Assembly (NCBI GenBank): GCA_030949985.1 | Contig: JAUZRX010000010.1 | Coordinates: 149,148-213,147 of the forward strand | Reading direction: 5' to 3' | DNA length: 64,000 bases | Origin: Acidobacteriota bacterium | GTDB lineage: Bacteria; Acidobacteriota; Polarisedimenticolia; J045 | The notes under the pieces: generated by a model | Seen by the model: only the letters and a program-made list of their open reading frames with translations | The model's database searches: none | What the model was told of the DNA's origin: nothing | Position numbers and translations under genes: made by a program | Part shown: positions 1 through 64,000 of the stretch, one piece after another | Layout of the letters: each line of letters starts with the position of its first letter | Position numbering within the stretch: position 1 is the first letter of the stretch

Positions 1-2312
1 CCTCCCTCTGCCGCCCTGACGAAGATCCGCGACTGGCGCAGGGAGAACGCGAGCTGAGCGCCGTTGCGGGCGGCGAGCGGGACGAGACCACCTGGCACCC
101 CCTGGTGGCCGATCCCGACGGCGGTCTCGACGGCCTCCTGCGCCTGGCCATGGCCTTCGGGGCGTTCTGCCTGGGCCTGCTGGCGGTGCGCGACGACCGC
201 GATCGACGCCTGCTGCTCGCCGCCATAGGCGCCAGCGCCTCCCTGCAGGCCGTCTACGGCCTGGCCGAATCCCTCTCGGGACACCACCACATCTTCACCT
301 GGGCCAAGCAGCACTACCGTCCCCTGGCCAGCGGCACCTTCATCTGCCCCAACCACTTCGCCGCCCTGCTCTCGCTGGGCCTGTTCGCCCTGTTGGGCCT
401 CCTGATCGAGGTGCTCCGCGCCGGCCCCGGCGCCGGCGACCGGCGGGCGAAGACCTCTCTGGCCGCCACCGTGGCCGGCGTGATCCTGATCGCGATGATC
501 TGGTCTTCCTCCCGCGCCGCCCTGGGGGCGGCGGCCCTGAGCATGCTGCTTTTCTTCTGGCTGCTCCGCTCCGGGCGCCGGGAAGGCGGGGGCCTGGGCT
601 GGACCGGCATCGCCGCGGGTGCGGCGCTGATCATCGCCCTGGTCGCGGGCGCGGCCTGGATCCGCCCTCCCGAGCCCCTGGCCAACGACGTGGAGAATAT
701 CTCGGTGGACATGGGGGGCCGGGTGGGCATCTGGGGTTCGGCCGTCGCCATCGTCGGGGACTTCTGGCGCAGCGGCAGCGGTATCGGCACCTTCCGCTAC
801 CTGCACCCCCTCTACCGCCGCGCGGCATCCAACACCCGCTTCGTCCACGCCCACAACGACTACCTGGAATGGATCAGCGATACCGGCCTGCCCGGCGCGC
901 TCCTGCTGGTGGCCTGGCTGACCGTGCTGCTCCTGGCGGCGAGGCGCATCCTGCGCTCCGAGGGATCGGAGCGCCCGCTCTCCGCCGCCATGGTTGCGGG
1001 GCTGGCAGCCCTCGGCCTGCACGAGACAGTGGACTTCTCCCTCCAGCTTCCCGGTGTGGCGATTCCGGCGGCCCTGCTCGCCGGCGCGCTCTTCGCACCG
1101 GTGGCGTGGGGCCCGGGCCGCCCGGCGGACAGCGGGCCGGCCACCTGGCCCCGGACCTTGCTCGCCCTGAGCCTGGTCCTGGTGACGGCGACGGGCGTGC
1201 GCCTGGTGAGTCTGCGGCCCCTGCCCGCGTGGCCCGAAACACCTCCCGGGGGCCTGATCGCCGTGGAGTCGGCCCGGAAGTGGTCCCGACAGCAGATCGA
1301 CCGGGTGCTTCGCCAGGCGGCTCGCGGGGGGCCTGGAAGTGGCCAGGAAGCCCGCCAGGCCCTGTCCGCAGCCTGGCTGACCCTCCAGCGCTCCGCCCGT
1401 CGCGCGCCCCTCCGCAGCGAACTGCGCATCACCCAGTGGCTGGCCGGCCAGTCCCTCGTCGCCCTCGACACCGCGCGCCTGGGCCGGAAACCGGAGGTCG
1501 GCCGACTGCTCGACCACTACCTGGACCGGGCCCTCGAGCTGGCCCCCGCGGATCGACAGCGCAGGCTCGTGCTGGCCCGCAAGTGGATGCTCGCCGGCCG
1601 CCCCGACAAGGCCCGCAAGGTGGTCCGCGACCTGCTCGCCATGCGCCCGTCGATGGCCCGCGAGGCCTGGGAGATCCTCGGCGGCACCCGGCTCGCCCTC
1701 GCCGACCTGATGGAAGCCACGCCCAATACGCCGGGGGCCGCGGCCCAGCTCGCCCGCTACCTGGTGCTCGAGTGCAAGGATCCGGCCGGGGCGAGGATCG
1801 TCCTCACCCGGGCCCTCGAGCGGCACCCCGAGGCCTGGCAGCTCCGCGTCGCACTGGCCCAGCGGGAGTCGGGAGCGCGCCGCCATGAGCGCGCCCTCGA
1901 GATTCTCGACGCCCGGCCCCTGCCTGAGGACCCGCGCTGGCGGCGGGCTGTCCTGCGCACGCGGATCCAGGCTCTCACCGCCCTCGGGCGCGGAGCGGAG
2001 ATGCGCCGGGCCATCGACGCATTGGAGGCCGGAGGAGAAGCCCGGCCCTGGATCGACTACTACCGATCCCTGGTACACGTCAAGGAAGGCGACAAGGAAC
2101 AGGCCATCGAACTTCTCGAGCGAGCGGTCAGCGCCCGGAAGAACCCTCTTCCCGACCCCACGCGCCTGCGCGCGCTGATCCTCCTCGGCCAGCTCGAACG
2201 GGGGCGGGGGGAGTACCGCAAGGCCCTCGAGACCTACCGCAACGCGCGGAAGATCGACCCCTCCCACCCGGAGGTCCGGCGCTTTTTCGCCGATCTCTCG
2301 AGAAGACCGTGA
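1..2312 (+). CDS. O-antigen ligase/polymerase-like membrane protein with TPR tail (5' partial)
   Basis: The frame is open back to the window edge (codons in register with base 3), so the true start lies outside; the GTG at 105 is only an internal start-like codon. The first ~330 visible residues are a series of hydrophobic membrane segments. A hydrophilic loop carries HAHNDYLEW (about 848-874), a hallmark of Wzy_C/O-antigen ligase proteins. The last ~250 residues are soluble helical repeats ending in a clear TPR unit (ALETYRNARKIDPSHPEV). Such proteins polymerise or ligate lipid-linked glycans at the periplasmic face of the inner membrane. It converges on the BY-kinase gene 33 bp away. Ligase versus polymerase cannot be decided from sequence. 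Confidence 0.8.
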   Translation, partial: SLCRPDEDPRLAQGERELSAVAGGERDETTWHPLVADPDGGLDGLLRLAMAFGAFCLGLLAVRDDRDRRLLLAAIGASASLQAVYGLAESLSGHHHIFTWAKQHYRPLASGTFICPNHFAALLSLGLFALLGLLIEVLRAGPGAGDRRAKTSLAATVAGVILIAMIWSSSRAALGAAALSMLLFFWLLRSGRREGGGLGWTGIAAGAALIIALVAGAAWIRPPEPLANDVENISVDMGGRVGIWGSAVAIVGDFWRSGSGIGTFRYLHPLYRRAASNTRFVHAHNDYLEWISDTGLPGALLLVAWLTVLLLAARRILRSEGSERPLSAAMVAGLAALGLHETVDFSLQLPGVAIPAALLAGALFAPVAWGPGRPADSGPATWPRTLLALSLVLVTATGVRLVSLRPLPAWPETPPGGLIAVESARKWSRQQIDRVLRQAARGGPGSGQEARQALSAAWLTLQRSARRAPLRSELRITQWLAGQSLVALDTARLGRKPEVGRLLDHYLDRALELAPADRQRRLVLARKWMLAGRPDKARKVVRDLLAMRPSMAREAWEILGGTRLALADLMEATPNTPGAAAQLARYLVLECKDPAGARIVLTRALERHPEAWQLRVALAQRESGARRHERALEILDARPLPEDPRWRRAVLRTRIQALTALGRGAEMRRAIDALEAGGEARPWIDYYRSLVHVKEGDKEQAIELLERAVSARKNPLPDPTRLRALILLGQLERGRGEYRKALETYRNARKIDPSHPEVRRFFADLSRRP

Positions 2313-2345
2313 CCGCGGGCGCTTCCCGGTCACCCGGCCCGGCCG

Positions 2346-4607
2346 TCAGCCTCCGGCGGAACGACGTCGCGTCTCGGGCCGTTGGGCCGGCGGCGCCTGG
2401 GGGACGGTCTCCCCCTTCGCCCGCCGCTCCATGGCCTTGCGGTAGTAGCCCCGCCGGTAGTGGTAGTAGCGGTAGTAGCTGCCGGAACGCTCCTCGGTGA
2501 TCTCGCCATTGAGGACCACACCGACAAGCCGCGTCTTGACCTTGCGCAGGGCTTCCATGGCCTGGCGCACGGCGTCTTTCTGGGTCGCCATCGAGCGGGC
2601 GACGAAAATCGTCCCCTCCACCGCCGGAACGATGTTGAAGGCGTCGGCGAAGACCAGCACCGGGGGCGTGTCGACGATCACGAACTCGAAACGCTCTCCC
2701 AGGCGACGCACCACCTCGCTGAGCTTCCGCCGGTCGAGCAGGGTCGCCGGATCCGGCGGACAGGGCCCCCCGGGCACCAGGAAGAGGTTGGGATAGACCG
2801 TCGGCACCACCACGTCCTCGATGGGCAGGGTGCTGGCCAGCACGTTGGTCAAGCCCCGGTTCTTGTCCGCCTTGAAGACCCTGTGCAGCCGCGGATGACG
2901 CAGGTCGGCATCGATCAGCACCACCCCATGGCCGAAGGACGCGAGGGTGCGAGCCAGGTTGGCCGCGATGGTGCTCTTGCCCTCCCCGGGCAAGCCCGAA
3001 GTGACCATCAGCGAGGCCGGCGGACGCCCGGCCTGGGCCAGGAGCAGGGCCGAGCGCATGGCGCGGAAGGCCTCCTCCACGTCGTGGTTCCTCTGGGCCG
3101 CCATCATCGGTGTCGTGCCGCTCCGCTTGCGTGAGAAGGCGAGCCGCGGCTTGTGGGGCGTGACCAGGCGCGGAATGCTCCCGAGAAGGGGCAGCCCGGT
3201 CAGTTCTGCCAGGTGGGCGCCTCCACGGACCTTGTTGTCCATCGCCTCGGCCAGGAAGGCCGCGCCCACGCCCAGGAACAGGCCGAAGACCAGGCCCAGC
3301 GCCAGGTTGAGCTTGACCCGGGGGACCGCCGGACTCTCCGGCACGCTGGCCGGCCCGATGATCGCCACCTGGCGCTCGAGGATCTCCCGCAGGTCGGAAC
3401 TGCGGGCCACTTCTTCCCGGCGCGCCAGCAGACGCTCGAGGTTGGCCTTCTTTTGCTCGTACTCCCGGCGAAGCGACTCCACCTCGCTGGCCTGGTACTG
3501 CTTGGCGTTGGCCAGCCGTTTTTCCTGCTCGTAGAGCTGGCGCAGGCGCTGCTCCTGCTCCCGCGCGGCCACCAGGTCCGCCCGGGCGCCGGCGATCGCC
3601 TGGTGGTAGAGCTTTTCGGCTTCGGCGAGCAGATTCCGCCGCGTCTCCTGCTCGGCGGTGCGCAACTCTCGCAGGCGAGGCCAGTTCGGCCCCACCTTGC
3701 CTTCCATGTCGGCGATCGCGGCCTGGATCGACGCCAGTTGCTCGTGATACTTGAGCACCTGCAGGTTCGAACGCACCACGTCGAGGGCCATGGGCTCGGC
3801 CTGCTCGTAGGCATGGAGCCGGGCCTCGGCACTGGCCCGGCGGGACTTGGCTTCCGTCAGGGTCGCGTCGAGACGCTCGAGCCGGGTACGGCGCATGTCG
3901 CTGTCGGAAGCCACCAGCGCCGCATCGTGGGTCCGGGTCGCCAGCTCCAGCTCGCGTTCGATCTCCCGCAGCTCGGCGTTGGCCTCCTCGATGCCGTCTT
4001 CGATCACTTCCAGCGCCCGCCTCCGCGGAGCGAGACCGATCTCTTCGACGAAGAAATCCTGGTAGGCATGGACCACGGCGTTGACCACGTCGGCGGCCAG
4101 TTCCGGCGAGGCATGCCGGAAACTCACCCCCACCACGCTGGAGTACTCGAGCTGCTCGACCTTCAGCCGCTCACGAATCCAGCGGGCCATCCGCTTGTCG
4201 TCCGGTGTGGCGTCGGCGCTCTCCTCGTCGCTGGAGGTCAACAACTCGACGATGCGTTCACGAATCGGGTAGTCCTCCCGATGGAGTGCCCGCATCAGCA
4301 CCTTGGCGTCCTTGATCAGCAGGTACTGGGTCTGGTAGAAGCGCTGGATCTCGAACTCGTTCCAGACCATCGGCATCACGTCGTCCGACTCCAGCACCTT
4401 GGGCGTGGAACGTTCGATGAGGATCCGGGCGGACGCGTCGTAGAGCGGCGTGCGCAGGAAGGTCACCAGGCCGGTGACGATGAAAACCTGGGCGGCAATG
4501 GCGACCACCAGCCAGCGTCGCTGCCAAAGCAGACGCTGAACGGCTTTCAGACTCCAATCCCCCTCGGCGTTCTGCTCGGGAGCCATCTCGGCGGGACGAT
4601 CCTGCAT
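2346..4607 (-). CDS. Polysaccharide chain-length regulator / tyrosine autokinase (Wzc-like BY-kinase)
   Basis: Wzz-type membrane domain fused to a cytoplasmic BY-kinase, about 753 residues. Transmembrane segments lie near residues 29-46 and 436-453, with a long periplasmic coiled coil between them. The kinase has Walker A SGLPGEGKST (~540), Walker A' LIDADLRHP (~564) and Walker B VIVDTPPVL (~646). The C-terminus has a tyrosine cluster (YYRYYHYRRGYY), the expected autophosphorylation tail controlling polymer export. An ATG 27 codons upstream is possible, but the ATG at 4607 has a GGGGAGAG ribosome site and starts the conserved part. It is last in the minus-strand polysaccharide operon, 127 bp after the guanylyltransferase; a TATGTT-like -10 near 4655-4660 could give it its own promoter. 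Confidence 0.9.
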   Translation of the reverse strand: MQDRPAEMAPEQNAEGDWSLKAVQRLLWQRRWLVVAIAAQVFIVTGLVTFLRTPLYDASARILIERSTPKVLESDDVMPMVWNEFEIQRFYQTQYLLIKDAKVLMRALHREDYPIRERIVELLTSSDEESADATPDDKRMARWIRERLKVEQLEYSSVVGVSFRHASPELAADVVNAVVHAYQDFFVEEIGLAPRRRALEVIEDGIEEANAELREIERELELATRTHDAALVASDSDMRRTRLERLDATLTEAKSRRASAEARLHAYEQAEPMALDVVRSNLQVLKYHEQLASIQAAIADMEGKVGPNWPRLRELRTAEQETRRNLLAEAEKLYHQAIAGARADLVAAREQEQRLRQLYEQEKRLANAKQYQASEVESLRREYEQKKANLERLLARREEVARSSDLREILERQVAIIGPASVPESPAVPRVKLNLALGLVFGLFLGVGAAFLAEAMDNKVRGGAHLAELTGLPLLGSIPRLVTPHKPRLAFSRKRSGTTPMMAAQRNHDVEEAFRAMRSALLLAQAGRPPASLMVTSGLPGEGKSTIAANLARTLASFGHGVVLIDADLRHPRLHRVFKADKNRGLTNVLASTLPIEDVVVPTVYPNLFLVPGGPCPPDPATLLDRRKLSEVVRRLGERFEFVIVDTPPVLVFADAFNIVPAVEGTIFVARSMATQKDAVRQAMEALRKVKTRLVGVVLNGEITEERSGSYYRYYHYRRGYYRKAMERRAKGETVPQAPPAQRPETRRRSAGG

Positions 4608-4734
4608 CGGGCACTCTCCCCACACCCGGACCGGACGGGACCGGGCCAGTCGGCTGACAACATAATGCATGCGGCCCCCTTCGGGCAATCGCGGACTGTT
4701 TCGGCGAGAATCCGGCAGGGCCCGGCGGTTCGGA

Positions 4735-5748
4735 TCAGGAGAGGAAGTCCTTGACCCGCTGTGAAGTATGGCGGGGACAGACGAGCACGCCTTCGGGGCC
4801 GATCACCACCATCCGACCGCCCTCGCCGAGCACCACCGCCCGCCCCCCGGCACCGTCGAGCCGCAGCACGACGCTGTCCCCGGCCCCCTCGCCGCGCACC
4901 TCGAGGCAGACCGCGGGCCCCGCGTCGCCCCGCGCCGCCAGGGCCGCCACCGCTTCCCATCCGCCGATGTCGCTCCAGCCCGCCTCGAGGGGCACCAGTA
5001 CGACTTTCCCGGCCCGTTCCAGCAAGGCGTAGTCGATGGAGGTCCGGGGTACCTGTTCCCATTCCTGGAAACGTCCCGAGTCCACGTATCGCTCCACGGC
5101 CGACGCCACTTGCGGAGCGTGCCGGTCCATGGCCCGGCGGAAGACCTCCGCCTGCCAGATGAAGATCCCGGCGTTCCAGAAGTGCCGGCCACCGGCCAGG
5201 TACTCGGCGGCGGCGGCGGCATCGGGTTTTTCGACAAAGCGCCGCACGGGGAGAACCCCGCCGTCGGCGGAACCCGCTTCCACGTAACCGAAGCCCGTGG
5301 CGGGCCGATCCGGGCGTACGCCGAGAATCACCAGGGCCCCTTCCCGGGCGGCCCGGGCGGCGGTGCCGAGGGTCCGGGAGAAGGCCCGGATATCCGCGAC
5401 CCGGTGATCGGCGGGGAACACACCCACCACGGCCCGGGGATCCTCCCGGCGCAGCCGCTCCATGGCCAGGGTGACGGCCCCGGCCGTGTCCCGGGGGGCC
5501 GGCTCCTCGCCGAGGGGAAGCCCCGCCAGGCGCGGGCAGGCCTCGAGGAGCCGGCGGCCGAGACGAGGCTCGGCCTGGAGCACCATGCGTTCGAGGGGCA
5601 GATGCGGCAGGAGGCGTTCGACGGTGGCCTCGAGCAGACTGCGCCCGTCTCCGCCGAGGGGCAGCAGGGGCTTGGGCCGATCCGGACCGGTCCAGGGCCA
5701 CAGGCGCTTGCCGCCGCCTCCGGCGAGGATCACGGCCCGGTCGAGCAC
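4735..5748 (-). CDS. manC: Mannose-1-phosphate guanylyltransferase (GDP-mannose pyrophosphorylase)
   Basis: 337-residue nucleotidyltransferase making GDP-mannose from GTP and mannose-1-phosphate for glycan synthesis. The N-terminus has the nucleotide-binding signature AVILAGGGGKRLWPWT followed by RPKPLLPLGG. The middle has FVEKPDAAAAAEYLAGGRHFWNAGIFIW, typical of the GMP family (FVEKP binds the sugar phosphate). It ends after a short left-handed beta-helix-like tail and lacks a C-terminal isomerase domain, so it should be monofunctional. The start is GTG with AGGAGG eight bases upstream. It begins 3 bp after the upstream epimerase stop, indicating co-transcription. Confidence 0.85.
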   Translation of the reverse strand: MLDRAVILAGGGGKRLWPWTGPDRPKPLLPLGGDGRSLLEATVERLLPHLPLERMVLQAEPRLGRRLLEACPRLAGLPLGEEPAPRDTAGAVTLAMERLRREDPRAVVGVFPADHRVADIRAFSRTLGTAARAAREGALVILGVRPDRPATGFGYVEAGSADGGVLPVRRFVEKPDAAAAAEYLAGGRHFWNAGIFIWQAEVFRRAMDRHAPQVASAVERYVDSGRFQEWEQVPRTSIDYALLERAGKVVLVPLEAGWSDIGGWEAVAALAARGDAGPAVCLEVRGEGAGDSVVLRLDGAGGRAVVLGEGGRMVVIGPEGVLVCPRHTSQRVKDFLS

Positions 5749-5751
5749 GGA

Positions 5752-6705
5752 CTAGGCCTCCTGGAGGGCCTCGACCGTGCGGGCCAGGCCTTCATCCAGC
5801 CCCACCTTGACCCGGTAGCCGAGAAGGCGCTCGGCCTTGGAGATGTCCGCCAGGGAGTGCTGGATGTCACCGGCCCGGGGCGGCCCGTGCACCGGCTCGA
5901 TAGCGGTGCCGAGAATCTTGTTCAGGCGGTCCACCAGGTCGAGCAGTGAGATCCTCTCGCCGCAGGCCACGTTGTAAGCCTCGCCACAGGCCTCCTCGGG
6001 GGCCTCGGCGGCCAGCAGGTTGATCTGCACCACGTTCTCGATGAAGGTGAAATCCCGCGTCTGCCGGCCATCGCCGTTGATCGTCGGCGCCTGGCCGGCC
6101 AGCATCATCGAGGCGAATTTCGGGATCACCGCCGAGTACTCCGAGCCGGGGTCCTGGCGCGGCCCGAAGACGTTGAAATAGCGCAGGGCCACGGTTTTGA
6201 GTCCATAGAGATGGGTGAAGACGCGGCAGTAGGTCTCCGCCGCCAGCTTGTCCACGCCGTAGGGGGAGAGGGGCGCGGGGGTCATGGTCTCCACCTTGGG
6301 CAATGCCGGAGACTCACCGTAGAGGGACGAGGAGGAGGCCGCCACGAAACGGCGCACACCCAGGTCCCGGGCGGCGAGCAGCAGGTTGAGGGTACCGTCC
6401 ATGTTCACCCGGTGGGAACTGACGGGATCGGCCACCGAGCGGGCCACGGAGGGAATCGCGGCCTGGTGCAGCACCACCTCGCACCCGTCCACGGCCCGGC
6501 GCGCGGTCTCGGCATCGACGATGTCACCTTCAAGCAGTTCGAAGCTGCCGCCCCCCAGGGCGCGCCAGGCCTCCACCTGCTGGAGATTCGAGCGGCGTCC
6601 GGTGGAGAAGTCGTCGATCACGCGCACGTCGTCGCCGCGGCGCAGCAGGGCCTCCACCAGGTTGGAGCCGATGAATCCACCACCGCCCGTTACCAAAACT
6701 CGCAA
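5752..6705 (-). CDS. NAD-dependent nucleotide-sugar epimerase (UDP-glucose/GlcNAc 4-epimerase type)
   Basis: 317-residue extended short-chain dehydrogenase. The Rossmann glycine motif GGGGFIGSNL is at residues 7-16. The catalytic serine region is ASSSSLYGE and the Tyr-Lys pair is in YGVDK. The C-terminal half has the sugar-binding motif PRAGDIQHSLADISKAERLLGY (in two parts), typical of WbpP/GalE-like epimerases. It should interconvert C4 epimers of UDP-hexoses feeding the surface polysaccharide. The start is TTG (6705) with GGAGGT seven bases upstream. It sits between ugd and manC in the operon. Exact substrate is unknown. Confidence 0.85.
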   Translation of the reverse strand: MRVLVTGGGGFIGSNLVEALLRRGDDVRVIDDFSTGRRSNLQQVEAWRALGGGSFELLEGDIVDAETARRAVDGCEVVLHQAAIPSVARSVADPVSSHRVNMDGTLNLLLAARDLGVRRFVAASSSSLYGESPALPKVETMTPAPLSPYGVDKLAAETYCRVFTHLYGLKTVALRYFNVFGPRQDPGSEYSAVIPKFASMMLAGQAPTINGDGRQTRDFTFIENVVQINLLAAEAPEEACGEAYNVACGERISLLDLVDRLNKILGTAIEPVHGPPRAGDIQHSLADISKAERLLGYRVKVGLDEGLARTVEALQEA

Positions 6706-6749
6706 GGTCCTACCTCCTGCCGGTCCTCACCGCCGGCCTTGGGAAATGT

Positions 6750-8051
6750 CTAACGCCCGACGGCGATGTAGCGCAAGCCCTGCCGCTCCACGTCCTCGCG
6801 CTCGTAGATGTTGCGCATGTCCACCAGCACCGGCCGGGCCAGGGCCTCCTTCAGGCGCTGGAGGTCCAGGTTGCGAAACTGGTTCCACTCGGTGACCAGG
6901 GCCACCACGTCGGCACCCCGGCAGGTGGAGTATTCGTCCTCGCCGATCTCGCCGTCGAAGCCGGCGGCCCGGGCGGTCTCCACGGCGATCGGGTCGAAGG
7001 CCCGCACCCGACCCCCCTCCCGCCGGACCTGGTGGGCGATCTTCAACGCGGCGGACTCCCGCACATCGTCGGTGTTGGGCTTGAAAGCCAGGCCCAGCAT
7101 GGCCACCGTCCGGCCCTTCAACTCGCCACCCACCGCCTCCCGCAGTTTGTTCACCATCCGCCGCGGCTGATCATCGTTGACACTCACCGCAGCCCCGATG
7201 ATCCGCAGGGGTTCGCCGAACTCCTCGGCGGTAGCCAAAATCGCCTGGGTGTCCTTGGGGAAGCAGGAACCGCCGTAGCCGGGTCCCGGATGAAGAAACT
7301 TGGGCCCGATACGCTGGTCGAGCCCCATGCCCCGCGCGATGTCGTGGACATCGGCCCCCACCTTCTCGCACAGGGCGGCCATCTCGTTGATGTAGGAGAT
7401 CTTCACCGCCAGGAAGGCGTTGGAGGCGTACTTGATCAGTTCCGAGGTGCGGCGGGAGGTGTGGAGGATCGGGGTCTGGATCAGGTAGAGCGGGCGGTAG
7501 AGATCCTCCAGGATCGCCCGGGCCTGCTCCTCTTCGGTGCCGATCACCACCCGGTTGGGCCGCATGAAATCTTCGAGGGCCGCACCTTCCCGCAGGAACT
7601 CGGGGTTGGAGGCGACCGAGAAGGGATGCCCGCCCCCGCTGCGTTCGGCGATCAACGCCTCGACCTTGTCCCCCGTGCCCACCGGCACGGTGGACTTGAT
7701 CACGATCACCTTGTAACCGTTGATCGCCTCGGCAATCGATCCCGCCACGGCGAGCACGGACGAAAGATCGGCCCGCCCATGGGGATCCTGGGGGGTGCCG
7801 ACGCAAATGAAGAGCACCAGGTTGTCCCGCACGGCCTCTTCGAGATCGGTGGAAAAGCGCAGCCGACCGGCGGCGGTATTGCGGGCCACGAGCTGCTCGA
7901 GTCCGGGCTCGTAGATCGGCACCTTGCCCGCCTGGAGCGAGTCGACCTTGGCCGCATCGCTGTCCACGCAGGTGACGGTGGTCCCAAACTCGGCAAAGCA
8001 GGCCCCGGAAACCAGGCCCACGTACCCCGTGCCGATGACGGCGATATTCAT
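6750..8051 (-). CDS. ugd: UDP-glucose 6-dehydrogenase
   Basis: 433 residues from ATG 8051; the frame extends further upstream but homology begins at MNIAVIGTGYVGLVSG, the NAD-binding glycine motif. The enzyme oxidises UDP-glucose to UDP-glucuronate in two NAD-dependent steps. The catalytic cysteine is in GYGGSCFPKD, and the C-terminal NAD/UDP-binding domain has GLAFKPNTDDVRES. It lies between two epimerase genes. The product UDP-GlcA is a plausible substrate of the neighbouring 8113-9069 enzyme, which resembles UDP-glucuronate 4-epimerases, so the pair may make UDP-galacturonate. Confidence 0.92.
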   Translation of the reverse strand: MNIAVIGTGYVGLVSGACFAEFGTTVTCVDSDAAKVDSLQAGKVPIYEPGLEQLVARNTAAGRLRFSTDLEEAVRDNLVLFICVGTPQDPHGRADLSSVLAVAGSIAEAINGYKVIVIKSTVPVGTGDKVEALIAERSGGGHPFSVASNPEFLREGAALEDFMRPNRVVIGTEEEQARAILEDLYRPLYLIQTPILHTSRRTSELIKYASNAFLAVKISYINEMAALCEKVGADVHDIARGMGLDQRIGPKFLHPGPGYGGSCFPKDTQAILATAEEFGEPLRIIGAAVSVNDDQPRRMVNKLREAVGGELKGRTVAMLGLAFKPNTDDVRESAALKIAHQVRREGGRVRAFDPIAVETARAAGFDGEIGEDEYSTCRGADVVALVTEWNQFRNLDLQRLKEALARPVLVDMRNIYEREDVERQGLRYIAVGR

Positions 8052-8112
8052 CTCTTCGCGGCCTCCCTGGCGCTTGCGCCGGCGCGGTCGTCTGCAGGAA
8101 CCCCGTCCGGAT

Positions 8113-9069
8113 TCAGGGGGCCGACTCCCGGTACCAGCGGACGAAACGCTCGATCCCCTCTTCGACGGGAACCTGCGGATCGTACCCCAATTCCCGCCGG
8201 GCGCGCGAGACATCGGCCCAGGTCCGGAGTACGTCGCCGGGCTGGAAGGGCCGGCGCTCGATCTGCGGCTCACGACCCAGGGCGCGACCGATCAGAGCGA
8301 CCAGATCCGCCAGGGAAATCGTGGCCGACTCGCCCAGGTTGTAGACCCGGCATCCGCGGGCCGCGTCGATGGCGGCCAGCACGCCGGCGACGATGTCGTC
8401 GATGTAGGTGTAGTCCCGCTCGCTGCTACCGTCGCCGAACATGGGCACGGGACGGCCCTGGTCGATGAGCCGTGTGAACTTGTGGATCGCCATTTCCGGG
8501 CGCTGCCGGGGCCCGTAGACGGTGAAAAAGCGCAGCCCGATGGTATCCAGGCCGTAGAGATGGTGAAAGGTGTGCGCGATGACCTCACAGGCCTTTTTCG
8601 TCGCGGCATAGGGCGAGACCGGGTGGTCGACCGGGTCGTCCTCGGAGAAGGGCACCTTCTCGTTGCCCCCGTAGACCGATGAAGACGAGGCGTAGATCAC
8701 CCGCCGCACGCCGGCCTGGCGGGCAGCCTCCAGCAGCACCGTGGTCCCCCGCACATTGACATCGGCGTAGAGTTCAGGTTGCTCGAGGGACGGCCGCACG
8801 CCGGCCCGAGCCGCGAGGTGCACCAGCACGTCGACCGACTCGGCGGCCATCAGCCGGCGGACCAGCTCCCGATCCCGAATATCCCCTTCCACCAGGCGGA
8901 AGGCCTCGTGGCCATCCCATCGGCGGAGGTTGGCGCGCTTGATTCCGGGATCGTAGAAGTCGTCGAAATTGTCCAGGCCCACCACCCGGTCGCCGCGCTC
9001 GAGAAGCCGGTCGGTGACGTGGGAGCCGATGAAGCCCGCCGCCCCGGTGACCAGGTAGGTACTCGCCAC
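8113..9069 (-). CDS. NAD-dependent epimerase, UDP-glucuronate 4-epimerase-like
   Basis: 318-residue extended SDR. Glycine motif GAAGFIGSHV, catalytic region ASSSSVYGG, and YAATKKACE carrying the Tyr-Lys pair. The segment LDNFDDFYDPGIKRANL is typical of UDP-glucuronate epimerases (CapI/LspL type). The start is GTG (9069) with AGGAGGG close upstream. It is 8 bp after the stop of the sugar dehydrogenase at 9078 and 61 bp before ugd. Together with ugd it suggests synthesis of UDP-galacturonate; the substrate is inferred from family resemblance only. Confidence 0.85.
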   Translation of the reverse strand: MASTYLVTGAAGFIGSHVTDRLLERGDRVVGLDNFDDFYDPGIKRANLRRWDGHEAFRLVEGDIRDRELVRRLMAAESVDVLVHLAARAGVRPSLEQPELYADVNVRGTTVLLEAARQAGVRRVIYASSSSVYGGNEKVPFSEDDPVDHPVSPYAATKKACEVIAHTFHHLYGLDTIGLRFFTVYGPRQRPEMAIHKFTRLIDQGRPVPMFGDGSSERDYTYIDDIVAGVLAAIDAARGCRVYNLGESATISLADLVALIGRALGREPQIERRPFQPGDVLRTWADVSRARRELGYDPQVPVEEGIERFVRWYRESAP

Positions 9070-9077
9070 GGACCCTC

Positions 9078-10409
9078 CTAGAGACGGACGACCTTGCTCT
9101 TGTCCCCGACGTCGCGGGTCGCGTTGCGCGTGTCGAAGACCAGGGCCGCCTCCCGGCAGACCTTCTCGTAGTCGACGCCCTTGTGGTCGGTGATGATCAG
9201 CACGGCGTCCTGTTCGCGCAGCATGGCGGGATCGAGATCCACCGCGGGGATCGAAGTCCCCGATACGGAGAAGGCCGCCACGTAGGGATCATGGAAGCTC
9301 AACTCGGCGCCCCGCTGCAGCAGCAGGTGGATCACGTCTTCCGCCGGCGACTCCCGGGTGTCGGCGCAGTCCCGCTTGTAGGCCACGCCGAGGATCAGAA
9401 CCTTCGAGCCCTTGATCGGCTTGCGCACCTCGTTGAGGAGCTCGGCCAGGCGATCGACCACGTGGGCCGGCATGGAGCGGTTGATCTCGGAGGCCAGGTC
9501 GATGAAGCGGGTGAAGTAGTTCAGCGAGCGGAGCTTCCAGCTCAGGTAGTGGGGATCGATCGGAATGCAGTGCCCACCCAGCCCCGGTCCGGGATAGAAC
9601 GCCATGTAGCCGAAGGGCTTGGTGGCCGCCGCGTCGATGATCTCCCAGACGTCCAATCCGAGCTTCTCGCAGATCACCGCCACCTCGTTGACCAGGCCGA
9701 TGTTGATCAGGCGGAAGGTGTTTTCGAGCAGCTTGACCATTTCCGCCGCCCGGGCCGACGAGACCACGTGCACGGCGGGGATCGCCGTGCGATAGAGAGC
9801 CTCGGCGACCTCCCGGCAGCCCGCTGTGGTACCGCCGACGACCTTGGGCGTGTTCTCCGTCTTGTACTGGGGATTCGAGGGATCGACCCGCTCGGGGGAG
9901 AAGGCGAGGAAGAAGCCCTCACCGACCTTCAGGCCGCTCTCCTCCAGCAGGGGCAGGATCACCTCTTCGGTGGTTCCCGGGTAGGTGGTCGACTCGAGCA
10001 CCACCAGTTGCCCCACACGCAGGCGCCGGGCGATCTCCCGGGCCGAGGAGACCACGTACGAGATGTCCGGATCGAGGGTTTTGCGCAGGGGGGTCGGCAC
10101 GCAGATCAGCACCGCGTCCATTTCGGCCAGACCATCGAAGTCGCAACTGGCGTGCAGACGGCCCGCCTCCACCTGGGCCCGGACCTGATCGTCCGTCAAA
10201 TCCCCGATGTAGGTCCGCCCGGCACGGATCGCCTCGATCTTCTTGGGATCCACGTCGAATCCGTGGACCTCGAGCCCGGACCGGGAGAAGACCTCCGCCA
10301 GGGGCAGACCCACGTATCCCAGGCCCACCACACCCACGCGGGCCGTCTTGTTGGCAATCTTCTCGAGCAGCGCGTTCTTCATCGCCGCCACCGTTTCCGA
10401 CTGAGTCAT
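9078..10409 (-). CDS. Nucleotide-sugar dehydrogenase, UDP-GlcNAc 6-dehydrogenase (WbpA/WecC-like)
   Basis: 443 residues from ATG 10409, with GGAGG nine bases upstream. It has the Rossmann motif VGLGYVGLPLAEVF, the catalytic cysteine in GLGGHCIPIDP, and the C-terminal motif GVAYKRDCADTRESPA. The GGHCIP form and overall pattern fit UDP-N-acetylhexosamine dehydrogenases rather than UDP-glucose dehydrogenase. It would produce a UDP-N-acetylhexuronic acid for the exported glycan. Its ATG overlaps the mlaD TGA stop (ATGA), so the Mla genes and sugar genes appear to be on one transcript. Confidence 0.88.
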   Translation of the reverse strand: MTQSETVAAMKNALLEKIANKTARVGVVGLGYVGLPLAEVFSRSGLEVHGFDVDPKKIEAIRAGRTYIGDLTDDQVRAQVEAGRLHASCDFDGLAEMDAVLICVPTPLRKTLDPDISYVVSSAREIARRLRVGQLVVLESTTYPGTTEEVILPLLEESGLKVGEGFFLAFSPERVDPSNPQYKTENTPKVVGGTTAGCREVAEALYRTAIPAVHVVSSARAAEMVKLLENTFRLINIGLVNEVAVICEKLGLDVWEIIDAAATKPFGYMAFYPGPGLGGHCIPIDPHYLSWKLRSLNYFTRFIDLASEINRSMPAHVVDRLAELLNEVRKPIKGSKVLILGVAYKRDCADTRESPAEDVIHLLLQRGAELSFHDPYVAAFSVSGTSIPAVDLDPAMLREQDAVLIITDHKGVDYEKVCREAALVFDTRNATRDVGDKSKVVRL

Positions 10410-11635
10410 GGCATCGCCTCCGCCGCCTCCACGGCAGCCCGCTCCCCGCGGCTGTCCGCACCGGGGAACGGAGGCCAATATGTCGCCTCGGGCCCCGTCA
10501 GGCCAGCGCCTTCCGGGACTTCCTCCCGGCTGCGGCGCTTTTCGGCCTTCTCCCGCTCCCTCTCCCCCCGCCGGTGATAGCGGCGAATCAGCCAGGAGGC
10601 CAGCCGGCTCGAGCGCACCCCCGTCACCAGGGTCTGGGCCTCGTCGTACAGACCCCGGTCGTTGACCAGCAGCCCCAGGGTCCCCTCCCCCTCGTCGATC
10701 TTGCGACTGATGGACGCCAGGCGGGCGAGGGTTTCGTCGAGGTTGGCGGAAACGCGCTCGGCCAGGGCCTCGTCCCGCAGCAGGACCCCGGCCAGCCCTT
10801 CACCATGCTCCAGGCCGTCGGCCACCGAGCGCAGGGCCCGGCCCAGTTGGCGGAGATCCTCGGCCAGGGCCTCCCCCTCGCTGCCGGTACTGAGCCGGCC
10901 GAGCAGGCCTTCGCCCCGCTCGATGCGCTGGGCCACTGCCGCGATGCCGGAAGTGGCCGTCTTGAGGTCCCCCGTCACGGCCTCGGCGAATTCCCGGTCG
11001 GACACCATGCGCCCCATCAGGCCCTCCCCTCGATTGACCCGCGCCAACAGGGCTTCGGAGGCGTCGAGAGCCCTTTGCAGGGATTCGAGCCCCTCGGTGC
11101 CGAACTCCGGGTCGACGATGGCCTTGCCCAGCAGACCTTCTCCGCGACGGATCGCGCCGAGGATTTCGCTCAGGTCGCTGGTGGCCAACTCCAGGGTCGA
11201 AGCGATGGTGCGCCCCTGCTCGAGAATCGCCTGCTGCACCGCGGGCGGAATGAAGGCCCCGTCACCGAGTTGATTCTTGTCGGGGTCGCCGGGCGAAAGG
11301 TCGACGGACTTCTCGTTGGCCACGAACTGCAGGATTACCAGCGAGGCCTCGGTTCCCTGCCGGACCCTGGCGGCATAGCTCCGGTCCACGCTGAGGAAGA
11401 CCTCGATGCCCTCGGAATCCGGGTTGGTGGGCAACACGATGCGCGCGACCGTGCCGACTCGCACGCCGGCGATGGTCACCGGCGAACCCACCCGCAGTCC
11501 CGAGGCATCGGGAAAGTTGGTGCGGTAGGTCATCTTGGCGGCGAAAAGGTGAGTTTCCTGTCCGACGACGAGTACGGCCCCCATGAAAATCGCCAGACCC
11601 AAGATCACGACCAGGCCGACGGCCAAGCTACGCAT
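10406..11635 (-). CDS. mlaD: MlaD-type MCE protein with five C-terminal GEG repeats
   Basis: 409 residues. One N-terminal transmembrane helix (residues ~4-24) is followed by a single MCE/MlaD domain (~35-115; LRVGSPVTIAGVRVGTV) that forms the periplasmic lipid-binding ring of Mla transporters. After a helical stretch there are five tandem ~38-residue repeats beginning GEGLLGKAI, GEGLMGRMV, GEGLLGRLS, GEGLAGVLL and GEGTLGLLV. The C-terminus is basic (about residues 370-390). The ATG at 11635 has GGAGGAGGG upstream and overlaps the mlaF stop by 8 bp; the frame continues upstream but without homology. It is the third mla gene of the operon. Confidence 0.9.
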   Translation of the reverse strand: MRSLAVGLVVILGLAIFMGAVLVVGQETHLFAAKMTYRTNFPDASGLRVGSPVTIAGVRVGTVARIVLPTNPDSEGIEVFLSVDRSYAARVRQGTEASLVILQFVANEKSVDLSPGDPDKNQLGDGAFIPPAVQQAILEQGRTIASTLELATSDLSEILGAIRRGEGLLGKAIVDPEFGTEGLESLQRALDASEALLARVNRGEGLMGRMVSDREFAEAVTGDLKTATSGIAAVAQRIERGEGLLGRLSTGSEGEALAEDLRQLGRALRSVADGLEHGEGLAGVLLRDEALAERVSANLDETLARLASISRKIDEGEGTLGLLVNDRGLYDEAQTLVTGVRSSRLASWLIRRYHRRGEREREKAEKRRSREEVPEGAGLTGPEATYWPPFPGADSRGERAAVEAAEAMP

Positions 11636-12443
11636 CGCTTCGTCCCTCCTCCAGGCTGCGACCGGCGATGAAGGCCGCGAGCACCGGGTCATCGGTCTCC
11701 CGCGCCTGTTGCACGGTGCCGAGAAAACGGATCCTTCCCCGATAGAGAAAGGCGATACGGTCTCCCACACGGAAGGCCGACTGGATATCGTGGGTGACCA
11801 CCACCGAAGTCACTCCCAGGCGCTGTTGCATCGAGCGGATCAACTCGTTGATGGTGTTGGCGGTGACCGGATCGAGCCCCGTGGTGGGTTCGTCATAGAG
11901 AATCGCGCGGGGCTTGACGGCGATGGCCCGAGCCAGGGCCACCCGTTTCTGCATGCCTCCGGAAAGGGAGTCAGGCATCTGCGCCGCCACATCCTCGTCC
12001 AGGTCCACCAGCGCGAGCACCTCGGGAATTCTCGAGGCGATGTCCGTGGCACTCCAGCCGGCTTCCCGCAAGGGAAACGCGATGTTGTCGTAAACATTCA
12101 TCGAATCGAACAGGGCCCCGCCCTGGAAGAGGTAGCCCACCTTGCGACGCACCTCCACGAGCCGGCTCTCCCGCAGGGTATGCACCTCCTGGCCGTCGAC
12201 CAACACCTCGCCCCTGTCGGGACGGATCAGGCCGATGATATGGCGCAGGCTGACCGACTTGCCGGTGCCCGAACCGCCGAGAATGACCAGAGTCTCGCCG
12301 GGAAAGACGTTGAGGGAAAAGTCCTCGAGGATCACCTTGTCGCCGAAGCGCTTGTGGATGCCGTGCAGGCAGATGAAGGCCTGCCGGCCCTCCTCGTCGG
12401 CGCAGGAGAAGTCCTCGGTGCCGTGCTGGAGCGGTTCTACCAC
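11628..12443 (-). CDS. mlaF: Mla ABC transporter ATP-binding protein
   Basis: 271-residue ATPase powering phospholipid movement between inner membrane and MlaD. Walker A GGSGTGKS is at residues 56-63, the ABC signature is LSGGMQKRVALARA, and Walker B/D-loop is ILYDEPTTGLDPVT, followed by a VTHDI H-loop. The extra N-terminal ~20 residues are poorly conserved. The start is GTG 12443 with GGAGGGG upstream; it overlaps the mlaE stop by 7 bp, indicating translational coupling. Its own stop overlaps the mlaD start. Confidence 0.95.
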   Translation of the reverse strand: MVEPLQHGTEDFSCADEEGRQAFICLHGIHKRFGDKVILEDFSLNVFPGETLVILGGSGTGKSVSLRHIIGLIRPDRGEVLVDGQEVHTLRESRLVEVRRKVGYLFQGGALFDSMNVYDNIAFPLREAGWSATDIASRIPEVLALVDLDEDVAAQMPDSLSGGMQKRVALARAIAVKPRAILYDEPTTGLDPVTANTINELIRSMQQRLGVTSVVVTHDIQSAFRVGDRIAFLYRGRIRFLGTVQQARETDDPVLAAFIAGRSLEEGRSDA

Positions 12444-13216
12444 GACGCCCCTCCGAAGGTGGATTGCAGGACGAGGAAAAGCTTGGCCAGGAAGAAGTTG
12501 CTGGTGAAGATGGCGATCGAGGCGGCCACCACCGTGTTCGTCGTCGCCCGCCCCACCCCGGAGGCCCCCCCCCGGGTGCTCAACCCGTTGTAGCAGGCGA
12601 TGATGCCGATGAAGAAAGCGAAGAAGAAGGTTTTGCCCACTCCCGAAAGCAGGTCACCGAGGACGAGGAACTCTCGCACCTTGGACCAGTAATAGCCCGC
12701 TCCCTGCTCGATCTCCGCCACCGCCACGTACATCCCCCCCAGAATGCCCAACAGGTCGCCGATCATGGTCAGAATGGGAACCATCACCATCAAGGCCACC
12801 AACCGCGGGAGGACGAGCTTCTTGACCGGGCTGGCGCCCAACGCCCGCAGGGCGTCGATCTGCTCGGTGACATTCATCGAGCCCAGCTCGGCGGTGATCC
12901 CGGCGCCCACCCGCGCGGCGAACATCACCGCGGTGAGCACGGGGCCGAGTTCCTTGATCAACGTCACGGCGACGAAGCTACCCACGTAGAGCTTGGCCCC
13001 GTAGGCAGCCAGGGTGTAGGAGACCTGCAGGGCCATCACCGCGCCGGTAAAGGCGATGGTCAGGCCCACCAGGGGCAACGACCGCACGCCGAGGCGGAAC
13101 ATCTGCTCGCTGACCAGGGCCCACTCGAAGGGACGGCGCAGCAACTCCCGCAGACACGCGCCGGTCAACACTGTGATGTCGCCCACCCTGCGGACCAGAT
13201 CGGCCAGATAGGACAT
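12437..13216 (-). CDS. mlaE: Mla ABC transporter permease
   Basis: 259-residue integral membrane protein of the MlaE/YrbE family. It has about five or six hydrophobic segments. The family signature LGSMNVTEQIDALRALG followed by PVKKLVLPR lies near the middle, and the cytoplasmic loop contacts MlaF. The ATG at 13216 is chosen because it has GAGGAG upstream and begins MSYLADLV; a GTG nine codons earlier is less likely. Downstream it overlaps mlaF, and upstream it follows a small membrane protein gene by 10 bp. Confidence 0.93.
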   Translation of the reverse strand: MSYLADLVRRVGDITVLTGACLRELLRRPFEWALVSEQMFRLGVRSLPLVGLTIAFTGAVMALQVSYTLAAYGAKLYVGSFVAVTLIKELGPVLTAVMFAARVGAGITAELGSMNVTEQIDALRALGASPVKKLVLPRLVALMVMVPILTMIGDLLGILGGMYVAVAEIEQGAGYYWSKVREFLVLGDLLSGVGKTFFFAFFIGIIACYNGLSTRGGASGVGRATTNTVVAASIAIFTSNFFLAKLFLVLQSTFGGASW

Positions 13217-13226
13217 GCGCCGCTCC

Positions 13227-13682
13227 TCACTCCTCCCCGGCACCCGGGGAAGGAGGAGTCTCCCATTGACTCAACGCATTGACCAGTGACCCTGCGGCGC
13301 GACGCAGCAAGAAGAAGTGGACCAGCGCCAGGGCGCCGTCGAGGACAGCGATCAGGGCGAAAATCTCATCGGCGCGTCCGGTGACCACGTCCACCGCGAA
13401 AAGGGCGCAGCCGGCGAAGCGCAACCAGGTGGCCACGACCGCCACCGGCGCCAGTCGCCGGGGTTGCCGGAAGATCAAAAGGTAGATCCCCCCCAGGGCG
13501 ACGAGGAACAGACCGTTGAGGTCGAGGTAGACGGCCGGCGCGACCAGGCTGACCCCCAGCAGCCGCGCCGCCGGCCCCGGCACGAGCAGAATCGCCAACC
13601 CGAAACCCGTGTCGAGCAAGGCTCCCGCGAGAAAGGACCAGCCCAGCCGGCGCCACCAGCGCCCTTCACTCCGCGTCGTCAT
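13227..13682 (-). CDS. Small membrane protein of unknown function
   Basis: 151 residues from ATG 13682 (AAGGTGA upstream). Four hydrophobic segments are visible (about 13-33, 42-60, 73-92, 99-118), then a basic/polar tail. The pattern resembles small four-helix DoxX/YiaA-like membrane proteins, but I do not recognise the family. It lies 10 bp upstream of mlaE on the same strand, so it is the likely first gene of the long Mla/polysaccharide operon. A role with lipid transport is inference from position only. Confidence 0.65.
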   Translation of the reverse strand: MTTRSEGRWWRRLGWSFLAGALLDTGFGLAILLVPGPAARLLGVSLVAPAVYLDLNGLFLVALGGIYLLIFRQPRRLAPVAVVATWLRFAGCALFAVDVVTGRADEIFALIAVLDGALALVHFFLLRRAAGSLVNALSQWETPPSPGAGEE

Positions 13683-13882
13683 GGAGGTCACCTTACCGCT
13701 TCCCCGGCCGGCGGGGAAACCCACCCCACCGTACCCGGTCGTAAGGGTGGGATACGCGGGTGACCAGGCGCCCTGCCGACGCAGCAGGCCCCGGGGCCGC
13801 AGCCGCCCTGGTGCGCGCCGTTGCGGGCGGGCAGATCCCGCGCAGGAGGGATGCTGCGACCCGCGACCCGGCAGGGAAAGCG

Positions 13883-13909
13883 CCCCCCCGCGGCCACGCC
13901 GCGGGGGGG
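13883..13909 (-). terminator. Rho-independent-like terminator after the 13917 gene
   Basis: A perfect 11-bp inverted repeat (CCCCCCCGCGG at 13883-13893 and its complement at 13899-13909, 5-nt loop) begins 7 bp past the stop codon of the minus-strand gene. On the minus strand it is followed by CGCTTTCC, a weak U tract. It separates this transcript from the membrane-protein/mla operon below. Confidence 0.65.
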
Positions 13910-13916
13910 CCGACCT

Positions 13917-14819
13917 TCAGGGCGCGAGACCGCGCCGGATCAGCGCGCGCGCACTCTCCCGCGCCCAGTACTCCGTCTCTCCGGAAGCCGTGTCCCAGGA
14001 ATAGACCTGGGTCTGCCGCACACCCCAGGTGTTCGTGTGGGGGTCATAGACCCGGTAGGCCAGAACGCCCTCCGCATCGATCCAGTCGACCCAGAGAGTC
14101 GTCCCCTTCCGGTGGGCTACCACGTCGATGTCCCCATCGCCACCCGGACCCTGATAGCCGGTCACCGCCAGCACCTCGGGCTGCCACGCGCCGTCCCGGG
14201 TCGAGACCACCACCTCGCGCACCGCCGCCCCCTCCCGCTGGTAGGCCACCCGCACCACGCCCGAAAGCGCCACCACCCCCGGCCGGGAACCGCCCTCTAC
14301 CACCCGGGTCACCCGCTCTTCCGGCGTCCAGACTTCGTCGCCGACGAAACGCTCGAGCAGCCAGACCTGCGGCTCCGATCCCGACCGCCACCAGCTCACG
14401 CGACGCGTCCCCGCCGCATCGATCGTGAGCGCGGGCTCCAGATCGTCCACCGCGTTGTCGGTCAGGATCTCCCACGGACTCCAACTGCCGCCCGTCCAAC
14501 GCGACAACGCGATCTCGTAGTCGTTCCCGTCCCACCAGGCCCACGCCACTTCAGGATCGCCCGTCACCGGATCGATCGCGAACGACGGCCCGTAGTCCCC
14601 GTTGCCCGCACCCGTGGCGTTGAGAATCAACGCCGGGTCGATGTCGATGCGAATGATGTCGAATACGGGGAACGGATCCGCACCACTGCCTCCTCCCCCC
14701 GCCATCAAGAAACCACGACCCGTGGCGCCCTTGCCAACGGAGATCTCCGCAACAGAAAGCGGGAGTAGAAGGGAGGCCGCTACGATGAGAAAAACCGGGC
14801 GCAACTTCGAATCCATCAT
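13917..14819 (-). CDS. Secreted protein of unknown function, partner of the XRE-TPR regulator
   Basis: 300 residues from ATG 14819, whose ATGA overlaps the stop of the upstream regulator gene. An N-terminal signal peptide is clear (charged MMDSKLR, then VFLIVAASLLLPLSVA). The mature part is rich in Trp and beta-forming repeats: VAWAWWDGNDYEIALSRW, then VSWWRSG, VWLLERF, LWVDWID, separated by Asp/Gly turns. This suggests a beta-propeller- or sialidase-like fold of repeated blades. No catalytic motif is recognised. Overlap with the regulator gene implies co-translation and perhaps a shared function. Confidence 0.75.
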   Translation of the reverse strand: MMDSKLRPVFLIVAASLLLPLSVAEISVGKGATGRGFLMAGGGGSGADPFPVFDIIRIDIDPALILNATGAGNGDYGPSFAIDPVTGDPEVAWAWWDGNDYEIALSRWTGGSWSPWEILTDNAVDDLEPALTIDAAGTRRVSWWRSGSEPQVWLLERFVGDEVWTPEERVTRVVEGGSRPGVVALSGVVRVAYQREGAAVREVVVSTRDGAWQPEVLAVTGYQGPGGDGDIDVVAHRKGTTLWVDWIDAEGVLAYRVYDPHTNTWGVRQTQVYSWDTASGETEYWARESARALIRRGLAP

Positions 14820-15982
14820 TGCCCTGCCTCCTTCGCTTCCAACTTGATCCGGGCAACGTACTCCTTGACTTCCGGGAGAGCCCTGTCCACCTTCTTCACC
14901 AGTCTCTGCAACGCCCGCCGTGCCATTCTTTCCAGGTCGACGCGATCTCCCGCAGAAACTTCGAGGCGCCAAATCCGAAAACACACTTCGAACTCCTCAT
15001 TTTCCAGCCGAAGCTTACGCGCCAGGCTCGCGGCCGCAGAGTACTCTCTTCGGGCGCGATCGATGCCACCCTCTTCGGCAGCCATTTCGCCCAACACCCG
15101 CAGCGCGGAGAGAACCACAACCATTTTCTCACCGCTTCGCGCTTCGTCGAGAGCCCGATTGACCATTCTCCGGCCCGACTCCCGGTGCCCCGTCTTGAAA
15201 AAACAAAGCCCCAGATGGATGCGAACCTGATTCGCTTGAACGTCAAGCCCCTCACGTTCAAATGCCTGCTTGGCCTTCTCGAGACGGGGGACAGCATCCG
15301 CCCATGCTTTTTGAGCCACGAAGAGATTGCCGATGATCGCATAACCCTGCGCCGCGAACCGGCCGTCACAGGCAGCCAGAAGAGGCTCGACATGTTTGGC
15401 ATGCAGCCTCGCGGAGAAGAAATCTCCGCTGGCGTAGCCCAGGTTCACCTGGAAGAGCGCCGCCTGAAGCCGGCGCTCTTCCGGGGCGCCGGGCAGATTG
15501 AGGACACGGCGCAGCGCGATCTCACTCAGCTGAAACCGGCGAAGTCGCCGCTGACAGTCGGCTTCGGAAATGAGCGCCAGCGCAAGTCGCTCGGGATCAT
15601 CATCCTCTGCGAGAGCGCTCCACTGCTGCGCCGCCTTGAAACGATCCAGGGCGCTGCGGTAGTCGCCATATTCCAGCAATTCCCGGCCTTCCCTCATCAA
15701 GTCGTCGAAAGAGCGACCACTCAGGTCGACATCTTCGCGGACCTGGGCTTCGGCGATCACCTCATCGACGTAGCCCAGCGAGACACCGAGACAGTTGAAG
15801 ACGGCCCGGGCGGTGTCCAGGCGAAGCATGCACGTACCTTTCTCGGCACGATGCAAGGTCGCCTCGCTGACTTCCACGCCGTGATCCCCCAGGCGCGAAG
15901 AAAGCGACTCCAGCGTCAGGCCATGAGCCAGTCGAAGATCCTTCAACCGCCCACCAAGAGCCATTCCGATTTCTTTTTGCAC
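14816..15982 (-). CDS. XRE-family HTH regulator with TPR domain (RRNPP-like architecture)
   Basis: 388 residues from GTG 15982 (GGAGGGAAGGGA upstream). Residues ~8-62 form a lambda-repressor-type helix-turn-helix (LKDLRLAHGLTLESLSSRL, then SEATLHRAEKG). Residues ~95-380 are TPR-like helical pairs (GRELLEYGDYRSALDRFKAA; IHLGLCFFKTGHRESGRRM). The same domain order occurs in RRNPP peptide-responsive regulators, though other XRE-TPR proteins exist. The gene is visibly less GC-rich than its neighbours (many AAG, GAA, AGA and TTC codons). A decayed copy of its 5' end lies upstream, and a secreted-protein gene overlaps its stop. Confidence 0.82.
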   Translation of the reverse strand: MQKEIGMALGGRLKDLRLAHGLTLESLSSRLGDHGVEVSEATLHRAEKGTCMLRLDTARAVFNCLGVSLGYVDEVIAEAQVREDVDLSGRSFDDLMREGRELLEYGDYRSALDRFKAAQQWSALAEDDDPERLALALISEADCQRRLRRFQLSEIALRRVLNLPGAPEERRLQAALFQVNLGYASGDFFSARLHAKHVEPLLAACDGRFAAQGYAIIGNLFVAQKAWADAVPRLEKAKQAFEREGLDVQANQVRIHLGLCFFKTGHRESGRRMVNRALDEARSGEKMVVVLSALRVLGEMAAEEGGIDRARREYSAAASLARKLRLENEEFEVCFRIWRLEVSAGDRVDLERMARRALQRLVKKVDRALPEVKEYVARIKLEAKEAGQ

Positions 15983-16039
15983 TCCCTTCCCTCCTCGAGA
16001 GCTTGGGCATCAAGCCCGTGAATTCCTCCTCACCGGCCC

Positions 16040-16069
16040 ATGCTACGCGAGAAAAAATTACCCTGTCAA
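16040..16069 (-). promoter_or_regulatory. Promoter of the XRE-TPR regulator
   Basis: On the minus strand, TTGACA (complement of 16064-16069) is followed by an 18-bp spacer and TAGCAT (complement of 16040-16045), about 55 bp before the GTG start. The same arrangement, with TAGTAT, is conserved in the decayed duplicate upstream, which supports it as functional. Confidence 0.7.
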
Positions 16070-16138
16070 CCTCATTCAGCAAGAATTATAGATTCTTTTT
16101 ATTGACAAAAGGTTTTATTTTCCCATGCCTGAGAATGG

Positions 16139-16345
16139 ACCGTCGGCACGATGCAAGGCCGCCTCGCCGACTGCCACGACGTGACACCCCGGGCGCGAAG
16201 AAGAGCGACCCCCATGCCAGGCCATGAGCCGGCCGAAGCCCCTCCCGGCCGTCCGCCAGGAACTCTTCCGACTTCTTTTTGTTCTTTTTGCGGCCCCGTC
16301 CCTCCCCGGAAGCACCGGCGTCAGCCCGTGAGACCCTCCATCCCG
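16139..16345 (-). pseudogene. Decayed duplicate of the 5' end of the XRE-TPR regulator
   Basis: Bases 16143-16345 align along their length with 15843-16045, offset by 300-310 bp. The 5' part of the alignment (16143-16170) differs at only a few positions, and the TCTTTTTG block near the start codon is kept. Translated on the minus strand, VGEAALHRADG matches the regulator's SEATLHRAEKG, but the copy has indels, lost its start context and has no TPR part. It is a truncated, degenerate tandem copy, not a working gene. Confidence 0.8.
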
Positions 16346-16349
16346 AATC

Positions 16350-16379
16350 ATACTAAGTCGAAAAAACTATCATTGTCAA
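16350..16379 (-). promoter_or_regulatory. Duplicated promoter of the decayed XRE copy
   Basis: On the minus strand, TTGACA (complement of 16374-16379), an 18-bp spacer and TAGTAT (complement of 16350-16355) mirror the intact regulator's promoter, including the A/T-rich TTTTTT spacer tract. Because it points toward the intact gene it could still produce a transcript with a long leader. Confidence 0.6.
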
Positions 16380-16412
16380 CATGCATTACAAATGAATTTA
16401 CGTCAGGAAGCA

Positions 16413-16437
16413 TAAAAACGAGCGGGAGATTTCCCGC
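16413..16437 (-). terminator. Rho-independent terminator of the imuB-dnaE2 operon
   Basis: On the minus strand GCGGGA, a four-base loop AATC and TCCCGC are followed by TCG and TTTTT (complement of 16414-16418). It is about 127 bp beyond the dnaE2 stop and before the duplicated XRE promoter. The 16380-16563 stretch holds nothing else I can recognise. Confidence 0.75.
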
Positions 16438-16563
16438 ACATGAGATTTAGGCGCCGAAACATGACCGGATATCATCCCACCCCGGACAGGCCGAGAATTG
16501 AAGGCCGCAGCGCCTGAATTATCGGCCGGGTCGAGCCAGCCTCACGGGATTCCCATGCCTCGA

Positions 16564-19500
16564 TCAATGGAAATCACGGCTTCGGCTGCGGGACGGAACA
16601 CGCTCGAGTCGAGGGGCCCAGAAACGCTCCGCCACCACGTGGACGACGCCCCGGCCCGCCTGCACCTTGCCTGTCAAACCCAGCAGGGGACGGGTCTTGA
16701 CCAGCAGGGCGTAGCGCCGCCAGACGTCTTTCCAGATCACCACGTTGACGAAGCCGGTCTCGTCTTCGAGGGTGAGGAAGGTCACCCCCCCGGCAGTGCC
16801 GGGGCGCTGGCGGCAGATCACGGCGCCGGCGTAGCGCACCCGGCGGCCATCCGGCATCCGGCGCACCTGCTCGGCGGTAGGCAGCCCTTGGGCGGCGAGT
16901 TGCCCGCGCACCGTTTCCACCGGGTGCGCCCGGGGCGAGTGGGAGGTGCACCGGTAGTCCCAAAGCACGGTCTCGAACCGATCGAGGGGATCGAAACGCT
17001 GATCCTCGTCTTCCATCGGCAGGGGCAGCGCCCGCCCCCGGCGGCGCGCCAGCCGTCGCCCCTCCCACAAGGCCTGGCGGCGCCCCGGAACGAGAGATTC
17101 GAAAGCCCCCGCCCCGGCCAGGCGCAGCAGGTCGGCCTCGGGCACGCCGCTGCGACGCACGCAGTCTTCGTAAGAAGCGAAGGGCGCCTGCTTCCGTACC
17201 GCCTCCAACCGCTGCCAGGATTGCCGACGCAGACCCTTGACCCAGCGGGCCCCCATGCGCAGGGCCAGCGGGTGATCCCCGTCCGCGGCAGGTTCGAGGG
17301 TGCACTCCCAAAACGAGCGGGTCACATCGATGGGCCGCACTTCGACCCCGTGACGCCTGGCGTCCTCCACCAGCGTCGCCACCGAATAAAAGCCCATCGG
17401 CTGGGCCCTCAGCAACGCGCAGGTGAATTCCGGGGCGTAGTGCCGCTTGAGATAGGCTGCGGCGTAACAGATCAGCGCAAAACTCGCCGCGTGGGACTCG
17501 GGAAAACCGTACTCCCCGAAACCCCGAATCTGCTCGAAGACCCGCTCGGCGAACTCCGGGGCGATGCCCTTGGCCACCATCCGGGAGACCAGTCTCTGGT
17601 GGTGTTTTTCGATGCGCCCCGTGCGGCGCCAGGCCGCCATGTCCCGGCGCAGCTGGTCGGCCTCACCGGGGGTGTAGTCCGCGGCCACCACCGCCAGGCG
17701 CATGACCTGCTCCTGGAACAGAGGCACACCGAGGGTCTTCTCGAGCACGGGACGCAGGCTGGGGTGAGGATATTGCACCTCTTCCTCGCCGTTCCGACGT
17801 CGCAGATACGGGTGCACCATGCCGCCGGAGATCGGCCCGGGACGCACGATGCTGATCTCCACCACCAGGTCATAGAAGCGCTCCGGCCGCAATCGCGGCA
17901 GCATGGCCATCTGGGCCCGACTCTCGATCTGGAACACTCCCACCGTATCCGCCCGGCGGATCGCCTCGTAAGTCTCGGGGTCGTCGGGCGGAATCGTCGC
18001 CATCGACAGCCTTTCGCCCCGATGCCGTTCAATCAGGCGAAAAGCCGTGTCGATCTGGGTCAGGGCCCCCAGCCCCAGCAGATCCACCTTGAACAGCCCC
18101 AGGGCCGCCACGTCGTCCTTGTCCCACTGGATCACCGTGCGACCCTCCATCGCGCCGTTTTCCACCGGCACCAGCTCGCACACCGGTCTCTCGCCGAGCA
18201 GGAACCCGCCCGGATGAATCGAGAGGTGGCGCGGAAAGCCCAGCACCTCGTTGGCCAGGCGCAGCAAGTGTCCGGCAGCAGGCGAAACCTCCGGATCGAG
18301 ACCGGCCTGCCGCAACAGGGTCTCTTCCACCTCGCCGTCATGGGGCAGCAGCCGGGCCAGGCGATCGAGAGCCGTGGCGCTCAGGCCCAGCACCTTGCCC
18401 ACGTCCCGTACCGCCGAGCGGGGACGGTAGCGGATCACCACCGCCACCATCGCCGCGTACTCCCGGCCGTACTGGGCGTAGACGTGCTGGATCACCTCTT
18501 CTCGGCGCTGGTGGGCGATATCCAGGTCGATGTCCGGTGGCTCCGCCCGTTCCCTCGAAAGGAAGCGCTCGAAAAGCAGCCCCGAGCGAACGGGATCGAC
18601 GGCCGTGATACCCAGGCAGTAGCAAACCGCCGAATTGGCCGCCGATCCCCGTCCCTGGCAGAGGATCCGCCGCTCCCGGCAAAAACGCACGATCTCGTAC
18701 ATGGTCAGGAAATAGCCCGGGTAGTCGAGTTCTTCGATCACGGACAGCTCTTTTTCGAGTTGGGAGCGGACCGCTTCCGGAACGGCGTCTCCGTAACGCC
18801 ACCGCGCACCCTCGAAGGTCAGCCGTCTCAGCCACTGGGCCGAAGTGCTGCCGTCGGGCAGACGCTCGGAGGGGTAGCGGTAGCGGACCTCGTCGAGACT
18901 GAAGCGGCAACGGGCGGCGATATCCAAAGTGCGCTCCACCGCCCCGGGCAAGTCGGCATAGAGGCGACGGAAGGCGTGGGGAGATTTGAGGGCATGTTCG
19001 GCGTTGGGGCGGATCACCCGCCCTGCCGTCGCCAGGCCCACTCCCGCCCGCAGGCAGGCCAGCACATCCTGCAACTCCCGGCGGCCGGGGTTGTGGTAGA
19101 GCACCTCGGTGGCCGCCACCAGCGGCAGGCCCCAACGCTCGGCCCGGCGGCGCAACCGGGCCTCGATCACGCTGTCGCTTTCCGCCCGGTGGCGGGCGAT
19201 CAGCACCATCAAGCGCTCGCCAAAAGCCTCCTTGAGGGCCCCCAGGGTGGAAGCCGGCTCCACCTCTCCCGCCAGGGCGCCGGCGGGACCGCCCCACAGG
19301 GCGATCAATCCCTCGGCCTGCCCGCAGACCTCCTCCAGGCGCACCCGGCACTCACCCTTGGGGCAACGCAGGCGACCGCTGGAGATCATCCGGCAGAGGT
19401 GGCCGTAGCCCCGGCGGTTTTCCGCCAGCAGCACCAGGGGCGAGCCGTCGTCGAGGTGGATCTCCGAGCCGAGGATCAGCCGCAGACCCACTTCCCGGGC

Positions 19501-19665
19501 CTCGAGGTGGGCCCGCACCACCCCGTAGACCCCATCCCGATCGGTCAACGCCAGGGCACTCAGCCCCAGATCCGCCGCCGCGGCCACCAGCTCTTCCGGG
19601 TGGGAAGCCCCTTCGAGGAAAGAGAAGTTGCTCTTGCACCACAGGGGTGCGTACCCGGCGCTCAT
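16564..19665 (-). CDS. dnaE2: Error-prone DNA polymerase DnaE2 (ImuC)
   Basis: 1033-residue C-family polymerase that performs mutagenic translesion synthesis with ImuA and ImuB. The N-terminal PHP domain begins [23 protein letters not shown]. The polymerase catalytic motif [16 protein letters not shown] is present. The C-terminus has a helix-hairpin region and an OB fold ([12 protein letters not shown], then [16 protein letters not shown]). Length and the missing tau-binding tail fit ImuC rather than replicative DnaE. The ATG at 19665 overlaps the imuB stop (ATGA), so the two are translated together. Confidence 0.95.
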
Positions 19666-21200
19666 TCCACCTGCCCCTGGAGAAACCACCGGCGACGGCG
19701 CTGGTCGTAGAAGACCCACAGCACGTCGCCCCGGCGGCAGGTGGCGTAGCGATACTCCCGCCGCAGGGGACGGGTCCACCAGCCTCCGGCCACGATCCAG
19801 GGCTCGCTCATCCGCACCACCGGGCCATGCTCGACACCCCGGATCAGCCAGCCGTCGTCCCGCAGCCGATGCGCGCGGGGGGGCAAAATCCGGGGACGGC
19901 GGAGGATCCGGCGCACGAGGGGGACCTGGAGACAGGGCCCCGGTCGGGCCGGTCGCCACTCCGCCGGCAGGGACTCCCAGGCAAAGCGACCTTCGGGCAG
20001 ATGGGCCGACCGTGGCCGAGCCCGCACCACCGCCTCCTCACCGAACTCCGCCCGCAGCCGGGCCAGGGCTCGAGCGCCGGCGGCTGCGTCCCGCCGGGAA
20101 CGCTCCACGAAGAGCCGAAGCTGCTGCCACTTTTCGGCTTCCCCCCGCACCTCCACCCGCACTTCCTCCACCCGCGCTCCCAGGGGCCGTCCCTCGAGGC
20201 GCAGGCGCACCAGGTCCAGCACTCGGGCCCCCAGCAAGGTCGGCTCGGCGGTCTGCAGCCACTCCTCCCGCCGGCCTCCCCCCTCCAGGCGGAAATCCAG
20301 GCCCACTCCCACCAGCCGCCAACCCCGGCGCACCAGCTCATCGAGTTGGGGGTCGAGCAGGCTCTTGACGCGAAAGAGCAGGCGGTCGAGGTCTTCCTCG
20401 GGGCGGTCGAGCAGGGCCGCAGCCTCGAGAGGCTCGCAGGGAGCCGCGGGAAGCAAAGCCGCCTCCTCCCGCTCCCGGGCCAGGCGATGCCAGCGGCAGG
20501 CCTCGGGGCCGAAGCGCTCCCGCAACCCCACGGCCGGCAGGGCGAGAAAGGCGCCCACCGTCTTCACCCCCAGGGCGGCCAGGGCCTCCCGCAGGGTGGG
20601 AGCGAGATCGAGGCGGGCCAGGGGCACCGGCTCGAGAGCGCGGGCCTCCTCCGCCGGATCCCGCAGCACCCGCACGCCCCCCGGACCTCCCCGGGCCACG
20701 GCGTAGGTGGCAAAACGGCGGAAACCCGTGACCACCGTGGCGCAAAAGCCCGTCGCCGCCACGGCCCGGTGCACCGCCCGGGCCCACAGTTCCGCCGTGG
20801 GCCACAACCGGTCGAGCCCCGCCCCCCCGAGCCAGAAAACCCCCGGCCCGCCCAGGCCATCGCGCCCCGCGGGCTCCACCTCCGGCGTCAGGCTCCTCAG
20901 CAGCTCCAAAACCTCGGCCACCGCCCGCTCGACATCGGCCTGCGCCACCACGCCCGCACGCACGCTGCCACTCGTGGCCAGGGCCGCCGCATAGGTCTGT
21001 CCCGGCAGGATGCCCAGCCGTCGCGCCCGGCCGCTCGCCCACGAGATCCGCCCCCGGGGCTCGTCCCGCTCCACCACCACCACGGGAGACTCCGCCCACC
21101 GGGGGTGGCGGCGGAGCAGGAGTTGCAGCGGAAGGGCCGGCAGATCGACGCAGGCCAGCGGCGGCAGGCTCGACCCCTTCCTCGGCAAGTTCGGGCTCAT
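19662..21200 (-). CDS. imuB: ImuB, catalytically dead Y-family polymerase homologue
   Basis: 512 residues from ATG 21200 (GGGGAGGGA upstream). It has the Y-family scaffold ([17 protein letters not shown] at the N-terminus, [18 protein letters not shown] fingers). The usual SxDE catalytic pair is replaced by [11 protein letters not shown], as expected for ImuB, which serves as an adaptor between the beta clamp, ImuA and DnaE2. The middle retains a helix-hairpin-helix-like part ([21 protein letters not shown]). The first gene of a two-gene operon with dnaE2; its promoter shares a block with that of lexA. Confidence 0.92.
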
Positions 21201-21229
21201 GAAAGCGTCCCTCCCCGGCAAAGGGCTTC

Positions 21230-21258
21230 ATCATACAAGACAAAATTCTGCCAATCAA
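21230..21258 (-). promoter_or_regulatory. imuB promoter with candidate LexA operator
   Basis: Minus strand: TTGATT (complement of 21253-21258), a 17-bp spacer and TATGAT (complement of 21230-21235), 30 bp before the start codon. The spacer block AGAATTTTGTCTTG closely matches GGAAATTTGTCTGC at the same place in the lexA promoter, making it a candidate SOS operator. No direct proof of LexA binding. Confidence 0.6.
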
Positions 21259-21414
21259 CGGCCGCCAACCGGCAGGAGACCGGGCCGTTCCGGTCTCGGC
21301 TCGAGCCGCAACGGCCCGCAGGTCTCGCCTGCGTGGGGCGCTTCCGTCAGGGGAGATCCGGCGGCCCGGGAAGGGACGGGGCGGCCCGGCCATCCCCGGA
21401 CCGGGGCCCGGGAC

Positions 21415-23721
21415 TCAGGGCGCCACCCCATGGGGCCCGTTCCCCCCGTCGGTCCCTTCGCTGACCACTTGCCAGAACACGCCGGCATCGGAGGTGGTCA
21501 GTGTCGTGCCGGTGGTTTCGGCCACGGGGCGGCGGACGATCCAGGGCCACCGGGGGCCTTCGATGCCGGCGAAAACGCGGTACCGACGGTGGCAGGCATC
21601 GGCGACGGGGGCCCAGCTCAGGCGCACCTCGTCGGGCCCCGTGCGGGTGACGGTCAGGCCCGTGACATGGGCGGTGGCGGGGCAACCCTCGACCTCGGCG
21701 GGATCGACCACCGAGAGCAACAGGCGGGAGGGGTGGCCCTGGTCGTGGACGATGCGGTTGAAGGCCACCGCGGTGGTGGTGTGCCGGTTGAAAGGCTCGC
21801 CGGTCTGGGGGTTGGCTTCGAAGCGGGGGTAGTTGGTCGAGGCGACGGCGATGCGGATGGCGTGGCCGGCGGGGAAGGTGATCGACGTATCCCAGAGCCC
21901 GATCGTGAACTCGTAGACCTGGCCCGGGGAGAGCAGGTCTTCCCGGTCGAAGCCCAGCCGGTGGCGCCCCTGAAGAATCATGTCGGTGACCAGCATCGCC
22001 CGGCCGTCGGGGTAGACATCTTCCAGCTTGATCACCCAGTCCGTGTCCGGTCGGTCGGAGGCGGCATGGAGCACCACCGACACCGGCCCGCTGGTCTCGA
22101 CCGGCCGGCTCAGGGGGGGAGTCTGCCAGACCAGCACGTCGGCGCGCTCATCATCCACCGGCCGCTGATCCATCGGCCCCTTGCCGATCTCGTCGTAGAG
22201 GTTGCTGCCGCCGAGGGTGGGCACCGGGTCGTTGGGGTCGGCGGTGAAAGTCGTCTCCGCCGCAGCCTCGGTGGGAGGATCCCGGCTGAGCAGCCCGCCG
22301 GCGTGGAGGTAGAAAGCCGTCTCCGTGGAGGGCGGCGGCCAACCGGCGGAGGTGCGCCAGAAGTTGCCCGGCGCGGTGAACCCCTCCGGCAGCCCCGGTC
22401 CCATCACGTACGCCCGCGCCGGAGGCGTGTCCATGATTCCCGTGTCCTTCCCCTTGAGCCAGAACTCGTACCAGGAGAGCATCACATCTTCCACGTCGCT
22501 GAACAGGCTGTGCAGGGGATAGAGCAGTTCGCCCTGCTTGGGAACCAGATACCGGCGGTGCACCCAGGGGCCGATGACCAGCTTCTGATTACGACGGGCG
22601 CCCGCCCCCCCCTCGGTTTGCAGGCGACTGAAAAGGTCGACCGTGCCCTGGGAAAAAATGTCGTACCAGCCGCCGATGTGGAGGATCGGCACCACCACCT
22701 GGTCCAGGCGCAGCAGCAGGTTGCGCTGGTTCCAATAGGCATCCTCGTTGGGATGCTCGAAGACCTCGTCGAGCTTGTGCAGCGATCCCTGGTCACCCAA
22801 CCAGGTTTCCACCAAGTTCTTGCGGAACTCGCCTCCGGGAAAATACATGTCGTGGTACGGATTGCCCGTCGCCACCTCGGCGATCTGGCACACCAGGTGC
22901 GGCGGCGCGGCGCCGGCCATCATGTACTGGGTGATTCCCGAGGCCGAAGGGCCATAGGTGCAGACCCGTCCCCCGGCGCAGAAATCCTGGGCGGCGATCC
23001 ACTCCACCGCGTCGTAACCATCCTGGTTTTCGAGCCACCCGTCGTCGTCGAAGACGTCGTCGACCCCTTCCGAATCGAAGCGCCCGCGGGTGGATTGCAT
23101 GACGAAGACGAAGTCGTTGCCGATGATGAAGCGAGGTGGGCCGACCTGCGCGTAGGGCGTGCGCTGGAGCACCACCGGCCAACTCATACCGGGCCGCCGG
23201 GAAGGGCGCCAGATGCGGGTATCGAGGTGGGTCACCCCGTCACGCATCAACACCATCTCTTTCGTGCGAGCCAGGGCCACCTCGAAGTCGATGCCGGTGG
23301 CGGCGCCCGCGGTCAGGTCGATGGTCACCACGCCCGGCTCATCGAGGTCGGCACCCTTGGGTGTCATACCGCGCAGGTCCACCGCCGGGTAGAGTTCGTT
23401 GTAGCGGGTGTGGTGGTTGGTGAAAACCAGCAGCCGATCCATGCCGGGCAGGGTTTCGTCGAGATCGAAGCGATAGACACCTTCGGCGTCGGTGTCCACG
23501 GTCCACTCCACCACGATGGCCGCATCCGCCGCGACCGAGTCCGCCTGGCTTCGGCGGGTGACACCGATGGTGATGCCGGCGAGGGGCAGGCCGTCTTCCT
23601 CGGAAACCACCGTCCCCGACAGCTCCGTCACCGCCACCGTCGCGGGCAGGGCCAGGGCCAGCACCACCGCCGGACCGGCGACACACCTCCATCGGAATTT
23701 GAACGTCCGCGCGATCGACAC
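21415..23721 (-). CDS. Secreted CocE/NonD-family hydrolase (X-Pro dipeptidyl-peptidase-like)
   Basis: 768 residues with a signal peptide (RCVAGPAVVLALALPATVA). After a carboxypeptidase-regulatory-like beta domain (~35-135) comes the alpha/beta hydrolase core of the S15/CocE family. The nucleophile serine is in YGPSASG (~259), the aspartate in GGWYDIF (~349), the histidine in GPWVHRR (~387). The beta jelly-roll C-domain follows, and the last ~100 residues look like a fibronectin type III domain (VTRTGPDEVRLSWAP). It should cleave an ester, amide or X-Pro peptide outside the cytoplasm. It lies between imuA (90 bp) and imuB (214 bp) on the same strand but has no obvious link to DNA repair. Confidence 0.85.
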   Translation of the reverse strand: MSIARTFKFRWRCVAGPAVVLALALPATVAVTELSGTVVSEEDGLPLAGITIGVTRRSQADSVAADAAIVVEWTVDTDAEGVYRFDLDETLPGMDRLLVFTNHHTRYNELYPAVDLRGMTPKGADLDEPGVVTIDLTAGAATGIDFEVALARTKEMVLMRDGVTHLDTRIWRPSRRPGMSWPVVLQRTPYAQVGPPRFIIGNDFVFVMQSTRGRFDSEGVDDVFDDDGWLENQDGYDAVEWIAAQDFCAGGRVCTYGPSASGITQYMMAGAAPPHLVCQIAEVATGNPYHDMYFPGGEFRKNLVETWLGDQGSLHKLDEVFEHPNEDAYWNQRNLLLRLDQVVVPILHIGGWYDIFSQGTVDLFSRLQTEGGAGARRNQKLVIGPWVHRRYLVPKQGELLYPLHSLFSDVEDVMLSWYEFWLKGKDTGIMDTPPARAYVMGPGLPEGFTAPGNFWRTSAGWPPPSTETAFYLHAGGLLSRDPPTEAAAETTFTADPNDPVPTLGGSNLYDEIGKGPMDQRPVDDERADVLVWQTPPLSRPVETSGPVSVVLHAASDRPDTDWVIKLEDVYPDGRAMLVTDMILQGRHRLGFDREDLLSPGQVYEFTIGLWDTSITFPAGHAIRIAVASTNYPRFEANPQTGEPFNRHTTTAVAFNRIVHDQGHPSRLLLSVVDPAEVEGCPATAHVTGLTVTRTGPDEVRLSWAPVADACHRRYRVFAGIEGPRWPWIVRRPVAETTGTTLTTSDAGVFWQVVSEGTDGGNGPHGVAP

Positions 23722-23811
23722 AAGCGCCTCCTCGAACCCCCGAACCGGCCTGGAAAGCTACGGCGAAGTCCACCCCCCGGCCACCACGGACGCCCGGTCG
23801 GCAACGCCCCT

Positions 23812-24507
23812 TCAGCGCAGGCCGGCGGGAGCGCGGCGCATCTCGGCATGTTCCCATCCGGGACCGCGACGCTTGTCCTTGAGCACCCGGAGCCGGCAAC
23901 GCCAGCGGGCGTAGGAGACCGTTGGGGCCGCCGGTTCCGCCGCCTCGAGCAGGGCCTGACAGCGCAGGGAGACCAGGGGACCCAGGGAAGCGGCATCCGG
24001 AGCCTTCTCCGTCAGGTAGAGAACGACGGCCTCGTGGCGCTGGGCCAGGCCGGCCAGGCGGGCTTGGAGGGGCGCCGGAACGTCCTGCGCCGGCCCGGCG
24101 GGAAAGCCGGCCAGATCGAGCACCAGCAGCCCGAAGGCGCCGGAGCGCGCCAGTCGCTCGGCGGCCCGGGCCGCCGCCGCCCCGTCAGGCACGAAGATCA
24201 CCGGCAGGGCCTCGAGATCGACGCCGGCGGCGGCCACGTCGGGGGGGAAGAAGGTGCTCTCCCGGGAGGAGATCCAGACCACCGGCTCGCCACGACCCTG
24301 GGCCTCGCGGACCAGGCTGAAGGCCAGGCTCAACCGCGCCGTGGCACCCACCCCGGAAAGCTCCCCCACCCTTCCAGCCATTTCGTCGAGACTCCAGTGG
24401 GCGGCACTCCCACCGACAGCGCCACGACGCCGAAGATCCAACCAGCGGCGGCCGGAAAGCCGGATACCCTCGAGGGCCGCCTCGTCGCGGACAGCTCGGC
24501 GGCTCAT
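23812..24507 (-). CDS. imuA: ImuA, RecA-like mutasome accessory protein
   Basis: 231 residues from ATG 24507, overlapping the lexA stop (ATGA). The sequence has a RecA/SulA-like fold: GATARLSLAFSLVREAQGRGEPVVWISSR at the former Walker A position (GVGATARLSL, lacking GKT) and FGLLVLDLAG as the Walker B-like strand. The basic C-terminus (LRVLKDKRRGPGWEHAEMRRAP) matches the conserved RVxKnR-type tail of ImuA. It works with ImuB and DnaE2 in damage-induced mutagenesis. The degenerate P-loop suggests it does not bind ATP in the canonical way. An upstream extension of the frame into lexA is a shadow. Confidence 0.85.
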   Translation of the reverse strand: MSRRAVRDEAALEGIRLSGRRWLDLRRRGAVGGSAAHWSLDEMAGRVGELSGVGATARLSLAFSLVREAQGRGEPVVWISSRESTFFPPDVAAAGVDLEALPVIFVPDGAAAARAAERLARSGAFGLLVLDLAGFPAGPAQDVPAPLQARLAGLAQRHEAVVLYLTEKAPDAASLGPLVSLRCQALLEAAEPAAPTVSYARWRCRLRVLKDKRRGPGWEHAEMRRAPAGLR

Positions 24508-25148
24508 GGTGCCTTGTCGACCAGGGGCACTCGCTCGAGATAGCGATGCACCTCGACCACCTTGCCCAGCAGCCGCCACTCTCCCTGGCGGGGCACGATC
24601 GGCGCGAAGTCGGGATGCGCGGGCTCGAGCAGCCACTGCACCCGCCCCCGGCGCTGCCGTCGACGGAGAATCTTCACCGTGGCCTCGTCGTCCACCTGGG
24701 CCACCACCACCTCCCCCGGCTCGGCCCGCCCCTGGCGTCGTACGATGACCAGGTCGCCGGGCAGGATGCCCACACCGGTCATGCTCTCGCCCTCCACGCG
24801 CAGCGCGAAGAGCTTGCCGGAAGGCAGGGGGGAGTGCAGCGCCAGGTAGCCTTCGGGATCGCGCACGGCCTCGGTCAACCGACCGGCCTGGACCCGGCCC
24901 ACCAGGGGCACCAGGGTCACCCCGCCCTCCTGTCCCCTGGGCAGGCGGTAGCCCCGGGAGCGGCCCGGCTCCTTGACCAGCAGCCCTTCGGCCACCAGGG
25001 CCTCGAGCTGGGAACGCGCCGACTCCACGGCCCTGAAGCCGAAGGCGTCCTGCACCTCCCGCAAGCTCGGCGGCCGCCCGGCCAGCAGTCGCTCCCGCAT
25101 GAACTCGTAGATTTTCCGCCGCGTCTGCCCCGGGGGGGTGTAGGCCAT
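24504..25148 (-). CDS. lexA: LexA repressor
   Basis: 214 residues from ATG 25148 (GAGGAG seven bases upstream). The N-terminal winged HTH begins RRKIYEFMRERLLAGRPPS. The autocleavage site Ala88-Gly89 is in VGRVQAGRL. The peptidase dyad is Ser122 (EGESMTG) and Lys159 (EATVKIL). It represses SOS genes until RecA filaments trigger its self-cleavage. Co-transcribed with imuA through a 4-bp overlap, so the mutasome accessory gene is under its own repressor. Slightly longer than E. coli LexA (202). Confidence 0.94.
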   Translation of the reverse strand: MAYTPPGQTRRKIYEFMRERLLAGRPPSLREVQDAFGFRAVESARSQLEALVAEGLLVKEPGRSRGYRLPRGQEGGVTLVPLVGRVQAGRLTEAVRDPEGYLALHSPLPSGKLFALRVEGESMTGVGILPGDLVIVRRQGRAEPGEVVVAQVDDEATVKILRRRQRRGRVQWLLEPAHPDFAPIVPRQGEWRLLGKVVEVHRYLERVPLVDKAP

Positions 25149-25193
25149 GGTCGTCTCCTCGGCTGGTCCTCGGCTGGCCGGGTTCTCCCCGGT

Positions 25194-25222
25194 ACCATAG
25201 CAGACAAATTTCCTCGAAACCA
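25194..25222 (-). promoter_or_regulatory. lexA-imuA promoter with candidate LexA operator
   Basis: Minus strand: -10 TATGGT (complement of 25194-25199) preceded by GC, 45 bp upstream of the ATG; no good -35. The block GGAAATTTGTCTGC just upstream matches the imuB promoter block. An A/T-richer patch in an otherwise GC-rich region. Expected for an autoregulated SOS repressor gene. Confidence 0.55.
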
Positions 25223-25512
25223 TTTCCGCGAACCCCGCGTGCGCCGAAGCCCGTCCCGCTCCCCGACAAGGCGGCGCGGAAGGGGTCCGGACGGTTTTCG
25301 CAAACGACTGACGCGCCTCGTCACGCCTCCCCGCGGTCGGCGTGCCCCCCCCTCCTCGATCTTCACGAACAGGCCGGGCCAGAGGGGCCGGCAAAGTCCG
25401 TCGCCCCCCCGGGCCGCAGCACGACACGCCGCCTGGACCCGGCAGCCCGCTCCAGGAATCTCTTGCGCGCGAGGAGCCGAAAAGACTTTGTCGACGAGCG
25501 GCGGGCGCCGGT
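25223..25512. other. Intergenic region between lexA promoter and glycosyltransferase
   Basis: About 290 bp with no supported gene. Only incidental short frames are present. I see no convincing terminator for the glycosyltransferase that ends at 25513 and no tRNA-like or repeated sequence. Confidence 0.5.
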
Positions 25513-26634
25513 TCAGACCTCCAGCCGGGCGGCCCTGCGCAGCACGGCCAGCGTCCGCCGGGCGCATGCCTGCCAGGTGAAATCCCGGGCCCGGCCGCGT
25601 CCCGCCCGGGCCAGGCGCGCCGCCAGCAGCTCGTCGTCCAGCAGGTGCGCGGTGACCGTGGCCACCTGTTCCGCGTCCGGGCGATCGGCCCACACCGCCG
25701 CTTCGCCCAGCACCTCGGGCAGACTGGCCCGACGCAGGGCGACCACCGGCGTCCCGCAGGCCATGGCCTCCAGGGCCGGCAAGCCGAAACCCTCGTAGTC
25801 GGAGAGGTAGACCAGCGCCCGGGCCTCGGCCACCAGTCCCCTCAGATGCTCCCCGGGAACCCAGGGGCGACGCTGAACGCGCCCGGCCACACCCAGGCGC
25901 GCCGCCAGCCCGGCCAGATCGGGAGCCGGGGGCTGGTCGGGACCCGCCACCACCAGTCGCAACTCGGGCCGCGCCGTCGCCAGGCGGGCGAAGGCCTCGA
26001 CGGTCACGTCCACGTGACGCCGCAGGTGCACCGCTCCCAGGTGCAGCAGGTACGGTCCCTCCCACCCCAGCCACTTCCGCAGGGCCCTGCGCTCGGCGGC
26101 GCCGACCTCGTCACTCCAGTTCGCCTCGACCCCCAGGGGCGTGACATGGATCTTCTCCCGCGGCACCCCCAGCCGCTGTTCGATCTCTCCCGCGGAAAAG
26201 TGACTGGGAGTGAGCACCGCCCGCGCCCGCCGGGCCGACGGGCCGGCCAGGGAGAAGGCCACCCGTGCGCGTCGCCTGAACCACTCCGGGTGAGCTGCGA
26301 AGGAGACGTCGTGCACCGTCACCACCCGGGGCACACGAGCCAGCAGCGGCACGCTGTAGAACGGGCAGAAGAGCAGGTCGGGACGACGGCGCCCGGCGGC
26401 GACCGCCAGGCGGATCTGCCTCCAGGCGGGATCCCCACCCGGCAGGAGCCAGCGCAGGGGTCGTACCTCCAGGCCACCGGGGGGATCTTCGATGGGACCA
26501 TCGCTCCACAGCTCCACCTGCTCGCCGGGGGCGAGTTGCGGCACCATCGCCCCGAGCAGCCCCCGCAGGTAGCGGGCCACGCCCGTGGGCCGGTGGGAGA
26601 GCACCCGGGCGTCCACCGCCAGGCGCATCACCAT
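25513..26634 (-). CDS. Glycosyltransferase family 4 (GT-B, glycosyl transferases group 1)
   Basis: 373 residues. GT-B fold: N-terminal acceptor domain starting MRLAVDARVLSHRPTGVARY, and C-terminal donor domain with YLSDYEGFGLPALEAMACGTPVV, the conserved E-x7-E motif binding the nucleotide sugar. The first-domain glycine loop is SHRPTGVARYLRGLL. It transfers a sugar from an NDP-sugar onto a glycan or lipid in the cytoplasm. The ATG at 26634 overlaps the previous gene's stop by 7 bp and has GGGGAGG upstream; an ATG at 26628 is the alternative. Acceptor and donor are unknown. Confidence 0.88.
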   Translation of the reverse strand: MVMRLAVDARVLSHRPTGVARYLRGLLGAMVPQLAPGEQVELWSDGPIEDPPGGLEVRPLRWLLPGGDPAWRQIRLAVAAGRRRPDLLFCPFYSVPLLARVPRVVTVHDVSFAAHPEWFRRRARVAFSLAGPSARRARAVLTPSHFSAGEIEQRLGVPREKIHVTPLGVEANWSDEVGAAERRALRKWLGWEGPYLLHLGAVHLRRHVDVTVEAFARLATARPELRLVVAGPDQPPAPDLAGLAARLGVAGRVQRRPWVPGEHLRGLVAEARALVYLSDYEGFGLPALEAMACGTPVVALRRASLPEVLGEAAVWADRPDAEQVATVTAHLLDDELLAARLARAGRGRARDFTWQACARRTLAVLRRAARLEV

Positions 26635-27743
26635 CCCGCCGCCTCCCCGTAGACCTCGATCATGCGCTCGGCCACGACGTCCCGGGAGTAGAGTCGGGCG
26701 CGGCGGCGGCGGGACTCGGCGGCGGGGCTCTCGGCGCCCCCTTCCTCGAGGGCGGTTTCCATGGCCCGGGCCAGTGCTGCCGGGTCGTCCCCGTCGGCCA
26801 GGTGACCGACGCCGCGGGCAATCTCCCGGGTGGCCTCCGCCGGACCCACGACCAGGGCCGTACCGGCCGCCAGCGCCTCGACGGCGGGAATCCCGAAACC
26901 TTCCTCGCGGGAGGAGACCACCACCGCCGCCGCACCGGCCAGCGCCCGCCCCAGATCGGCCGCGGTGAGGTGACCGGTCAGGTGCACGCGCCCCTCGAGC
27001 CCCAGGGCCTGGACCACGTCCCGCATCCTTCGCCGCTGGGCCGCGCTCCCTCCGGTGAGCACCAGGGCGATCTCCGGCCGGTCCAGTTGCGCGAAAGCCG
27101 GGAGCAGCAGGTCGTCGACCCCCTTGAGAGGATCGAAGCCCCCGGTGTGCAGCAGGTACGGGCTTTCCACCCCCTCCACGCCGGCCGACCCCGCCGAGGC
27201 GATGGCCCCTAGATCCACGGGAGGGGGCACCACCCGGATCCGTGCCGCCTCCACGCCCAAGCGCGTGACGAGCTGATCCGCGGTCCAGCGGCTGACGGCG
27301 ATGATCAACGGAGCCCGGCAGGACCAGCGCAAGGAGAGTCCGAAGACCAGCCGGTGGCGGCGGCTGAAACGCCGGGGATGGCGCAGGGGGATCAGATCAT
27401 GGACCGTAGCCACCCAGGGCAGGCCCCGGGGCACCCGGGGGGGAGCGAGAAAGGTCGCGTGCCACAGTTCGGGGGCGAAGGCGCGGATCCAGCCGGGCCC
27501 CAGCAGCCGCCCCCAGCCCAGGGTCGGCCCCGGCGGACGAGCCGGGTCGACGGCGGTGACCCCCGCCGGAAAACCCTCGGGGGGCTCGCGGCGAGGATCG
27601 ATCAAAGCACCGAGACGGGGAATACGGCCGCTGGCTGCCAGGCCGCCGAGCAGGTCCCGCACGTAGCGCCCGACGCCCCGGCGACCGGTCGCCCCCTGCA
27701 GGGGCCGTCCGTCGACCAGGACGCCGGCGGGCTCAGCGCTCAT
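26628..27743 (-). CDS. Glycosyltransferase family 4 (GT-B)
   Basis: 371 residues, similar in layout to its downstream neighbour: GATGRRGVGRYVRDLLGGLA glycine loop at the N-terminus and SSREEGFGIPAVEALAAGTALVV donor-binding motif near residues 285-310. The pair may be an old duplication (both begin VDxR, both lack signal peptides). They overlap by 7 bp. Upstream lies, 16 bp away, the gene for an outer-membrane beta-barrel-like protein, so the three form one transcript. Product glycan unknown. Confidence 0.88.
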   Translation of the reverse strand: MSAEPAGVLVDGRPLQGATGRRGVGRYVRDLLGGLAASGRIPRLGALIDPRREPPEGFPAGVTAVDPARPPGPTLGWGRLLGPGWIRAFAPELWHATFLAPPRVPRGLPWVATVHDLIPLRHPRRFSRRHRLVFGLSLRWSCRAPLIIAVSRWTADQLVTRLGVEAARIRVVPPPVDLGAIASAGSAGVEGVESPYLLHTGGFDPLKGVDDLLLPAFAQLDRPEIALVLTGGSAAQRRRMRDVVQALGLEGRVHLTGHLTAADLGRALAGAAAVVVSSREEGFGIPAVEALAAGTALVVGPAEATREIARGVGHLADGDDPAALARAMETALEEGGAESPAAESRRRRARLYSRDVVAERMIEVYGEAAGW

Positions 27744-27759
27744 CCACCGTTCCTCGAGG

Positions 27760-30700
27760 CTACCAGAGCCTCAGCACGACCAGCATGAATTCGCTCTGTC
27801 CTTCGGCGGCCTCCAGGTCGCTCTTCAGCGAGTAGCCGTAATCCAGCCGCCAGAGGGTACGCCAGGGACCGACGAAATTGGCGGCGATGCCCACGCCGGT
27901 ATGATCGGTCATCTCCGCGCTGAGAGTCCGATCGCGCACCCGGGCGTGATCCACCACCGCATCGAAGCGAATCACGTCCCCCAGGTTGAAAGAGTACTGG
28001 ATCTGGGCCTGGGCGCCCCGGTCATAGCGGATTCCCGAACCGCCGAAGCCCCGTACGCGACTGGTGCCGAAGAAACCGAAGTCGAAGGCGGAGAAACGGT
28101 CGAGATCTTCCCCCGTCCGCCAGGTACCGCCGATCTCGATCTTCTGAAACAGGGGCAGGAACCAGCTCTTCTGAAACCCGAGGGACGTCCGGGTGTAGTC
28201 CTTGGCCGCCGCCACCGCCTCGGCGTCGACCAGGTCGCCCGCCGGGCCCCAGGGCTTCCACCTGGAGCGGGAAATCCACTCCCGCCGGGCGAGAATTCCC
28301 CAGCCGGCACGATCGTAGGCCAATTCGAGACCCAGGCGCGTGTGCAGATGATCCTGGGGCAGGGTGAAGTCGGAAGCCGTCTCGTCGGCGGTGTCGTAGT
28401 CGACCAGGTTGAAGCCCGCCGTGGCCCGCAGCTTGAAGAAGTCGCCCAGTGGATAGCCGGCGTTGAAGACCAGGCTCTGGGTCAGGCTGCGCACCCTCTG
28501 GCTCTCATCCTCGACACCGAGGTCGTAGAGCTTGTCGGTGGCCTTGAAGGCCACGCCGTTGAAGATCACGCCGATGTCCAGCTTGCTGCCTCCCACGCCG
28601 GGCTTGGAGAGGGAGACATTGGCCAGGGCGCCGGCGAAGAAGACGTTGAGAATCATCTTGCGCTGAAGAAAATCGAGATCGACGTAGTTCACGCCGGCGA
28701 GGGGCACGACCCCGTCGGTGCCCTCGTCCTTCAGGGCTCCGGCCAGGGCGAAGAGCTGGCGTGTGTCGCCTTCCTCGTTGACCTTGCGGGTGCCGTCGGG
28801 CTGCCGGGTGAGCCACTTGAAGCCTTCCCCGGTCTGGCGCAGCATCTGCCGCTTGGAGCCGTAGGCCGCGTCCCGCGCGGCGTAGAAGCCGGGCTCGTTG
28901 ATCTTCGGTTCCTGGAAGGAGATCTTGCGCAAGACCACCAGGTTCCCGCCCTGGATGCTGTAGATCAGCTGCCCGTCGATACCGTCGGGCAACCAGTACT
29001 CGGTGCCGTCGGGCCCCACGTAGGGATGGTAGACCTGGGTTTCCTCGTCACTGATCAGCGGCGGCTCGAGGCCGGTCTGCACGGTCTTGACCTTGACCAG
29101 CGCCCCCGTTTTCTTGTCGATCCAGGCCCGGCCCTTGTAGAGCGAGAGGCTGCTGTCGAGGGGCTCGAAGCGCAGCCGCCAGCAGTCGCGGCCTTCGACC
29201 CGCTCCTCACCGTCCCGGCGGTAGCTGTAGCGCTTGTCCAGGTTCAGGTCGAGAGGAGTCTGCACCACCTGCTCCTGGTTGATCAGGGGGAGTTCGGGCA
29301 GCTTGTCCCACTTCAGCCGCACGCCGTTGACGTACTTCTCGCGAATCGACCACTCCTGCCCCGTCTGACGGTCCCAGAAGTAGTCGGTGTCCATGGTCAC
29401 GTCGATGGTGCCCGTGACCAGGGCGTAGCGGAAACGCAGGTTGATCTCGCTCCGCCGGGAAACACTCATCAGGCGGTCGTCCTGGAAGGTTCGCCAGCGC
29501 TGGTGAGCGGCGATGATCTCCTCGGCCGTGATCTCGTGGGTACCGGTGGCCTCGGTCTCTTCGAGCTGGGCCATGATGCCCGGCGAGAATTTCTGCCGGG
29601 TGACCAGCAACAAGCGCGGTCGCGCGTCCAGCGGCGCCTCGACCCGGACCCAGGCGTCGTCCACCGCTTCGCTGCGGGCGTAGCGCAGGCGGCCGGTGAC
29701 CGGGTCGACCACCCGGTAGCCTCGACGCAAGACCTTCTTGAACAGGAACCGCCCCGTCGTCCCCCCTTCCACGGGGCCCGGGGACCAGTAGGCGACCACC
29801 TCCTGGAAGTTCTTCTCGTCGAAAAAGCGCACCCAGCGCAGAGGCGGTCCCCGGGGATCCACCTCGATTCCCGCCCCCTCGGTGGGAGACAGGGAGAGTC
29901 CCTCCGGCAGATGGCCGGCCAGCGCCGCCAGCACGCGGTCCTGGGCGGCGGCGGCGGGGCCGGTGGCCCGGGCGAAGGTCACCAGGTCGGTGCTCACCGC
30001 GAACAGGCCAATGGCCCGGGCCAGCACCTGCTCCTGCACCTCCGTCTCCCCACCGGCGGGCGCGGGCAACTCCGCCCACAGGGAAATCCCCGGATCGGCC
30101 TCGAGGGTCGCTTGCCGCAGCCGAACGGCCAGGGCTTCGACCCGGGCGAAAGGGGCCGCCAGGCAAAGAGCGTCCACGTAGGGAGCCAGGTCGCCGGTCT
30201 CCGCATAGGCCTGGGCGATCTGCCGGATGCCCGCCTCACCCTCGACCCGGAAGCCGACACCGGCCCCGGAGTCCTCGGCCCGCAGAGTCACCGAGGCGAG
30301 CTTGATTTCGAAGGCCGCCGCCGAAGGCTCGTCCCGGCCCGTCAGGACCCCCCCCACCAGGTACCAGTCCACCCGACCGCCGGCGGCGCGCGCCACCGCC
30401 CGCAGCATGGCCTGCCAGGCCCGGCGCCGCGCGGTGACCTCACCGCGCGTCCAGGCGGGAGGGTCCGCATCGATCTCCAGCACCACCGGCCCGGCTTCCG
30501 GCGGAATCGCCCCCAGAACCGAGGTCAGCGCCGAGGTGTCCACCTGGCCCGCCGTCGCTTCGAGTCGCTGCCAACTCAGCCGCACCAAGGTCCACACCGG
30601 CTGGCCGCCTGAAGCCAGGGGCGCGAGGGAAGGCGCCTGTTCCAGGCTCACCGCCCGGGCCAGGGTCAGCCCCGGCCGCGGCGCCGTACTCTGCCCCGGC

Positions 30701-30834
30701 AACACTTCCTCGCCGAGGCCCGGGGCGAGACTCGCCCATACGGCCAGCGCCAGCAGGACCGGTCCACGAACCCCACACAACGACCTGTTCACAGGCTCAG
30801 ACTTTCGGAATCGCACTCGAGAGCACCGGGGCAT
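27760..30834 (-). CDS. Large outer-membrane protein: TIM-barrel-like N-terminus, LolA-like middle, C-terminal beta-barrel
   Basis: 1024 residues from ATG 30834 (AGGAGAA upstream). An N-terminal signal sequence follows a basic stretch (VLLALAVWASLAPGLG). Residues ~60-330 read like a glycoside-hydrolase TIM barrel (WTLVRLSWQRLEATAGQVD; VVLEIDADPPAW) without clear catalytic acids. Residues ~420-620 resemble LolA/RseB-type lipoprotein-sorting domains (GRDCWRLRFEPLD, then GRAWIDKKTGALVKV). The last ~330 residues alternate polar and aromatic residues like BamA/surface-antigen beta strands and end in LRLW, a possible barrel terminus. The combination is unfamiliar to me. Followed by two glycosyltransferases. 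Confidence 0.72.
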   Translation of the reverse strand: MPRCSRVRFRKSEPVNRSLCGVRGPVLLALAVWASLAPGLGEEVLPGQSTAPRPGLTLARAVSLEQAPSLAPLASGGQPVWTLVRLSWQRLEATAGQVDTSALTSVLGAIPPEAGPVVLEIDADPPAWTRGEVTARRRAWQAMLRAVARAAGGRVDWYLVGGVLTGRDEPSAAAFEIKLASVTLRAEDSGAGVGFRVEGEAGIRQIAQAYAETGDLAPYVDALCLAAPFARVEALAVRLRQATLEADPGISLWAELPAPAGGETEVQEQVLARAIGLFAVSTDLVTFARATGPAAAAQDRVLAALAGHLPEGLSLSPTEGAGIEVDPRGPPLRWVRFFDEKNFQEVVAYWSPGPVEGGTTGRFLFKKVLRRGYRVVDPVTGRLRYARSEAVDDAWVRVEAPLDARPRLLLVTRQKFSPGIMAQLEETEATGTHEITAEEIIAAHQRWRTFQDDRLMSVSRRSEINLRFRYALVTGTIDVTMDTDYFWDRQTGQEWSIREKYVNGVRLKWDKLPELPLINQEQVVQTPLDLNLDKRYSYRRDGEERVEGRDCWRLRFEPLDSSLSLYKGRAWIDKKTGALVKVKTVQTGLEPPLISDEETQVYHPYVGPDGTEYWLPDGIDGQLIYSIQGGNLVVLRKISFQEPKINEPGFYAARDAAYGSKRQMLRQTGEGFKWLTRQPDGTRKVNEEGDTRQLFALAGALKDEGTDGVVPLAGVNYVDLDFLQRKMILNVFFAGALANVSLSKPGVGGSKLDIGVIFNGVAFKATDKLYDLGVEDESQRVRSLTQSLVFNAGYPLGDFFKLRATAGFNLVDYDTADETASDFTLPQDHLHTRLGLELAYDRAGWGILARREWISRSRWKPWGPAGDLVDAEAVAAAKDYTRTSLGFQKSWFLPLFQKIEIGGTWRTGEDLDRFSAFDFGFFGTSRVRGFGGSGIRYDRGAQAQIQYSFNLGDVIRFDAVVDHARVRDRTLSAEMTDHTGVGIAANFVGPWRTLWRLDYGYSLKSDLEAAEGQSEFMLVVLRLW

Positions 30835-30887
30835 GACGGCTTCTCCTGGGTTCCATGGGGCCGCGGTCCCCTCGCGGCATCCGAGCG

Positions 30888-30916
30888 ATCATGGGATGCG
30901 TCGTCGCGCCGGTCAA
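30888..30916 (-). promoter_or_regulatory. Promoter of the outer-membrane protein/glycosyltransferase operon
   Basis: Minus strand: TTGACC (complement of 30911-30916), exactly 17 bp, then CATGAT (complement of 30888-30893), about 53 bp before the ATG at 30834. It lies in the divergent spacer with the SAM hydroxide adenosyltransferase gene. Confidence 0.5.
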
Positions 30917-30948
30917 TGCATCATGGCCCCGCCAACCACGAGCGGGGG

Positions 30949-30954
30949 TAGAAT
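30949..30954 (+). promoter_or_regulatory. -10 element placed for leaderless transcription of the 30962 gene
   Basis: TAGAAT ends 7 bp before the ATG at 30962, so transcription should begin at or next to the start codon. No ribosome-binding site lies at normal spacing. Confidence 0.45.
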
Positions 30955-30961
30955 TCGTGCC

Positions 30962-31792
30962 ATGGGTAGCCCAGTCGACCATCAGCCGCCGCCCCTGATC
31001 ACCCTGACCACGGACTTCGGCCGGCGGGATTCCTACGTGGCCGAGATCAAGGGCGTGCTGCTCGAGCAGGCTCCGGGCTGCCAACTCGTGGACGTCACCC
31101 ACGACCTCGAGCGTCACGACATACTCGCCGGCGGCTTCGTCCTGGCCTGCGCCGCCTGGCGCTTCCCCCCGCGCGCCGTGCATCTGGCCGTGGTGGACCC
31201 GGGCGTGGGCACCGACCGTCGGGCCCTGGTGGCCCGCTGCGACGGCCGCCTCTTCGTCGCCCCCGACAACGGTCTGCTCACCGCCGTCTTCGACCGCAGC
31301 CGGCAGGTAGAGCTGTGGTCCATCGAGGCGGCAAGGCTCGGCCTGCCGCCGGCGCACCCCACTTTCCACGGCCGGGATCTCTTCGCTCCAGTAGCCGCCC
31401 GGCTGGCCCTCGGCCTCGATCCCGCGGAGGTGGGCCCGGCCGTACCCGACCCCCGCCGCGTGACACCTCCACCGGTGCGCAGCCGGGACGGCGGCCTCGA
31501 GACCACGGTCCTCCACGTGGATCACTTCGGCAACGTGATTCTCGCGCTGCGCCCCGAACACCTCGGTGGCACTCTCCCCACCGTCCTGGAAACCGGCCCC
31601 GACCGCTGGGTCCTGGAACCGGCCCTGACCTACGGCGGCGCCGACCCCGGGCGGGTGCTGGCCCTCTGGGGTTCAGCGGGCTACCTCGAGATCGCCCTGG
31701 CCCGAGACTCCGCCGCGCGGCGCCTGGGCCTGACGGCCGGAGACCGCGTCCGCCTCCTGCATGGGAAAACCAGCGGGGAGCGCCACGCCTGA
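30962..31792 (+). CDS. SAM hydroxide adenosyltransferase (DUF62 family)
   Basis: 276 residues. Motifs of the family that hydrolyses S-adenosylmethionine to adenosine and methionine: LTTDFGRRDSYVAEIKG at the N-terminus, HLAVVDPGVGTDRRALV, and HVDHFGNVI in the C-terminal domain. Related to fluorinase/chlorinase but without halogenase-specific features that I can see. Start chosen at ATG 30962; a TAGAAT hexamer just upstream suggests a leaderless mRNA, while ATG 30922 is an unlikely alternative. Divergent from the outer-membrane protein gene. Confidence 0.88.
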   Translation: MGSPVDHQPPPLITLTTDFGRRDSYVAEIKGVLLEQAPGCQLVDVTHDLERHDILAGGFVLACAAWRFPPRAVHLAVVDPGVGTDRRALVARCDGRLFVAPDNGLLTAVFDRSRQVELWSIEAARLGLPPAHPTFHGRDLFAPVAARLALGLDPAEVGPAVPDPRRVTPPPVRSRDGGLETTVLHVDHFGNVILALRPEHLGGTLPTVLETGPDRWVLEPALTYGGADPGRVLALWGSAGYLEIALARDSAARRLGLTAGDRVRLLHGKTSGERHA

Positions 31793-31828
31793 CACCGGAA
31801 ACGGGCTGCGCCGACCGCCGCGGGAACC

Positions 31829-31834
31829 TATATT
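31829..31834 (+). promoter_or_regulatory. -10 element placed for leaderless transcription of the 31842 gene
   Basis: TATATT ends 7 bp before the ATG at 31842. The predicted start point coincides with the start codon. There is no ribosome-binding sequence, and the hexamer lies in the 49-bp gap after the previous gene. Confidence 0.5.
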
Positions 31835-31841
31835 CACCGGG

Positions 31842-32054
31842 ATGATATCCAGCGTGCAAAGCGCCTCGAGCGCCGCCATCCTCGCCGCCAACGACCGTCT
31901 CGCCGCATCCGCCGGAAGGGTCGCCCGCGGCGAGACCGACATGGCGGGAGAAGTGACGACACAACTCGCGGCAGCGCGAACGGTCGAGGCCAACGTGGCG
32001 GTGCTCAAGATCGCCAACGAGCTGACCGGAACGGTCCTCGACCTGCTGGCCTGA
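31842..32054 (+). CDS. Small stand-alone flagellar basal-body rod C-terminal-like protein
   Basis: 70 residues. The last ~40 residues (GETDMAGEVTTQLAAARTVEANVAVLKIANELTGTVLDLLA, read in parts) match the helical C-terminal domain of rod/hook proteins, in which an E-x-A-V-x-A-N/E-x-x-GT-LD-L pattern packs in a coiled coil. The N-terminus (SVQSASSAAILAANDRLAASAGRV) also fits the first rod helix. No other flagellar gene is in the window. Starts at ATG 31842 directly behind a TATATT hexamer. A longer in-frame start at 31761 would overlap the previous gene and is unlikely. Confidence 0.7.
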   Translation: MISSVQSASSAAILAANDRLAASAGRVARGETDMAGEVTTQLAAARTVEANVAVLKIANELTGTVLDLLA

Positions 32055-32067
32055 GCCCCACCCCGTT

Positions 32068-32592
32068 TCAGGCCAACAACGCGTCGACGACGAAGGACTT
32101 GTTGACCAGGACCAGTCCTTTCTCCCTGTTCCTGAGCGGAAAGAAGGGCGCCGGCTGGTTGAGGTAGTCCACCAGGCGCTGACTTCCCGGTGGCATCACG
32201 ATGTGTACCGTGCCGGCGATACGATGGGCCGGCGCCTCGATCCCCTTGAGTTCGAGTTCGACCTCCACGTCCCGCCCCTCCACGCCGTTGTCATCCCCCA
32301 GGCCGGCGTCGTAGGGGTCTTGAACCCCCGCCAGCAGGACGCGGCTGCGATGAACCAGGCGCACCCGGTCCGACAGGGAGACCGGGAGGAAGTGGGAATG
32401 CTCGGCGCACAGCAGGTCGATCACCCGTTCCCGACCGGCGTGCACACCCGCCACGGGAAGCAGATGGACATGACCTTCGATGGCGTGTCCGCCGTCGAGA
32501 ATCAGCCACAGCGGCACCTGAACCTTGGGCACCCGGTACTGCTCGTTGCCCGCGGCAGGCGCGTCAGGGGTGATCTCGGCGTTCCGGCTCAT
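32068..32592 (-). CDS. Conserved-looking cytoplasmic protein of unknown function
   Basis: 174 residues from ATG 32592, which has an ideal ribosome site (GGAGGAGGT, 4-5 bp away), so it is almost certainly translated. No signal peptide or membrane segment. Alternating beta strands predominate ([44 protein letters not shown]), followed by a conserved-looking end PLRNREKGLVLVNKSFVVDA. Unrecognised family; the beta-rich shape recalls PilZ- or CheW-like small domains, but no diagnostic motif is present. It converges with the 31842 gene and diverges from the DUF4388 gene. Confidence 0.7.
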   Translation of the reverse strand: MSRNAEITPDAPAAGNEQYRVPKVQVPLWLILDGGHAIEGHVHLLPVAGVHAGRERVIDLLCAEHSHFLPVSLSDRVRLVHRSRVLLAGVQDPYDAGLGDDNGVEGRDVEVELELKGIEAPAHRIAGTVHIVMPPGSQRLVDYLNQPAPFFPLRNREKGLVLVNKSFVVDALLA

Positions 32593-32695
32593 CGATACCT
32601 CCTCCGCCCCCGGCGGGGCGGGAACACGTCGGAATCAAGATAGGTTCGGCCTTCCACCAGCGCACGCCGGACTTGCCCCCCGGAACCCGGGATCC

Positions 32696-32701
32696 TAGCT
32701 T
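32696..32701 (+). promoter_or_regulatory. -10 element for the DUF4388 gene, near-leaderless position
   Basis: TAGCTT ends 10 bp before ATG 32712, so the 5' leader would be only a few bases. No ribosome-binding site precedes the ATG. Confidence 0.4.
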
Positions 32702-32711
32702 TGCCCTGACC

Positions 32712-33866
32712 ATGAGCCTGAGCGGAAGTACAAGGACCATGAATCTGGCAGACCTGCTGCAGTGGGTCGCCTCTGCCCAGAAAACGGGCCGTCTCGACTT
32801 TCGCCAGTCGACGGTGGTGAAGGAGGTCTACCTCCAGGAAGGCCTGATCGTCGGCGCCGCCTCGAACCAGCCCACGGAGATGCTCGGCCACGTCCTCGTC
32901 GCCCGGGGGATGCTCACCGAGGAACAACTGCGGGCGGGCCTCCTGGCGCGAAGAGAATCCAGCGAGTTTCTCGGCCAGATCCTCGTCCGTCTCGGCTTCA
33001 TCACCCGGGATGACCTGCTGCGGGCCCTCGCCGAGCGCACCGAGGAGATCGTCTACTCCCTGTTCGAGTGGGACGAGGCCGACTTCCACTTCGAGCCCGA
33101 TGCCAGGCCGGGGCCCCAGGTCGTGCTGATCTCCCTGCCCGTGGATCACGTGCTGCTACGGGGCGTGCACCGCTGTGACGAAAAGGCGCGGATCCGCGAA
33201 ATCTTTCCCGACGGGCGGGTGGTGCTCGCCCGCAGCGACAAGGAACCTCCGGAAGCGATCCTCCAGCATCCCCTGGCCCGCCGGATTCTCGAAACCCTCG
33301 ACGGCCGCCGCTCGATCGACGAGCTGGCCTTTCTGCTTCATGCCAGCCCCTTCCCGGTGATGAAGTTCCTTTACGAAGCCTACCGCCTGGGCCTGGCCAC
33401 CATCGTGACCCTCGAAGGCCCCCCCCTGATGCTGGTCACCGGCGAGGCCCCGGATGCCGAGCTGGTGGGTCTGACCGGCCCGGCCCGCATCGCCGCGGCT
33501 CGAGACCGCCTCGACGCCGGCGACCCGGAGGCGGCCATGGCGCTGCTCTGCGAAGAGCCTCCGATCGACGACGCGGAGGCCGCCGAATTGCTGGAAAAGA
33601 CCGAACAGGCCTTCCTGGCCAAGGTCTACCGGGACGAGTTCCCGGCCGACGCGGTTCCCGAACTCGGCCGTCCCCTCCAGGAGCTCACCGGCGAGACCAT
33701 TCGCTCCGAAGAATACTTCCTGCTCTCCCGGCTCGACGGAACCACCACGGTGCGCAACCTGGTGGAACTGGCCCCCATGAGGGAAGCCGAGACGATCCGC
33801 CTGCTGCGCCGACTGGTCCGTCGCGGGCTGGTCCGTCTCGCCTCGTCATCGGTCCCCTCGGCCTGA
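32712..33866 (+). CDS. DUF4388 (PATAN)-domain regulatory protein
   Basis: 384 residues. The N-terminal ~95 residues are a DUF4388/PATAN domain: MNLADLLQWVASAQKTGRL, then VYLQEGLIVGAASN, a pattern common in gliding and signalling proteins of Myxococcota and Acidobacteriota. A middle helical region contains a GspE-N/MshEN-like repeat (GHVLVARGMLTEEQLRAGL; GQILVRLGFITRDDLLRAL). Winged-helix-like segments follow (LETLDGRRSIDELAFLL; TVRNLVELAPM). Such proteins usually mediate protein-protein contacts in signalling or motility. The ATG at 32712 is preferred over 32673 because of the -10 element directly upstream. Confidence 0.8.
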   Translation: MSLSGSTRTMNLADLLQWVASAQKTGRLDFRQSTVVKEVYLQEGLIVGAASNQPTEMLGHVLVARGMLTEEQLRAGLLARRESSEFLGQILVRLGFITRDDLLRALAERTEEIVYSLFEWDEADFHFEPDARPGPQVVLISLPVDHVLLRGVHRCDEKARIREIFPDGRVVLARSDKEPPEAILQHPLARRILETLDGRRSIDELAFLLHASPFPVMKFLYEAYRLGLATIVTLEGPPLMLVTGEAPDAELVGLTGPARIAAARDRLDAGDPEAAMALLCEEPPIDDAEAAELLEKTEQAFLAKVYRDEFPADAVPELGRPLQELTGETIRSEEYFLLSRLDGTTTVRNLVELAPMREAETIRLLRRLVRRGLVRLASSSVPSA

Positions 33867-33917
33867 TCCCGCGCCACGAAGACCCCCTCCCGCCCCGCCG
33901 GCCCCGTCCCGACCGGG

Positions 33918-36515
33918 TCAGCGGACGTGAGTCAGGCGGAGCATGGCGGGCAGCAGGGTGACCGCGGTGACCAGGGTGGCCCCCACGCCGAGGATGGCTA
34001 GAAAGCCGGAGGCGATCAGGCCCGGATAGTCGGCGAAGATCAGCGCGCCGAAACCCACCATGGTGGTCAGCGAGGTCATCACGATCCCGCGACCGGTGTG
34101 CTCGAAGACCTCGGCCAGATCCTCCGCGGAATGCTCGAGAAAACGGTGCACCACATGGATGCCGTTGTCGATGCCGATACCCAGGATCAGCGGCACCATG
34201 GAGATACTCACCAGGTTGAAATCGATGCCGAAGAGGTGCATCAGGCCCACCGAGCCCACGACGCCCACCACGAGGGGCAGGAAGGTCAACAACACCAGCA
34301 GGGGACGGCGAAAGGTCAGGAAGAGGATCAGCAGCACACCCACCACCGTCAAGGCGACGGCCATGACACCGTCCCGCAGAATCAGGGGTTTGAGTTCCTG
34401 GCTCAGCACCCGGCCTCCCACCAGGTCCGCCCGATGCCCCGAAGCCTTCACCGCCTGTTGGAGAGCCTCGACCAGATCCCGGGAACGGGCGTTGGGCCGC
34501 GGGTAGGCGATCACCAGGCCTTCCCGGCTGCCGTCCCCGGCCTCGACGATCAGATCCGAAAGCACATCCGCCAGCATCCCGCTCTCGGCCCGCTCGAGGG
34601 TCAGTTCACCGTCCACCTCGAGCATCCGCCGGATGCGTGCCGCCGCCCGCCGGGCCTGGCCGTCCACACGGAAACCATGACGCTCCATCGCCGCCAGCAG
34701 GTCGGTCTCCACGGCCGCCGGGCGGATCTTCCCGGCCGCGCGCAACTCCCGCAGTCGCTGCAGCACGGCCTGCTGATGGGAGGGGGGGGGCACCACGCTG
34801 GCCGGGCCCACCACCACGGCCAGGGAACTCTCCCCGTCCCCGATCAACCGCCGAAACTGCTCTTCCACCGCCGCGGAAGCTTCGAGGATCTCCGCATCGC
34901 TCTCCCCCGGTACCAGTGCGGCCACCGGCTGCAAGGAAGTGCCCACCTGGCGACTGATGTCGAGTTGCAGGCGGATGCTGGGAGCGCCCGTCGGGCGGAA
35001 GCGACGGAAGTCTTCGTCGAGTCGAACGCTGAGGGTCGGCCACACCAGGGCGACGGTGACCACCAACCCCGTCCCCGCGACCCATCCGGGATGACGCAGG
35101 ACCCCGCGCAGGATGGGCCCGAGACCGAAACCGGCCAGGCCCCGGGGCCGGTCGGGACCCGGGCGCCAGCGGGTGGCCAGCGCCGTCAGGGCCGGCACCA
35201 GCAGGAGCGCGGCCACCAGGGAAAGCGCGATGCCCGCCGCGCAGATCAGCCCCAGGTGGCGTAAGCCCTGGAAACGCGAGAAACCCGCCGCCAGGAAAGC
35301 CCAGGCCGTGGTCAGGGCGGCGGAGAGGATGCCCAGCCCGGTCTCCCCGTGGGCCGCGGCGAAAGCGGTGAACATGTCCTTGCCCGCGTGGGTCTCCTCC
35401 AGGTAGCGGTTGTAGAGATGAATCGTGAAGTCGATTCCCAACCCGCAGAGCATCGCCACCGATCCGGCGGTGAAGACGTTGATCTCGCCGATGGCCAGGT
35501 AGGCGAAGCCCAGCGACCAGGTCAGTCCCACCAGCAGGGGTACGCCTGCCACCAGCACGCCGACCATGCGACGAAACGCGAAAAGAAAGAGCACCAGCAC
35601 CGCGACGAAGGCCACCACCGAGATCGAGCGAATATCCCGCGAGAGGATCTCCTGGTAGTCGACGAGCACCGCGGGCGCGCCGGTCAGGCCCACGTGGATA
35701 CCGCCCGGTTCGTCGGCGGGCCCCAGGCCCACGGTTCCTTCCATTTCCATGTCTTCGAGCGCCAGGCGGGCCGCGCCGGCCACCTCGGCGAGCACCTGGC
35801 GGGCGAAACGCAGATCGTGGGCCGCCCCCTCGGGCCGAATCAGCAGCAGGACATAGCTGCCGTCCTCGGTGACCAGCATCCCCGAGCGGGGCATGACGCG
35901 CAATTCACCCTTCAGTTCGGCCAGGCGAGAGACGAGAAAGCCCGACAGACCCAGGGGATCTTCCCGCAGCAATCGGGTGGTCAGCGGCCCCAGCGGAGAA
36001 AGCAGTCGCTCGCGGTTGGCCGCCACCCGGGCATCGATGGCCTCCGGCGTGAGCTGCCCGGCCAGGCTGTCGAGCTGCTGCGGGTCGAGATAGAGCATCA
36101 GCGAACGCGCCTGGGATCCCGAAAGCAGGGCCCACGGATCCTCACCGAAGATCCCGGCCACCACCTGCACGTTCTCGCACTCTTCGAGGCGGTCACGCAG
36201 AGCCAGGGCCAGTTCCGTACGATCGTCCAGGTCTTCCTCGCCCTTGCCGGAAATCGCGGCCACGATGGGCTCGGCGCCGCCGTAGCGACGGAAGAGTTCG
36301 CGCATGCGCTGGGCAGTGTGCACGTCATCGGGGATCAGCGAGTCGATGTCGGTGGAAAGACGCAGGTCGGCCGCCAGGTATCCCGCCACGGCCGTGGCGA
36401 TGGCGACTCCCACCAGCACCGAGCGGGGGTGGAATACCGAAAACCAGGCTACCGCTTCGAGGCCCCGCCTGAGCACGCCGCGCAGGCCGCCCCGCCGTCG
36501 GCCCGGGGCGCTCAC
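33918..36515 (-). CDS. MMPL/RND-family exporter (HAE3-like)
   Basis: 865 residues with the RND double repeat: a lone N-terminal transmembrane helix (~30-50), a large periplasmic loop (STDIDSLIPDDVHTAQRM is the family's substrate-domain start), a five- to six-helix block near residues 290-480, then a second copy ending at the C-terminus. GIDFTIHLYNRY and GIDNGIHVVHRF are the paired helix-4 motifs. Typical of exporters for hopanoids or other lipids. The start is GTG 36515, overlapping the acpS stop (GTGA). Co-transcription with acpS suggests a lipid or acyl-carrier link. Substrate unknown. Confidence 0.87.
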   Translation of the reverse strand: MSAPGRRRGGLRGVLRRGLEAVAWFSVFHPRSVLVGVAIATAVAGYLAADLRLSTDIDSLIPDDVHTAQRMRELFRRYGGAEPIVAAISGKGEEDLDDRTELALALRDRLEECENVQVVAGIFGEDPWALLSGSQARSLMLYLDPQQLDSLAGQLTPEAIDARVAANRERLLSPLGPLTTRLLREDPLGLSGFLVSRLAELKGELRVMPRSGMLVTEDGSYVLLLIRPEGAAHDLRFARQVLAEVAGAARLALEDMEMEGTVGLGPADEPGGIHVGLTGAPAVLVDYQEILSRDIRSISVVAFVAVLVLFLFAFRRMVGVLVAGVPLLVGLTWSLGFAYLAIGEINVFTAGSVAMLCGLGIDFTIHLYNRYLEETHAGKDMFTAFAAAHGETGLGILSAALTTAWAFLAAGFSRFQGLRHLGLICAAGIALSLVAALLLVPALTALATRWRPGPDRPRGLAGFGLGPILRGVLRHPGWVAGTGLVVTVALVWPTLSVRLDEDFRRFRPTGAPSIRLQLDISRQVGTSLQPVAALVPGESDAEILEASAAVEEQFRRLIGDGESSLAVVVGPASVVPPPSHQQAVLQRLRELRAAGKIRPAAVETDLLAAMERHGFRVDGQARRAAARIRRMLEVDGELTLERAESGMLADVLSDLIVEAGDGSREGLVIAYPRPNARSRDLVEALQQAVKASGHRADLVGGRVLSQELKPLILRDGVMAVALTVVGVLLILFLTFRRPLLVLLTFLPLVVGVVGSVGLMHLFGIDFNLVSISMVPLILGIGIDNGIHVVHRFLEHSAEDLAEVFEHTGRGIVMTSLTTMVGFGALIFADYPGLIASGFLAILGVGATLVTAVTLLPAMLRLTHVR

Positions 36516-36898
36516 GCCTGTCCCTCGAGAATCACGAAGGCCACGGCCACGGAGCGCTCGTGGCTGATCGACAGGTGGCTGGCCGTCGCGCCCCGCCGGG
36601 CTGCCAGTTCGGCCGCCCGACCGCGCAGCTCCAGGCGCGGCGGGTCCTCCTGCGCCTGACGCACCACTTCCACGTCGTGCCAGCCGATCCCCTGGGCCAG
36701 ACCCGTACCCAGGGCCTTGAGCCAGGCCTCCTTGGCGGCGAAGCGCGCGCCGACACTGGGCGCCGGGTCCCGGTGCCGCAGGCAATAGGCCCGTTCGCGC
36801 TCGGTGAGCACCCGGTCGAAGAAGCGATTTCCATGGCGGGCCATGATCCGCCGCACCCTGTCAAGCTCGATGACATCGACGCCGATACCCAGAATCAT
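36512..36898 (-). CDS. acpS: Holo-[acyl-carrier-protein] synthase
   Basis: 128 residues, normal for AcpS. It transfers 4'-phosphopantetheine from CoA to apo-ACP. Metal-binding Asp is in GIGVDVIELDRV (residue 8) and the conserved FAAKEAWLKAL gives the Glu and Lys; SHLSISHERSVAVAFVILE closes the domain. First gene of a two-gene transcript with the MMPL exporter, which overlaps its stop. A minus-strand promoter lies 54-84 bp upstream. Confidence 0.93.
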   Translation of the reverse strand: MILGIGVDVIELDRVRRIMARHGNRFFDRVLTERERAYCLRHRDPAPSVGARFAAKEAWLKALGTGLAQGIGWHDVEVVRQAQEDPPRLELRGRAAELAARRGATASHLSISHERSVAVAFVILEGQA

Positions 36899-36951
36899 CG
36901 CTCCTCGCCTTCACCCAGACCGCCCCGAAACTTTCGCCCGAAAGACCGCAA

Positions 36952-36982
36952 AGCATACACCGCGCCTCGGGGGACTTGTCAA
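36952..36982 (-). promoter_or_regulatory. Promoter of acpS-MMPL
   Basis: Minus strand TTGACA (complement of 36977-36982), a 19-bp spacer and TATGCT (complement of 36952-36957) in the divergent region between acpS and the NYN gene. The spacer is long, so strength may be low. Confidence 0.45.
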
Positions 36983-37102
36983 AGCGCGTTTTATCAGCAA
37001 GTTAGCAGGCCCCCGACGGGCCGACAGCCCGGGCGGGTGCTATCATCGTCCGGTTTTCGCGGGCTGCCAGGAGGCCGCGGCATTCCGTGCCGGAGACGAG
37101 CA

Positions 37103-38626
37103 GTGCAGGTCGGCTGGGACACCTACTTCGAACGGCTCGGCCCCCAGGGCCTGCGCCTGGTCGTCTCGACCCTGCTCGAGGAGGCCGACTTCGAAACCCT
37201 GCGCGGAGAAGCCCCCCCCCCGACGCCCGACGAAGACCGAGCCCAGTGGATCGCCGACCTGGCCGCGGAAGACGCCGCCGTGGCCCGACGGCTGCTCGAG
37301 CGGCTCGACGCGCGGGCGGCCGCCCGTGCGCCCCGTCCGGAACGCTGGGCCGAAGCCGAACTCCACGAAACCATGGCAGGCATCCTCCGGGCTCCCGGCC
37401 CCCAGGCGGCCGCCGTGCTGCACCACCTGGCCCGCGCCCGCCCGGCGCCCCTGCCCGCCGCCGAGATCCGAGCCGCCGCGGAACTGGTGGCTCCCGAGGT
37501 GTTGCAGCAGGATCCCGGATCCCGCCCCAAGTGGGTCGCCAAGGTGGCCACCGCCCGGGGCGAAGTCCGGGAACTCGAGCAGGAGCGGCGCGAGTTGGAG
37601 ACCCGCGTCCGCCAGCTCGAAACGCGCCTGGAAAAGGCCCTCGAGCGCTCCGCCGCACTCGAACAGCGTCTCTCCCATCGCCTGGAAGAAATCAAGACTC
37701 TGCGGGCAGAACTCAAATCCACCCGGGACGAACGGGGCCGTCTCGAGCGCGAGGCGGTGCGCCTCAGGCGCCGGGTCGACGAACTGCTCGAACGCCGCGC
37801 CCGGGAACGCACGGGTGAAATCACCACCGCGCTGCGACGCCTGACCACCGAGCAGCGCCGGGCCGGCGCCACTCTCGACAAGTTGCGTGCCGGGGAGGGC
37901 GGCCGGCGGGAAATCCTGCGCGAGCAGGGCCGGCGCATCGAGCAACTGGCCGGACTGCTCGAACGCGTCGCGTCGGTGGAGGAGGCCCAGGCGCGCGTGG
38001 CGGCCCGGGCCCAGGAAGAGATCCTGCGGGAACTGGGGGCGATTCGAGGTCGTCTCGAGGGCGACCCCCTACCCGCCCCGCGGGTCGAGCCGGCGCGCCC
38101 GACCCAGCCGGAGGGCAAGCCCCGTATCGGCCTGTTCGTCGACGTACAGAACATGTTCTACGGCGCCCGGGAAAAACGCGCACGGCTGGACTTCGAAGCT
38201 CTGCTGGCCAGTGTCACTTCCGGCCGCCGCCTGGTGCGCGCGGTGGCCTACGTGGTGGAGACACCGGAGATCGACCAGAGTTCCTTTATTCACCTGCTCC
38301 AGATGAAGGCCTACGAGGTCAAACGCAAGCCGCTGAAGATCCGCCCCGACCGCAGCATGAAGGGCAACTGGGATCTCGAGATGGCCCTCGACGCCCTGAC
38401 CACCGCCGAGCACCTGGACGTGGTGGTGCTGGCCACCGGGGACGGCGACTTCGTGCCCCTGGTCCAGCAGCTCAAGCTACGGGGTCTGCGGGTGGAGGTC
38501 TACGGTTTCAGACCCAGTACGGCTCCCGACCTGCGGGAGGCCGCCGATCGTTTCGTGGCCATCACTCGCCGTCTGCTCCGGCCCCTGCCGGCCCCCCGGC
38601 GGCGGACGGCCCGGGAGGGAACATGA
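37103..38626 (+). CDS. NYN-domain putative RNase with long coiled coil
   Basis: 507 residues. Residues ~1-150 are helical and unrecognised, ~150-320 form a strong coiled coil (ELEQERRELETRVRQLETRL), and ~340-480 are a NYN (PIN-like, LabA/DUF88) domain: GLFVDVQNMFY holds the first catalytic Asp and ATGDGDFVPLVQQL the paired acidic residues. GNWDLEMALDAL in between completes the site. Probably a metal-dependent RNase or regulatory RNA-processing factor. The start is GTG 37103 with GGAG upstream. A TATCAT hexamer at 37041-37046 may be its -10. It overlaps the zinc-ribbon gene by 4 bp. Confidence 0.82.
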   Translation: MQVGWDTYFERLGPQGLRLVVSTLLEEADFETLRGEAPPPTPDEDRAQWIADLAAEDAAVARRLLERLDARAAARAPRPERWAEAELHETMAGILRAPGPQAAAVLHHLARARPAPLPAAEIRAAAELVAPEVLQQDPGSRPKWVAKVATARGEVRELEQERRELETRVRQLETRLEKALERSAALEQRLSHRLEEIKTLRAELKSTRDERGRLEREAVRLRRRVDELLERRARERTGEITTALRRLTTEQRRAGATLDKLRAGEGGRREILREQGRRIEQLAGLLERVASVEEAQARVAARAQEEILRELGAIRGRLEGDPLPAPRVEPARPTQPEGKPRIGLFVDVQNMFYGAREKRARLDFEALLASVTSGRRLVRAVAYVVETPEIDQSSFIHLLQMKAYEVKRKPLKIRPDRSMKGNWDLEMALDALTTAEHLDVVVLATGDGDFVPLVQQLKLRGLRVEVYGFRPSTAPDLREAADRFVAITRRLLRPLPAPRRRTAREGT

Positions 38627-39174
38627 ACTCTTATCGCGCGGGCATGAGCGTCGAGGATCTCTGCCGTGTCTGCAAGGAGACCCGACGCCACACGATCGTC
38701 GTCACCGACGGCGAGGGCCGCCCGATGCGCGTGGTCTGCGATTCCTGCGGCAGTCAGCACAACTACCGTGGGTCCCGCGCCGCACCGCAGCCCTCACCGC
38801 CTGCCGCGTCCACCGCGGCCGCCACTCCGTCATCCGAGATGGAAGGCCTCGAGTCACTCCTGAGACGGATCTTTCGGGAAGAACTCGGTCTGACACCGGT
38901 GGCTCCCGCGGCCAAGTGGCTCGGCGGTCAGCTCGTGCTCAGGCCCGGCCGGGAGGGCCTGCAAGAAAAGAGCTGGCCCATCGAAGTCTTCTTCAAGAAG
39001 ATCGTCATGCTTCGTAACCGCCTGCGCACCCTCGAGCAGCAAGTCAACGCCGCGGATATTCCCACCGAACTCAAGCTCAAGCTGCAGGGGTACATCACCG
39101 GTTGCTACGGCTCGCTGACCAGCTTCAATATCCTCTTCGCCGACGAGGAGGATCGCTTCCGTACATCGAAGTGA
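38623..39174 (+). CDS. Zinc-ribbon protein coupled to the NYN gene
   Basis: 183 residues from ATG 38623 (ATGA overlap with the NYN stop). The N-terminus has two Cys pairs, C14-x2-C17 and C39-x2-C42, in a zinc-ribbon spacing (LCRVCKETRRH, VVCDSCGSQH). A Pro/Ala-rich linker (~51-70) follows. The rest is helical (SWPIEVFFKKIVMLRNRLRTLEQQV). No known family recognised. Co-translation with a NYN nuclease makes an RNA- or nucleic-acid-binding accessory role plausible, but that is inference. Confidence 0.75.
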   Translation: MNSYRAGMSVEDLCRVCKETRRHTIVVTDGEGRPMRVVCDSCGSQHNYRGSRAAPQPSPPAASTAAATPSSEMEGLESLLRRIFREELGLTPVAPAAKWLGGQLVLRPGREGLQEKSWPIEVFFKKIVMLRNRLRTLEQQVNAADIPTELKLKLQGYITGCYGSLTSFNILFADEEDRFRTSK

Positions 39175-39191
39175 GCGCCGCGCCCGGGGTC

Positions 39192-39488
39192 TCAGAGCCG
39201 GACGAGGGCATTCTCCGTGCCGAAGTCGTTGGGCACCAGGCCGTCGGCCTCGGTATCGGTCAGCCACTGTTCCCGGCCGACGAGGAAGCGATACTGGTAC
39301 TGACTGTCGCGGGGCAGGCGCAGCGTCACCGCCCAGGCGCCATCCTTCCGACGCCGCATGGGATGGACGGAGGGGTCCCAGTCGTTGAAATCGCCGGCGA
39401 GCGCCACGGAACCTGCTGCCTCGGGAACCTGGCAGGAAAAGGTGACAGAGACCATCCGGCTTCCCTTGATCGGCTTTTTCCTGAGCAT
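39192..39488 (-). CDS. Stand-alone CBM48 / AMPK-type glycogen-binding domain
   Basis: 98 residues from ATG 39488. It matches the isoamylase-N/AMPK1_CBM fold: VTFSCQVPEAAGSVALAGDFNDWDP and MRRRKDGAWAVTLRLPRDSQYQYRFLV. The Trp and aromatic residues that stack on alpha-glucans are retained. No catalytic domain is attached, so it is a carbohydrate-sensing or targeting module for another protein. A second ATG 11 codons in (MVSVTF) is possible. It converges with the zinc-ribbon gene and diverges from the histidine phosphatase. Confidence 0.8.
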   Translation of the reverse strand: MLRKKPIKGSRMVSVTFSCQVPEAAGSVALAGDFNDWDPSVHPMRRRKDGAWAVTLRLPRDSQYQYRFLVGREQWLTDTEADGLVPNDFGTENALVRL

Positions 39489-39601
39489 CTTCCCTGCCCT
39501 CGACTGTCCACGGAGCCTGCGGCACGAACCGAAGGACCGGCTCGCCGTCCGCCTGCTCCCTTCCGCATTATGCCCCAATCGGCAGCCGGGATCCGCTGAA
39601 C

Positions 39602-40273
39602 ATGGCCCGCCGACTGGTCCTGATCCGCCATTGTGACGAGGAGCCCGACCTGCCCGCCTGGCCGACCCTGGCCCGGCTCCATGCCTGGCAACGCTCGGAA
39701 GGACGGCGGCCGCTGACAGCGGTGGGCCGGGCCCGGGCGGCGGACCTGGCCCGCCGGATCGCCCCCTGGAGGCCAACGGTGCTGTTGACCAGCCCCCTCG
39801 AGCGAGCCTGGGCGACCGCCGAGACCCTCGCTGCCCCTCTGGAACTGACCCCCCAACCCGACCCGGCCCTGGCGGAGGTCAGTTTCGGCAGGGTGCGCGG
39901 CCTGGCCCGACCGCAAGGCCTGGGAGCCGTGCTGGCGGGGGTCCCCCTGCCCCGCCCCCTGTGGCCGCCTCTGCTGCGCTGGTGCTGGCTGGTGGGGCTG
40001 ACCGTCGGTGTGGACTCCCCCGCGGCGGTACGCCGCCGGGCGGAAGACACAGCCCGGCAACTGGCGGCCCTCGAACCCGGCGGCACCGTGGCGGTTCTGG
40101 CCCATGGGGTGATCCTGCTCTACCTGTTGGCCGCCCTGACCGGCCGCCGCCGGGCCGCGCCGTTCAGGCCCGGCCTGCTGCTGCGAACGGGAGAGTACCG
40201 GGTGCTCGAAAGAGAAGCCGGGCGATGGGCCATCCTGGCCCGGGGTCGAGCCTCAGCAGACGCCATTGGGTGA
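39602..40273 (+). CDS. Histidine phosphatase superfamily protein
   Basis: 223 residues. The catalytic N-terminal motif is LVLIRHCDE (RHC in place of the usual RHG). The second region TSPLERAWATAETLA has the conserved Arg, and VAVLAHGVIL contains the second histidine. The usual acidic proton donor region reads PALAEVSFGRVRGL. It hydrolyses a phosphomonoester or pyrophosphate; substrate unknown (SixA/CobC-type or phosphoglycerate mutase-like). Overlaps the antiparallel frameshifted gene by about 20 bp. Confidence 0.8.
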   Translation: MARRLVLIRHCDEEPDLPAWPTLARLHAWQRSEGRRPLTAVGRARAADLARRIAPWRPTVLLTSPLERAWATAETLAAPLELTPQPDPALAEVSFGRVRGLARPQGLGAVLAGVPLPRPLWPPLLRWCWLVGLTVGVDSPAAVRRRAEDTARQLAALEPGGTVAVLAHGVILLYLLAALTGRRRAAPFRPGLLLRTGEYRVLEREAGRWAILARGRASADAIG

Positions 40274-40640
40274 ACGAGCTGAAGGCGACCGGGAAAAACC
40301 CGGCGGTGGGGACACCCGGCAGACGCTGAAATGGGGCTCCAGGATGTCGGGACTGCCCGTGCCGTGATAGCACCCGGCGAGAGTCCCGATCACGACCTTC
40401 TCGCACCCCCGCGTGCACGTGGCAGAAGCTGAATCCTCCAATGCCAGGTCCACACACTCGTATGCGCCGGGCACCAGCTCGGAGCAGGTAAAATCGTCTC
40501 CCTCCACCCCGAGCCGGAGCGGAATACCGCTGGGGCACGAAAAGGAAGGTAGCCACGTGCGTGGTGGTCTCGGCGACAGCAACTCCCGCCCATCCCATCA
40601 CGAGAACGGCCGGGATGCCGATTCTCGCGACTCCACTCAC
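40253..40640 (-). pseudogene. Frameshifted gene for a secreted Cys-rich protein
   Basis: Starting at GTG 40640 (AAGGGGGGG upstream) the first frame gives a perfect signal peptide (ARIGIPAVLVMGWAGVAVAE). It then runs out of sense, while the +1 frame from about 40545 down continues with a coherent Cys-rich sequence (FTCSELVPGAYECVDLALED; ATCTRGCEKVVIGTLAGCYHG) to a stop at 40253. Removing one T from the TTTT run near 40540-40550 would join them into about 128 residues with seven or more Cys. Either a genuine recent frameshift or a sequencing error. Function unknown. Confidence 0.65.
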
Positions 40641-40703
40641 GAATGCCCCCCCTTTTCGATCTGCACCGCCAGAAAACTCCTTTTGGGTCTTCGGGACGCC
40701 GGC

Positions 40704-41210
40704 TCAGCGGCCGCCGACGCCCCGATCTCCGGTCTCCCGCAAGGCCTCGAGCCGCTCCCGTACCTTTTCCGCGTGACCGGCGGCTCGCACTTTCTTCCAG
40801 TGGTGGGCCACCTTTCCTTTTGGATCGATGATCACCGTCGAGCGGATCACGCCGATGGACTTGCGCCCGTAGAGCACCTTCTCGCCCCAGGCGCCGTACT
40901 TTTCCATCACGGTCCTCTTCTCGTCGCTGAGCAGATCGATCTGCAGGTCGTACTTCTCGATGAAGCGCCGGTGCCGCTCGAGGCTGTCGGGGCTGCAGCC
41001 GTAGACCACCGCGTCGAGCTTCTCGAAATCCTTCAGCGCCGAGCTGAATTCGCAGGCCTCCTTGGTGCAGCCCGGCGTGTCGTCCTTGGGATAGAAGTAG
41101 AGAACGACCCAGCTCCCCGCCAGGTCGCGGAGCGCCACCTTGCCCCCCGAAGCGGCGGGCAGGGTGAAAAGGGGGGCTCGGCGCCCGACCTCGATCTTCG
41201 ATGTTGCCAT
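40704..41210 (-). CDS. bcp: Thiol peroxidase of the BCP/PrxQ family
   Basis: 168 residues. The peroxidatic Cys48 is in [15 protein letters not shown] and the resolving Cys53 is five residues on, as in PrxQ. Reduces hydrogen peroxide and organic hydroperoxides using thioredoxin. The segment [25 protein letters not shown] is family-typical. ATG 41210 has CAGGAGG nine bases upstream. Divergent from acs. Confidence 0.93.
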
Positions 41211-41267
41211 GTCCGTCAGCCTCCTGCGGATCGGGGCGGGAACTCCGCGTCCACCGCCATGACGCCT

Positions 41268-41273
41268 ATGGTA
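41268..41273 (+). promoter_or_regulatory. -10 element of acs
   Basis: TATGGT, the same hexamer used by lexA, 39 bp before the acs ATG. The predicted start is near 41280. No good -35. Confidence 0.4.
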
Positions 41274-41311
41274 ACTTACGCCCCGACCGCCATGCTTCAG
41301 GAGCCGAGACC

Positions 41312-43276
41312 ATGAGTCATGACAACCCGCCGGAGGTCTACCCCCCCAAGGCCGATATCGCGGCCCGGGCCCACATCGCCTCGATGGAGGAGTACCAGCG
41401 CCTCTACCGCCTGTCCCTCGACGACCCCGAGACCTTCTGGGGCCGGCAGGCGGAGATCCTCGACTGGTTCAGCCCCTGGCAGATGGTCTACGACCACGAC
41501 TATGTCAACGTGGACTTCGCCTGGTACCTCGGAGGCCGCCTCAACGCCTGTTACAACTGTGTCGACCGGCACCTGCGGGAGAGGGGCGAACAGGACGCCA
41601 TCATCTGGGTCCGGGACGAGCCCGGGCAGTACGAGCACATCTCCTACCGCCGACTCAAGCACGAGGTCTGCCGGGTGGCCAACGTGCTGCGCCACCACGG
41701 GGTTCGGCGAGGCGACCGGGTCTGCCTCTACATGCCGATGATCCCCGAGCTGGCCTACACCATGCTGGCCTGCGCCCGGATCGGCGCCGTGCATTCCATC
41801 GTCTTCGGCGGCTTCAGCGCCGAGGCGATTCGCGACCGCATCCTCGATGCGGGCTGCAAAGTGGTGGTCACCGCCAACGAAGGCCTGCGGGGCGGTCGAC
41901 GGCTGGCGCTCAAGGACACGGTGGACCGGGCCGTGGACGGCCTGGACCTGGTCGAGACCGTGCTCGTCGCCCGCCGCACGGACAAGCAGGTGAACATGAC
42001 CGCGGGACGGGACTTCTGGCTCGACGAGGAGTGCCGCCGTCAGCGCTCCACCTGCACCTACGAGCACATGGGAGCGGAGGATCCGCTGTTCATCCTCTAC
42101 ACGTCGGGATCGACAGGAAAGCCCAAGGGAGTGCTGCACACCACCGGCGGCTACATGGTCTACGCCGCCCTGACCCACAAGCTGGTCTTCGACTATCACC
42201 CGGGCGACGTCTACTTCTGCGCGGCGGACATCGGCTGGATCACCGGGCACAGCTACATCATCTACGGCCCCCTGGCCAACGGCGCCACCAGCGTGATGTT
42301 CGAGTCCACGCCGGTGTATCCCGATGCCGGTCGCTACTGGCAGGTGGTCGACGACCTGGGCGTGAACATCTTCTACACCGCACCGACGGCCATTCGCACC
42401 ATCGCCCGGGCCGGCGACGCATTCGTCCGCCGGCATGCGCGCAAGAGCCTGCGGGTCCTGGGCACCGTGGGCGAGCCGATCAACCCGGAAAGCTGGCGCT
42501 GGTACCACGACGTGGTGGGCGAAGGCCGCTGCGCGGTGGTCGACACCTGGTGGCAGACGGAAACCGGCGGGATCATGATCACGCCCCTGCCCGGGGTCAC
42601 GCCCCTCAAGCCGGGCTCGGCGACCTTCCCCTTCTTCGGCGTCAAGCCCCTGCTGGTGGATGCCGAGGGCCAGCGGCTCGAGGGCAACGGCGTGGCGGGC
42701 AACCTCTGCATCGAGCGCACCTGGCCGGGCCAGGCCCGTACGGTCTACGGCGACCACGAACGCTTCCAGCAGACCTATTTCACCCACTACCCGGGGCTCT
42801 ACTTCACCGGCGACGGCTGCCGCCGGGACGAGGACGGTTACTACTGGATCACCGGCCGGGTCGACGACGTGATCAACGTCAGCGGGCATCGCATGGGCAC
42901 CGCGGAAGTGGAGTCCGCCCTGGTTTCCCACGAAGCCGTGGCCGAAGCGGCGGTGGTCGGCTACCCTCACGAGATCAAGGGCCAGGGGATCTTCGCCTAC
43001 GTGATCCTCAACTCCGCCGCCGAGGGCGCGGCCCCCGGCGAGGTGGAAGGAGCCCTCAAGGAGCAGGTGCGCCACGTGATCGGTCCCGTGGCGACCCCCG
43101 ACGCGATTCTCATCGCACCGGGCCTGCCGAAGACCCGCAGCGGCAAGATCATGCGCCGGATCCTGCGCAAGATCGCCGCGGGAGAGTACGAGGACCTGGG
43201 TAACCTGACGACCCTGGCCGACCCGGAGGTCGTGCAGCGACTGATCACCCTCCACCGGGGCCTGGACCAAGCTTGA
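41312..43276 (+). CDS. acs: Acetyl-coenzyme A synthetase
   Basis: 654 residues, the usual length for Acs. It activates acetate to acetyl-CoA via acetyl-AMP. AMP-binding motif [11 protein letters not shown] is at ~262-272, WWQTETGG follows, and [11 protein letters not shown] (~523) is the hinge region. The C-terminal lysine acylated in Acs regulation is in [13 protein letters not shown] (~611). The ATG at 41312 has GGAG seven bases upstream; the frame extends further up without homology. Followed within 11 bp by the cyclophilin gene. Confidence 0.95.
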
Positions 43277-43287
43277 GAGGAGATCTC

Positions 43288-43845
43288 GTGACCATCGAAG
43301 AACTGCTGGCCCAGGCCGGCGTCGATCAAAGCCACCCCCGCTGGCGCCTGAGCGTGCCGGCCCCCGAAGTGGCCACTTTCGCGGCCGACAAGGAGTACCG
43401 GGTCACCATGGAAACCAGCGAGGGCTCCCTTGTCATCCGCATGATGCCGGAAGTGGCCCCGATGCACGTGACCAGCTTTCTCTACCTGGCCAAGCTGGGC
43501 TATTTCGACGGCCTGGCGTTTCACCGGGTGATCCCCGGCTTCATGGCCCAGGGAGGCTGTCCCCTGGGCAGCGGCACGGGCGGCCCCGGCTACCAGTTCA
43601 GCGGCGAGTTCGATCCCTCGGTGCGCCACGACCGCCCCGGTTTGCTGTCGATGGCCAACGCCGGCCCCGGTACGGACGGCAGCCAGTTCTTCCTGACCTT
43701 CGTCGCCACCCCCTGGCTCGACGGCAAACACACGATCTTCGGCGAGGTGGTGGACGGCCACGAGACCCTCGGCCGCCTGGAGTCCCTGGGCTCCGAATCC
43801 GGCCGTCCCACCCGGGAGGTCAGGATCGAACGAGTCGCCCTGTAG
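43288..43845 (+). CDS. Peptidyl-prolyl cis-trans isomerase, cyclophilin type
   Basis: 185 residues from GTG 43288 with AGAGGAGA upstream; a TTG overlapping the acs stop (43273) is less likely. The cyclophilin core contains FHRVIPGFMAQGGCPLGSGTGGPGY, HDRPGLLSMANAGPGTDGSQFFLTF and PWLDGKHTIFGEV, including catalytic Arg and the Phe/His pocket. There is a short N-terminal extension of about 40 residues and no signal peptide, so it is cytoplasmic. Likely co-transcribed with acs. Confidence 0.92.
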   Translation: MTIEELLAQAGVDQSHPRWRLSVPAPEVATFAADKEYRVTMETSEGSLVIRMMPEVAPMHVTSFLYLAKLGYFDGLAFHRVIPGFMAQGGCPLGSGTGGPGYQFSGEFDPSVRHDRPGLLSMANAGPGTDGSQFFLTFVATPWLDGKHTIFGEVVDGHETLGRLESLGSESGRPTREVRIERVAL

Positions 43846-43871
43846 AGAAAGCGCGGTAGGGAAAGCGGATC

Positions 43872-44159
43872 CTACGCGCGCAGGACCTCGAAGGTGAAGA
43901 TGCCGGTGGCATGGCCGTCCGAGAAGTGGAAGCGCAGCGCGTAGCGCCCCACGGCCTCCCATCGTTCGACGCGCAAATCCGCGGGCACCGACTCCGGGTC
44001 GAGTCGGCGCTCGCCGGTGATCTCGTCGACGCACTCGGCGCAGGGGCAGGAAATCCTCAAGTCCCGTGCCGGGAAAAAGTCTTCCCGCCCGTCGGACCAG
44101 ACGATTCCCACCTCCCGCGTGGGGAAGACGACGACCTTCTCGGGGATCGGACGGCTCAT
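43872..44159 (-). CDS. DUF971 domain protein
   Basis: 95 residues, a complete stand-alone DUF971 domain: [30 protein letters not shown], then [22 protein letters not shown]. The CPCAEC cluster fits the family, which is often linked to iron-sulfur proteins of the Mrp type or to gamma-butyrobetaine-like enzymes. ATG 44159 overlaps the queF stop (ATGA). Function unproven; position suggests expression with queF. Confidence 0.87.
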
Positions 44160-44554
44160 CGCTGCGTCTCCTGGCCGGGCAGCCGGGCAGCCCCCGCGGG
44201 AAGCGCCCCCGCCTCGGCAACCACGGTGGTGGTGATCCCGCCCCGTACCTTGAAGGCCCCGGTCACCCGAATCCAGCAGGGCTCGCAGGCCGCCACGAGA
44301 TCGTCCAGGATCCGATTCACCACGGCCTCGTGAAAGATGCCCTCGTCCCGCCAGGACCAGAGGTAGAGCTTGAGGGCCTTGAGTTCGACCAGGCGCGGAC
44401 CCGGGACGTAATCCACGACGATCGTGGCGAAGTCCGGCTGCCCGGTCCGCGGACACAGGCAGGTGAACTCCGGGGCCTCCATCCGAACCCGGTAGGGGCG
44501 GTCGGGGGCCGGGTTGGGAACCGTCTCGAGAGCGCGCGATGGGCTGCCGGGCAT
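44156..44554 (-). CDS. queF: NADPH-dependent 7-cyano-7-deazaguanine reductase
   Basis: 132 residues, the short (unimodular) QueF type. Reduces preQ0 to preQ1 in queuosine synthesis. Catalytic Cys lies in [17 protein letters not shown], and the family motif [20 protein letters not shown] carries the substrate-binding Glu and His. Shares a transcript with the DUF971 gene. No queuosine riboswitch was seen upstream. Confidence 0.94.
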
Positions 44555-44714
44555 GTTCTACCTCGCTGTGAGCAGGAACTTTAGCGGGAGCACTGGCATT
44601 TTGCACGCGAATCACCCTAGATTCTCCCTGCGGCGCCCCGACGGGGCGCAGGGTGGTGGGGACAACACTCGGCGCAGGGCTTCCTGAAAAGGGCCGCGCC
44701 ACGAGGGAGGTTCA

Positions 44715-45062
44715 ATGTCCACCGATACCACCTGCCCTGTAGACCTGGAAGACGGCCTGGCGCGGGCCGGAGACGACCGGGAGTTCTACAAGGAACTGCT
44801 CGAAATCTTTCTCGACGACGTCCCCGGCCGCATGGAGCAGCTTCGCGCCGCCATCGCCGCCGGCCAGGCGGAAGAGGTCGCCGGCGTCGCCCACAGCATC
44901 AAGGGTGCGGCCGCCAATCTCTCGGCGCTGGCCATCCGGGACACCGCGCTGAGCATCGAGACCCAGGGGCGCGAAGGCGATCTCTCCCAGGCCTCGGCCC
45001 TCGTCGAGAAACTGCAGGATGAGATCCATCGATTGGCGGCATACCTGCGCACCTTCGAGTAG
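44715..45062 (+). CDS. Histidine phosphotransfer (Hpt) domain protein
   Basis: 115 residues, a single Hpt domain. The phosphoacceptor is His60 in VAHSIKGAAANLSA. The N-terminus (DREFYKELLEIFLDDVPGRMEQL) is typical. Acts as a phosphorelay intermediate. ATG 44715 has GGGAGG upstream. The downstream receiver-GGDEF gene starts 4 bp after its stop, so the pair probably exchange phosphate. Confidence 0.93.
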   Translation: MSTDTTCPVDLEDGLARAGDDREFYKELLEIFLDDVPGRMEQLRAAIAAGQAEEVAGVAHSIKGAAANLSALAIRDTALSIETQGREGDLSQASALVEKLQDEIHRLAAYLRTFE

Positions 45063-45066
45063 CCTC

Positions 45067-46008
<942 letters not shown>

Positions 46009-46108
46009 CCCCCCCGGGAAGGGCTCTCGCGCTTCACGCCGATCCGGGTTAAGTTGACGCTCCCGGGAGGCGGCGCCGCCGCCGTCGACCCGGTCGAGGA
46101 GAGCAGCG

Positions 46109-46333
46109 GTGAAAGTGGTCATTCATTACTGCGGGGTTTGAAACTACGAGCCCCGGGCCGCGAGTCTCGCGGCCTATCTCAAGCAGCACCTGGGTGTCGA
46201 CGGCGAACTCCAGCGCGGCAGCGGGGGCGTCTTCGACGTGTGGGTGGATGACGTGAGAATCTTCAGCAAGCACGAGGAAGGCGACTTCCCCGAGGAGGCG
46301 GAGATTCTCCGGCGCATCCAGGCCCGCGGCTAG
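46109..46333 (+). CDS. SelW/Rdx-family selenoprotein with in-frame UGA (Sec)
   Basis: 74 residues if UGA at 46139-46141 is read as selenocysteine. GTG 46109 follows a GAGGAGA ribosome site. It begins VKVVIHYCGVU-NYEPRA, the CxxU redox motif (Cys8, Sec11) of SelW/SelT/Rdx proteins, and continues QRGSGGVFDVWVDD, then HEEGDFPE, all in family register to TAG 46331-46333. Rdx proteins have a thioredoxin-like fold and reduce thiols, probably via glutathione or thioredoxin. A hairpin suited to a bacterial SECIS lies right after the UGA, and a tRNA-Sec gene is in the same window. A stop-to-stop ORF caller will miss it. Confidence 0.9.
46142..46174 (+). promoter_or_regulatory. Bacterial SECIS element downstream of UGA
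   Basis: Fourteen bases after the UGA, GGCCGCG (46156-46162) pairs perfectly with CGCGGCC (46168-46174) around the loop AGTCT. The loop resembles the apical AGGUCU with its key G-U of the E. coli fdhF SECIS, recognised by SelB. Spacing and loop both fit a bacterial SECIS. Confidence 0.75.
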
Positions 46334-46349
46334 CGGGGAAGGGAGCGGC

Positions 46350-46574
46350 GTGCCGGACGGGTTCAGGGGACCCCGAGACGACTTCTACTGCTGGAAGTAC
46401 GGGGTCTGGTATTCCCTCAAGGACTGCGTGTTCCGGCATGCCTGGAAGACGACCGCGGTCTGCGCCCGCTGTCCCCAGGGCGGCGCCAATCTCGAACTGC
46501 TCCCCACCGTCCCCAAACGCCCCCGCTGGGCCCGAACCCTCTGCCTGGGCGCCCGTGAAGCCGCCGGGGAGTAG
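46350..46574 (+). CDS. Small Cys-rich protein next to the selenoprotein
   Basis: 74 residues from GTG 46350 with GGGAAGGGAG upstream, 16 bp after the selenoprotein stop. Cys14, Cys26, Cys38 and Cys41 (VCARCPQGG) form a possible metal site. The N-terminal half is aromatic-rich (DFYCWKYGVWYSLKDCVFRH). No signal peptide or membrane helix. Unrecognised family; the short gap argues for co-transcription with the selenoprotein. The adenosine deaminase-like gene starts 4 bp after its stop. Confidence 0.72.
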   Translation: MPDGFRGPRDDFYCWKYGVWYSLKDCVFRHAWKTTAVCARCPQGGANLELLPTVPKRPRWARTLCLGAREAAGE

Positions 46575-46578
46575 TCCC

Positions 46579-47607
46579 GTGACCATGGGCCGGATCCGCA
46601 TCCCGAAAGCGCTCCGCGCGGCACCCAAGGTGGAACTGCATCAGCACGTGGACGGGTCGATCCCCTTCTCCACCACTTGGCGCATGCTGGTCCGGCACGG
46701 CCTCAATCCCGTCGACTCCGCCGACGAGATGCGTCGTCGCCTCGAATTGCAGCCCGGCGAGGAAGGGTCTCTGCTGGCCTACCTGGACAAGTTTCACTAC
46801 CCCCTGTGGATCACCCAGTTCTACGAGAACCTGCAAGCCATCTCCGAAGCCATCGTGCGGGACGCCCTGCGCGCCGGCGTGCGCATCCTGGAATTGCGCT
46901 ACTCGCCGCTGATCCACACCTATGCGGGCCTGACCGTCCGTCAAGCGATCCGCGCCGTGCTCTCGGGCTTCAACCGGGTGCGCAGGTCCCATCCCGAGAT
47001 CCACTGCGGCTTGATCGTCATCGCCATGCGCCAGCACGGCCCCCACATCGCCAAGATCCTCGCCCGCCAGGCCATCGCCGAAGCCCAACACCTCCACGAG
47101 CGCACCGGGGTGATCGGTTTCGACATCGCGGGCCCCGAGCGGGGCAACCCTCCGCGCCTGTTCCGCGAGGCCTTCGAGATCGCCCGGGCCGGGGGGCTGG
47201 GCATCACGGCCCACGCCGGCGAGGACGCCGGCCCGGAGTACATCTGGGAGGCCATCGACGAACTGGGAGCCACCCGCATCGGACACGGCTGCAGCGCCGT
47301 TGGCGACAAGGCCCTGATGGCCCGCCTCGAGCGCGACGGACTGCTCGTGGAATGCTGCCCGACCAGCAACTACCAGACCGGCGCCGTGCCGGCGGACCGA
47401 CCCCACCCCTTGATCACTTTCCTCGAACGCGGCATCCCCGTCGCGATCTGCACGGACAACACCACCGTCTCCACCACCAACCTGGCCCGGGAGAGCGCCC
47501 TGGTGGCCTCCTGGCTGGGCCCCGGCGGCGAGGAGCAGGTCCTGCGTATCCACCGGCAGGCGGCCCGTTACAGCTTCATCACGGGGGCCGAGGGCCTCTT
47601 CTCGTGA
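46579..47607 (+). CDS. Adenosine deaminase-like amidohydrolase
   Basis: 342 residues. Metal ligands in KVELHQHVDGS (HxH) at the N-terminus, ITAHAGED, and IGHGCSA. The final aspartate region is VAICTDNTTVST, replacing the usual SLNTDDP. The TIM-barrel metallo-hydrolase should deaminate adenosine or a related nucleoside; altered motif leaves the exact substrate open. The start is GTG 46579 with GGGGAG seven bases upstream; ATG 46585 is the alternative. Its TGA overlaps the next gene's GTG. Confidence 0.85.
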   Translation: MTMGRIRIPKALRAAPKVELHQHVDGSIPFSTTWRMLVRHGLNPVDSADEMRRRLELQPGEEGSLLAYLDKFHYPLWITQFYENLQAISEAIVRDALRAGVRILELRYSPLIHTYAGLTVRQAIRAVLSGFNRVRRSHPEIHCGLIVIAMRQHGPHIAKILARQAIAEAQHLHERTGVIGFDIAGPERGNPPRLFREAFEIARAGGLGITAHAGEDAGPEYIWEAIDELGATRIGHGCSAVGDKALMARLERDGLLVECCPTSNYQTGAVPADRPHPLITFLERGIPVAICTDNTTVSTTNLARESALVASWLGPGGEEQVLRIHRQAARYSFITGAEGLFS

Positions 47608-48470
47608 AACGGGCGGTGACGATCGCGCTCCTGCTGATGGCCGGGCCGGCGATCCAGGCGGGCAGCCCCGCCCGGGAGACGGGAAGCCCATGGAAGCCCC
47701 TGCCCGCCGAGATCGCCAGGGTGCTCGAAAGGAAGGCCGAAGCCTACCGCCAGCGAGCCCGGGGCTTTTCCTGCACCGAGCGCATCCGCCGCACGCGCTA
47801 CGGCAACGAGGGGGCGGGCAAGGAAAAGGCCGACGACTACGACTACCTTCTGGTGGAGGACCGCGCCGCCCCCGGGGGCTTTCGCGGCCTGCGCACGCGT
47901 CCCGGCTCCTCCGGCCGGCGGGAGCGGCGGGTCGACCTGCCCTTCCCCGACCCCTACCTGTGGAGCCAGATCTTCTCTCCGGCCGTACGCTCGACCTTGC
48001 GCTTCCAGGTCGGGCAGTGGCACACCACACCCTGGAAGCTGGCGATCCCCCTGGACTGGATCTCCTCGGCACCGAGCCATTCCGGCCGGCGCATCACCGA
48101 ATGGTCGGGTACGGCGGAAGTCGAGTACAGGACGGGCAACCTCTTGAAAATCGTGGCCCGACCCAACTTCCAGGAAGACCGGATCCTCGCCGAACTCGAC
48201 CGCTTCCTCACCGCGTTCCGGATCCTCGGGTTCTCGGTCGCCCCCCCTCCCGAAGGGCTCGAACTGGAAGTGCTTTTCGGCTTCGAGCACGAAGGGCAGA
48301 CCTACCCCACCCGGGTCGAGCTGCGCACCTTCCGCCAGGTCCACCGGGGCGAGCGCCGCATCACCAGCCGGCGGGTGGTGGAGTACCGGGACTACCGCTT
48401 CTTCGGCACCCGGGTCCAGGTCGAGGTCCCCCCCTTCACCTATCTCCCCCCCACCCCCGGCGACGAGTAG
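47604..48470 (+). CDS. Secreted protein of unknown function
   Basis: 288 residues from GTG 47604, which overlaps the previous stop (GTGA). Signal peptide VKRAVTIALLLMAGPAIQAG. The mature part begins with helices (IARVLERKAEAYRQRARGFSCTERI) then beta-rich blocks (DYDYLLVED; VEVLFGFEHEGQTYPTRVELRTF; VVEYRDYRFFGTRVQVEV). This is like outer-membrane lipoprotein-sorting-like domains in acidobacterial proteins, but no firm family match. Exported to periplasm. Confidence 0.72.
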   Translation: MKRAVTIALLLMAGPAIQAGSPARETGSPWKPLPAEIARVLERKAEAYRQRARGFSCTERIRRTRYGNEGAGKEKADDYDYLLVEDRAAPGGFRGLRTRPGSSGRRERRVDLPFPDPYLWSQIFSPAVRSTLRFQVGQWHTTPWKLAIPLDWISSAPSHSGRRITEWSGTAEVEYRTGNLLKIVARPNFQEDRILAELDRFLTAFRILGFSVAPPPEGLELEVLFGFEHEGQTYPTRVELRTFRQVHRGERRITSRRVVEYRDYRFFGTRVQVEVPPFTYLPPTPGDE

Positions 48471-48497
48471 TTGCACGTTCCCCGGCGGGGCTATAAT
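48471..48497 (+). promoter_or_regulatory. Promoter of the GldA-like ABC operon
   Basis: TTGCAC (48471-48476) and a consensus TATAAT (48492-48497) spaced by 15 bp. The -10 is perfect; the spacer is short. The predicted leader of about 60 bp contains GTCGG/CCGAC, a small hairpin, before ATG 48564. Confidence 0.6.
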
Positions 48498-48563
48498 CGC
48501 CGCCGGTCGGATCGGCCGACAACACTTGGAACCTCATCCCATCCAAGCAGCGGACGGCGTGCC

Positions 48564-49529
48564 ATGATCGAGATCCGCGAACTGTCCAAGAACTTCGCTT
48601 CCGTCAGAGCCGTGCGATCGGTCTCCTTCCGCGCCGCAAAGGGGGAGATCCTCGGCATTCTCGGCCCCAACGGCGCGGGCAAGACCACGACCCTGCGCAT
48701 CCTCTGCGGCTTCCTGCCCCCCGACGGCGGACAAGCCCTGGTGGACGGTCACGACGTGGCCCGGGAATCGATGATCACGCGCCGGCTGATCGGCTACCTG
48801 CCCGAGAACACGCCGCTCTACCCGGAAATGCGGGTCGGCGAGTACCTGCGCTTCCGCGCCGGGCTCAAGGGCGTTCCCTTCCGTCAGCGATCGAAACGCG
48901 CGGACGAAGTCGCCGACCTCTGCGGCATCGCCGACCATCGGCGCCGCGTGATCGGCACGCTCTCCAAGGGCTACCGCCAGCGGGTGGGCCTGGCCGACGC
49001 CCTGGTGGCCCGGCCCCGGGTCCTGGTACTCGACGAACCCACCGCGGGGCTCGACCCCAACCAGGTACTGGAAGTGCGGGATCTGATCCGTCGCCTCAAA
49101 GGGGATCACACGATCCTGCTCTCCTCCCACATCCTGCCCGAGGTCGAGCAGGTGTGTGACCGGGTGGTGATCTTCCGCCGGGGCCGCGTGATCGCCGAGG
49201 ACTCCACCGAGGCGTTGCGCAACCGCTCCAGCGCCGGGGCTCGGGTCACCGTGGAATTGCCCGCCGACCAGGGGGAGCAAGTGGCGACCTGGATCCGTGG
49301 CCTGGCCCGGGAAGTCAGCCGGGAAACCCTCGACGACGGCTGGCTGCGGGTGCTGCTCACCGCGGAGCTCGACCCCCGAGCGCAGCTCTTCGAGCGAGCG
49401 GCCGAACGGGGCATCCGGCTACGGGAGCTGACCCGGCGCCTGCTCAGCCTCGAGGAGATCTTCCACTCGTTGACCGCCGAGTCGGCGGCACCGGACACGA
49501 CCGCCGCGAGCGGGGAGGAGCAGCCATGA
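48564..49529 (+). CDS. ABC transporter ATP-binding protein (GldA/ABC-2 type)
   Basis: 321 residues. Walker A GPNGAGKTTT, signature LSKGYRQRVGLADAL (LSKG rather than LSGG, common in GldA-type), Walker B VLVLDEPTAGLDPNQ, H-loop LSSHILPE. The C-terminal ~100 residues (GARVTVELPADQ to the end) are the extra domain of ABC-2 drug or gliding-type ATPases. Start ATG 48564 with a weak ribosome site. First gene of four co-directional genes with ATGA coupling to the permease. Confidence 0.9.
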   Translation: MIEIRELSKNFASVRAVRSVSFRAAKGEILGILGPNGAGKTTTLRILCGFLPPDGGQALVDGHDVARESMITRRLIGYLPENTPLYPEMRVGEYLRFRAGLKGVPFRQRSKRADEVADLCGIADHRRRVIGTLSKGYRQRVGLADALVARPRVLVLDEPTAGLDPNQVLEVRDLIRRLKGDHTILLSSHILPEVEQVCDRVVIFRRGRVIAEDSTEALRNRSSAGARVTVELPADQGEQVATWIRGLAREVSRETLDDGWLRVLLTAELDPRAQLFERAAERGIRLRELTRRLLSLEEIFHSLTAESAAPDTTAASGEEQP

Positions 49530-50275
49530 GCGGCCCGATGCCTGCCCTGCTGGTCGCCGGCAGGGAACTGCGTTCCACCTTCCTCCAGCCCCTGGCCTGG
49601 GTGGTGCTCACCGCCCTGTGGTTCTTCACCGGCCTCTCCTTCTGGTCGGTGGTCAGCATCTCCGGGGTGTACTCGATCCCGGCCATCGAGATGCAACGGG
49701 CGCTGTTCACCGCCACCCTCTTCTGGTTGCCCCTGCTGGTGGCCCTGCCGGTCATCGCCATGCGCCTGATCGCCGAGGAGCGACAGACCGGCACCCTCGA
49801 GACCCTGCTCACCGCGCCGATCACCGAAAACCAGGTGGCCCTCGGCAAGTATCTCGCCGGACTCGGCTTCTACCTGGTGTTGCTGAGCCCCTTTCCGGTC
49901 TACCTCTACCTCCTCGCCCGCTTCGGCGAGGTGGACCTGGGAGCCGCGGCGTCAGGCCTGCTGGGCATGCTGCTGGTGGGAGGTTTCTTCCTCGCCGCCG
50001 CCGTCTGCGCCTCGGCGCTGACACGCAACCAGATCGTCGCCGCCATCGTGGGCTTCGTGGTGGTGCTCTCGCTCTACGTGGCGCCCCTCTTCGGCAGCCA
50101 GCTCGCACACAGCGAGCCCTGGAGCACGGTGTGGAGCCACCTCAACCTGCTCGACACCCTCGACACTTTCGCCAAGGGCATCGTCAGCACCCGGCGGGCT
50201 CTCTACCCCGTCAGCGGCATCGTCTTCTTCGTCTTCGCCACCGCGCGGCTGATCGAAATCTCGAAAGGGAAGTAG
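49526..50275 (+). CDS. ABC-2 type permease (GldF-like)
   Basis: 249 residues with about six hydrophobic segments; LIAEERQTGTLETLLTAPITENQVALGKYLAGL is the conserved cytoplasmic loop of ABC-2 permeases. GTG/ATG overlap ATGA with the ATPase gene. Pairs with the ATPase and the downstream GldG-like protein. In Bacteroidota GldAFG is linked to gliding, but in other phyla homologues have no proven role. Confidence 0.87.
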   Translation: MSGPMPALLVAGRELRSTFLQPLAWVVLTALWFFTGLSFWSVVSISGVYSIPAIEMQRALFTATLFWLPLLVALPVIAMRLIAEERQTGTLETLLTAPITENQVALGKYLAGLGFYLVLLSPFPVYLYLLARFGEVDLGAAASGLLGMLLVGGFFLAAAVCASALTRNQIVAAIVGFVVVLSLYVAPLFGSQLAHSEPWSTVWSHLNLLDTLDTFAKGIVSTRRALYPVSGIVFFVFATARLIEISKGK

Positions 50276-50276
50276 G

Positions 50277-51827
50277 ATGTCCGTTCGCAAGTGGAGCGCT
50301 GGAGGTCGAGTCGCGATCGCCCTGCTGGCCGCCGCGACCTTGTTGGGCCTGGCGAACTACTTCGCCCACAAGTACTACACCGAGTGGGACTGGACCGGCT
50401 CGGGCTTCTACTCGCTTTCCGATCAGTCCCGGCGCCTGCTCGGCAGCCTCGAAGCCGATGTGCGCATGGTCTCATTCCTGACCGACGCGGGCCAGGCCGG
50501 CGGTGACGCCCTGGGCGAGATCCAGGCGGTCCTCGAGCGCATCGCCGCGGCCAATCCCGCCCGGATCACCTTCGAGCAGATCGACCCCTGGCGTGACCCC
50601 ATGCGCGCCCGGACCCTGCTCCAGGAGTTCGGCATCGATCCCCGCACCGGTGATCAACTCGACGTGGTGGTGGTGGAGTCCGGAGACCGGCGGCGTCACG
50701 TCCGCCTGGACGAGATGGTGGAGCTGGAGCCGGGCTCCTTCGGCGGCCCCACCGCGGTCAAGTCGCTGACCGCCGAGGGCGCCATCGTCGCCGCCGTCTC
50801 CGCGGTGACCCGCAACCACCGGCCGATGATCCGCTTCGCCACCGGCCACCAGGAACGCTCCATCGACGAGCCCCGGGAACACGGCCTTTCGACCCTGGTC
50901 GAAGCCCTCCGGCAAAAGGACATGGACGTGGAGCCATGGGAGGCCCTCGGTCGGCAGAGCGTTCCCGAAGGCACCGATCTGCTGGTGATCGCCGGCCCGG
51001 CTCAACCCTGGCTCGAGGCGGAGACCAGGGCCGTCGAACAGTACCTGGAGTCGGGAGGCCGCGTGCTGCTGCTGCTCGATCCCGTGCCTGTGCCCGGAGA
51101 CAGCAGCCGGCTGGCGGCCAGCGGGCTCGAAGCCCTGCTCGAGCGCTGGGGCCTGGAAGCCCGGGCCGACGTCGTTCTCGACCCGCCGCGAACCCCGGCC
51201 TTCATGGGACCGGAGACCTTCGTCGCCGAGCAGGTGGGCGCTCATCCCATCACCGACCCCATGGCGGGCCAGATGGTGCTCGTCAGCATCGCCCGCTCCC
51301 TGGCTCCCGCCGGTGACGGGCAGTCTTCGCCCCTGCCCGTAACGCTGCTCGAAAGCTCGCCCCAGAGCTGGGGCGAGACGACGCTCGGCAGCACCCGGCC
51401 GGCCGCTTACGATGACGCCGATCACCGGGGCCCGCTGCCCCTGGCCATGGCTGTCGAGCGCCGTGACGGTGGAGACGAGCCCGCACCGGCCGCCACCACC
51501 GACGGCGACGAGGCGGCGGACGACACCACCACCGACGACGAGCCCCCGGCCTCCCCTCCGGGGCGCCTGGTGGTGACGGGCGACGTGGACCTGGCTACCA
51601 ACCTGCTGATCGACAACACCAGCAATCGCGCCTTCCTGCTCAACGCCGTGTCCTGGCTGATCGACGAGGAGCGTTCGCTGGGCATCCCGCCCAAGGATCG
51701 CCAGTTGACCCGGCTGCTGCTGACCCCCGAGCAGAGCCAGGCCCTCTCGCTGGTCGTGATCATCGGGCTGCCCCTGCTGGCCGTGCTGATGGGACTCGGC
51801 ATCTGGTGGCAGCGCCGGGGGAGTTGA
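50277..51827 (+). CDS. GldG-like ABC auxiliary substrate protein
   Basis: 516 residues. One transmembrane helix near the N-terminus (WSAGGRVAIALLAAATLLGLANYF), a large periplasmic ABC_transp_aux-type part (FYSLSDQSRRLLGSL; ITFEQIDPWRDP; IRFATGHQERSI; LLLLDPVPVPGD), an acidic Asp/Thr/Pro-rich low-complexity insert (~405-425) and a C-terminal helix (LSLVVIIGLPLLAVLMGLGIWW). Starts 1 bp after the permease stop. Member of the gliding-type ABC complex. Confidence 0.85.
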   Translation: MSVRKWSAGGRVAIALLAAATLLGLANYFAHKYYTEWDWTGSGFYSLSDQSRRLLGSLEADVRMVSFLTDAGQAGGDALGEIQAVLERIAAANPARITFEQIDPWRDPMRARTLLQEFGIDPRTGDQLDVVVVESGDRRRHVRLDEMVELEPGSFGGPTAVKSLTAEGAIVAAVSAVTRNHRPMIRFATGHQERSIDEPREHGLSTLVEALRQKDMDVEPWEALGRQSVPEGTDLLVIAGPAQPWLEAETRAVEQYLESGGRVLLLLDPVPVPGDSSRLAASGLEALLERWGLEARADVVLDPPRTPAFMGPETFVAEQVGAHPITDPMAGQMVLVSIARSLAPAGDGQSSPLPVTLLESSPQSWGETTLGSTRPAAYDDADHRGPLPLAMAVERRDGGDEPAPAATTDGDEAADDTTTDDEPPASPPGRLVVTGDVDLATNLLIDNTSNRAFLLNAVSWLIDEERSLGIPPKDRQLTRLLLTPEQSQALSLVVIIGLPLLAVLMGLGIWWQRRGS

Positions 51828-51831
51828 GACC

Positions 51832-53178
51832 GTGAGCAACCGCTCCACGATGATCCTGCTGCTGCTCGCCGTGCTCCTCGGCGCCTTCGTCCTGCTCTGG
51901 GAAAAGGACCAGCCGGGCACGGATCAACGGCGGGAGCAGGCCGGACGCATCTTCCCCGGGCTCGAGGCGCCGGCCATCGAACGCCTGCGCATCGAGCGCG
52001 CCGGCCGGGATCCCATCGAGATCGAGCGTCACGAGGACGCCTGGCGCCTGGTCGCGCCCCTGGAAGACCGGGCCGACCGCTTTGCCGTCGACGATCTCCT
52101 GCGCTCGCTGGTCGAAGCCCGTGCCGCCCGCACCCTCCAGGCGGGCAGGATCGAGGGCGGCGACGCGGCCACGGGGCTCGGCGGCGAGGCGCTTCGGCTC
52201 ATCCTGACGGACGACGCCGGGCGGCATGTTCTCGAGATCGGCACGAAGGAGGTTCCGGGCGGCCGCCGCTACGCACGCCGGGATGACGCCGCGGACCTGC
52301 TGATCGTCGAAGACGGACTCTGGCGTCAACTCGACAAGGATGCCGCGACCTGGCGCGACAAGGAACTGATCGACCTGTCCACCGTGGACTTGCAGCGCGC
52401 GGTCTTCGAGGGACGCGACCTGGCCTTCGAGCGCCGGGAGGGCCGCAAGTGGTGGATCACCCGTCCCCTCGAAGACCTGGCCGATCCCGGCGCCGTCAAT
52501 GGCCTGCTCTCCGCCGTCGTGGGCCTGAGGGCCGAGAGCATCGCCCCGGACGAAGAGCGGGAGGCGGCGGGACTGGAGTCCCCCCGGCTGACGGTGGAAC
52601 TGGCCGGAGAGGAGCAAAACGTGGTGCTGCGCCTGGGAGCGGCGACCGGCACGAAGGACGGCACCTATTTCGCCACGGTCAGCGACCGGCAGGCCCTGTT
52701 CGTGGTGCGGGCGGCTTCCTTGCTGGAAAAGCTCGACCGGAAGGTCCAGGGCTGGCGCTCGAGCCGGGCCCTCGACTTCTCGCCGTGGGACGTGGGGGAA
52801 TTCGTCATCGAGCGGGGTGACCTGCGGGTCCGGGTCGGACGGCTGGAAAGTTCCGCCACCGCCGAGAACACCTGGATCGCCCTCGAACCGGAGGATTTCC
52901 CCCTCGATTCCGACAAGGCCGCGGACCTGCTCTCGGATTTGAGCCTGCTCGACGCCGAAGCCCTGGTGGACGACTCCAGCCCCCCGGGCGCCCCGGAAGC
53001 CTCGCTGACCCTGCGCTGGCGGCGCACGGAGGAGATCCCCGACCTGGTGTTCAGCGTGGGGCCCGCCGACGAGGACGGCAGGGTCTGGGCCCGCCGGGAC
53101 GACCGCCCCACTCCGATGCTGATCCCCGCCGAAAAGGCGGCCCTGATCGATCCGGAGCGTTTGCGCGCCGACCCGTGA
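51832..53178 (+). CDS. DUF4340 domain protein
   Basis: 448 residues from GTG 51832. A single N-terminal membrane anchor (MILLLLAVLLGAFVLLWEK) precedes three repeats of a beta-rich domain (about 90 residues each): ERHEDAWRLVAPLEDRADRF, RREGRKWWITRPLEDLADPG, the expected DUF4340 Trp-x-x-x-x-P-x-x-D-x-A-D pattern. Such proteins almost always accompany GldG-like ABC genes. Function unknown but probably in the same envelope complex. Confidence 0.86.
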   Translation: MSNRSTMILLLLAVLLGAFVLLWEKDQPGTDQRREQAGRIFPGLEAPAIERLRIERAGRDPIEIERHEDAWRLVAPLEDRADRFAVDDLLRSLVEARAARTLQAGRIEGGDAATGLGGEALRLILTDDAGRHVLEIGTKEVPGGRRYARRDDAADLLIVEDGLWRQLDKDAATWRDKELIDLSTVDLQRAVFEGRDLAFERREGRKWWITRPLEDLADPGAVNGLLSAVVGLRAESIAPDEEREAAGLESPRLTVELAGEEQNVVLRLGAATGTKDGTYFATVSDRQALFVVRAASLLEKLDRKVQGWRSSRALDFSPWDVGEFVIERGDLRVRVGRLESSATAENTWIALEPEDFPLDSDKAADLLSDLSLLDAEALVDDSSPPGAPEASLTLRWRRTEEIPDLVFSVGPADEDGRVWARRDDRPTPMLIPAEKAALIDPERLRADP

Positions 53179-53215
53179 GCCGTTGCGCCTGCCGGGCCCT
53201 ACCTACCGGGGGACT

Positions 53216-54349
53216 TTACGGAGCCGCGGTGGCATCGCCCTCCGCAGGGGCGGGAACCTGCTCTTCCTTGGGGGTCAGGGCGCGACCGAGGTAGAGGGTC
53301 GAAGGCAGGATCTTGATCTTGCCCTGGGCCTGGAGCTGCTGGACCAGTTCACCGGCGTGACGCTCCATGCGGCTCTTGAGGGCCTCGGCGAAGAGCCGAT
53401 CGCGGATTTCCTCCTTGACGTCCTCGAAAGGGATCACCCCCGCCGGCTTGACTTCCTTGGCCAGGAAGAGGTGATAGCCGTGGGGCGACTCCAACACGCC
53501 GGAGAGCTGTCCCTCTTCCAGTTCCAGCACGGCTTCCTTCAACTCGGGGATCATCGGCGCGTTCTCGTTGATCCAGCCCAGATCACCGCCCTTGAGGGCC
53601 GTGGTATCGGAGGAAAGCTCGCGGGCCACATCCTCGAAACTCTCGCCGCCGACGATGCGTGCCCGGGCCTTGTCGATGACTTCCTTTTCCCGCAGCCGCT
53701 CTTCTTCGGGCGCATCCCGGGCCACCGACCGCATCAGGTGCAACAGGTGGACCTGCCGCGGCTGCAGGAAGATCTCGTCGCGGTACTTGTCGTAGTAGCC
53801 ACGAACCATCTCGGGAGCCGCCACCGTGTTCATCACCTCGGGAGCGACGACCTCGTCCTGGTACTTGAAGAACAAAGCCTCGAGGCGAATCTCTTCCTTG
53901 CGCTCTTCCCGGCTCAGCCCCGAGTTGCGCAGGGACTCGAGCCAGGCCTCGGTGGAGGGGAAGCGGGACATCTCCTCGGCGAGTTTCTCCTGGATCTCCT
54001 CATCGCTGACCGTCAACCCCTGGCGCTCGGCTTCCTGGGCCACCACCACGATGCGCGTGAGCAGGTCGCGGCCGGCCTTGATCAGGGAGTACTCGTCGAC
54101 TTCCACCGGCAGCCCCTGGCGCTTGAGCTGGAGAAGCTGGGTCAGGCACCAGTTGCGCAGCCAGGCCCCACGGATCTCGATCCCGTCGACGATCACCACG
54201 GCGTCCTGGAGGGGGATCTTGTTCAGGGCCGACTCTTCTTCTTCCTTCTCGCCCGAACAGCCCGCCAGCAGCAGGCCCGCGAGCAGCCAAGTCGCCATCG
54301 AAGCGGCCAGGACCGCGCGGCCGCGGAGGGAAAAGCATCTCCAGCTCAT
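53216..54349 (-). CDS. Parvulin-type PPIase lipoprotein (PpiC/SurA-like)
   Basis: 377 residues from ATG 54349 (GGAGGGGGAAAGGA upstream). Lipoprotein signal with lipobox LAGC (Cys ~31) followed by an acidic stretch. A SurA-N-like helical domain (~60-170) carries RQGLPVEVDEY and the parvulin domain (~180-290) has RQVHLLHLM, DTTALKGGDLGWI, LEEGQLSGVLESPHGYHLFLA. Anchored chaperone helping fold outer-membrane or secreted proteins. Minus-strand -10 TACAAT lies at 54405-54410. Divergent from the DUF58 gene. Confidence 0.92.
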   Translation of the reverse strand: MSWRCFSLRGRAVLAASMATWLLAGLLLAGCSGEKEEEESALNKIPLQDAVVIVDGIEIRGAWLRNWCLTQLLQLKRQGLPVEVDEYSLIKAGRDLLTRIVVVAQEAERQGLTVSDEEIQEKLAEEMSRFPSTEAWLESLRNSGLSREERKEEIRLEALFFKYQDEVVAPEVMNTVAAPEMVRGYYDKYRDEIFLQPRQVHLLHLMRSVARDAPEEERLREKEVIDKARARIVGGESFEDVARELSSDTTALKGGDLGWINENAPMIPELKEAVLELEEGQLSGVLESPHGYHLFLAKEVKPAGVIPFEDVKEEIRDRLFAEALKSRMERHAGELVQQLQAQGKIKILPSTLYLGRALTPKEEQVPAPAEGDATAAP

Positions 54350-54404
54350 CGTTTTTCCTTTCCCCCTCCCGGGCGAGAGGAACCCGGCCGGGAGGTATCG
54401 GCGC

Positions 54405-54410
54405 ATTGTA
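54405..54410 (-). promoter_or_regulatory. -10 of the parvulin lipoprotein gene
   Basis: TACAAT on the minus strand about 55 bp before ATG 54349. No clear -35. Back to back with the DUF58 promoter. Confidence 0.5.
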
Positions 54411-54456
54411 GAGCCCGCCCCCCGAAGGGGCCAGAGCCGGCGGCCCGGGGGACTGC

Positions 54457-54462
54457 TATATT
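54457..54462 (+). promoter_or_regulatory. -10 element placed for near-leaderless transcription of the DUF58 gene
   Basis: TATATT (preceded by TGC) ends 10 bp before the GTG at 54473, with no ribosome-binding site in between; the predicted mRNA leader is only a few bases. Confidence 0.5.
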
Positions 54463-54472
54463 CGAAACCAAC

Positions 54473-55792
54473 GTGGACGCCTTTCTTCCCCCGTCGACAG
54501 TCCCATCCCGCAGCGGAGCCCCGCGGCTCCGGTCGCTCGCCGCTGCCTGGCTGCGCTTCTGGCCGCTGACGCCGACGGGCCTCGTACTCGTCCTGCTCGC
54601 CACCGCGGCCCTGACCTGGGGACGGCGGGAAATGGACCTGGTGCTGACCCTGGCGGGCACCTTCGGGTTGCTGCTGATGGGCGTCGTGGGCCTGGCCACA
54701 CTGGCCGTCCGCGTGCTCTTCGCGCGAACCCTCGCGCGCAGCCTGGCCGAGACTCCCGGGAACCTGGAAGGGATCGAGGGACGGGCCCTGGCCACCGGGC
54801 TGGAACTGCCCCGCCGACGCTGGTGGCTGGCCGCGGAGCCGGAGTGGACACTCCATCGCCCCCCGGCCGACGTGAAAATTCACAAGGGCCGGCGGACCCT
54901 GCGCGAATACGCCCGGCCCGCCGACCGGGGCCGGGGAGAGGGACTCCGGCGGGAATACCGGGTCGAGGACCTCTTCGGCCTGTGGCGGTTGAAGGGCCGC
55001 GCCGACAGTGACGGGCCCTGGCGGGTGCTGCCGGACCTGGGCGGCTTCGACGCCGCCCGACTGGAAAGCAGCCTCGCCAGCGGCGACCTCCTCTCCCACC
55101 CCTGGGGCCCCGCCCGCGGGGACCTGGTCGACGCCCGCAGCTACACCCGCTCCGACCCGGCGCGGCTGATCCTCTGGAAGGTCTACGCCCGCAGCCGGGA
55201 ACTGTTGGTCCGGGCGCCGGAGACGGCCCGCAGCCCGGAACGCCAGCCGCTGATCTACCTCGTGGCGGGAGACGGCGACAATCCCGCCGCGGCCCTGATG
55301 CGCCTGATCATCGAAAGCGGACTTTTCGGCGCAGGCGTCCGCTTCGCCGCCGACGGCCGGCCCACCCCGGTGGAAGATCGCGCCGCGGCCATCGAAGCCG
55401 TCGCTCTTTCCGCCGCCCATCGCAACCGGGGCGGCGTCGATTTGGCGGCAGCCCTCGGCCATCCCCTGATCGGAAGCGACGATCCGGTCGTTCTGGTCTG
55501 CCCCGCCCTCGAGGGCGGTTGGACCCGACCTGTCATCCGCCACCTGGAGGCCGACCCCGGCCGCTTTTTCGTCTTCGTCGCCGCGGACGTGGCGCCCGAT
55601 CCGCCGCCCCGGACCCGTTGGCAACGCTGGATGCTGCTCCCGGACCCGCCTGCCGGTCTTCCCCGCCCGTCCTGGCTGGCCATGGCCCGGCGGCTGGCCG
55701 GCACGGGCGCCTCCTGCGTCGCCGCGGATCGCCGCTCGGGAGAACTCCTCGCCCTCAGCGGCGGGCACGCCACCCTGGGACGCACCGCATGA
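54473..55792 (+). CDS. DUF58 domain membrane protein
   Basis: 439 residues from GTG 54473. Two N-terminal transmembrane helices (LTPTGLVLVLLATAALTWG; LVLTLAGTFGLLLMGVVGLATLAV). The hallmark DUF58 motif SYTRSDPARLILWKVYARSRELLVR lies about 225-250. A von Willebrand-like C-terminal half follows. Usually partners with MoxR ATPases. Its TGA overlaps the next gene (ATGA). The frame's upstream extension overlaps the antiparallel parvulin gene and is rejected. Confidence 0.87.
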   Translation: MDAFLPPSTVPSRSGAPRLRSLAAAWLRFWPLTPTGLVLVLLATAALTWGRREMDLVLTLAGTFGLLLMGVVGLATLAVRVLFARTLARSLAETPGNLEGIEGRALATGLELPRRRWWLAAEPEWTLHRPPADVKIHKGRRTLREYARPADRGRGEGLRREYRVEDLFGLWRLKGRADSDGPWRVLPDLGGFDAARLESSLASGDLLSHPWGPARGDLVDARSYTRSDPARLILWKVYARSRELLVRAPETARSPERQPLIYLVAGDGDNPAAALMRLIIESGLFGAGVRFAADGRPTPVEDRAAAIEAVALSAAHRNRGGVDLAAALGHPLIGSDDPVVLVCPALEGGWTRPVIRHLEADPGRFFVFVAADVAPDPPPRTRWQRWMLLPDPPAGLPRPSWLAMARRLAGTGASCVAADRRSGELLALSGGHATLGRTA

Positions 55793-57990
55793 GCCGGACG
55801 ACCAGCGGCCACCTGCGGGAGGCGCTGCCCCTGGCCGCGGTGCTGGCCCTGGCGGCGATTCCGACCTGGATCGGCGCCGCGCCGCTGTCGTCCGTGGCGA
55901 CCGCGGCGACAGCGGCCTTCGCCGGAGCGCTGGTGGGCCAGAGCCTGGCCCTGCGTCCCCTGCGCACCTGGGTCGTACCGGCCGCCACCCCACCGGCCAT
56001 CGGTGTCGTGTTCGGCCTGGCCCACCTGGTGGCCCTCCTCGGCGGCGGGATGGGGAGCACCTGGCCCGAACGCCTGCTGCTGGCGCGGGACGCCCTGCTG
56101 CTGGGGGGGCTGAGCCTGGTGGGGGCCGTCCTGCTCGCCTTCCTCGCCCGCCGGGTGCGCTGGCTGCGCGTGCTTCCCGCGGCCGGCCTGGTGCTGGCGG
56201 TGGCGACCTACCTCGCACCTCACCGGGGCGGGGCGATCCATCGCCCGCGGCTGATTTCCGACGCGGCCTGGACCCACGGCCTGCACCCGGGGCTGCTTCT
56301 CGCCCTGGGCGGCGCCGGCGCCGCGGTGCTGGCCGCCCTCGGCCTGTACCGGGTGGGACGGGCCCGCTGGCCCCTGTTGCAGGCCGCCCTGGTCGTCGCG
56401 CTGCTGACCCTGCTGGTGGCGCTCATACCCTCGCTGCCCCTGTTCCACTTCGATACGCCCGATCCCCTGCGCCTCGAAGGCCACCCCGAGGACACCGACG
56501 TGATCCAGCGGGAGGACCACGGCGGAAGGGGAGCGAAAAAGAAGAAGCAGCGCCCCGACCCCCTGGGCCTCGGCTCCCGGGGGGGGAGGAAGGGCGGCGC
56601 GCCGAACAACCAACTGGTCCCCTTCCGGGACGACTATTCGACGGACCAGCCGGATTTCCCGGTCGGCGTGGCAATCCTGGAGGACGACCTGGAACCCGCC
56701 TGGGGGGTGTTCTATTTCCGGCAAGTGGCGTTTTCTTCATGGAACGGCCGGCGGCTGGTGCGGAGCTTCGAGCGGGGAATCGACACGGACCTCTTCCCCG
56801 GCTTTCCCCGGAGCGCGCCCCTGACGCCCCGGCGCCCTCCCGGCCACCGGTTCCGCTCCGAGCTGGCCTGCACGGTCTCCCTGCTCCACGACCAGCTCTA
56901 CCCCCCGGTACTGGCCGATGGCGCACGGATCGAGCCGATGGTCGTGGCGGATCCCGCTCTCTTCGTCTCGGCCTTCCGCTCCGTCTCCCAGGTCCTGGTG
57001 GGCAAGGGGGAGGATCTGCTGGGCCGAACGGCGGGGTCCGCCGAGTGGAGCCCGCGCCAGTGGCAGGTCTATACCCGGGCCCCGGAAGATCCCCGCTACC
57101 TGGACGTGGCCCGCCAGGCGGTCGCACGCCTGTCCCCCCGCTGGCGCCAGGATCCCTGGGCCCAGGCCCTGGCGGTGGGCTCCTGGCTGGAGACCCACAC
57201 CCGCTATTCCCTGCGCTCCCATCACGCCGGAGCCCCGGATCCCACCGCCTCCTACCTCTTCGGCGACCGCATCGGCTACTGCGTCCACCTGGCCCACGCC
57301 GGGGCGCTGATGCTGCGCGCGCTGGGCTTGCCGGCCCGGGTGGCCGCGGGCTATGCCTGTCCCTCCGAGGACCGGGCGGGAGGATCGGCGCTGCTGATCC
57401 GGGCCAGTTCCGCCCATGCCTGGGCGGAGATCTACCTCGACCCCGTGGGATGGGTGCCCATCGATCCCTCTCCGGAGAGCCTGGATCCGCCGGTGCCCCC
57501 CACGGACCTGGATCTCCAGCGCCTGCTCGGGGAACTGGCGCGCCCGCCGACCCCCACGGGCGGTGAGCCGGCGGGGCGCATCTGGCCGGGCTGGCGTCAG
57601 TGGCTGCGCTGGACGGGCCTGCTGGCCGTGGTGATCTGGGCGGCGGGCTTCCCGGTCAAGCTCTGGCGACGGGTGGCACCCTGGCTGGTTTCCGCGGACC
57701 ACCGCGGTCGCCTCGCCCTGCGGGCCAGCCTCGACCGCCTGGCCGAGGCCGGCCACCTGCGCCGGGAGGGAGAAAGCTGGGAGTCCTTCGCCCGACGCAC
57801 CGCCTCGGCGGCCCCTACCCTGCCGACCCTGATCCGGCGCCACCTGGCGGCGAGCTTCGGCAGCCACACCCTGAGACCGGGTGAGGGCCGGAACCTGGCC
57901 CGGGCGGTGGCCCGGGACATCGCGGCCCGGGCCGGTTGGCGCCGACGACTGGGCTGGCTGCGGCCGTGGCTTTGGACCCGGACGCGATGA
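55789..57990 (+). CDS. Transglutaminase-domain membrane protein
   Basis: 733 residues. Six or so N-terminal transmembrane helices, a charged low-complexity stretch (GAKKKKQRP), then a periplasmic/extra-membrane transglutaminase-like domain: Cys ~497 in GYCVHLAHAGALMLRALGLPAR, His ~543 in SAHAWAEIYL, Asp ~559 in PIDPSPE. A final transmembrane helix (TGLLAVVIWAAGFPV) and a DUF4129-type tail. Domain order matches TgpA. Together with MoxR and DUF58 it forms a recurrent module whose role is not established. Overlaps DUF58 by ATGA. Confidence 0.88.
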   Translation: MSRTTSGHLREALPLAAVLALAAIPTWIGAAPLSSVATAATAAFAGALVGQSLALRPLRTWVVPAATPPAIGVVFGLAHLVALLGGGMGSTWPERLLLARDALLLGGLSLVGAVLLAFLARRVRWLRVLPAAGLVLAVATYLAPHRGGAIHRPRLISDAAWTHGLHPGLLLALGGAGAAVLAALGLYRVGRARWPLLQAALVVALLTLLVALIPSLPLFHFDTPDPLRLEGHPEDTDVIQREDHGGRGAKKKKQRPDPLGLGSRGGRKGGAPNNQLVPFRDDYSTDQPDFPVGVAILEDDLEPAWGVFYFRQVAFSSWNGRRLVRSFERGIDTDLFPGFPRSAPLTPRRPPGHRFRSELACTVSLLHDQLYPPVLADGARIEPMVVADPALFVSAFRSVSQVLVGKGEDLLGRTAGSAEWSPRQWQVYTRAPEDPRYLDVARQAVARLSPRWRQDPWAQALAVGSWLETHTRYSLRSHHAGAPDPTASYLFGDRIGYCVHLAHAGALMLRALGLPARVAAGYACPSEDRAGGSALLIRASSAHAWAEIYLDPVGWVPIDPSPESLDPPVPPTDLDLQRLLGELARPPTPTGGEPAGRIWPGWRQWLRWTGLLAVVIWAAGFPVKLWRRVAPWLVSADHRGRLALRASLDRLAEAGHLRREGESWESFARRTASAAPTLPTLIRRHLAASFGSHTLRPGEGRNLARAVARDIAARAGWRRRLGWLRPWLWTRTR

Positions 57991-58017
57991 AGAACCGACG
58001 ATGAGGACCACAGAGCC

Positions 58018-59061
58018 ATGGGGCCAGAGGCCCCGGGGAGCGAACCCGTGAGTGAAATCCCGCCCCAGTCCACCGAGACCATGACCCTCGACGCGGCCCA
58101 GGCGATTGCGGAAGGCGTCCGGGCCCACCTGCGCGCGGCGCTGGTGGGCCGCGACGACGTGATCGACCTGGTGCTCGTCGCCCTGCTCGCCGGGGGCCAC
58201 GTGCTGCTCGAAGACTTCCCCGGCTCGGGCAAGACCCTCCTGGCCCGGGCCCTGGGCGAGTCCATCGCTCCCGGCGGGGAAGCGGGCCCCATCGCCCCCT
58301 TCCGCAGGATTCAGTTCACGCCGGACCTGCTGCCTTCGGACATCACGGGCGTGTCGGTCTTCGACCCGGACCGGGGCGCCTTCGAGTTCCTGCCCGGTCC
58401 TGTCTTCTCTCACATCCTGCTGGCCGACGAGATCAATCGCACCTCTCCCAAGGTCCAGGCCGCCCTCCTCGAAGCGATGGCCGAACGGCAAGTCACCGTG
58501 GACAACGTCACGCACCGGCTCGATGACCTGTTCATGGTGATCGCCACCCAGAACCCGCTGGGGCTGGCCGGTACCTTCCCCCTGCCCGCCCCCCAGCTCG
58601 ACCGCTTCCTGTTCAAGATCCGCATGACCCCCATCGACCGGGATGCGGAACTGGAGATCCTCTCCAGCTTCCGCCGGCACCTGCACCACCAGCCCGCCGG
58701 CCTGCCCCCGGTAGCGCGGGACGACCTGGTGGCCGCCCGGGACGCCCTCGAAAGCCAGGTGGAAGTGGCCGCGGCCCTGCGGGAGTGCCTGGTGGACCTG
58801 GCCGTGGAAGTGCGGGCCGACGCCCGCGTCGCCCAGGGCCTTTCCACCCGGGCGCTGGTCCAGGCGATCCCCGCCCTCCAGGCCCGGGCCCTGCTCACCG
58901 GCCGCGATTTCGTCTCCACCGAGGACATCGAGGCCCTGGCCGAGCCCCTCTTCGCCCACCGCCTGGCGCTGGCGCCGGGCGCGGGCGACGCCCGCGCGGT
59001 GATCCTCGACGCCCTCGAAGATCCCCTCGAGCGGGCCACCGCGGCCACGCTGCGCCGCTGA
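58018..59061 (+). CDS. MoxR-family AAA ATPase
   Basis: 347 residues. Walker A FPGSGKT (67-73), Walker B HILLADEINRTSPK, sensor region IATQNPL (family signature), arginine finger LDRFLFKI. Acts as a chaperone-like ATPase for assembly of von Willebrand/DUF58 proteins. ATG 58018 has GAGGA upstream. Third gene of the DUF58-transglutaminase-MoxR transcript, where MoxR is more often first. Confidence 0.93.
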   Translation: MGPEAPGSEPVSEIPPQSTETMTLDAAQAIAEGVRAHLRAALVGRDDVIDLVLVALLAGGHVLLEDFPGSGKTLLARALGESIAPGGEAGPIAPFRRIQFTPDLLPSDITGVSVFDPDRGAFEFLPGPVFSHILLADEINRTSPKVQAALLEAMAERQVTVDNVTHRLDDLFMVIATQNPLGLAGTFPLPAPQLDRFLFKIRMTPIDRDAELEILSSFRRHLHHQPAGLPPVARDDLVAARDALESQVEVAAALRECLVDLAVEVRADARVAQGLSTRALVQAIPALQARALLTGRDFVSTEDIEALAEPLFAHRLALAPGAGDARAVILDALEDPLERATAATLRR

Positions 59062-59075
59062 TCGCGCCTGTTATC

Positions 59076-59088
59076 GGACAGCCTGTCC
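59076..59088 (+). promoter_or_regulatory. Perfect 6-bp palindrome, candidate enhancer-binding site
   Basis: GGACAG-C-CTGTCC lies about 125-135 bp upstream of the predicted start point of the sigma-54 promoter. That distance is typical of upstream activator binding sites. No other function is evident. Confidence 0.4.
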
Positions 59089-59185
59089 ACAAGTGACCGG
59101 ACGCGCCGCGCCCCCGGCCCGCGCCGCGGCGGGGCCCGGCGTTCTTTCCGGCACACCCCCGTTCGTCCTCTTCCGGGATTTCCCC

Positions 59186-59201
59186 TGGCACCGCCCTTGC
59201 T
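59186..59201 (+). promoter_or_regulatory. Sigma-54 (-24/-12) promoter
   Basis: TGGCACCGCCCTTGCT fits the sigma-54 consensus TGGCACG-N4-TTGC(A/T) at all fixed positions but one. The GG (59187-59188) and GC (59199-59200) doublets are exactly 12 bp apart. Predicted start near 59212, just before the AGGAGG ribosome site of the 59229 gene. Confidence 0.75.
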
Positions 59202-59228
59202 CCCAGGGGGGGCAGGAGGACATACGAA

Positions 59229-59669
59229 ATGACGATCAAGGCGCGGACCTGGACCACCACTCTCGTCACACTCGCCCTGCTGACCGGCGCCGGCGCCGTC
59301 ACCCTGGCGGACACGTACACGGCCCACGTGGACAGCCCCGTGGTGATCGGTGACCAGCTCTACCCCGGCGGGACCGTGGTGGTGCAGACGGTGGGTGCCA
59401 GCGGCCAGTTGCTGGCGGTCGAGATCGACGGCCGCCGGGTGGCCCTGATCTACCACCGGCCTTTCGAGCGCCGTGTGGGTTCAGGCCGTGCCGATGTGGT
59501 GTTCCAGCGGGATGAGCGTGGCTTCTTCCACCTGGCCGCCTGGAACGCCGGTCGCCCGGACACCAGCCCGCATCCCGTGGCGGTCGCCGCCCTGAGCGCC
59601 GGCGTGGCCACCGTGCCCGACTACCGTCCTCTCACCCTGCCCGAAGGACAGGCGCTCGCCCGACGCTGA
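59229..59669 (+). CDS. Small secreted protein under sigma-54 control
   Basis: 146 residues from ATG 59229 (GGCAGGAGG nine bases upstream). Signal peptide WTTTLVTLALLTGAGAVTLA. The mature part is beta-rich (TYTAHVDSPVVIGDQLYPGGTVVVQ, then SGQLLAVEIDGRRVALIYHR). No Cys. Family not recognised. Own promoter and a strong terminator directly after it make it a single-gene transcript, likely made in quantity under particular conditions. Confidence 0.8.
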   Translation: MTIKARTWTTTLVTLALLTGAGAVTLADTYTAHVDSPVVIGDQLYPGGTVVVQTVGASGQLLAVEIDGRRVALIYHRPFERRVGSGRADVVFQRDERGFFHLAAWNAGRPDTSPHPVAVAALSAGVATVPDYRPLTLPEGQALARR

Positions 59670-59699
59670 CACTCTCCTCTTCCGTTCCGCACGCTGCCG

Positions 59700-59748
59700 C
59701 CCCGCCACCTTCGCGCCCCGCGCGAGTCCCGGTGGCGGGGCTCTTTTC
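59700..59748 (+). terminator. Rho-independent terminator
   Basis: CCCCGCCACC (59700-59709) and GGTGGCGGGG (59731-59740) form a 10-bp perfect stem, followed by CTCTTTTC. Ends the sigma-54-driven gene. Confidence 0.85.
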
Positions 59749-59817
59749 TCGTTCGCCTGCCGGCGCACGCCGTGCCCGGCCTTCGGGTCCGGGGGGGAAG
59801 CCGCCGCGGACCGGGGC

Positions 59818-59823
59818 TATGCT
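59818..59823 (+). promoter_or_regulatory. -10 element for the TPR protein gene, leaderless position
   Basis: TATGCT ends 7 bp before GTG 59831 and 10 bp before ATG 59834; no ribosome-binding site. The ATG inside the hexamer itself (59819) is therefore not a likely start. Confidence 0.45.
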
Positions 59824-59833
59824 TGTCCTCGTG

Positions 59834-61801
59834 ATGCGCGTCGTATTGATGATCTTGCTCCTGCTCACCGGCGGCCTGGCCCGGGCGGAGGACAGGGCTC
59901 CGGCCGATGCGCAAGAAAGGCAGGCGCTCGAGGCCCTCGATAGCGGTCGTTTCGTACGGGCGCGACACCTGGCCGAACAGCTGCTGGCGAAGAACGAGGG
60001 TGACCCGGTGGCCCATTTCGTCCTCGGGGCGGCGCTCCACGAGGGCGAAGGCAACATGCCTCTGGCTCTCAACCACTACCGCCGGGCCGAGGAGTTGCTC
60101 CAGGACGAATCGGGTGATCCCCTGCCCGGCCAGGAGTCCTGGCATCACCGGATCCTGCTCGCCAAGCTGCTGGTGCTCTCCGATCTGGGGCACTACGAAG
60201 AGTTGCTCGCATTGACCGCCCGGCTGCGCCGGCTCTATGAGCACGACTTCTACAGTGTGGACATCTGGCCCCTGATGAAGCTGGGCCGCATCGACGAAGC
60301 CCGTCGGGCCGCCGCCCTGGCGTTGGGCACGGGAGACGAGATCGAGGAGGTCATCGCCCGCAACGGCCTGTGCGCCCTCGATGGCTACGAGGCTTGTCGC
60401 CAGATGCTCGAGGCCGTCGAGAAGGCCCAACTGCCACCGGCCGTCGCCCTGCGCAACCTGGCCGTGGCCGCCGCCACCTTCGGCCGCTACGACCAGGCCG
60501 AACGACTCCTGCTCGAGGCCACCACCCACCCGGATCCCGACATCAACCCCTGGCGGGATCTCGCCGCCCTCTACCTGGCCGAGGGACGGCTGGCCGAGGC
60601 CCTCGGCATGGCCAAGAAGATGACCGAGTACGGCCGGCGCCTGCCCCCCCGCCAAAAACAGTATTCGCGGGCCGAGGAAGTGACCGTCAGCGGTTTGCTC
60701 CTGCTCCTCGCCGGTCACCCCGAACGGGCCCTGCCCCTGCTCGAGGAGGCCCTCGACCGGCCGGACCGAGACTCCCACTGGTCGGGATCGGCGGAGGAGG
60801 TCAACAGCGAGGGAGCGCTGGCCCTGCGGGCGACGCTGCTGACCCTGGCCGAACATCTCGACGAGCGTGCCTCCCTCGAACCCCTCGGCCGCGCCTGGCG
60901 CCCGGCCCTGGCGGCGATGATGCTCCGGGTGCGGGCCTGGCGGGTCGGTCGGCGCCTGCTCCCGCTGCTGGCCAGGGGAGGTTTGCGCCCCGGAGAGACG
61001 GCCGCGGACCTGTCCCGCCCCGAACTCTCGGCGTCGGGCTGGCTGGTCCTCGACGGTGTGGCCCTGATGGGCCCCGGCCCCACCCTGGGCCTGGTACGGG
61101 CCCTGCTCGCCGAGGGCCCCGCCGGAGAAGACCTCCTGCCCCGGGAGATCCGCGATGGCTTCTTGCGGGCCCTCGAGACCGAGGCGCTGTGGCTGAGCGG
61201 GCGGTGGACGGCCTGCCTGACCGCCGGCACCGAAGCCCGGCGACAACTCCCACGGGCCGAGCGACTGACTCGCCTGCGCCTGGCCGCCCGGATGGCCGAC
61301 GCGGCCTGGCACGCAGGCCGACTCGACCAGGCCGCCGCCCTCTACGACGAGGTCCTCGCCGTGGATCCCGGCATGCTTCGACGACTGGGCCAGACGCTGC
61401 CCCTGCGCCCGGAAACACCCTCCCGGGCCGCGCGCCTGGCCGCGGCCACCGAACGCTTCACATTCGACCCCCGGGCCCGCTGGAGGGTAACCGACGACGG
61501 CCGGCGCTTATGCCTGGAGAGCCTGGAAGGAAGCGCCCTGGCCTGCGCCACCGACCCCGGCCCCACGGCTGCCAGGGCCGTGGACCCGCCCCGGCGCCCC
61601 CCGCCGCCCTGGGAGTCGTGGCTCGATCCGGGTCGGCTGTCCGACACCGACCGGCGGCGCGCGTCAGCGCTGCTCGAGACCGCCTTCGCACCTCGGATCG
61701 ATCTCAGCCAGAGCAGCCTCGACAGCCTCGCCGCATCGGGAGACCTGCACCGGGAGCTGGACCCGGGGACCCTCGGGGAGATCCTGGACCCGGGCAGCTA
61801 G
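59834..61801 (+). CDS. Secreted or membrane-anchored TPR protein
   Basis: 655 residues from ATG 59834 (GTG 59831 also fits). Signal or anchor segment VVLMILLLLTGGLARA. Helical repeats follow: RFVRARHLAEQLLAKNEGDPVAHFVLGAALHEGEG, DPDINPWRDLAALYLAEGRLAEALGMAKKM, LDQAAALYDEVLAVDPGM. TPR proteins assemble partners; here in periplasm. The C-terminal ~100 residues are Pro/Arg-rich and disordered, then helical (SQSSLDSLAASGDL). Function unknown. Confidence 0.8.
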   Translation: MRVVLMILLLLTGGLARAEDRAPADAQERQALEALDSGRFVRARHLAEQLLAKNEGDPVAHFVLGAALHEGEGNMPLALNHYRRAEELLQDESGDPLPGQESWHHRILLAKLLVLSDLGHYEELLALTARLRRLYEHDFYSVDIWPLMKLGRIDEARRAAALALGTGDEIEEVIARNGLCALDGYEACRQMLEAVEKAQLPPAVALRNLAVAAATFGRYDQAERLLLEATTHPDPDINPWRDLAALYLAEGRLAEALGMAKKMTEYGRRLPPRQKQYSRAEEVTVSGLLLLLAGHPERALPLLEEALDRPDRDSHWSGSAEEVNSEGALALRATLLTLAEHLDERASLEPLGRAWRPALAAMMLRVRAWRVGRRLLPLLARGGLRPGETAADLSRPELSASGWLVLDGVALMGPGPTLGLVRALLAEGPAGEDLLPREIRDGFLRALETEALWLSGRWTACLTAGTEARRQLPRAERLTRLRLAARMADAAWHAGRLDQAAALYDEVLAVDPGMLRRLGQTLPLRPETPSRAARLAAATERFTFDPRARWRVTDDGRRLCLESLEGSALACATDPGPTAARAVDPPRRPPPPWESWLDPGRLSDTDRRRASALLETAFAPRIDLSQSSLDSLAASGDLHRELDPGTLGEILDPGS

Positions 61802-61811
61802 CCGCAGCGGC

Positions 61812-62480
61812 TCATTCCCGGGTGGGCTCGTCGGCGGAATCGACTTCGGAAGCGTCGTCGGGGGCGACGGCCTCCTCCGCGGCATCGGTCCCGGAGGTCT
61901 CTTCCTCTTCGAGTTCGATCTCTTCCCAGGGAGCCTTGATGTCGGTGAGATCAGCCTCGTCGTCGTCGAGCCACTGGCGCCAGTTGCCGCCGGTGCCCCT
62001 CGAGACCTCGCGCTCTTCGAGGAGTTGGTGCCGCGACTGGGCGGCGCGTTCACCCCGCCCCTCGGCCGCCTTGCCCTTGCGCTTCTTGGGCCGGCGACGG
62101 ATCTCCTTGGCCCCCTCCTCACCCGGGGCCAGGGGTACCGCCGAGGCTGGCGGGGGGGCCGCGGGGCGAGGCCGGGAAGGGGGCCGTGGAGGACCGCTGG
62201 GACCACCGGAGGGGCGACGCGGCGGCGCCTCACCTCTCTCGCGAGCCTGGTTGACCACCAGAGGCCGTCCACCGATCCGACGCTCGTTCATGCCTTCCAC
62301 CGCGGCCTGCGCCATTTCCGGCGTTTCCAGGGAAACGAAGGCGAATCCGCGGGGACGGCCGGTTTCCCGGTCGGTGACGACGTGAACATCCGTGACTGTT
62401 CCGTAAGAGGAGAACAGTTCACGCAGTTCCTCGTTGGTCGTGGAAAAAGGGAGGTTGCCGACGTAAAGACGCGTTGCCAT
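61812..62480 (-). CDS. RRM-type RNA-binding protein
   Basis: 222 residues from ATG 62480. The N-terminal ~80 residues are an RNA-recognition motif: RNP2 LYVGNL (5-10) and RNP1 RGFAFVSL (~44-51), with GRPRGFAF and MNERRIGGRPLVVNQARE. The C-terminal ~140 residues are a Pro/Arg/Lys linker (RRRPKKRKGK) and an acidic Glu/Asp tail. Stand-alone bacterial RRMs occur in cyanobacteria, Acidobacteriota and others and bind RNA, often during cold stress. No strong ribosome site is seen. Confidence 0.9.
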   Translation of the reverse strand: MATRLYVGNLPFSTTNEELRELFSSYGTVTDVHVVTDRETGRPRGFAFVSLETPEMAQAAVEGMNERRIGGRPLVVNQARERGEAPPRRPSGGPSGPPRPPSRPRPAAPPPASAVPLAPGEEGAKEIRRRPKKRKGKAAEGRGERAAQSRHQLLEEREVSRGTGGNWRQWLDDDEADLTDIKAPWEEIELEEEETSGTDAAEEAVAPDDASEVDSADEPTRE

Positions 62481-62618
62481 GACTGAGGGGACTCGATCCC
62501 AGAATGCACGCCCGGCCACCATTGGCCCGGAGTGGTCTGGAGCATTAAACCCCAAGCGGGACCGGCGGTAAAGGCCCTTTGTGGAGATCCTTCCGCCGGA
62601 CGACCCGGGGACGGATGC

Positions 62619-62624
62619 TATCCT
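62619..62624 (+). promoter_or_regulatory. -10 element of selC
   Basis: TATCCT preceded by TGC, 14 bp before the tRNA 5' end. Same GC-TAT context as other hexamers in this window. No -35 recognised. Confidence 0.4.
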
Positions 62625-62638
62625 GTCCCGGAACCGGG

Positions 62639-62738
62639 GGAAGCGAGAGGGGTCTGGTGACCTCCGCGGCCTTCAAAGCCGTCCGCTCCGGTGGTCGCGC
62701 CATCGGAGGGTGGGTTCGATTCCCACACGCTTCCGCCA
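62639..62738 (+). tRNA. selC: tRNA-Sec (UCA anticodon)
   Basis: 100 nt including encoded CCA. The acceptor stem is GGAAGCG/CGCTTCC with a G discriminator. The anticodon loop CTTCAAA carries TCA (62673-62675) on a 5-bp stem. The variable arm is a 9-bp helix (CTCCGGTGG with CCATCGGAG) as required for selenocysteine tRNA. The T arm is GTGGG-TTCGATT-CCCAC. The longer stem and arm are recognised by SelA and SelB. Resembles E. coli selC overall. No selA, selB or selD occurs in this window. Confidence 0.92.
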
Positions 62739-62821
62739 AACGCCCCCACCGGGGCCGTCCAAGGGCCGCCGGCCTTTCCCGCCCGGTTGATTCGCCCCCG
62801 GGCGGGGGCGAGATTGACGAG

Positions 62822-63871
62822 GTGAGCGCCCTGGCCCCCATCGCCCGGCTTCGCCCCGGTACGCAGGCGCTCTACGCCGCCGTGCTGATGGCGGCCGTCA
62901 CCACCTCGGGCGTGCTCCGTTCGTTCCACGACCAGACCCCCCGCCTGTTCCCCGGCGCGTTCGGCGACATCCTGGCCCTGGGCACCTTCGCCCTGCTGGC
63001 CCTGCACCTCCTCCAGCGGCGTGACGGACGGGACCTGCTGGGCGAGGCGGCCCGCCCCACGGGGCTGCGGGCCGAGGTGGCGATTCCGCTCCTGACGGTG
63101 GTGCTGGCTGAAAAGTGGGTCTCGATCGATCTGCTGGCCTCGGCCTGGAACTGGATCGACTCCCGCCTGAGCGATCCCCGGCTGGCCGACGCGGCCTACC
63201 GGGGCTGGACCGCCCTGGCCTTGATGGGCGTCGCCCTGGCAGGGACCTGGGTGCTGCGGCAAAGCCGCCACCGGCTGGCCCGCACCCTCGAGTGGAACCG
63301 GCTGCGGAGGGCCGTGCTGCTGGCCGGGGCCGGCTTTGCCATCACCGCCACGGCGGCCTGGGCGCTGGTCCTGGCCACCGGCGCCTGGTCGCCCCCCTAC
63401 CGGGGCCTGCCCCTGGCGGTGGGACTCGCCGTGGGCGTCAGCCAGGCCGTGCGGGGAGCGGCGGAGGAATTTTTCTACCGGGGATTGATTCAAACCGGAT
63501 TGGTCCGCCTGCTGGCCGAGACCGGCATGGGGGAAGGGCGCATGCCCCGGCTGCTGGCGATCCTCACCGTGAGTACGGGATTCGCCGTCGAGCATTACGA
63601 TCCCGGCATGACGCCGGCCGGCAACCTGCGGCCCCTGCTTTTTGTCCTGGTGCTCTCGGCGACCCTGGGCACCCTGCTCGAAGTCTCACGGAATCTCTAC
63701 CTGGTGATCGCCCTGCACGTGCAGATCAACCTGCTCGTGGCGGGACTCTGGCCCCTGCCCCTCGGACCGGAGGGCCAGCCCCTGCTTCCGGCCGGCACGC
63801 TGGTGGCGCTGCTGCTGGCGGTCGTCTTCGCCGGGGTCGTGCTCCGCCACCGCCGCCGGGGCTTCGCCTGA
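62822..63871 (+). CDS. CPBP intramembrane metalloprotease
   Basis: 349 residues from GTG 62822. Multiple hydrophobic helices. Abi/CPBP motifs: EEFFYRG (Glu-Glu-x3-Arg, ~215), FAVEHY (metal-binding His), HVQINLL (second His). Type-II CAAX prenyl-endopeptidase fold; bacterial members act on prenylated or peptide substrates or on immunity proteins. It follows selC; the frame's upstream extension runs over the tRNA and is rejected. Confidence 0.87.
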   Translation: MSALAPIARLRPGTQALYAAVLMAAVTTSGVLRSFHDQTPRLFPGAFGDILALGTFALLALHLLQRRDGRDLLGEAARPTGLRAEVAIPLLTVVLAEKWVSIDLLASAWNWIDSRLSDPRLADAAYRGWTALALMGVALAGTWVLRQSRHRLARTLEWNRLRRAVLLAGAGFAITATAAWALVLATGAWSPPYRGLPLAVGLAVGVSQAVRGAAEEFFYRGLIQTGLVRLLAETGMGEGRMPRLLAILTVSTGFAVEHYDPGMTPAGNLRPLLFVLVLSATLGTLLEVSRNLYLVIALHVQINLLVAGLWPLPLGPEGQPLLPAGTLVALLLAVVFAGVVLRHRRRGFA

Positions 63872-63914
63872 CGAACGGGGTGCGACCGCGGACGCCCGGG
63901 CGCGGGCCGGCGGG

Positions 63915-64000
63915 TCAGTTGAAGCAGATGTGGGCGGCCATTTCCTGGATGAAGCGGCGCGTGTCGAGCGGCTGGGCGTGGATCGTGCGCCCCATGTAAC
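63915..64000 (-). CDS. 3' end of an unidentified gene (partial)
   Basis: The minus strand reads YMGRTIHAQPLDTRRFIQEM then AAHICFN and a TGA stop at 63915. The gene continues beyond the window. Too short to identify, but the ending is coherent in only this frame. Confidence 0.5.
   Translation of the reverse strand, partial: YMGRTIHAQPLDTRRFIQEMAAHICFN

Follow-up and report, generated by a model that had tools for sequence, protein, structure and literature searches.

The stretch of DNA analysed here (64,000 nucleotides, hereafter the window) carries a small gene whose in-frame UGA at 46139 is predicted, with high confidence, to be decoded as selenocysteine (Sec) through a SECIS element and SelB, giving a 74-residue redox protein of the Rdx (SelW-type) family. 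In the proposed mechanism, SelB would bind a hairpin with the loop AGUCU just downstream and bring Sec-tRNA-Sec to the UGA. Sec11 would then be inserted and reading would go on to the TAG ending at 46333. Cys8 and Sec11 would form the CxxU redox pair of the product, and by analogy with SelW its role is most likely that of a thiol or peroxide reductant.

The rdx gene and its UGA in relatives

The rdx (selW-like) CDS occupies 46109–46333 of the plus strand, from the GTG at 46109 to the TAG at 46331–46333. Its 74 codons, Sec11 included, form an open frame interrupted solely by the TGA at 46139–46141. The translation is VKVVIHYCGVUNYEPRAASLAAYLKQHLGVDGELQRGSGGVFDVWVDDVRIFSKHEEGDFPEEAEILRRIQARG. 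A Shine-Dalgarno-like GAGGAG (46096–46101, plus strand) lies 7 nt upstream of the GTG, a codon that is ATG in most relatives. The redox site is C8-G-V-U11, both of whose redox positions are invariant in the orthologue alignment (where U is written as C). The initial annotation had read this frame with Cys-x-x-UGA at the redox position and with the segments RGSGGVF and EGDFPE in register after the UGA. All of these details were present, and the proposed Rdx/SelW family was confirmed by matches to Pfam Rdx (PF10262; E 3e-20, 72.6 bits against a cut-off of 22.6) and to NCBIfam TIGR02174 (CXXU_selWTH; E 3.5e-16, 59.2 bits against 34.2). The orthologue profile also matched solved Rdx/SelW structures such as 3dex, 2fa8, 2p0g and 2npb, the last of which is selenoprotein W. 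A thioredoxin-like fold and redox activity are predicted from these matches. Judged by its sequence, 46109–46333 is a genuine small redox-protein gene of the Rdx/SelW-like family. Its recognition corrects the annotation, as standard gene callers would break or miss the CDS.

The coding character of the region continues beyond the UGA. Among the 567 window TGAs that are followed by at least 30 codons of read-through, TGA 46139 has the best downstream coding score. The protein is 89% identical to the Rdx from the other genome of the genus, and the conservation spans the UGA, with N12, Y13, P15, A17, L20, G40, F42, K54, F60 and P61 invariant. After the UGA, pN/pS is 0.25 when the other genome of the genus is the reference and 0.25–0.49 across the comparisons, and the post-UGA region is under purifying selection.

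An Rdx match was found in 34 of the 41 genomes of the class, and outside one family (f6) each carries exactly one in-frame stop, which is always TGA. The same holds for every non-f6 Rdx match in the 60 relatives surveyed. This TGA recurs in more than 25 genomes, which represent many families within the class and phylum, at an identical alignment position in all orthologues read for position, and neither TAA nor TAG occurs as the in-frame stop in any orthologue from the 60 relatives or the 41 class genomes. Family f6 alone departs from this pattern, having Cys in an Rdx paralogue that is more distant. Rdx orthologues in the class, among which no Cys replacement was seen, appear to be obligate Sec forms. 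The initial annotation had also considered that close relatives might have a true stop and a start downstream of the UGA, and such an arrangement was shown by no relative. A plasmid search returned just distant Rdx proteins of less than 40% identity. The single match from a pattern search of the contigs with Sec read as Cys (L067) was attributed to chance, having no Rdx gene around it.

The SECIS hairpin

The initial annotation had described a 7-bp hairpin with the loop AGTCT starting 14 nt after the UGA. It is present exactly so on the plus strand (46156–46174), positions 46156–46162 pairing with 46168–46174. Published rules for the bacterial SECIS (bSECIS) ask for a loop of 3–9 nt, a stem of 4–16 bp, an MFE <= -7.5, a G within the first two loop positions and a location 16–37 nt from the UGA (PMC13188914). 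The hairpin lies within every one of these limits, with a 5-nt loop AGUCU, a stem of 7 bp, G as the second loop base, a distance of 21 nt and an MFE of -14.7 kcal/mol when folded in isolation. Taken alone, however, it proves little, because a rule-satisfying hairpin follows 119 of the 567 window TGAs (about 21%), and when the A-A-S-L-A-A stretch was recoded for the same amino acids all 7 pairs still formed in about 9% of trials. By itself the hairpin is weak evidence and not significant, such a structure being nothing out of the ordinary where GC-rich DNA encodes A-A-x-L-A-A. Its significance comes from the comparison with relatives.

In 29 orthologue sequences, 91.6% of the stem cells are paired and five of the seven pairs change on both sides. 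Doubly changed cells number 21, against 6.1 in shuffled alignments, and the observed covariation score was reached in none of the 500 shuffles that served as the null. The signal was destroyed when the partner was slid, and RNAalifold on its own recovered the central part of this helix. The strongest pair is the loop-closing one (columns 24–30), which is C-G in 19 sequences and G-C in 10 with no mismatch, and which connects two wobble positions, one in an Ala codon and one in a Leu codon. Where the loop codon encodes Ser or Gly, it always takes the rare NGU form. For Ser it is AGT (14/14) and for Gly it is GGT (14/14), while in the genes of the window AGT makes up 6.4% of Ser codons and GGT 12.5% of Gly codons. 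Other choices at the pair and the loop codon would leave the amino-acid sequence unchanged, so the selection on them most likely targets the RNA. The G-C form of pair 24–30 is common to the window's own family, and the sequence counts therefore overstate the number of independent changes; additional changes at pairs 21–33, 23–31 and 22–32 come from other lineages. More distant paralogues that contain a UGA (L064 and L065) also have this loop and stem. A SECIS covariance model (R1) matched the window hairpin with 69.7 bits, the window sequence having been in its training set, and gave no other convincing SECIS within the window. Together, the covariation and the forced rare codons argue that the SelW SECIS of this lineage is under selection at the RNA level.

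Sec machinery and alternative readings

A tRNA-Sec gene with the anticodon TCA lies in the same window at 62639–62738 on the plus strand, 16.3 kb downstream of rdx, and was detected by Rfam (RF01852; 70.9 bits, E 1.7e-12) and by ARAGORN. ARAGORN also called two odd tRNA-Arg genes on the minus strand, at 3340–3435 (96 nt) and 50765–50848 (84 nt). Rfam did not report them at its gathering threshold, and they are perhaps false. The genome also encodes SelD (367 bits) and SelB (328 bits), the latter complete with the winged-helix domains of its C-terminal part. In the initial annotation, the lack of selA, selB or selD had been named as a ground for rejecting the Sec reading; selB and selD are present, and selA was not found in this 133-contig assembly with either of two models. 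Of the 60 relatives, 54 have it, the second genome of the genus among them. In relatives its neighbours are a TPR gene and a conserved hypothetical gene, joined in some of them by a gene for a YchF-type GTPase. The YchF-type GTPase and the conserved hypothetical gene are likewise absent from this assembly. When the DNA of the selA contig from the same genus was compared with this genome, short fragments matched and nearly all of the region was absent. Because selA is missing together with a syntenic block, in an assembly of 133 contigs, its absence is likely an assembly gap, and we infer that the organism itself has selA.

Three other explanations of the UGA were weighed. A pseudogene or a sequencing error, in which a Cys codon (TGC or TGT) was turned into TGA, would need only one base change to account for the single TGA. 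Its probability is nevertheless negligible, as the same codon recurs in genomes of numerous families across the class and the phylum, the region after it is under purifying selection and the hairpin covaries. Translation of the UGA by generic readthrough, or as Trp or Cys under a reassigned code, would agree with the lack of selA in the assembly. However, TGA still terminates 18 of the 25 long ORFs in the window, and therefore the codon is not reassigned; tRNA-Sec, SelB and SelD are all present, the SECIS-type hairpin is conserved and relatives of the family have selA. This explanation is regarded as very improbable.

The same low standing is given to a recent loss of selA in the lineage, which would leave the UGA gene as a dead relic in this strain. 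The joint absence of selA and of two genes that neighbour it in several relatives is what a real deletion would produce. Against this, the genome retains tRNA-Sec, selB, selD and two UGA-containing Rdx genes in intact form, selA is present in the second genome of the genus, and in an assembly of 133 contigs a gap is the simpler reading. Decoding of UGA 46139 as Sec is the explanation that we favour.

The second of these Rdx genes, whose product begins MQPVTIRYCEQU, lies beside selD on the minus strand (L002 1501–1647; G000:C49:51326–51472), with a weak SECIS model match of 15 bits in the right place. Its neighbours are a TusA-family gene, a class-V aminotransferase gene, which is likely a cysteine desulfurase, and a gene for a Se/S-carrier-SelD fusion. 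In this SelD (L011 1414–2700, minus strand) a Se_S_carrier domain (PF11823) is fused at the N-terminus, and the fusion may channel selenium. A rather unlikely extension is that the second Rdx would be a selenoprotein with a part of its own in handling selenium for selenophosphate synthesis, and so make a self-reinforcing loop.

Gene context and comparison with known systems

The usual gene order in the window's own family (f1) is Hpt, response regulator/GGDEF, rdx, a small Cys-rich protein and adenosine deaminase. The small protein of the window (46350–46574, plus strand; 74 residues) is conserved and is the next gene downstream of rdx in most of the family; it is context and not part of the Sec mechanism. 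Its Cys14, Cys26, Cys38, Cys41 and His30 are invariant, and neither Pfam nor NCBIfam gave a match for it. Most genomes of the class carry one copy, which adjoins rdx in f1 only, and no homologues were found in the other classes sampled. It may represent a new family of small metal-binding proteins. A proline dehydrogenase gene closely follows rdx in three further families of the class (L026 1748–2647, plus strand, for which the Pfam test was made, and similarly L022–L024, L030–L032, L061 and L062). A redox link between rdx and proline catabolism is possible; a literature search on SelW-like proteins with proline dehydrogenase found nothing. As the neighbours differ between f1 and these families, gene context does not fix the substrate of the protein.

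Bacterial SelW-like proteins were already counted in 2006 (PMC1794560) and are among the most widespread marine selenoproteins (PMC2398784). Those with CxxU are listed as selenoproteins predicted with high confidence (PMC13188914); since that list still gives the family as predicted, a direct demonstration of selenium in a SelW-like protein from bacteria would be of value. Cys homologues of SelW-like proteins were reported to be very few or lacking in organisms that use Sec (PMC1794560), and the lack of Cys replacement among the orthologues of the class agrees with this remark. The present protein shares with the bacterial SelW-like proteins (PF10262/TIGR02174) its size, the CxxU motif, the Rdx family and a UGA with a downstream bSECIS. 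No qualitative difference from them was found; here the form is lineage-specific, with the signature C-G-V-U-N-Y-x-P. Cys-containing Rdx proteins, such as Atu0228 (PDB 2fa8) and the paralogue of family f6, belong to the same Pfam family, but they have CxxC in place of CxxU and are more distant relatives instead of direct orthologues. The SECIS of E. coli fdhF has a short upper stem, and SelB reads a G-U motif in its small apical loop. Compared by description, the present hairpin is alike in its short upper stem and small G-U loop, whereas it has the loop AGUCU or GGUCU on a stem of 6–7 bp and differs in stem sequence and spacing. Bacterial CxxU SelW-like proteins have long been known, and the gene is an ordinary, well-supported further member of this group.

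Follow-up and report, generated by a model that had tools for sequence, protein, structure and literature searches.

An unpaired eighth acceptor position in the selenocysteine tRNA of an Acidobacteriota bacterium and in many other bacterial tRNA-Sec sequences

We analysed a window of 64,000 nucleotides from an Acidobacteriota bacterium (assembly GCA_030949985.1, contig JAUZRX010000010.1, positions 149,148 to 213,147 of the forward strand) that carries a gene for a selenocysteine tRNA (tRNA-Sec) and a SelW-like gene with an in-frame UGA (Table 1). ARAGORN called a tRNA-SeC at 62639-62738 on the plus strand, with the anticodon TCA at tRNA position 35, and the Rfam covariance model RF01852 matched over its full length at 62639-62734 with 70.9 bits (E 1.7e-12, cut-off 47), the sole match above a gathering score within the window. 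The cut-off alone is insufficient, as the host has an ordinary tRNA-Ser that also exceeds it, at 50.4 bits, and the anticodon, the D arm and the length of the acceptor therefore count besides the score; this 50.4-bit match is tRNA-Ser(UGA), and the existence of a second tRNA-Sec in the host was thus rejected. Folded freely, the sequence formed a 7-bp acceptor, a 6-bp D stem with a 4-nt loop, a 5-bp anticodon stem, a 10-bp variable arm and a 5-bp T stem, followed by G73 and CCA, with a minimum free energy of -52.6 kcal/mol; 2 of 200 shuffled sequences were equally stable. G was found at discriminator position 73 in 204 of the 205 tRNA-Sec sampled (see below), and the window gene is of the same kind (G62735). 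All 12 genomes of the host family, the host counted, have an RF01852 match at E <= 1e-10, and since the gene is kept throughout the family and its fold is intact, a suppressor tRNA or a pseudogene was rejected. The original prediction had placed at these coordinates a tRNA-Sec, and not an ordinary suppressor tRNA, with a TCA anticodon, a long variable arm, an encoded CCA and an A-A mismatch in the acceptor; ARAGORN, RF01852 and the fold bear it out on each of these. Combined, these results identify 62639-62738 as a genuine bacterial tRNA-Sec and an ordinary gene. A gene for an RRM RNA-binding protein (61812-62480, minus strand) is located just upstream of the tRNA-Sec gene and divergent from it, and is a neighbour of the tRNA in the same-genus genome too.

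Table 1. Features of the tRNA-Sec gene and of the UGA-containing SelW-like genes (positions are those of the window unless a contig handle is given).
Feature	Position	Strand	Details and evidence
tRNA-Sec gene (selC)	62639..62738	+	UCA anticodon 62673-62675, encoded CCA; ARAGORN, Rfam, fold
Acceptor stem 5' strand, pairs 1-7	62639..62645	+	partner strand 62728-62734; fold
First A of the A-A mismatch, eighth acceptor position (E. coli position 7)	62646	+	
Opposing A of the A-A mismatch (E. coli position 66)	62727	+	
D arm, 6-bp stem and 4-nt loop	62649..62664	+	fold
Long variable arm, 10 bp	62686..62708	+	fold
T arm, 5-bp stem	62710..62726	+	fold
Discriminator G73	62735	+	
SelW-like (Rdx) probable selenoprotein gene, GTG start, C-G-V-U, UGA 46139-46141	46109..46333	+	PF10262 72.6 bits; TIGR02174 59.2 bits (cut-off 34.2)
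Candidate SECIS hairpin, loop GUC, 16 nt after the start of the UGA	46155..46175	+	fold
Second SelW-like (Rdx) gene, in-frame UGA at the CxxU position L077:11447-11449	L077:11252-11485	minus	selD operon

In the fold, A62646 faces A62727 unpaired at the eighth acceptor position, between the seven acceptor pairs and the T stem, and the acceptor/T branch comprises 13 layers (8-nt acceptor strands and a 5-bp T stem). The same A-A is carried by the tRNA-Sec copy of the same-genus genome, and none of the 13 tRNA-Sec sequences of the host family, which include two identical copies from one genome, has a Watson-Crick eighth pair (A-A in 7, C-A in 4 and A-G in 2). A sequencing error or a one-off change was rejected on these grounds. 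The A-A mismatch is real, and the window gene is not alone in having it; the mismatch had been described as slightly unusual, a description that does not hold, as the lack of this pair is the norm of the clade. One family member (L092, at G004:C128:18000-18800) has two extra acceptor mismatches, at the second and fourth pairs, and is possibly degenerate or affected by a sequence error.

To place the mismatch among bacteria, we collected RF01852 matches at E <= 1e-10 from four phyla, each named after the title of the genome at the centre of its sample. Of 222 loci, six were unparsed or low-scoring (L277, L280, L281, L309, L388 and L092), ten were duplicates and one had a 7-nt acceptor; in the 205 distinct tRNA-Sec, the eighth pair was non-Watson-Crick in 133. 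This was the case for 35 of 41 distinct tRNA-Sec in Acidobacteriota (46 of 47 places taken), for 5 of 31 in Pseudomonadota (all 36 places taken), for 61 of 66 in Bacillota, the phylum of a Syntrophomonadaceae genome (70 of more than 160 places taken; 53 of the 61 are G-A), and for 32 of 67 in the phylum of Geobacter sp. GAC1, hereafter the Geobacter phylum (70 of about 117 listed places taken; 26 of the 32 are G-G), the two partial samples consisting of the 30 best-scoring places and a spread picked by eye down the rest of the list. Over the same 205 sequences, pairs 1-7 showed one mismatch in total, in a set obtained with a parser that demands well-paired acceptor and T stems outside the eighth position and favours clean stems there. 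Among ordinary tRNAs found in the loci examined (48, of which 39 were usable), 7:66 was Watson-Crick in 39 of 39. A set of named genomes selected by pattern displayed the same spread, with A-C in Methylobacterium, Skermanella and Henriciella, G-A in Syntrophomonas and U-C in two Verrucomicrobia. With 133 of 205 tRNA-Sec lacking it, a paired eighth rung cannot define the bacterial tRNA-Sec family, and the textbook picture of a paired acceptor stem fails for many bacteria. The junction mismatch is apparently an under-described, possibly functional trait of bacterial tRNA-Sec.

Several sequences met during this collection deserve mention in their own right. Three partial copies of tRNA-Sec and one poor match were left out of the pattern-selected set. 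The poor match, L144:3072-3167, is a tRNA-Sec-like gene with a poor 5' half that scores only 38.5 bits. The partial copies, on a Thermoanaerobaculia contig (L155:2213-2280, 4770-4837 and 6192-6259, minus strand), are 3' parts of tRNA-Sec from the anticodon loop to CCA, each located behind similar non-tRNA sequence; the full tRNA was not found on that contig, and the copies look like attachment sites of elements integrating into selC. In the Geobacter-phylum sample, second and lower RF01852 matches (56-62 bits) were present in G672, G688, G643, G708, G619, G702, G715 and G659; these may represent tRNA-Ser or variants resembling tRNA-Sec, of which the selC* tRNA-Cys (a name used in PMC7609411) is an example.

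In E. coli, C7-G66, G49-U65 and C50-G64 are reported to admit SelB and to reject EF-Tu (PMC9976931, PMC11231383), and the places of this antideterminant, 7:66, 49:65 and 50:64, are pairs 8, 9 and 10 in the present numbering. Two readings of the mismatch were weighed against this background. Firstly, the eighth pair may be unconstrained: where SelB and SelA measure only the length of the branch, the junction would drift and the mismatch would be functionless. In a shuffle test, the Acidobacteriota presented 6 Watson-Crick eighth pairs among 41 against 6.5 expected, which corresponds to random assortment, with no avoidance of such pairs beyond the base content of the lineage, and the Bacillota presented slightly more eighth-rung pairing than expected (5 against 2.2). 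At least 66 changes of eighth-pair type were counted on a tree of the 205 tRNAs, so that the place turns over freely. Free drift is, however, at variance with G-A being held in 53 of 66 Bacillota, and with an association between Watson-Crick pairing at the eighth place and its absence at pair 9 or 10 in Acidobacteriota (Fisher p 1.6e-4) and in Bacillota (p 8e-4). The tree is weak, as its input was the tRNAs alone; on it, out of 8 independent pairs, about 3.7 had the eighth and ninth pairs going opposite ways and 0.1 had both going the same way, a difference that was not significant (median p 0.25); with 275 rows, the figures were 2.6 opposite against 0.1 same, of 4 independent pairs. We give the unconstrained eighth pair slightly less than an even chance.

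Secondly, the mismatch may be a functional antideterminant or a SelB determinant, as one of several interchangeable irregularities at pairs 8, 9 and 10. Of the 205 tRNA-Sec, 191 have one or more of these three pairs non-Watson-Crick, and adding the pattern-selected set brings the count to 257 of 275; the three places are those of the E. coli antideterminant, and a non-Watson-Crick pair in the extended acceptor of animal tRNA-Sec, 5a:67b, has been reported as imperative (PMC7609411). Against a function, 16 of the 39 ordinary tRNAs likewise have G-U at 49:65 or 50:64, so that pairs 9 and 10 are weak evidence, and the shuffle test gave no avoidance of Watson-Crick pairing. The association between pair 8 and pairs 9 or 10 was absent from the Pseudomonadota and Geobacter-phylum samples (Fisher p 1.0 in both), and in these two samples the eighth pair is kept by covariation (26 paired against 16.2 expected and 35 against 15.4, respectively); moreover, 14 of the 205 tRNA-Sec are Watson-Crick at all three places. 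Two of the three E. coli antideterminant pairs are themselves Watson-Crick, and irregularity as such may not be the signal. A functional mismatch is thus a serious possibility, held by us at clearly less than even. The wider proposal is doubtful and is offered tentatively: bacterial tRNA-Sec would have no general 8-bp acceptor, most Acidobacteriota and Bacillota having 7 bp and, where the acceptor joins the T stem, a lineage-specific mismatch (A-A, C-A, G-A or G-G), and this irregularity, interchangeable with the 49:65 wobble, would be the general signal that excludes EF-Tu and lets SelB bind, of which the E. coli antideterminant would be a local version. For the role of the mismatch, toleration is slightly ahead of function.

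The UGA at 46139 lies in a frame (46109-46333) that reads VKVVIHYCGVU... and matches Rdx, as well as the CXXU_selWTH model over its cut-off. The hairpin that follows this UGA has a z-score of -2.32 on 47 nt and of -0.54 on 57 nt, a value that depends on the stretch taken, and the fold is weak as a SECIS. The host genome (3.71 Mb in 133 contigs, given as 100% complete) contains selB, an ORF of 631 aa that encodes SelB winged-helix domains (profile searches gave its first piece 304 bits and the ORF 328.5 bits), and selD (367 bits), with a Se_S_carrier domain at its N-terminus. Upstream of selD, its strand also carries genes for a class-V aminotransferase and a TusA-domain protein, together with another Rdx gene in which a UGA lies in frame; this L077 run of UGA-Rdx, TusA-like protein, class-V aminotransferase and Se_S_carrier-SelD fusion is a selenium operon of the host. 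As the genome has a tRNA-Sec, selB, selD and a second UGA-Rdx gene, the reading of the UGA at 46139 as Sec, already proposed in the original prediction, is well supported though not proven: it is very probably a Sec codon in a CxxU Rdx/SelW gene, and the tRNA-Sec gene in the same window backs it. The genome had also been predicted to decode Sec, with a search for selA, selB and selD as the check; selB and selD were found, and selA had no match in the assembly, which leaves the sequenced pathway incomplete.

Neither PF03841 nor TIGR00474 matched selA in the host genome. The gene was matched in 54 of the 60 genomes searched and lay over the cut-off in 53, in each case including that of the same genus. 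Seven further members of the family have selA on a stretch where homologues of the same 199-aa ORF region occur; most of these stretches also contain homologues of a TPR gene or a YchF-like GTPase. The 199-aa ORF that adjoins selA elsewhere in the family was not found in the host (in a single-protein search run without a positive control, whose empty result proves nothing by itself), and the 7.9-kb selA contig of the same-genus genome shared with the host only four short matches of 64-83 bases. Because the neighbourhood of selA is missing as well, a gap in assembly or binning is likelier than a loss of the gene, and the locus was most likely not assembled or binned. A loss of selA, with the tRNA and the SelW gene as relics or with another route from Ser to Sec, would fit the empty PF03841 and TIGR00474 searches and the assembly of another family member (G009, 99% complete), also without selA, but is very improbable in view of the missing neighbourhood, of the presence of selA in nearly all genomes searched, that of the same genus among them, and of the intact tRNA, selB, selD and both UGA-Rdx frames. 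G009 carries two identical tRNA-Sec copies on two contigs.

Combined, these results leave us with high confidence that 62639-62738 is the functional selC of this bacterium in a SelA/SelD/SelB pathway, with an A-A mismatch that is probably tolerated and for which a role in rejecting EF-Tu is possible. By analogy with the established pathway, SerRS would charge the window tRNA with serine, SelA would convert the Ser-tRNA into Sec-tRNA with selenophosphate from SelD, and SelB would deliver the Sec-tRNA to in-frame UGA codons such as that at 46139. The 13-layer length of the bacterial acceptor/T branch is kept as 7 bp, a 1x1 mismatch and 5 bp. The mismatch is probably tolerated because the branch requires length and stacking rather than a paired eighth rung; it may also assume the EF-Tu-rejecting role that C7-G66, G49-U65 and C50-G64 hold in E. 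coli.

The window tRNA shares with E. coli selC and RF01852 the UCA anticodon, G73, the 6-bp D stem with its 4-nt loop, the long variable arm, the 8-nt acceptor strands, the 5-bp T stem and the encoded CCA. It differs at the junction, with A-A in place of C7-G66, G-C in place of G49-U65 and U-A in place of C50-G64, and thus does not have the E. coli-type junction, in which the eighth rung is paired and the ninth is a wobble. The Secmarker paper describes bacterial tRNA-Sec of 12 bp (7/5) with bulges or a 7-residue acceptor strand (PMC5330540). These also have only 7 Watson-Crick acceptor pairs and 5 T pairs, but their 3' acceptor strand is 7 residues long and in most cases a base is bulged, whereas the window tRNA has 8 residues on both strands and a symmetric mismatch. 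The passages of PMC5330540 consulted describe no symmetric mismatch at the eighth pair of an acceptor with 8 residues on each strand, and no earlier statement of such a mismatch was found in the literature searched; older selC papers lay outside this search, and absence from print is not claimed. The 5a:67b pair of vertebrate, fly and worm tRNA-Sec is likewise a conserved non-Watson-Crick pair of the extended acceptor, tied to recognition by the elongation factor, but it occupies another position in a 9/4 fold and belongs with another elongation factor and another biosynthesis (PMC7609411). The natural variants of the junction are on offer for re-engineering tRNA-Sec toward EF-Tu, and the mismatch suggests a trait of bacterial tRNA-Sec that is general and open to testing. 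An 8-bp acceptor has been described as the mark by which SelB and EF-Tu separate tRNA-Sec from other tRNAs (PMC7609411, PMC11231383); contrary to this description, most of the tRNA-Sec sampled here have no true eighth pair.
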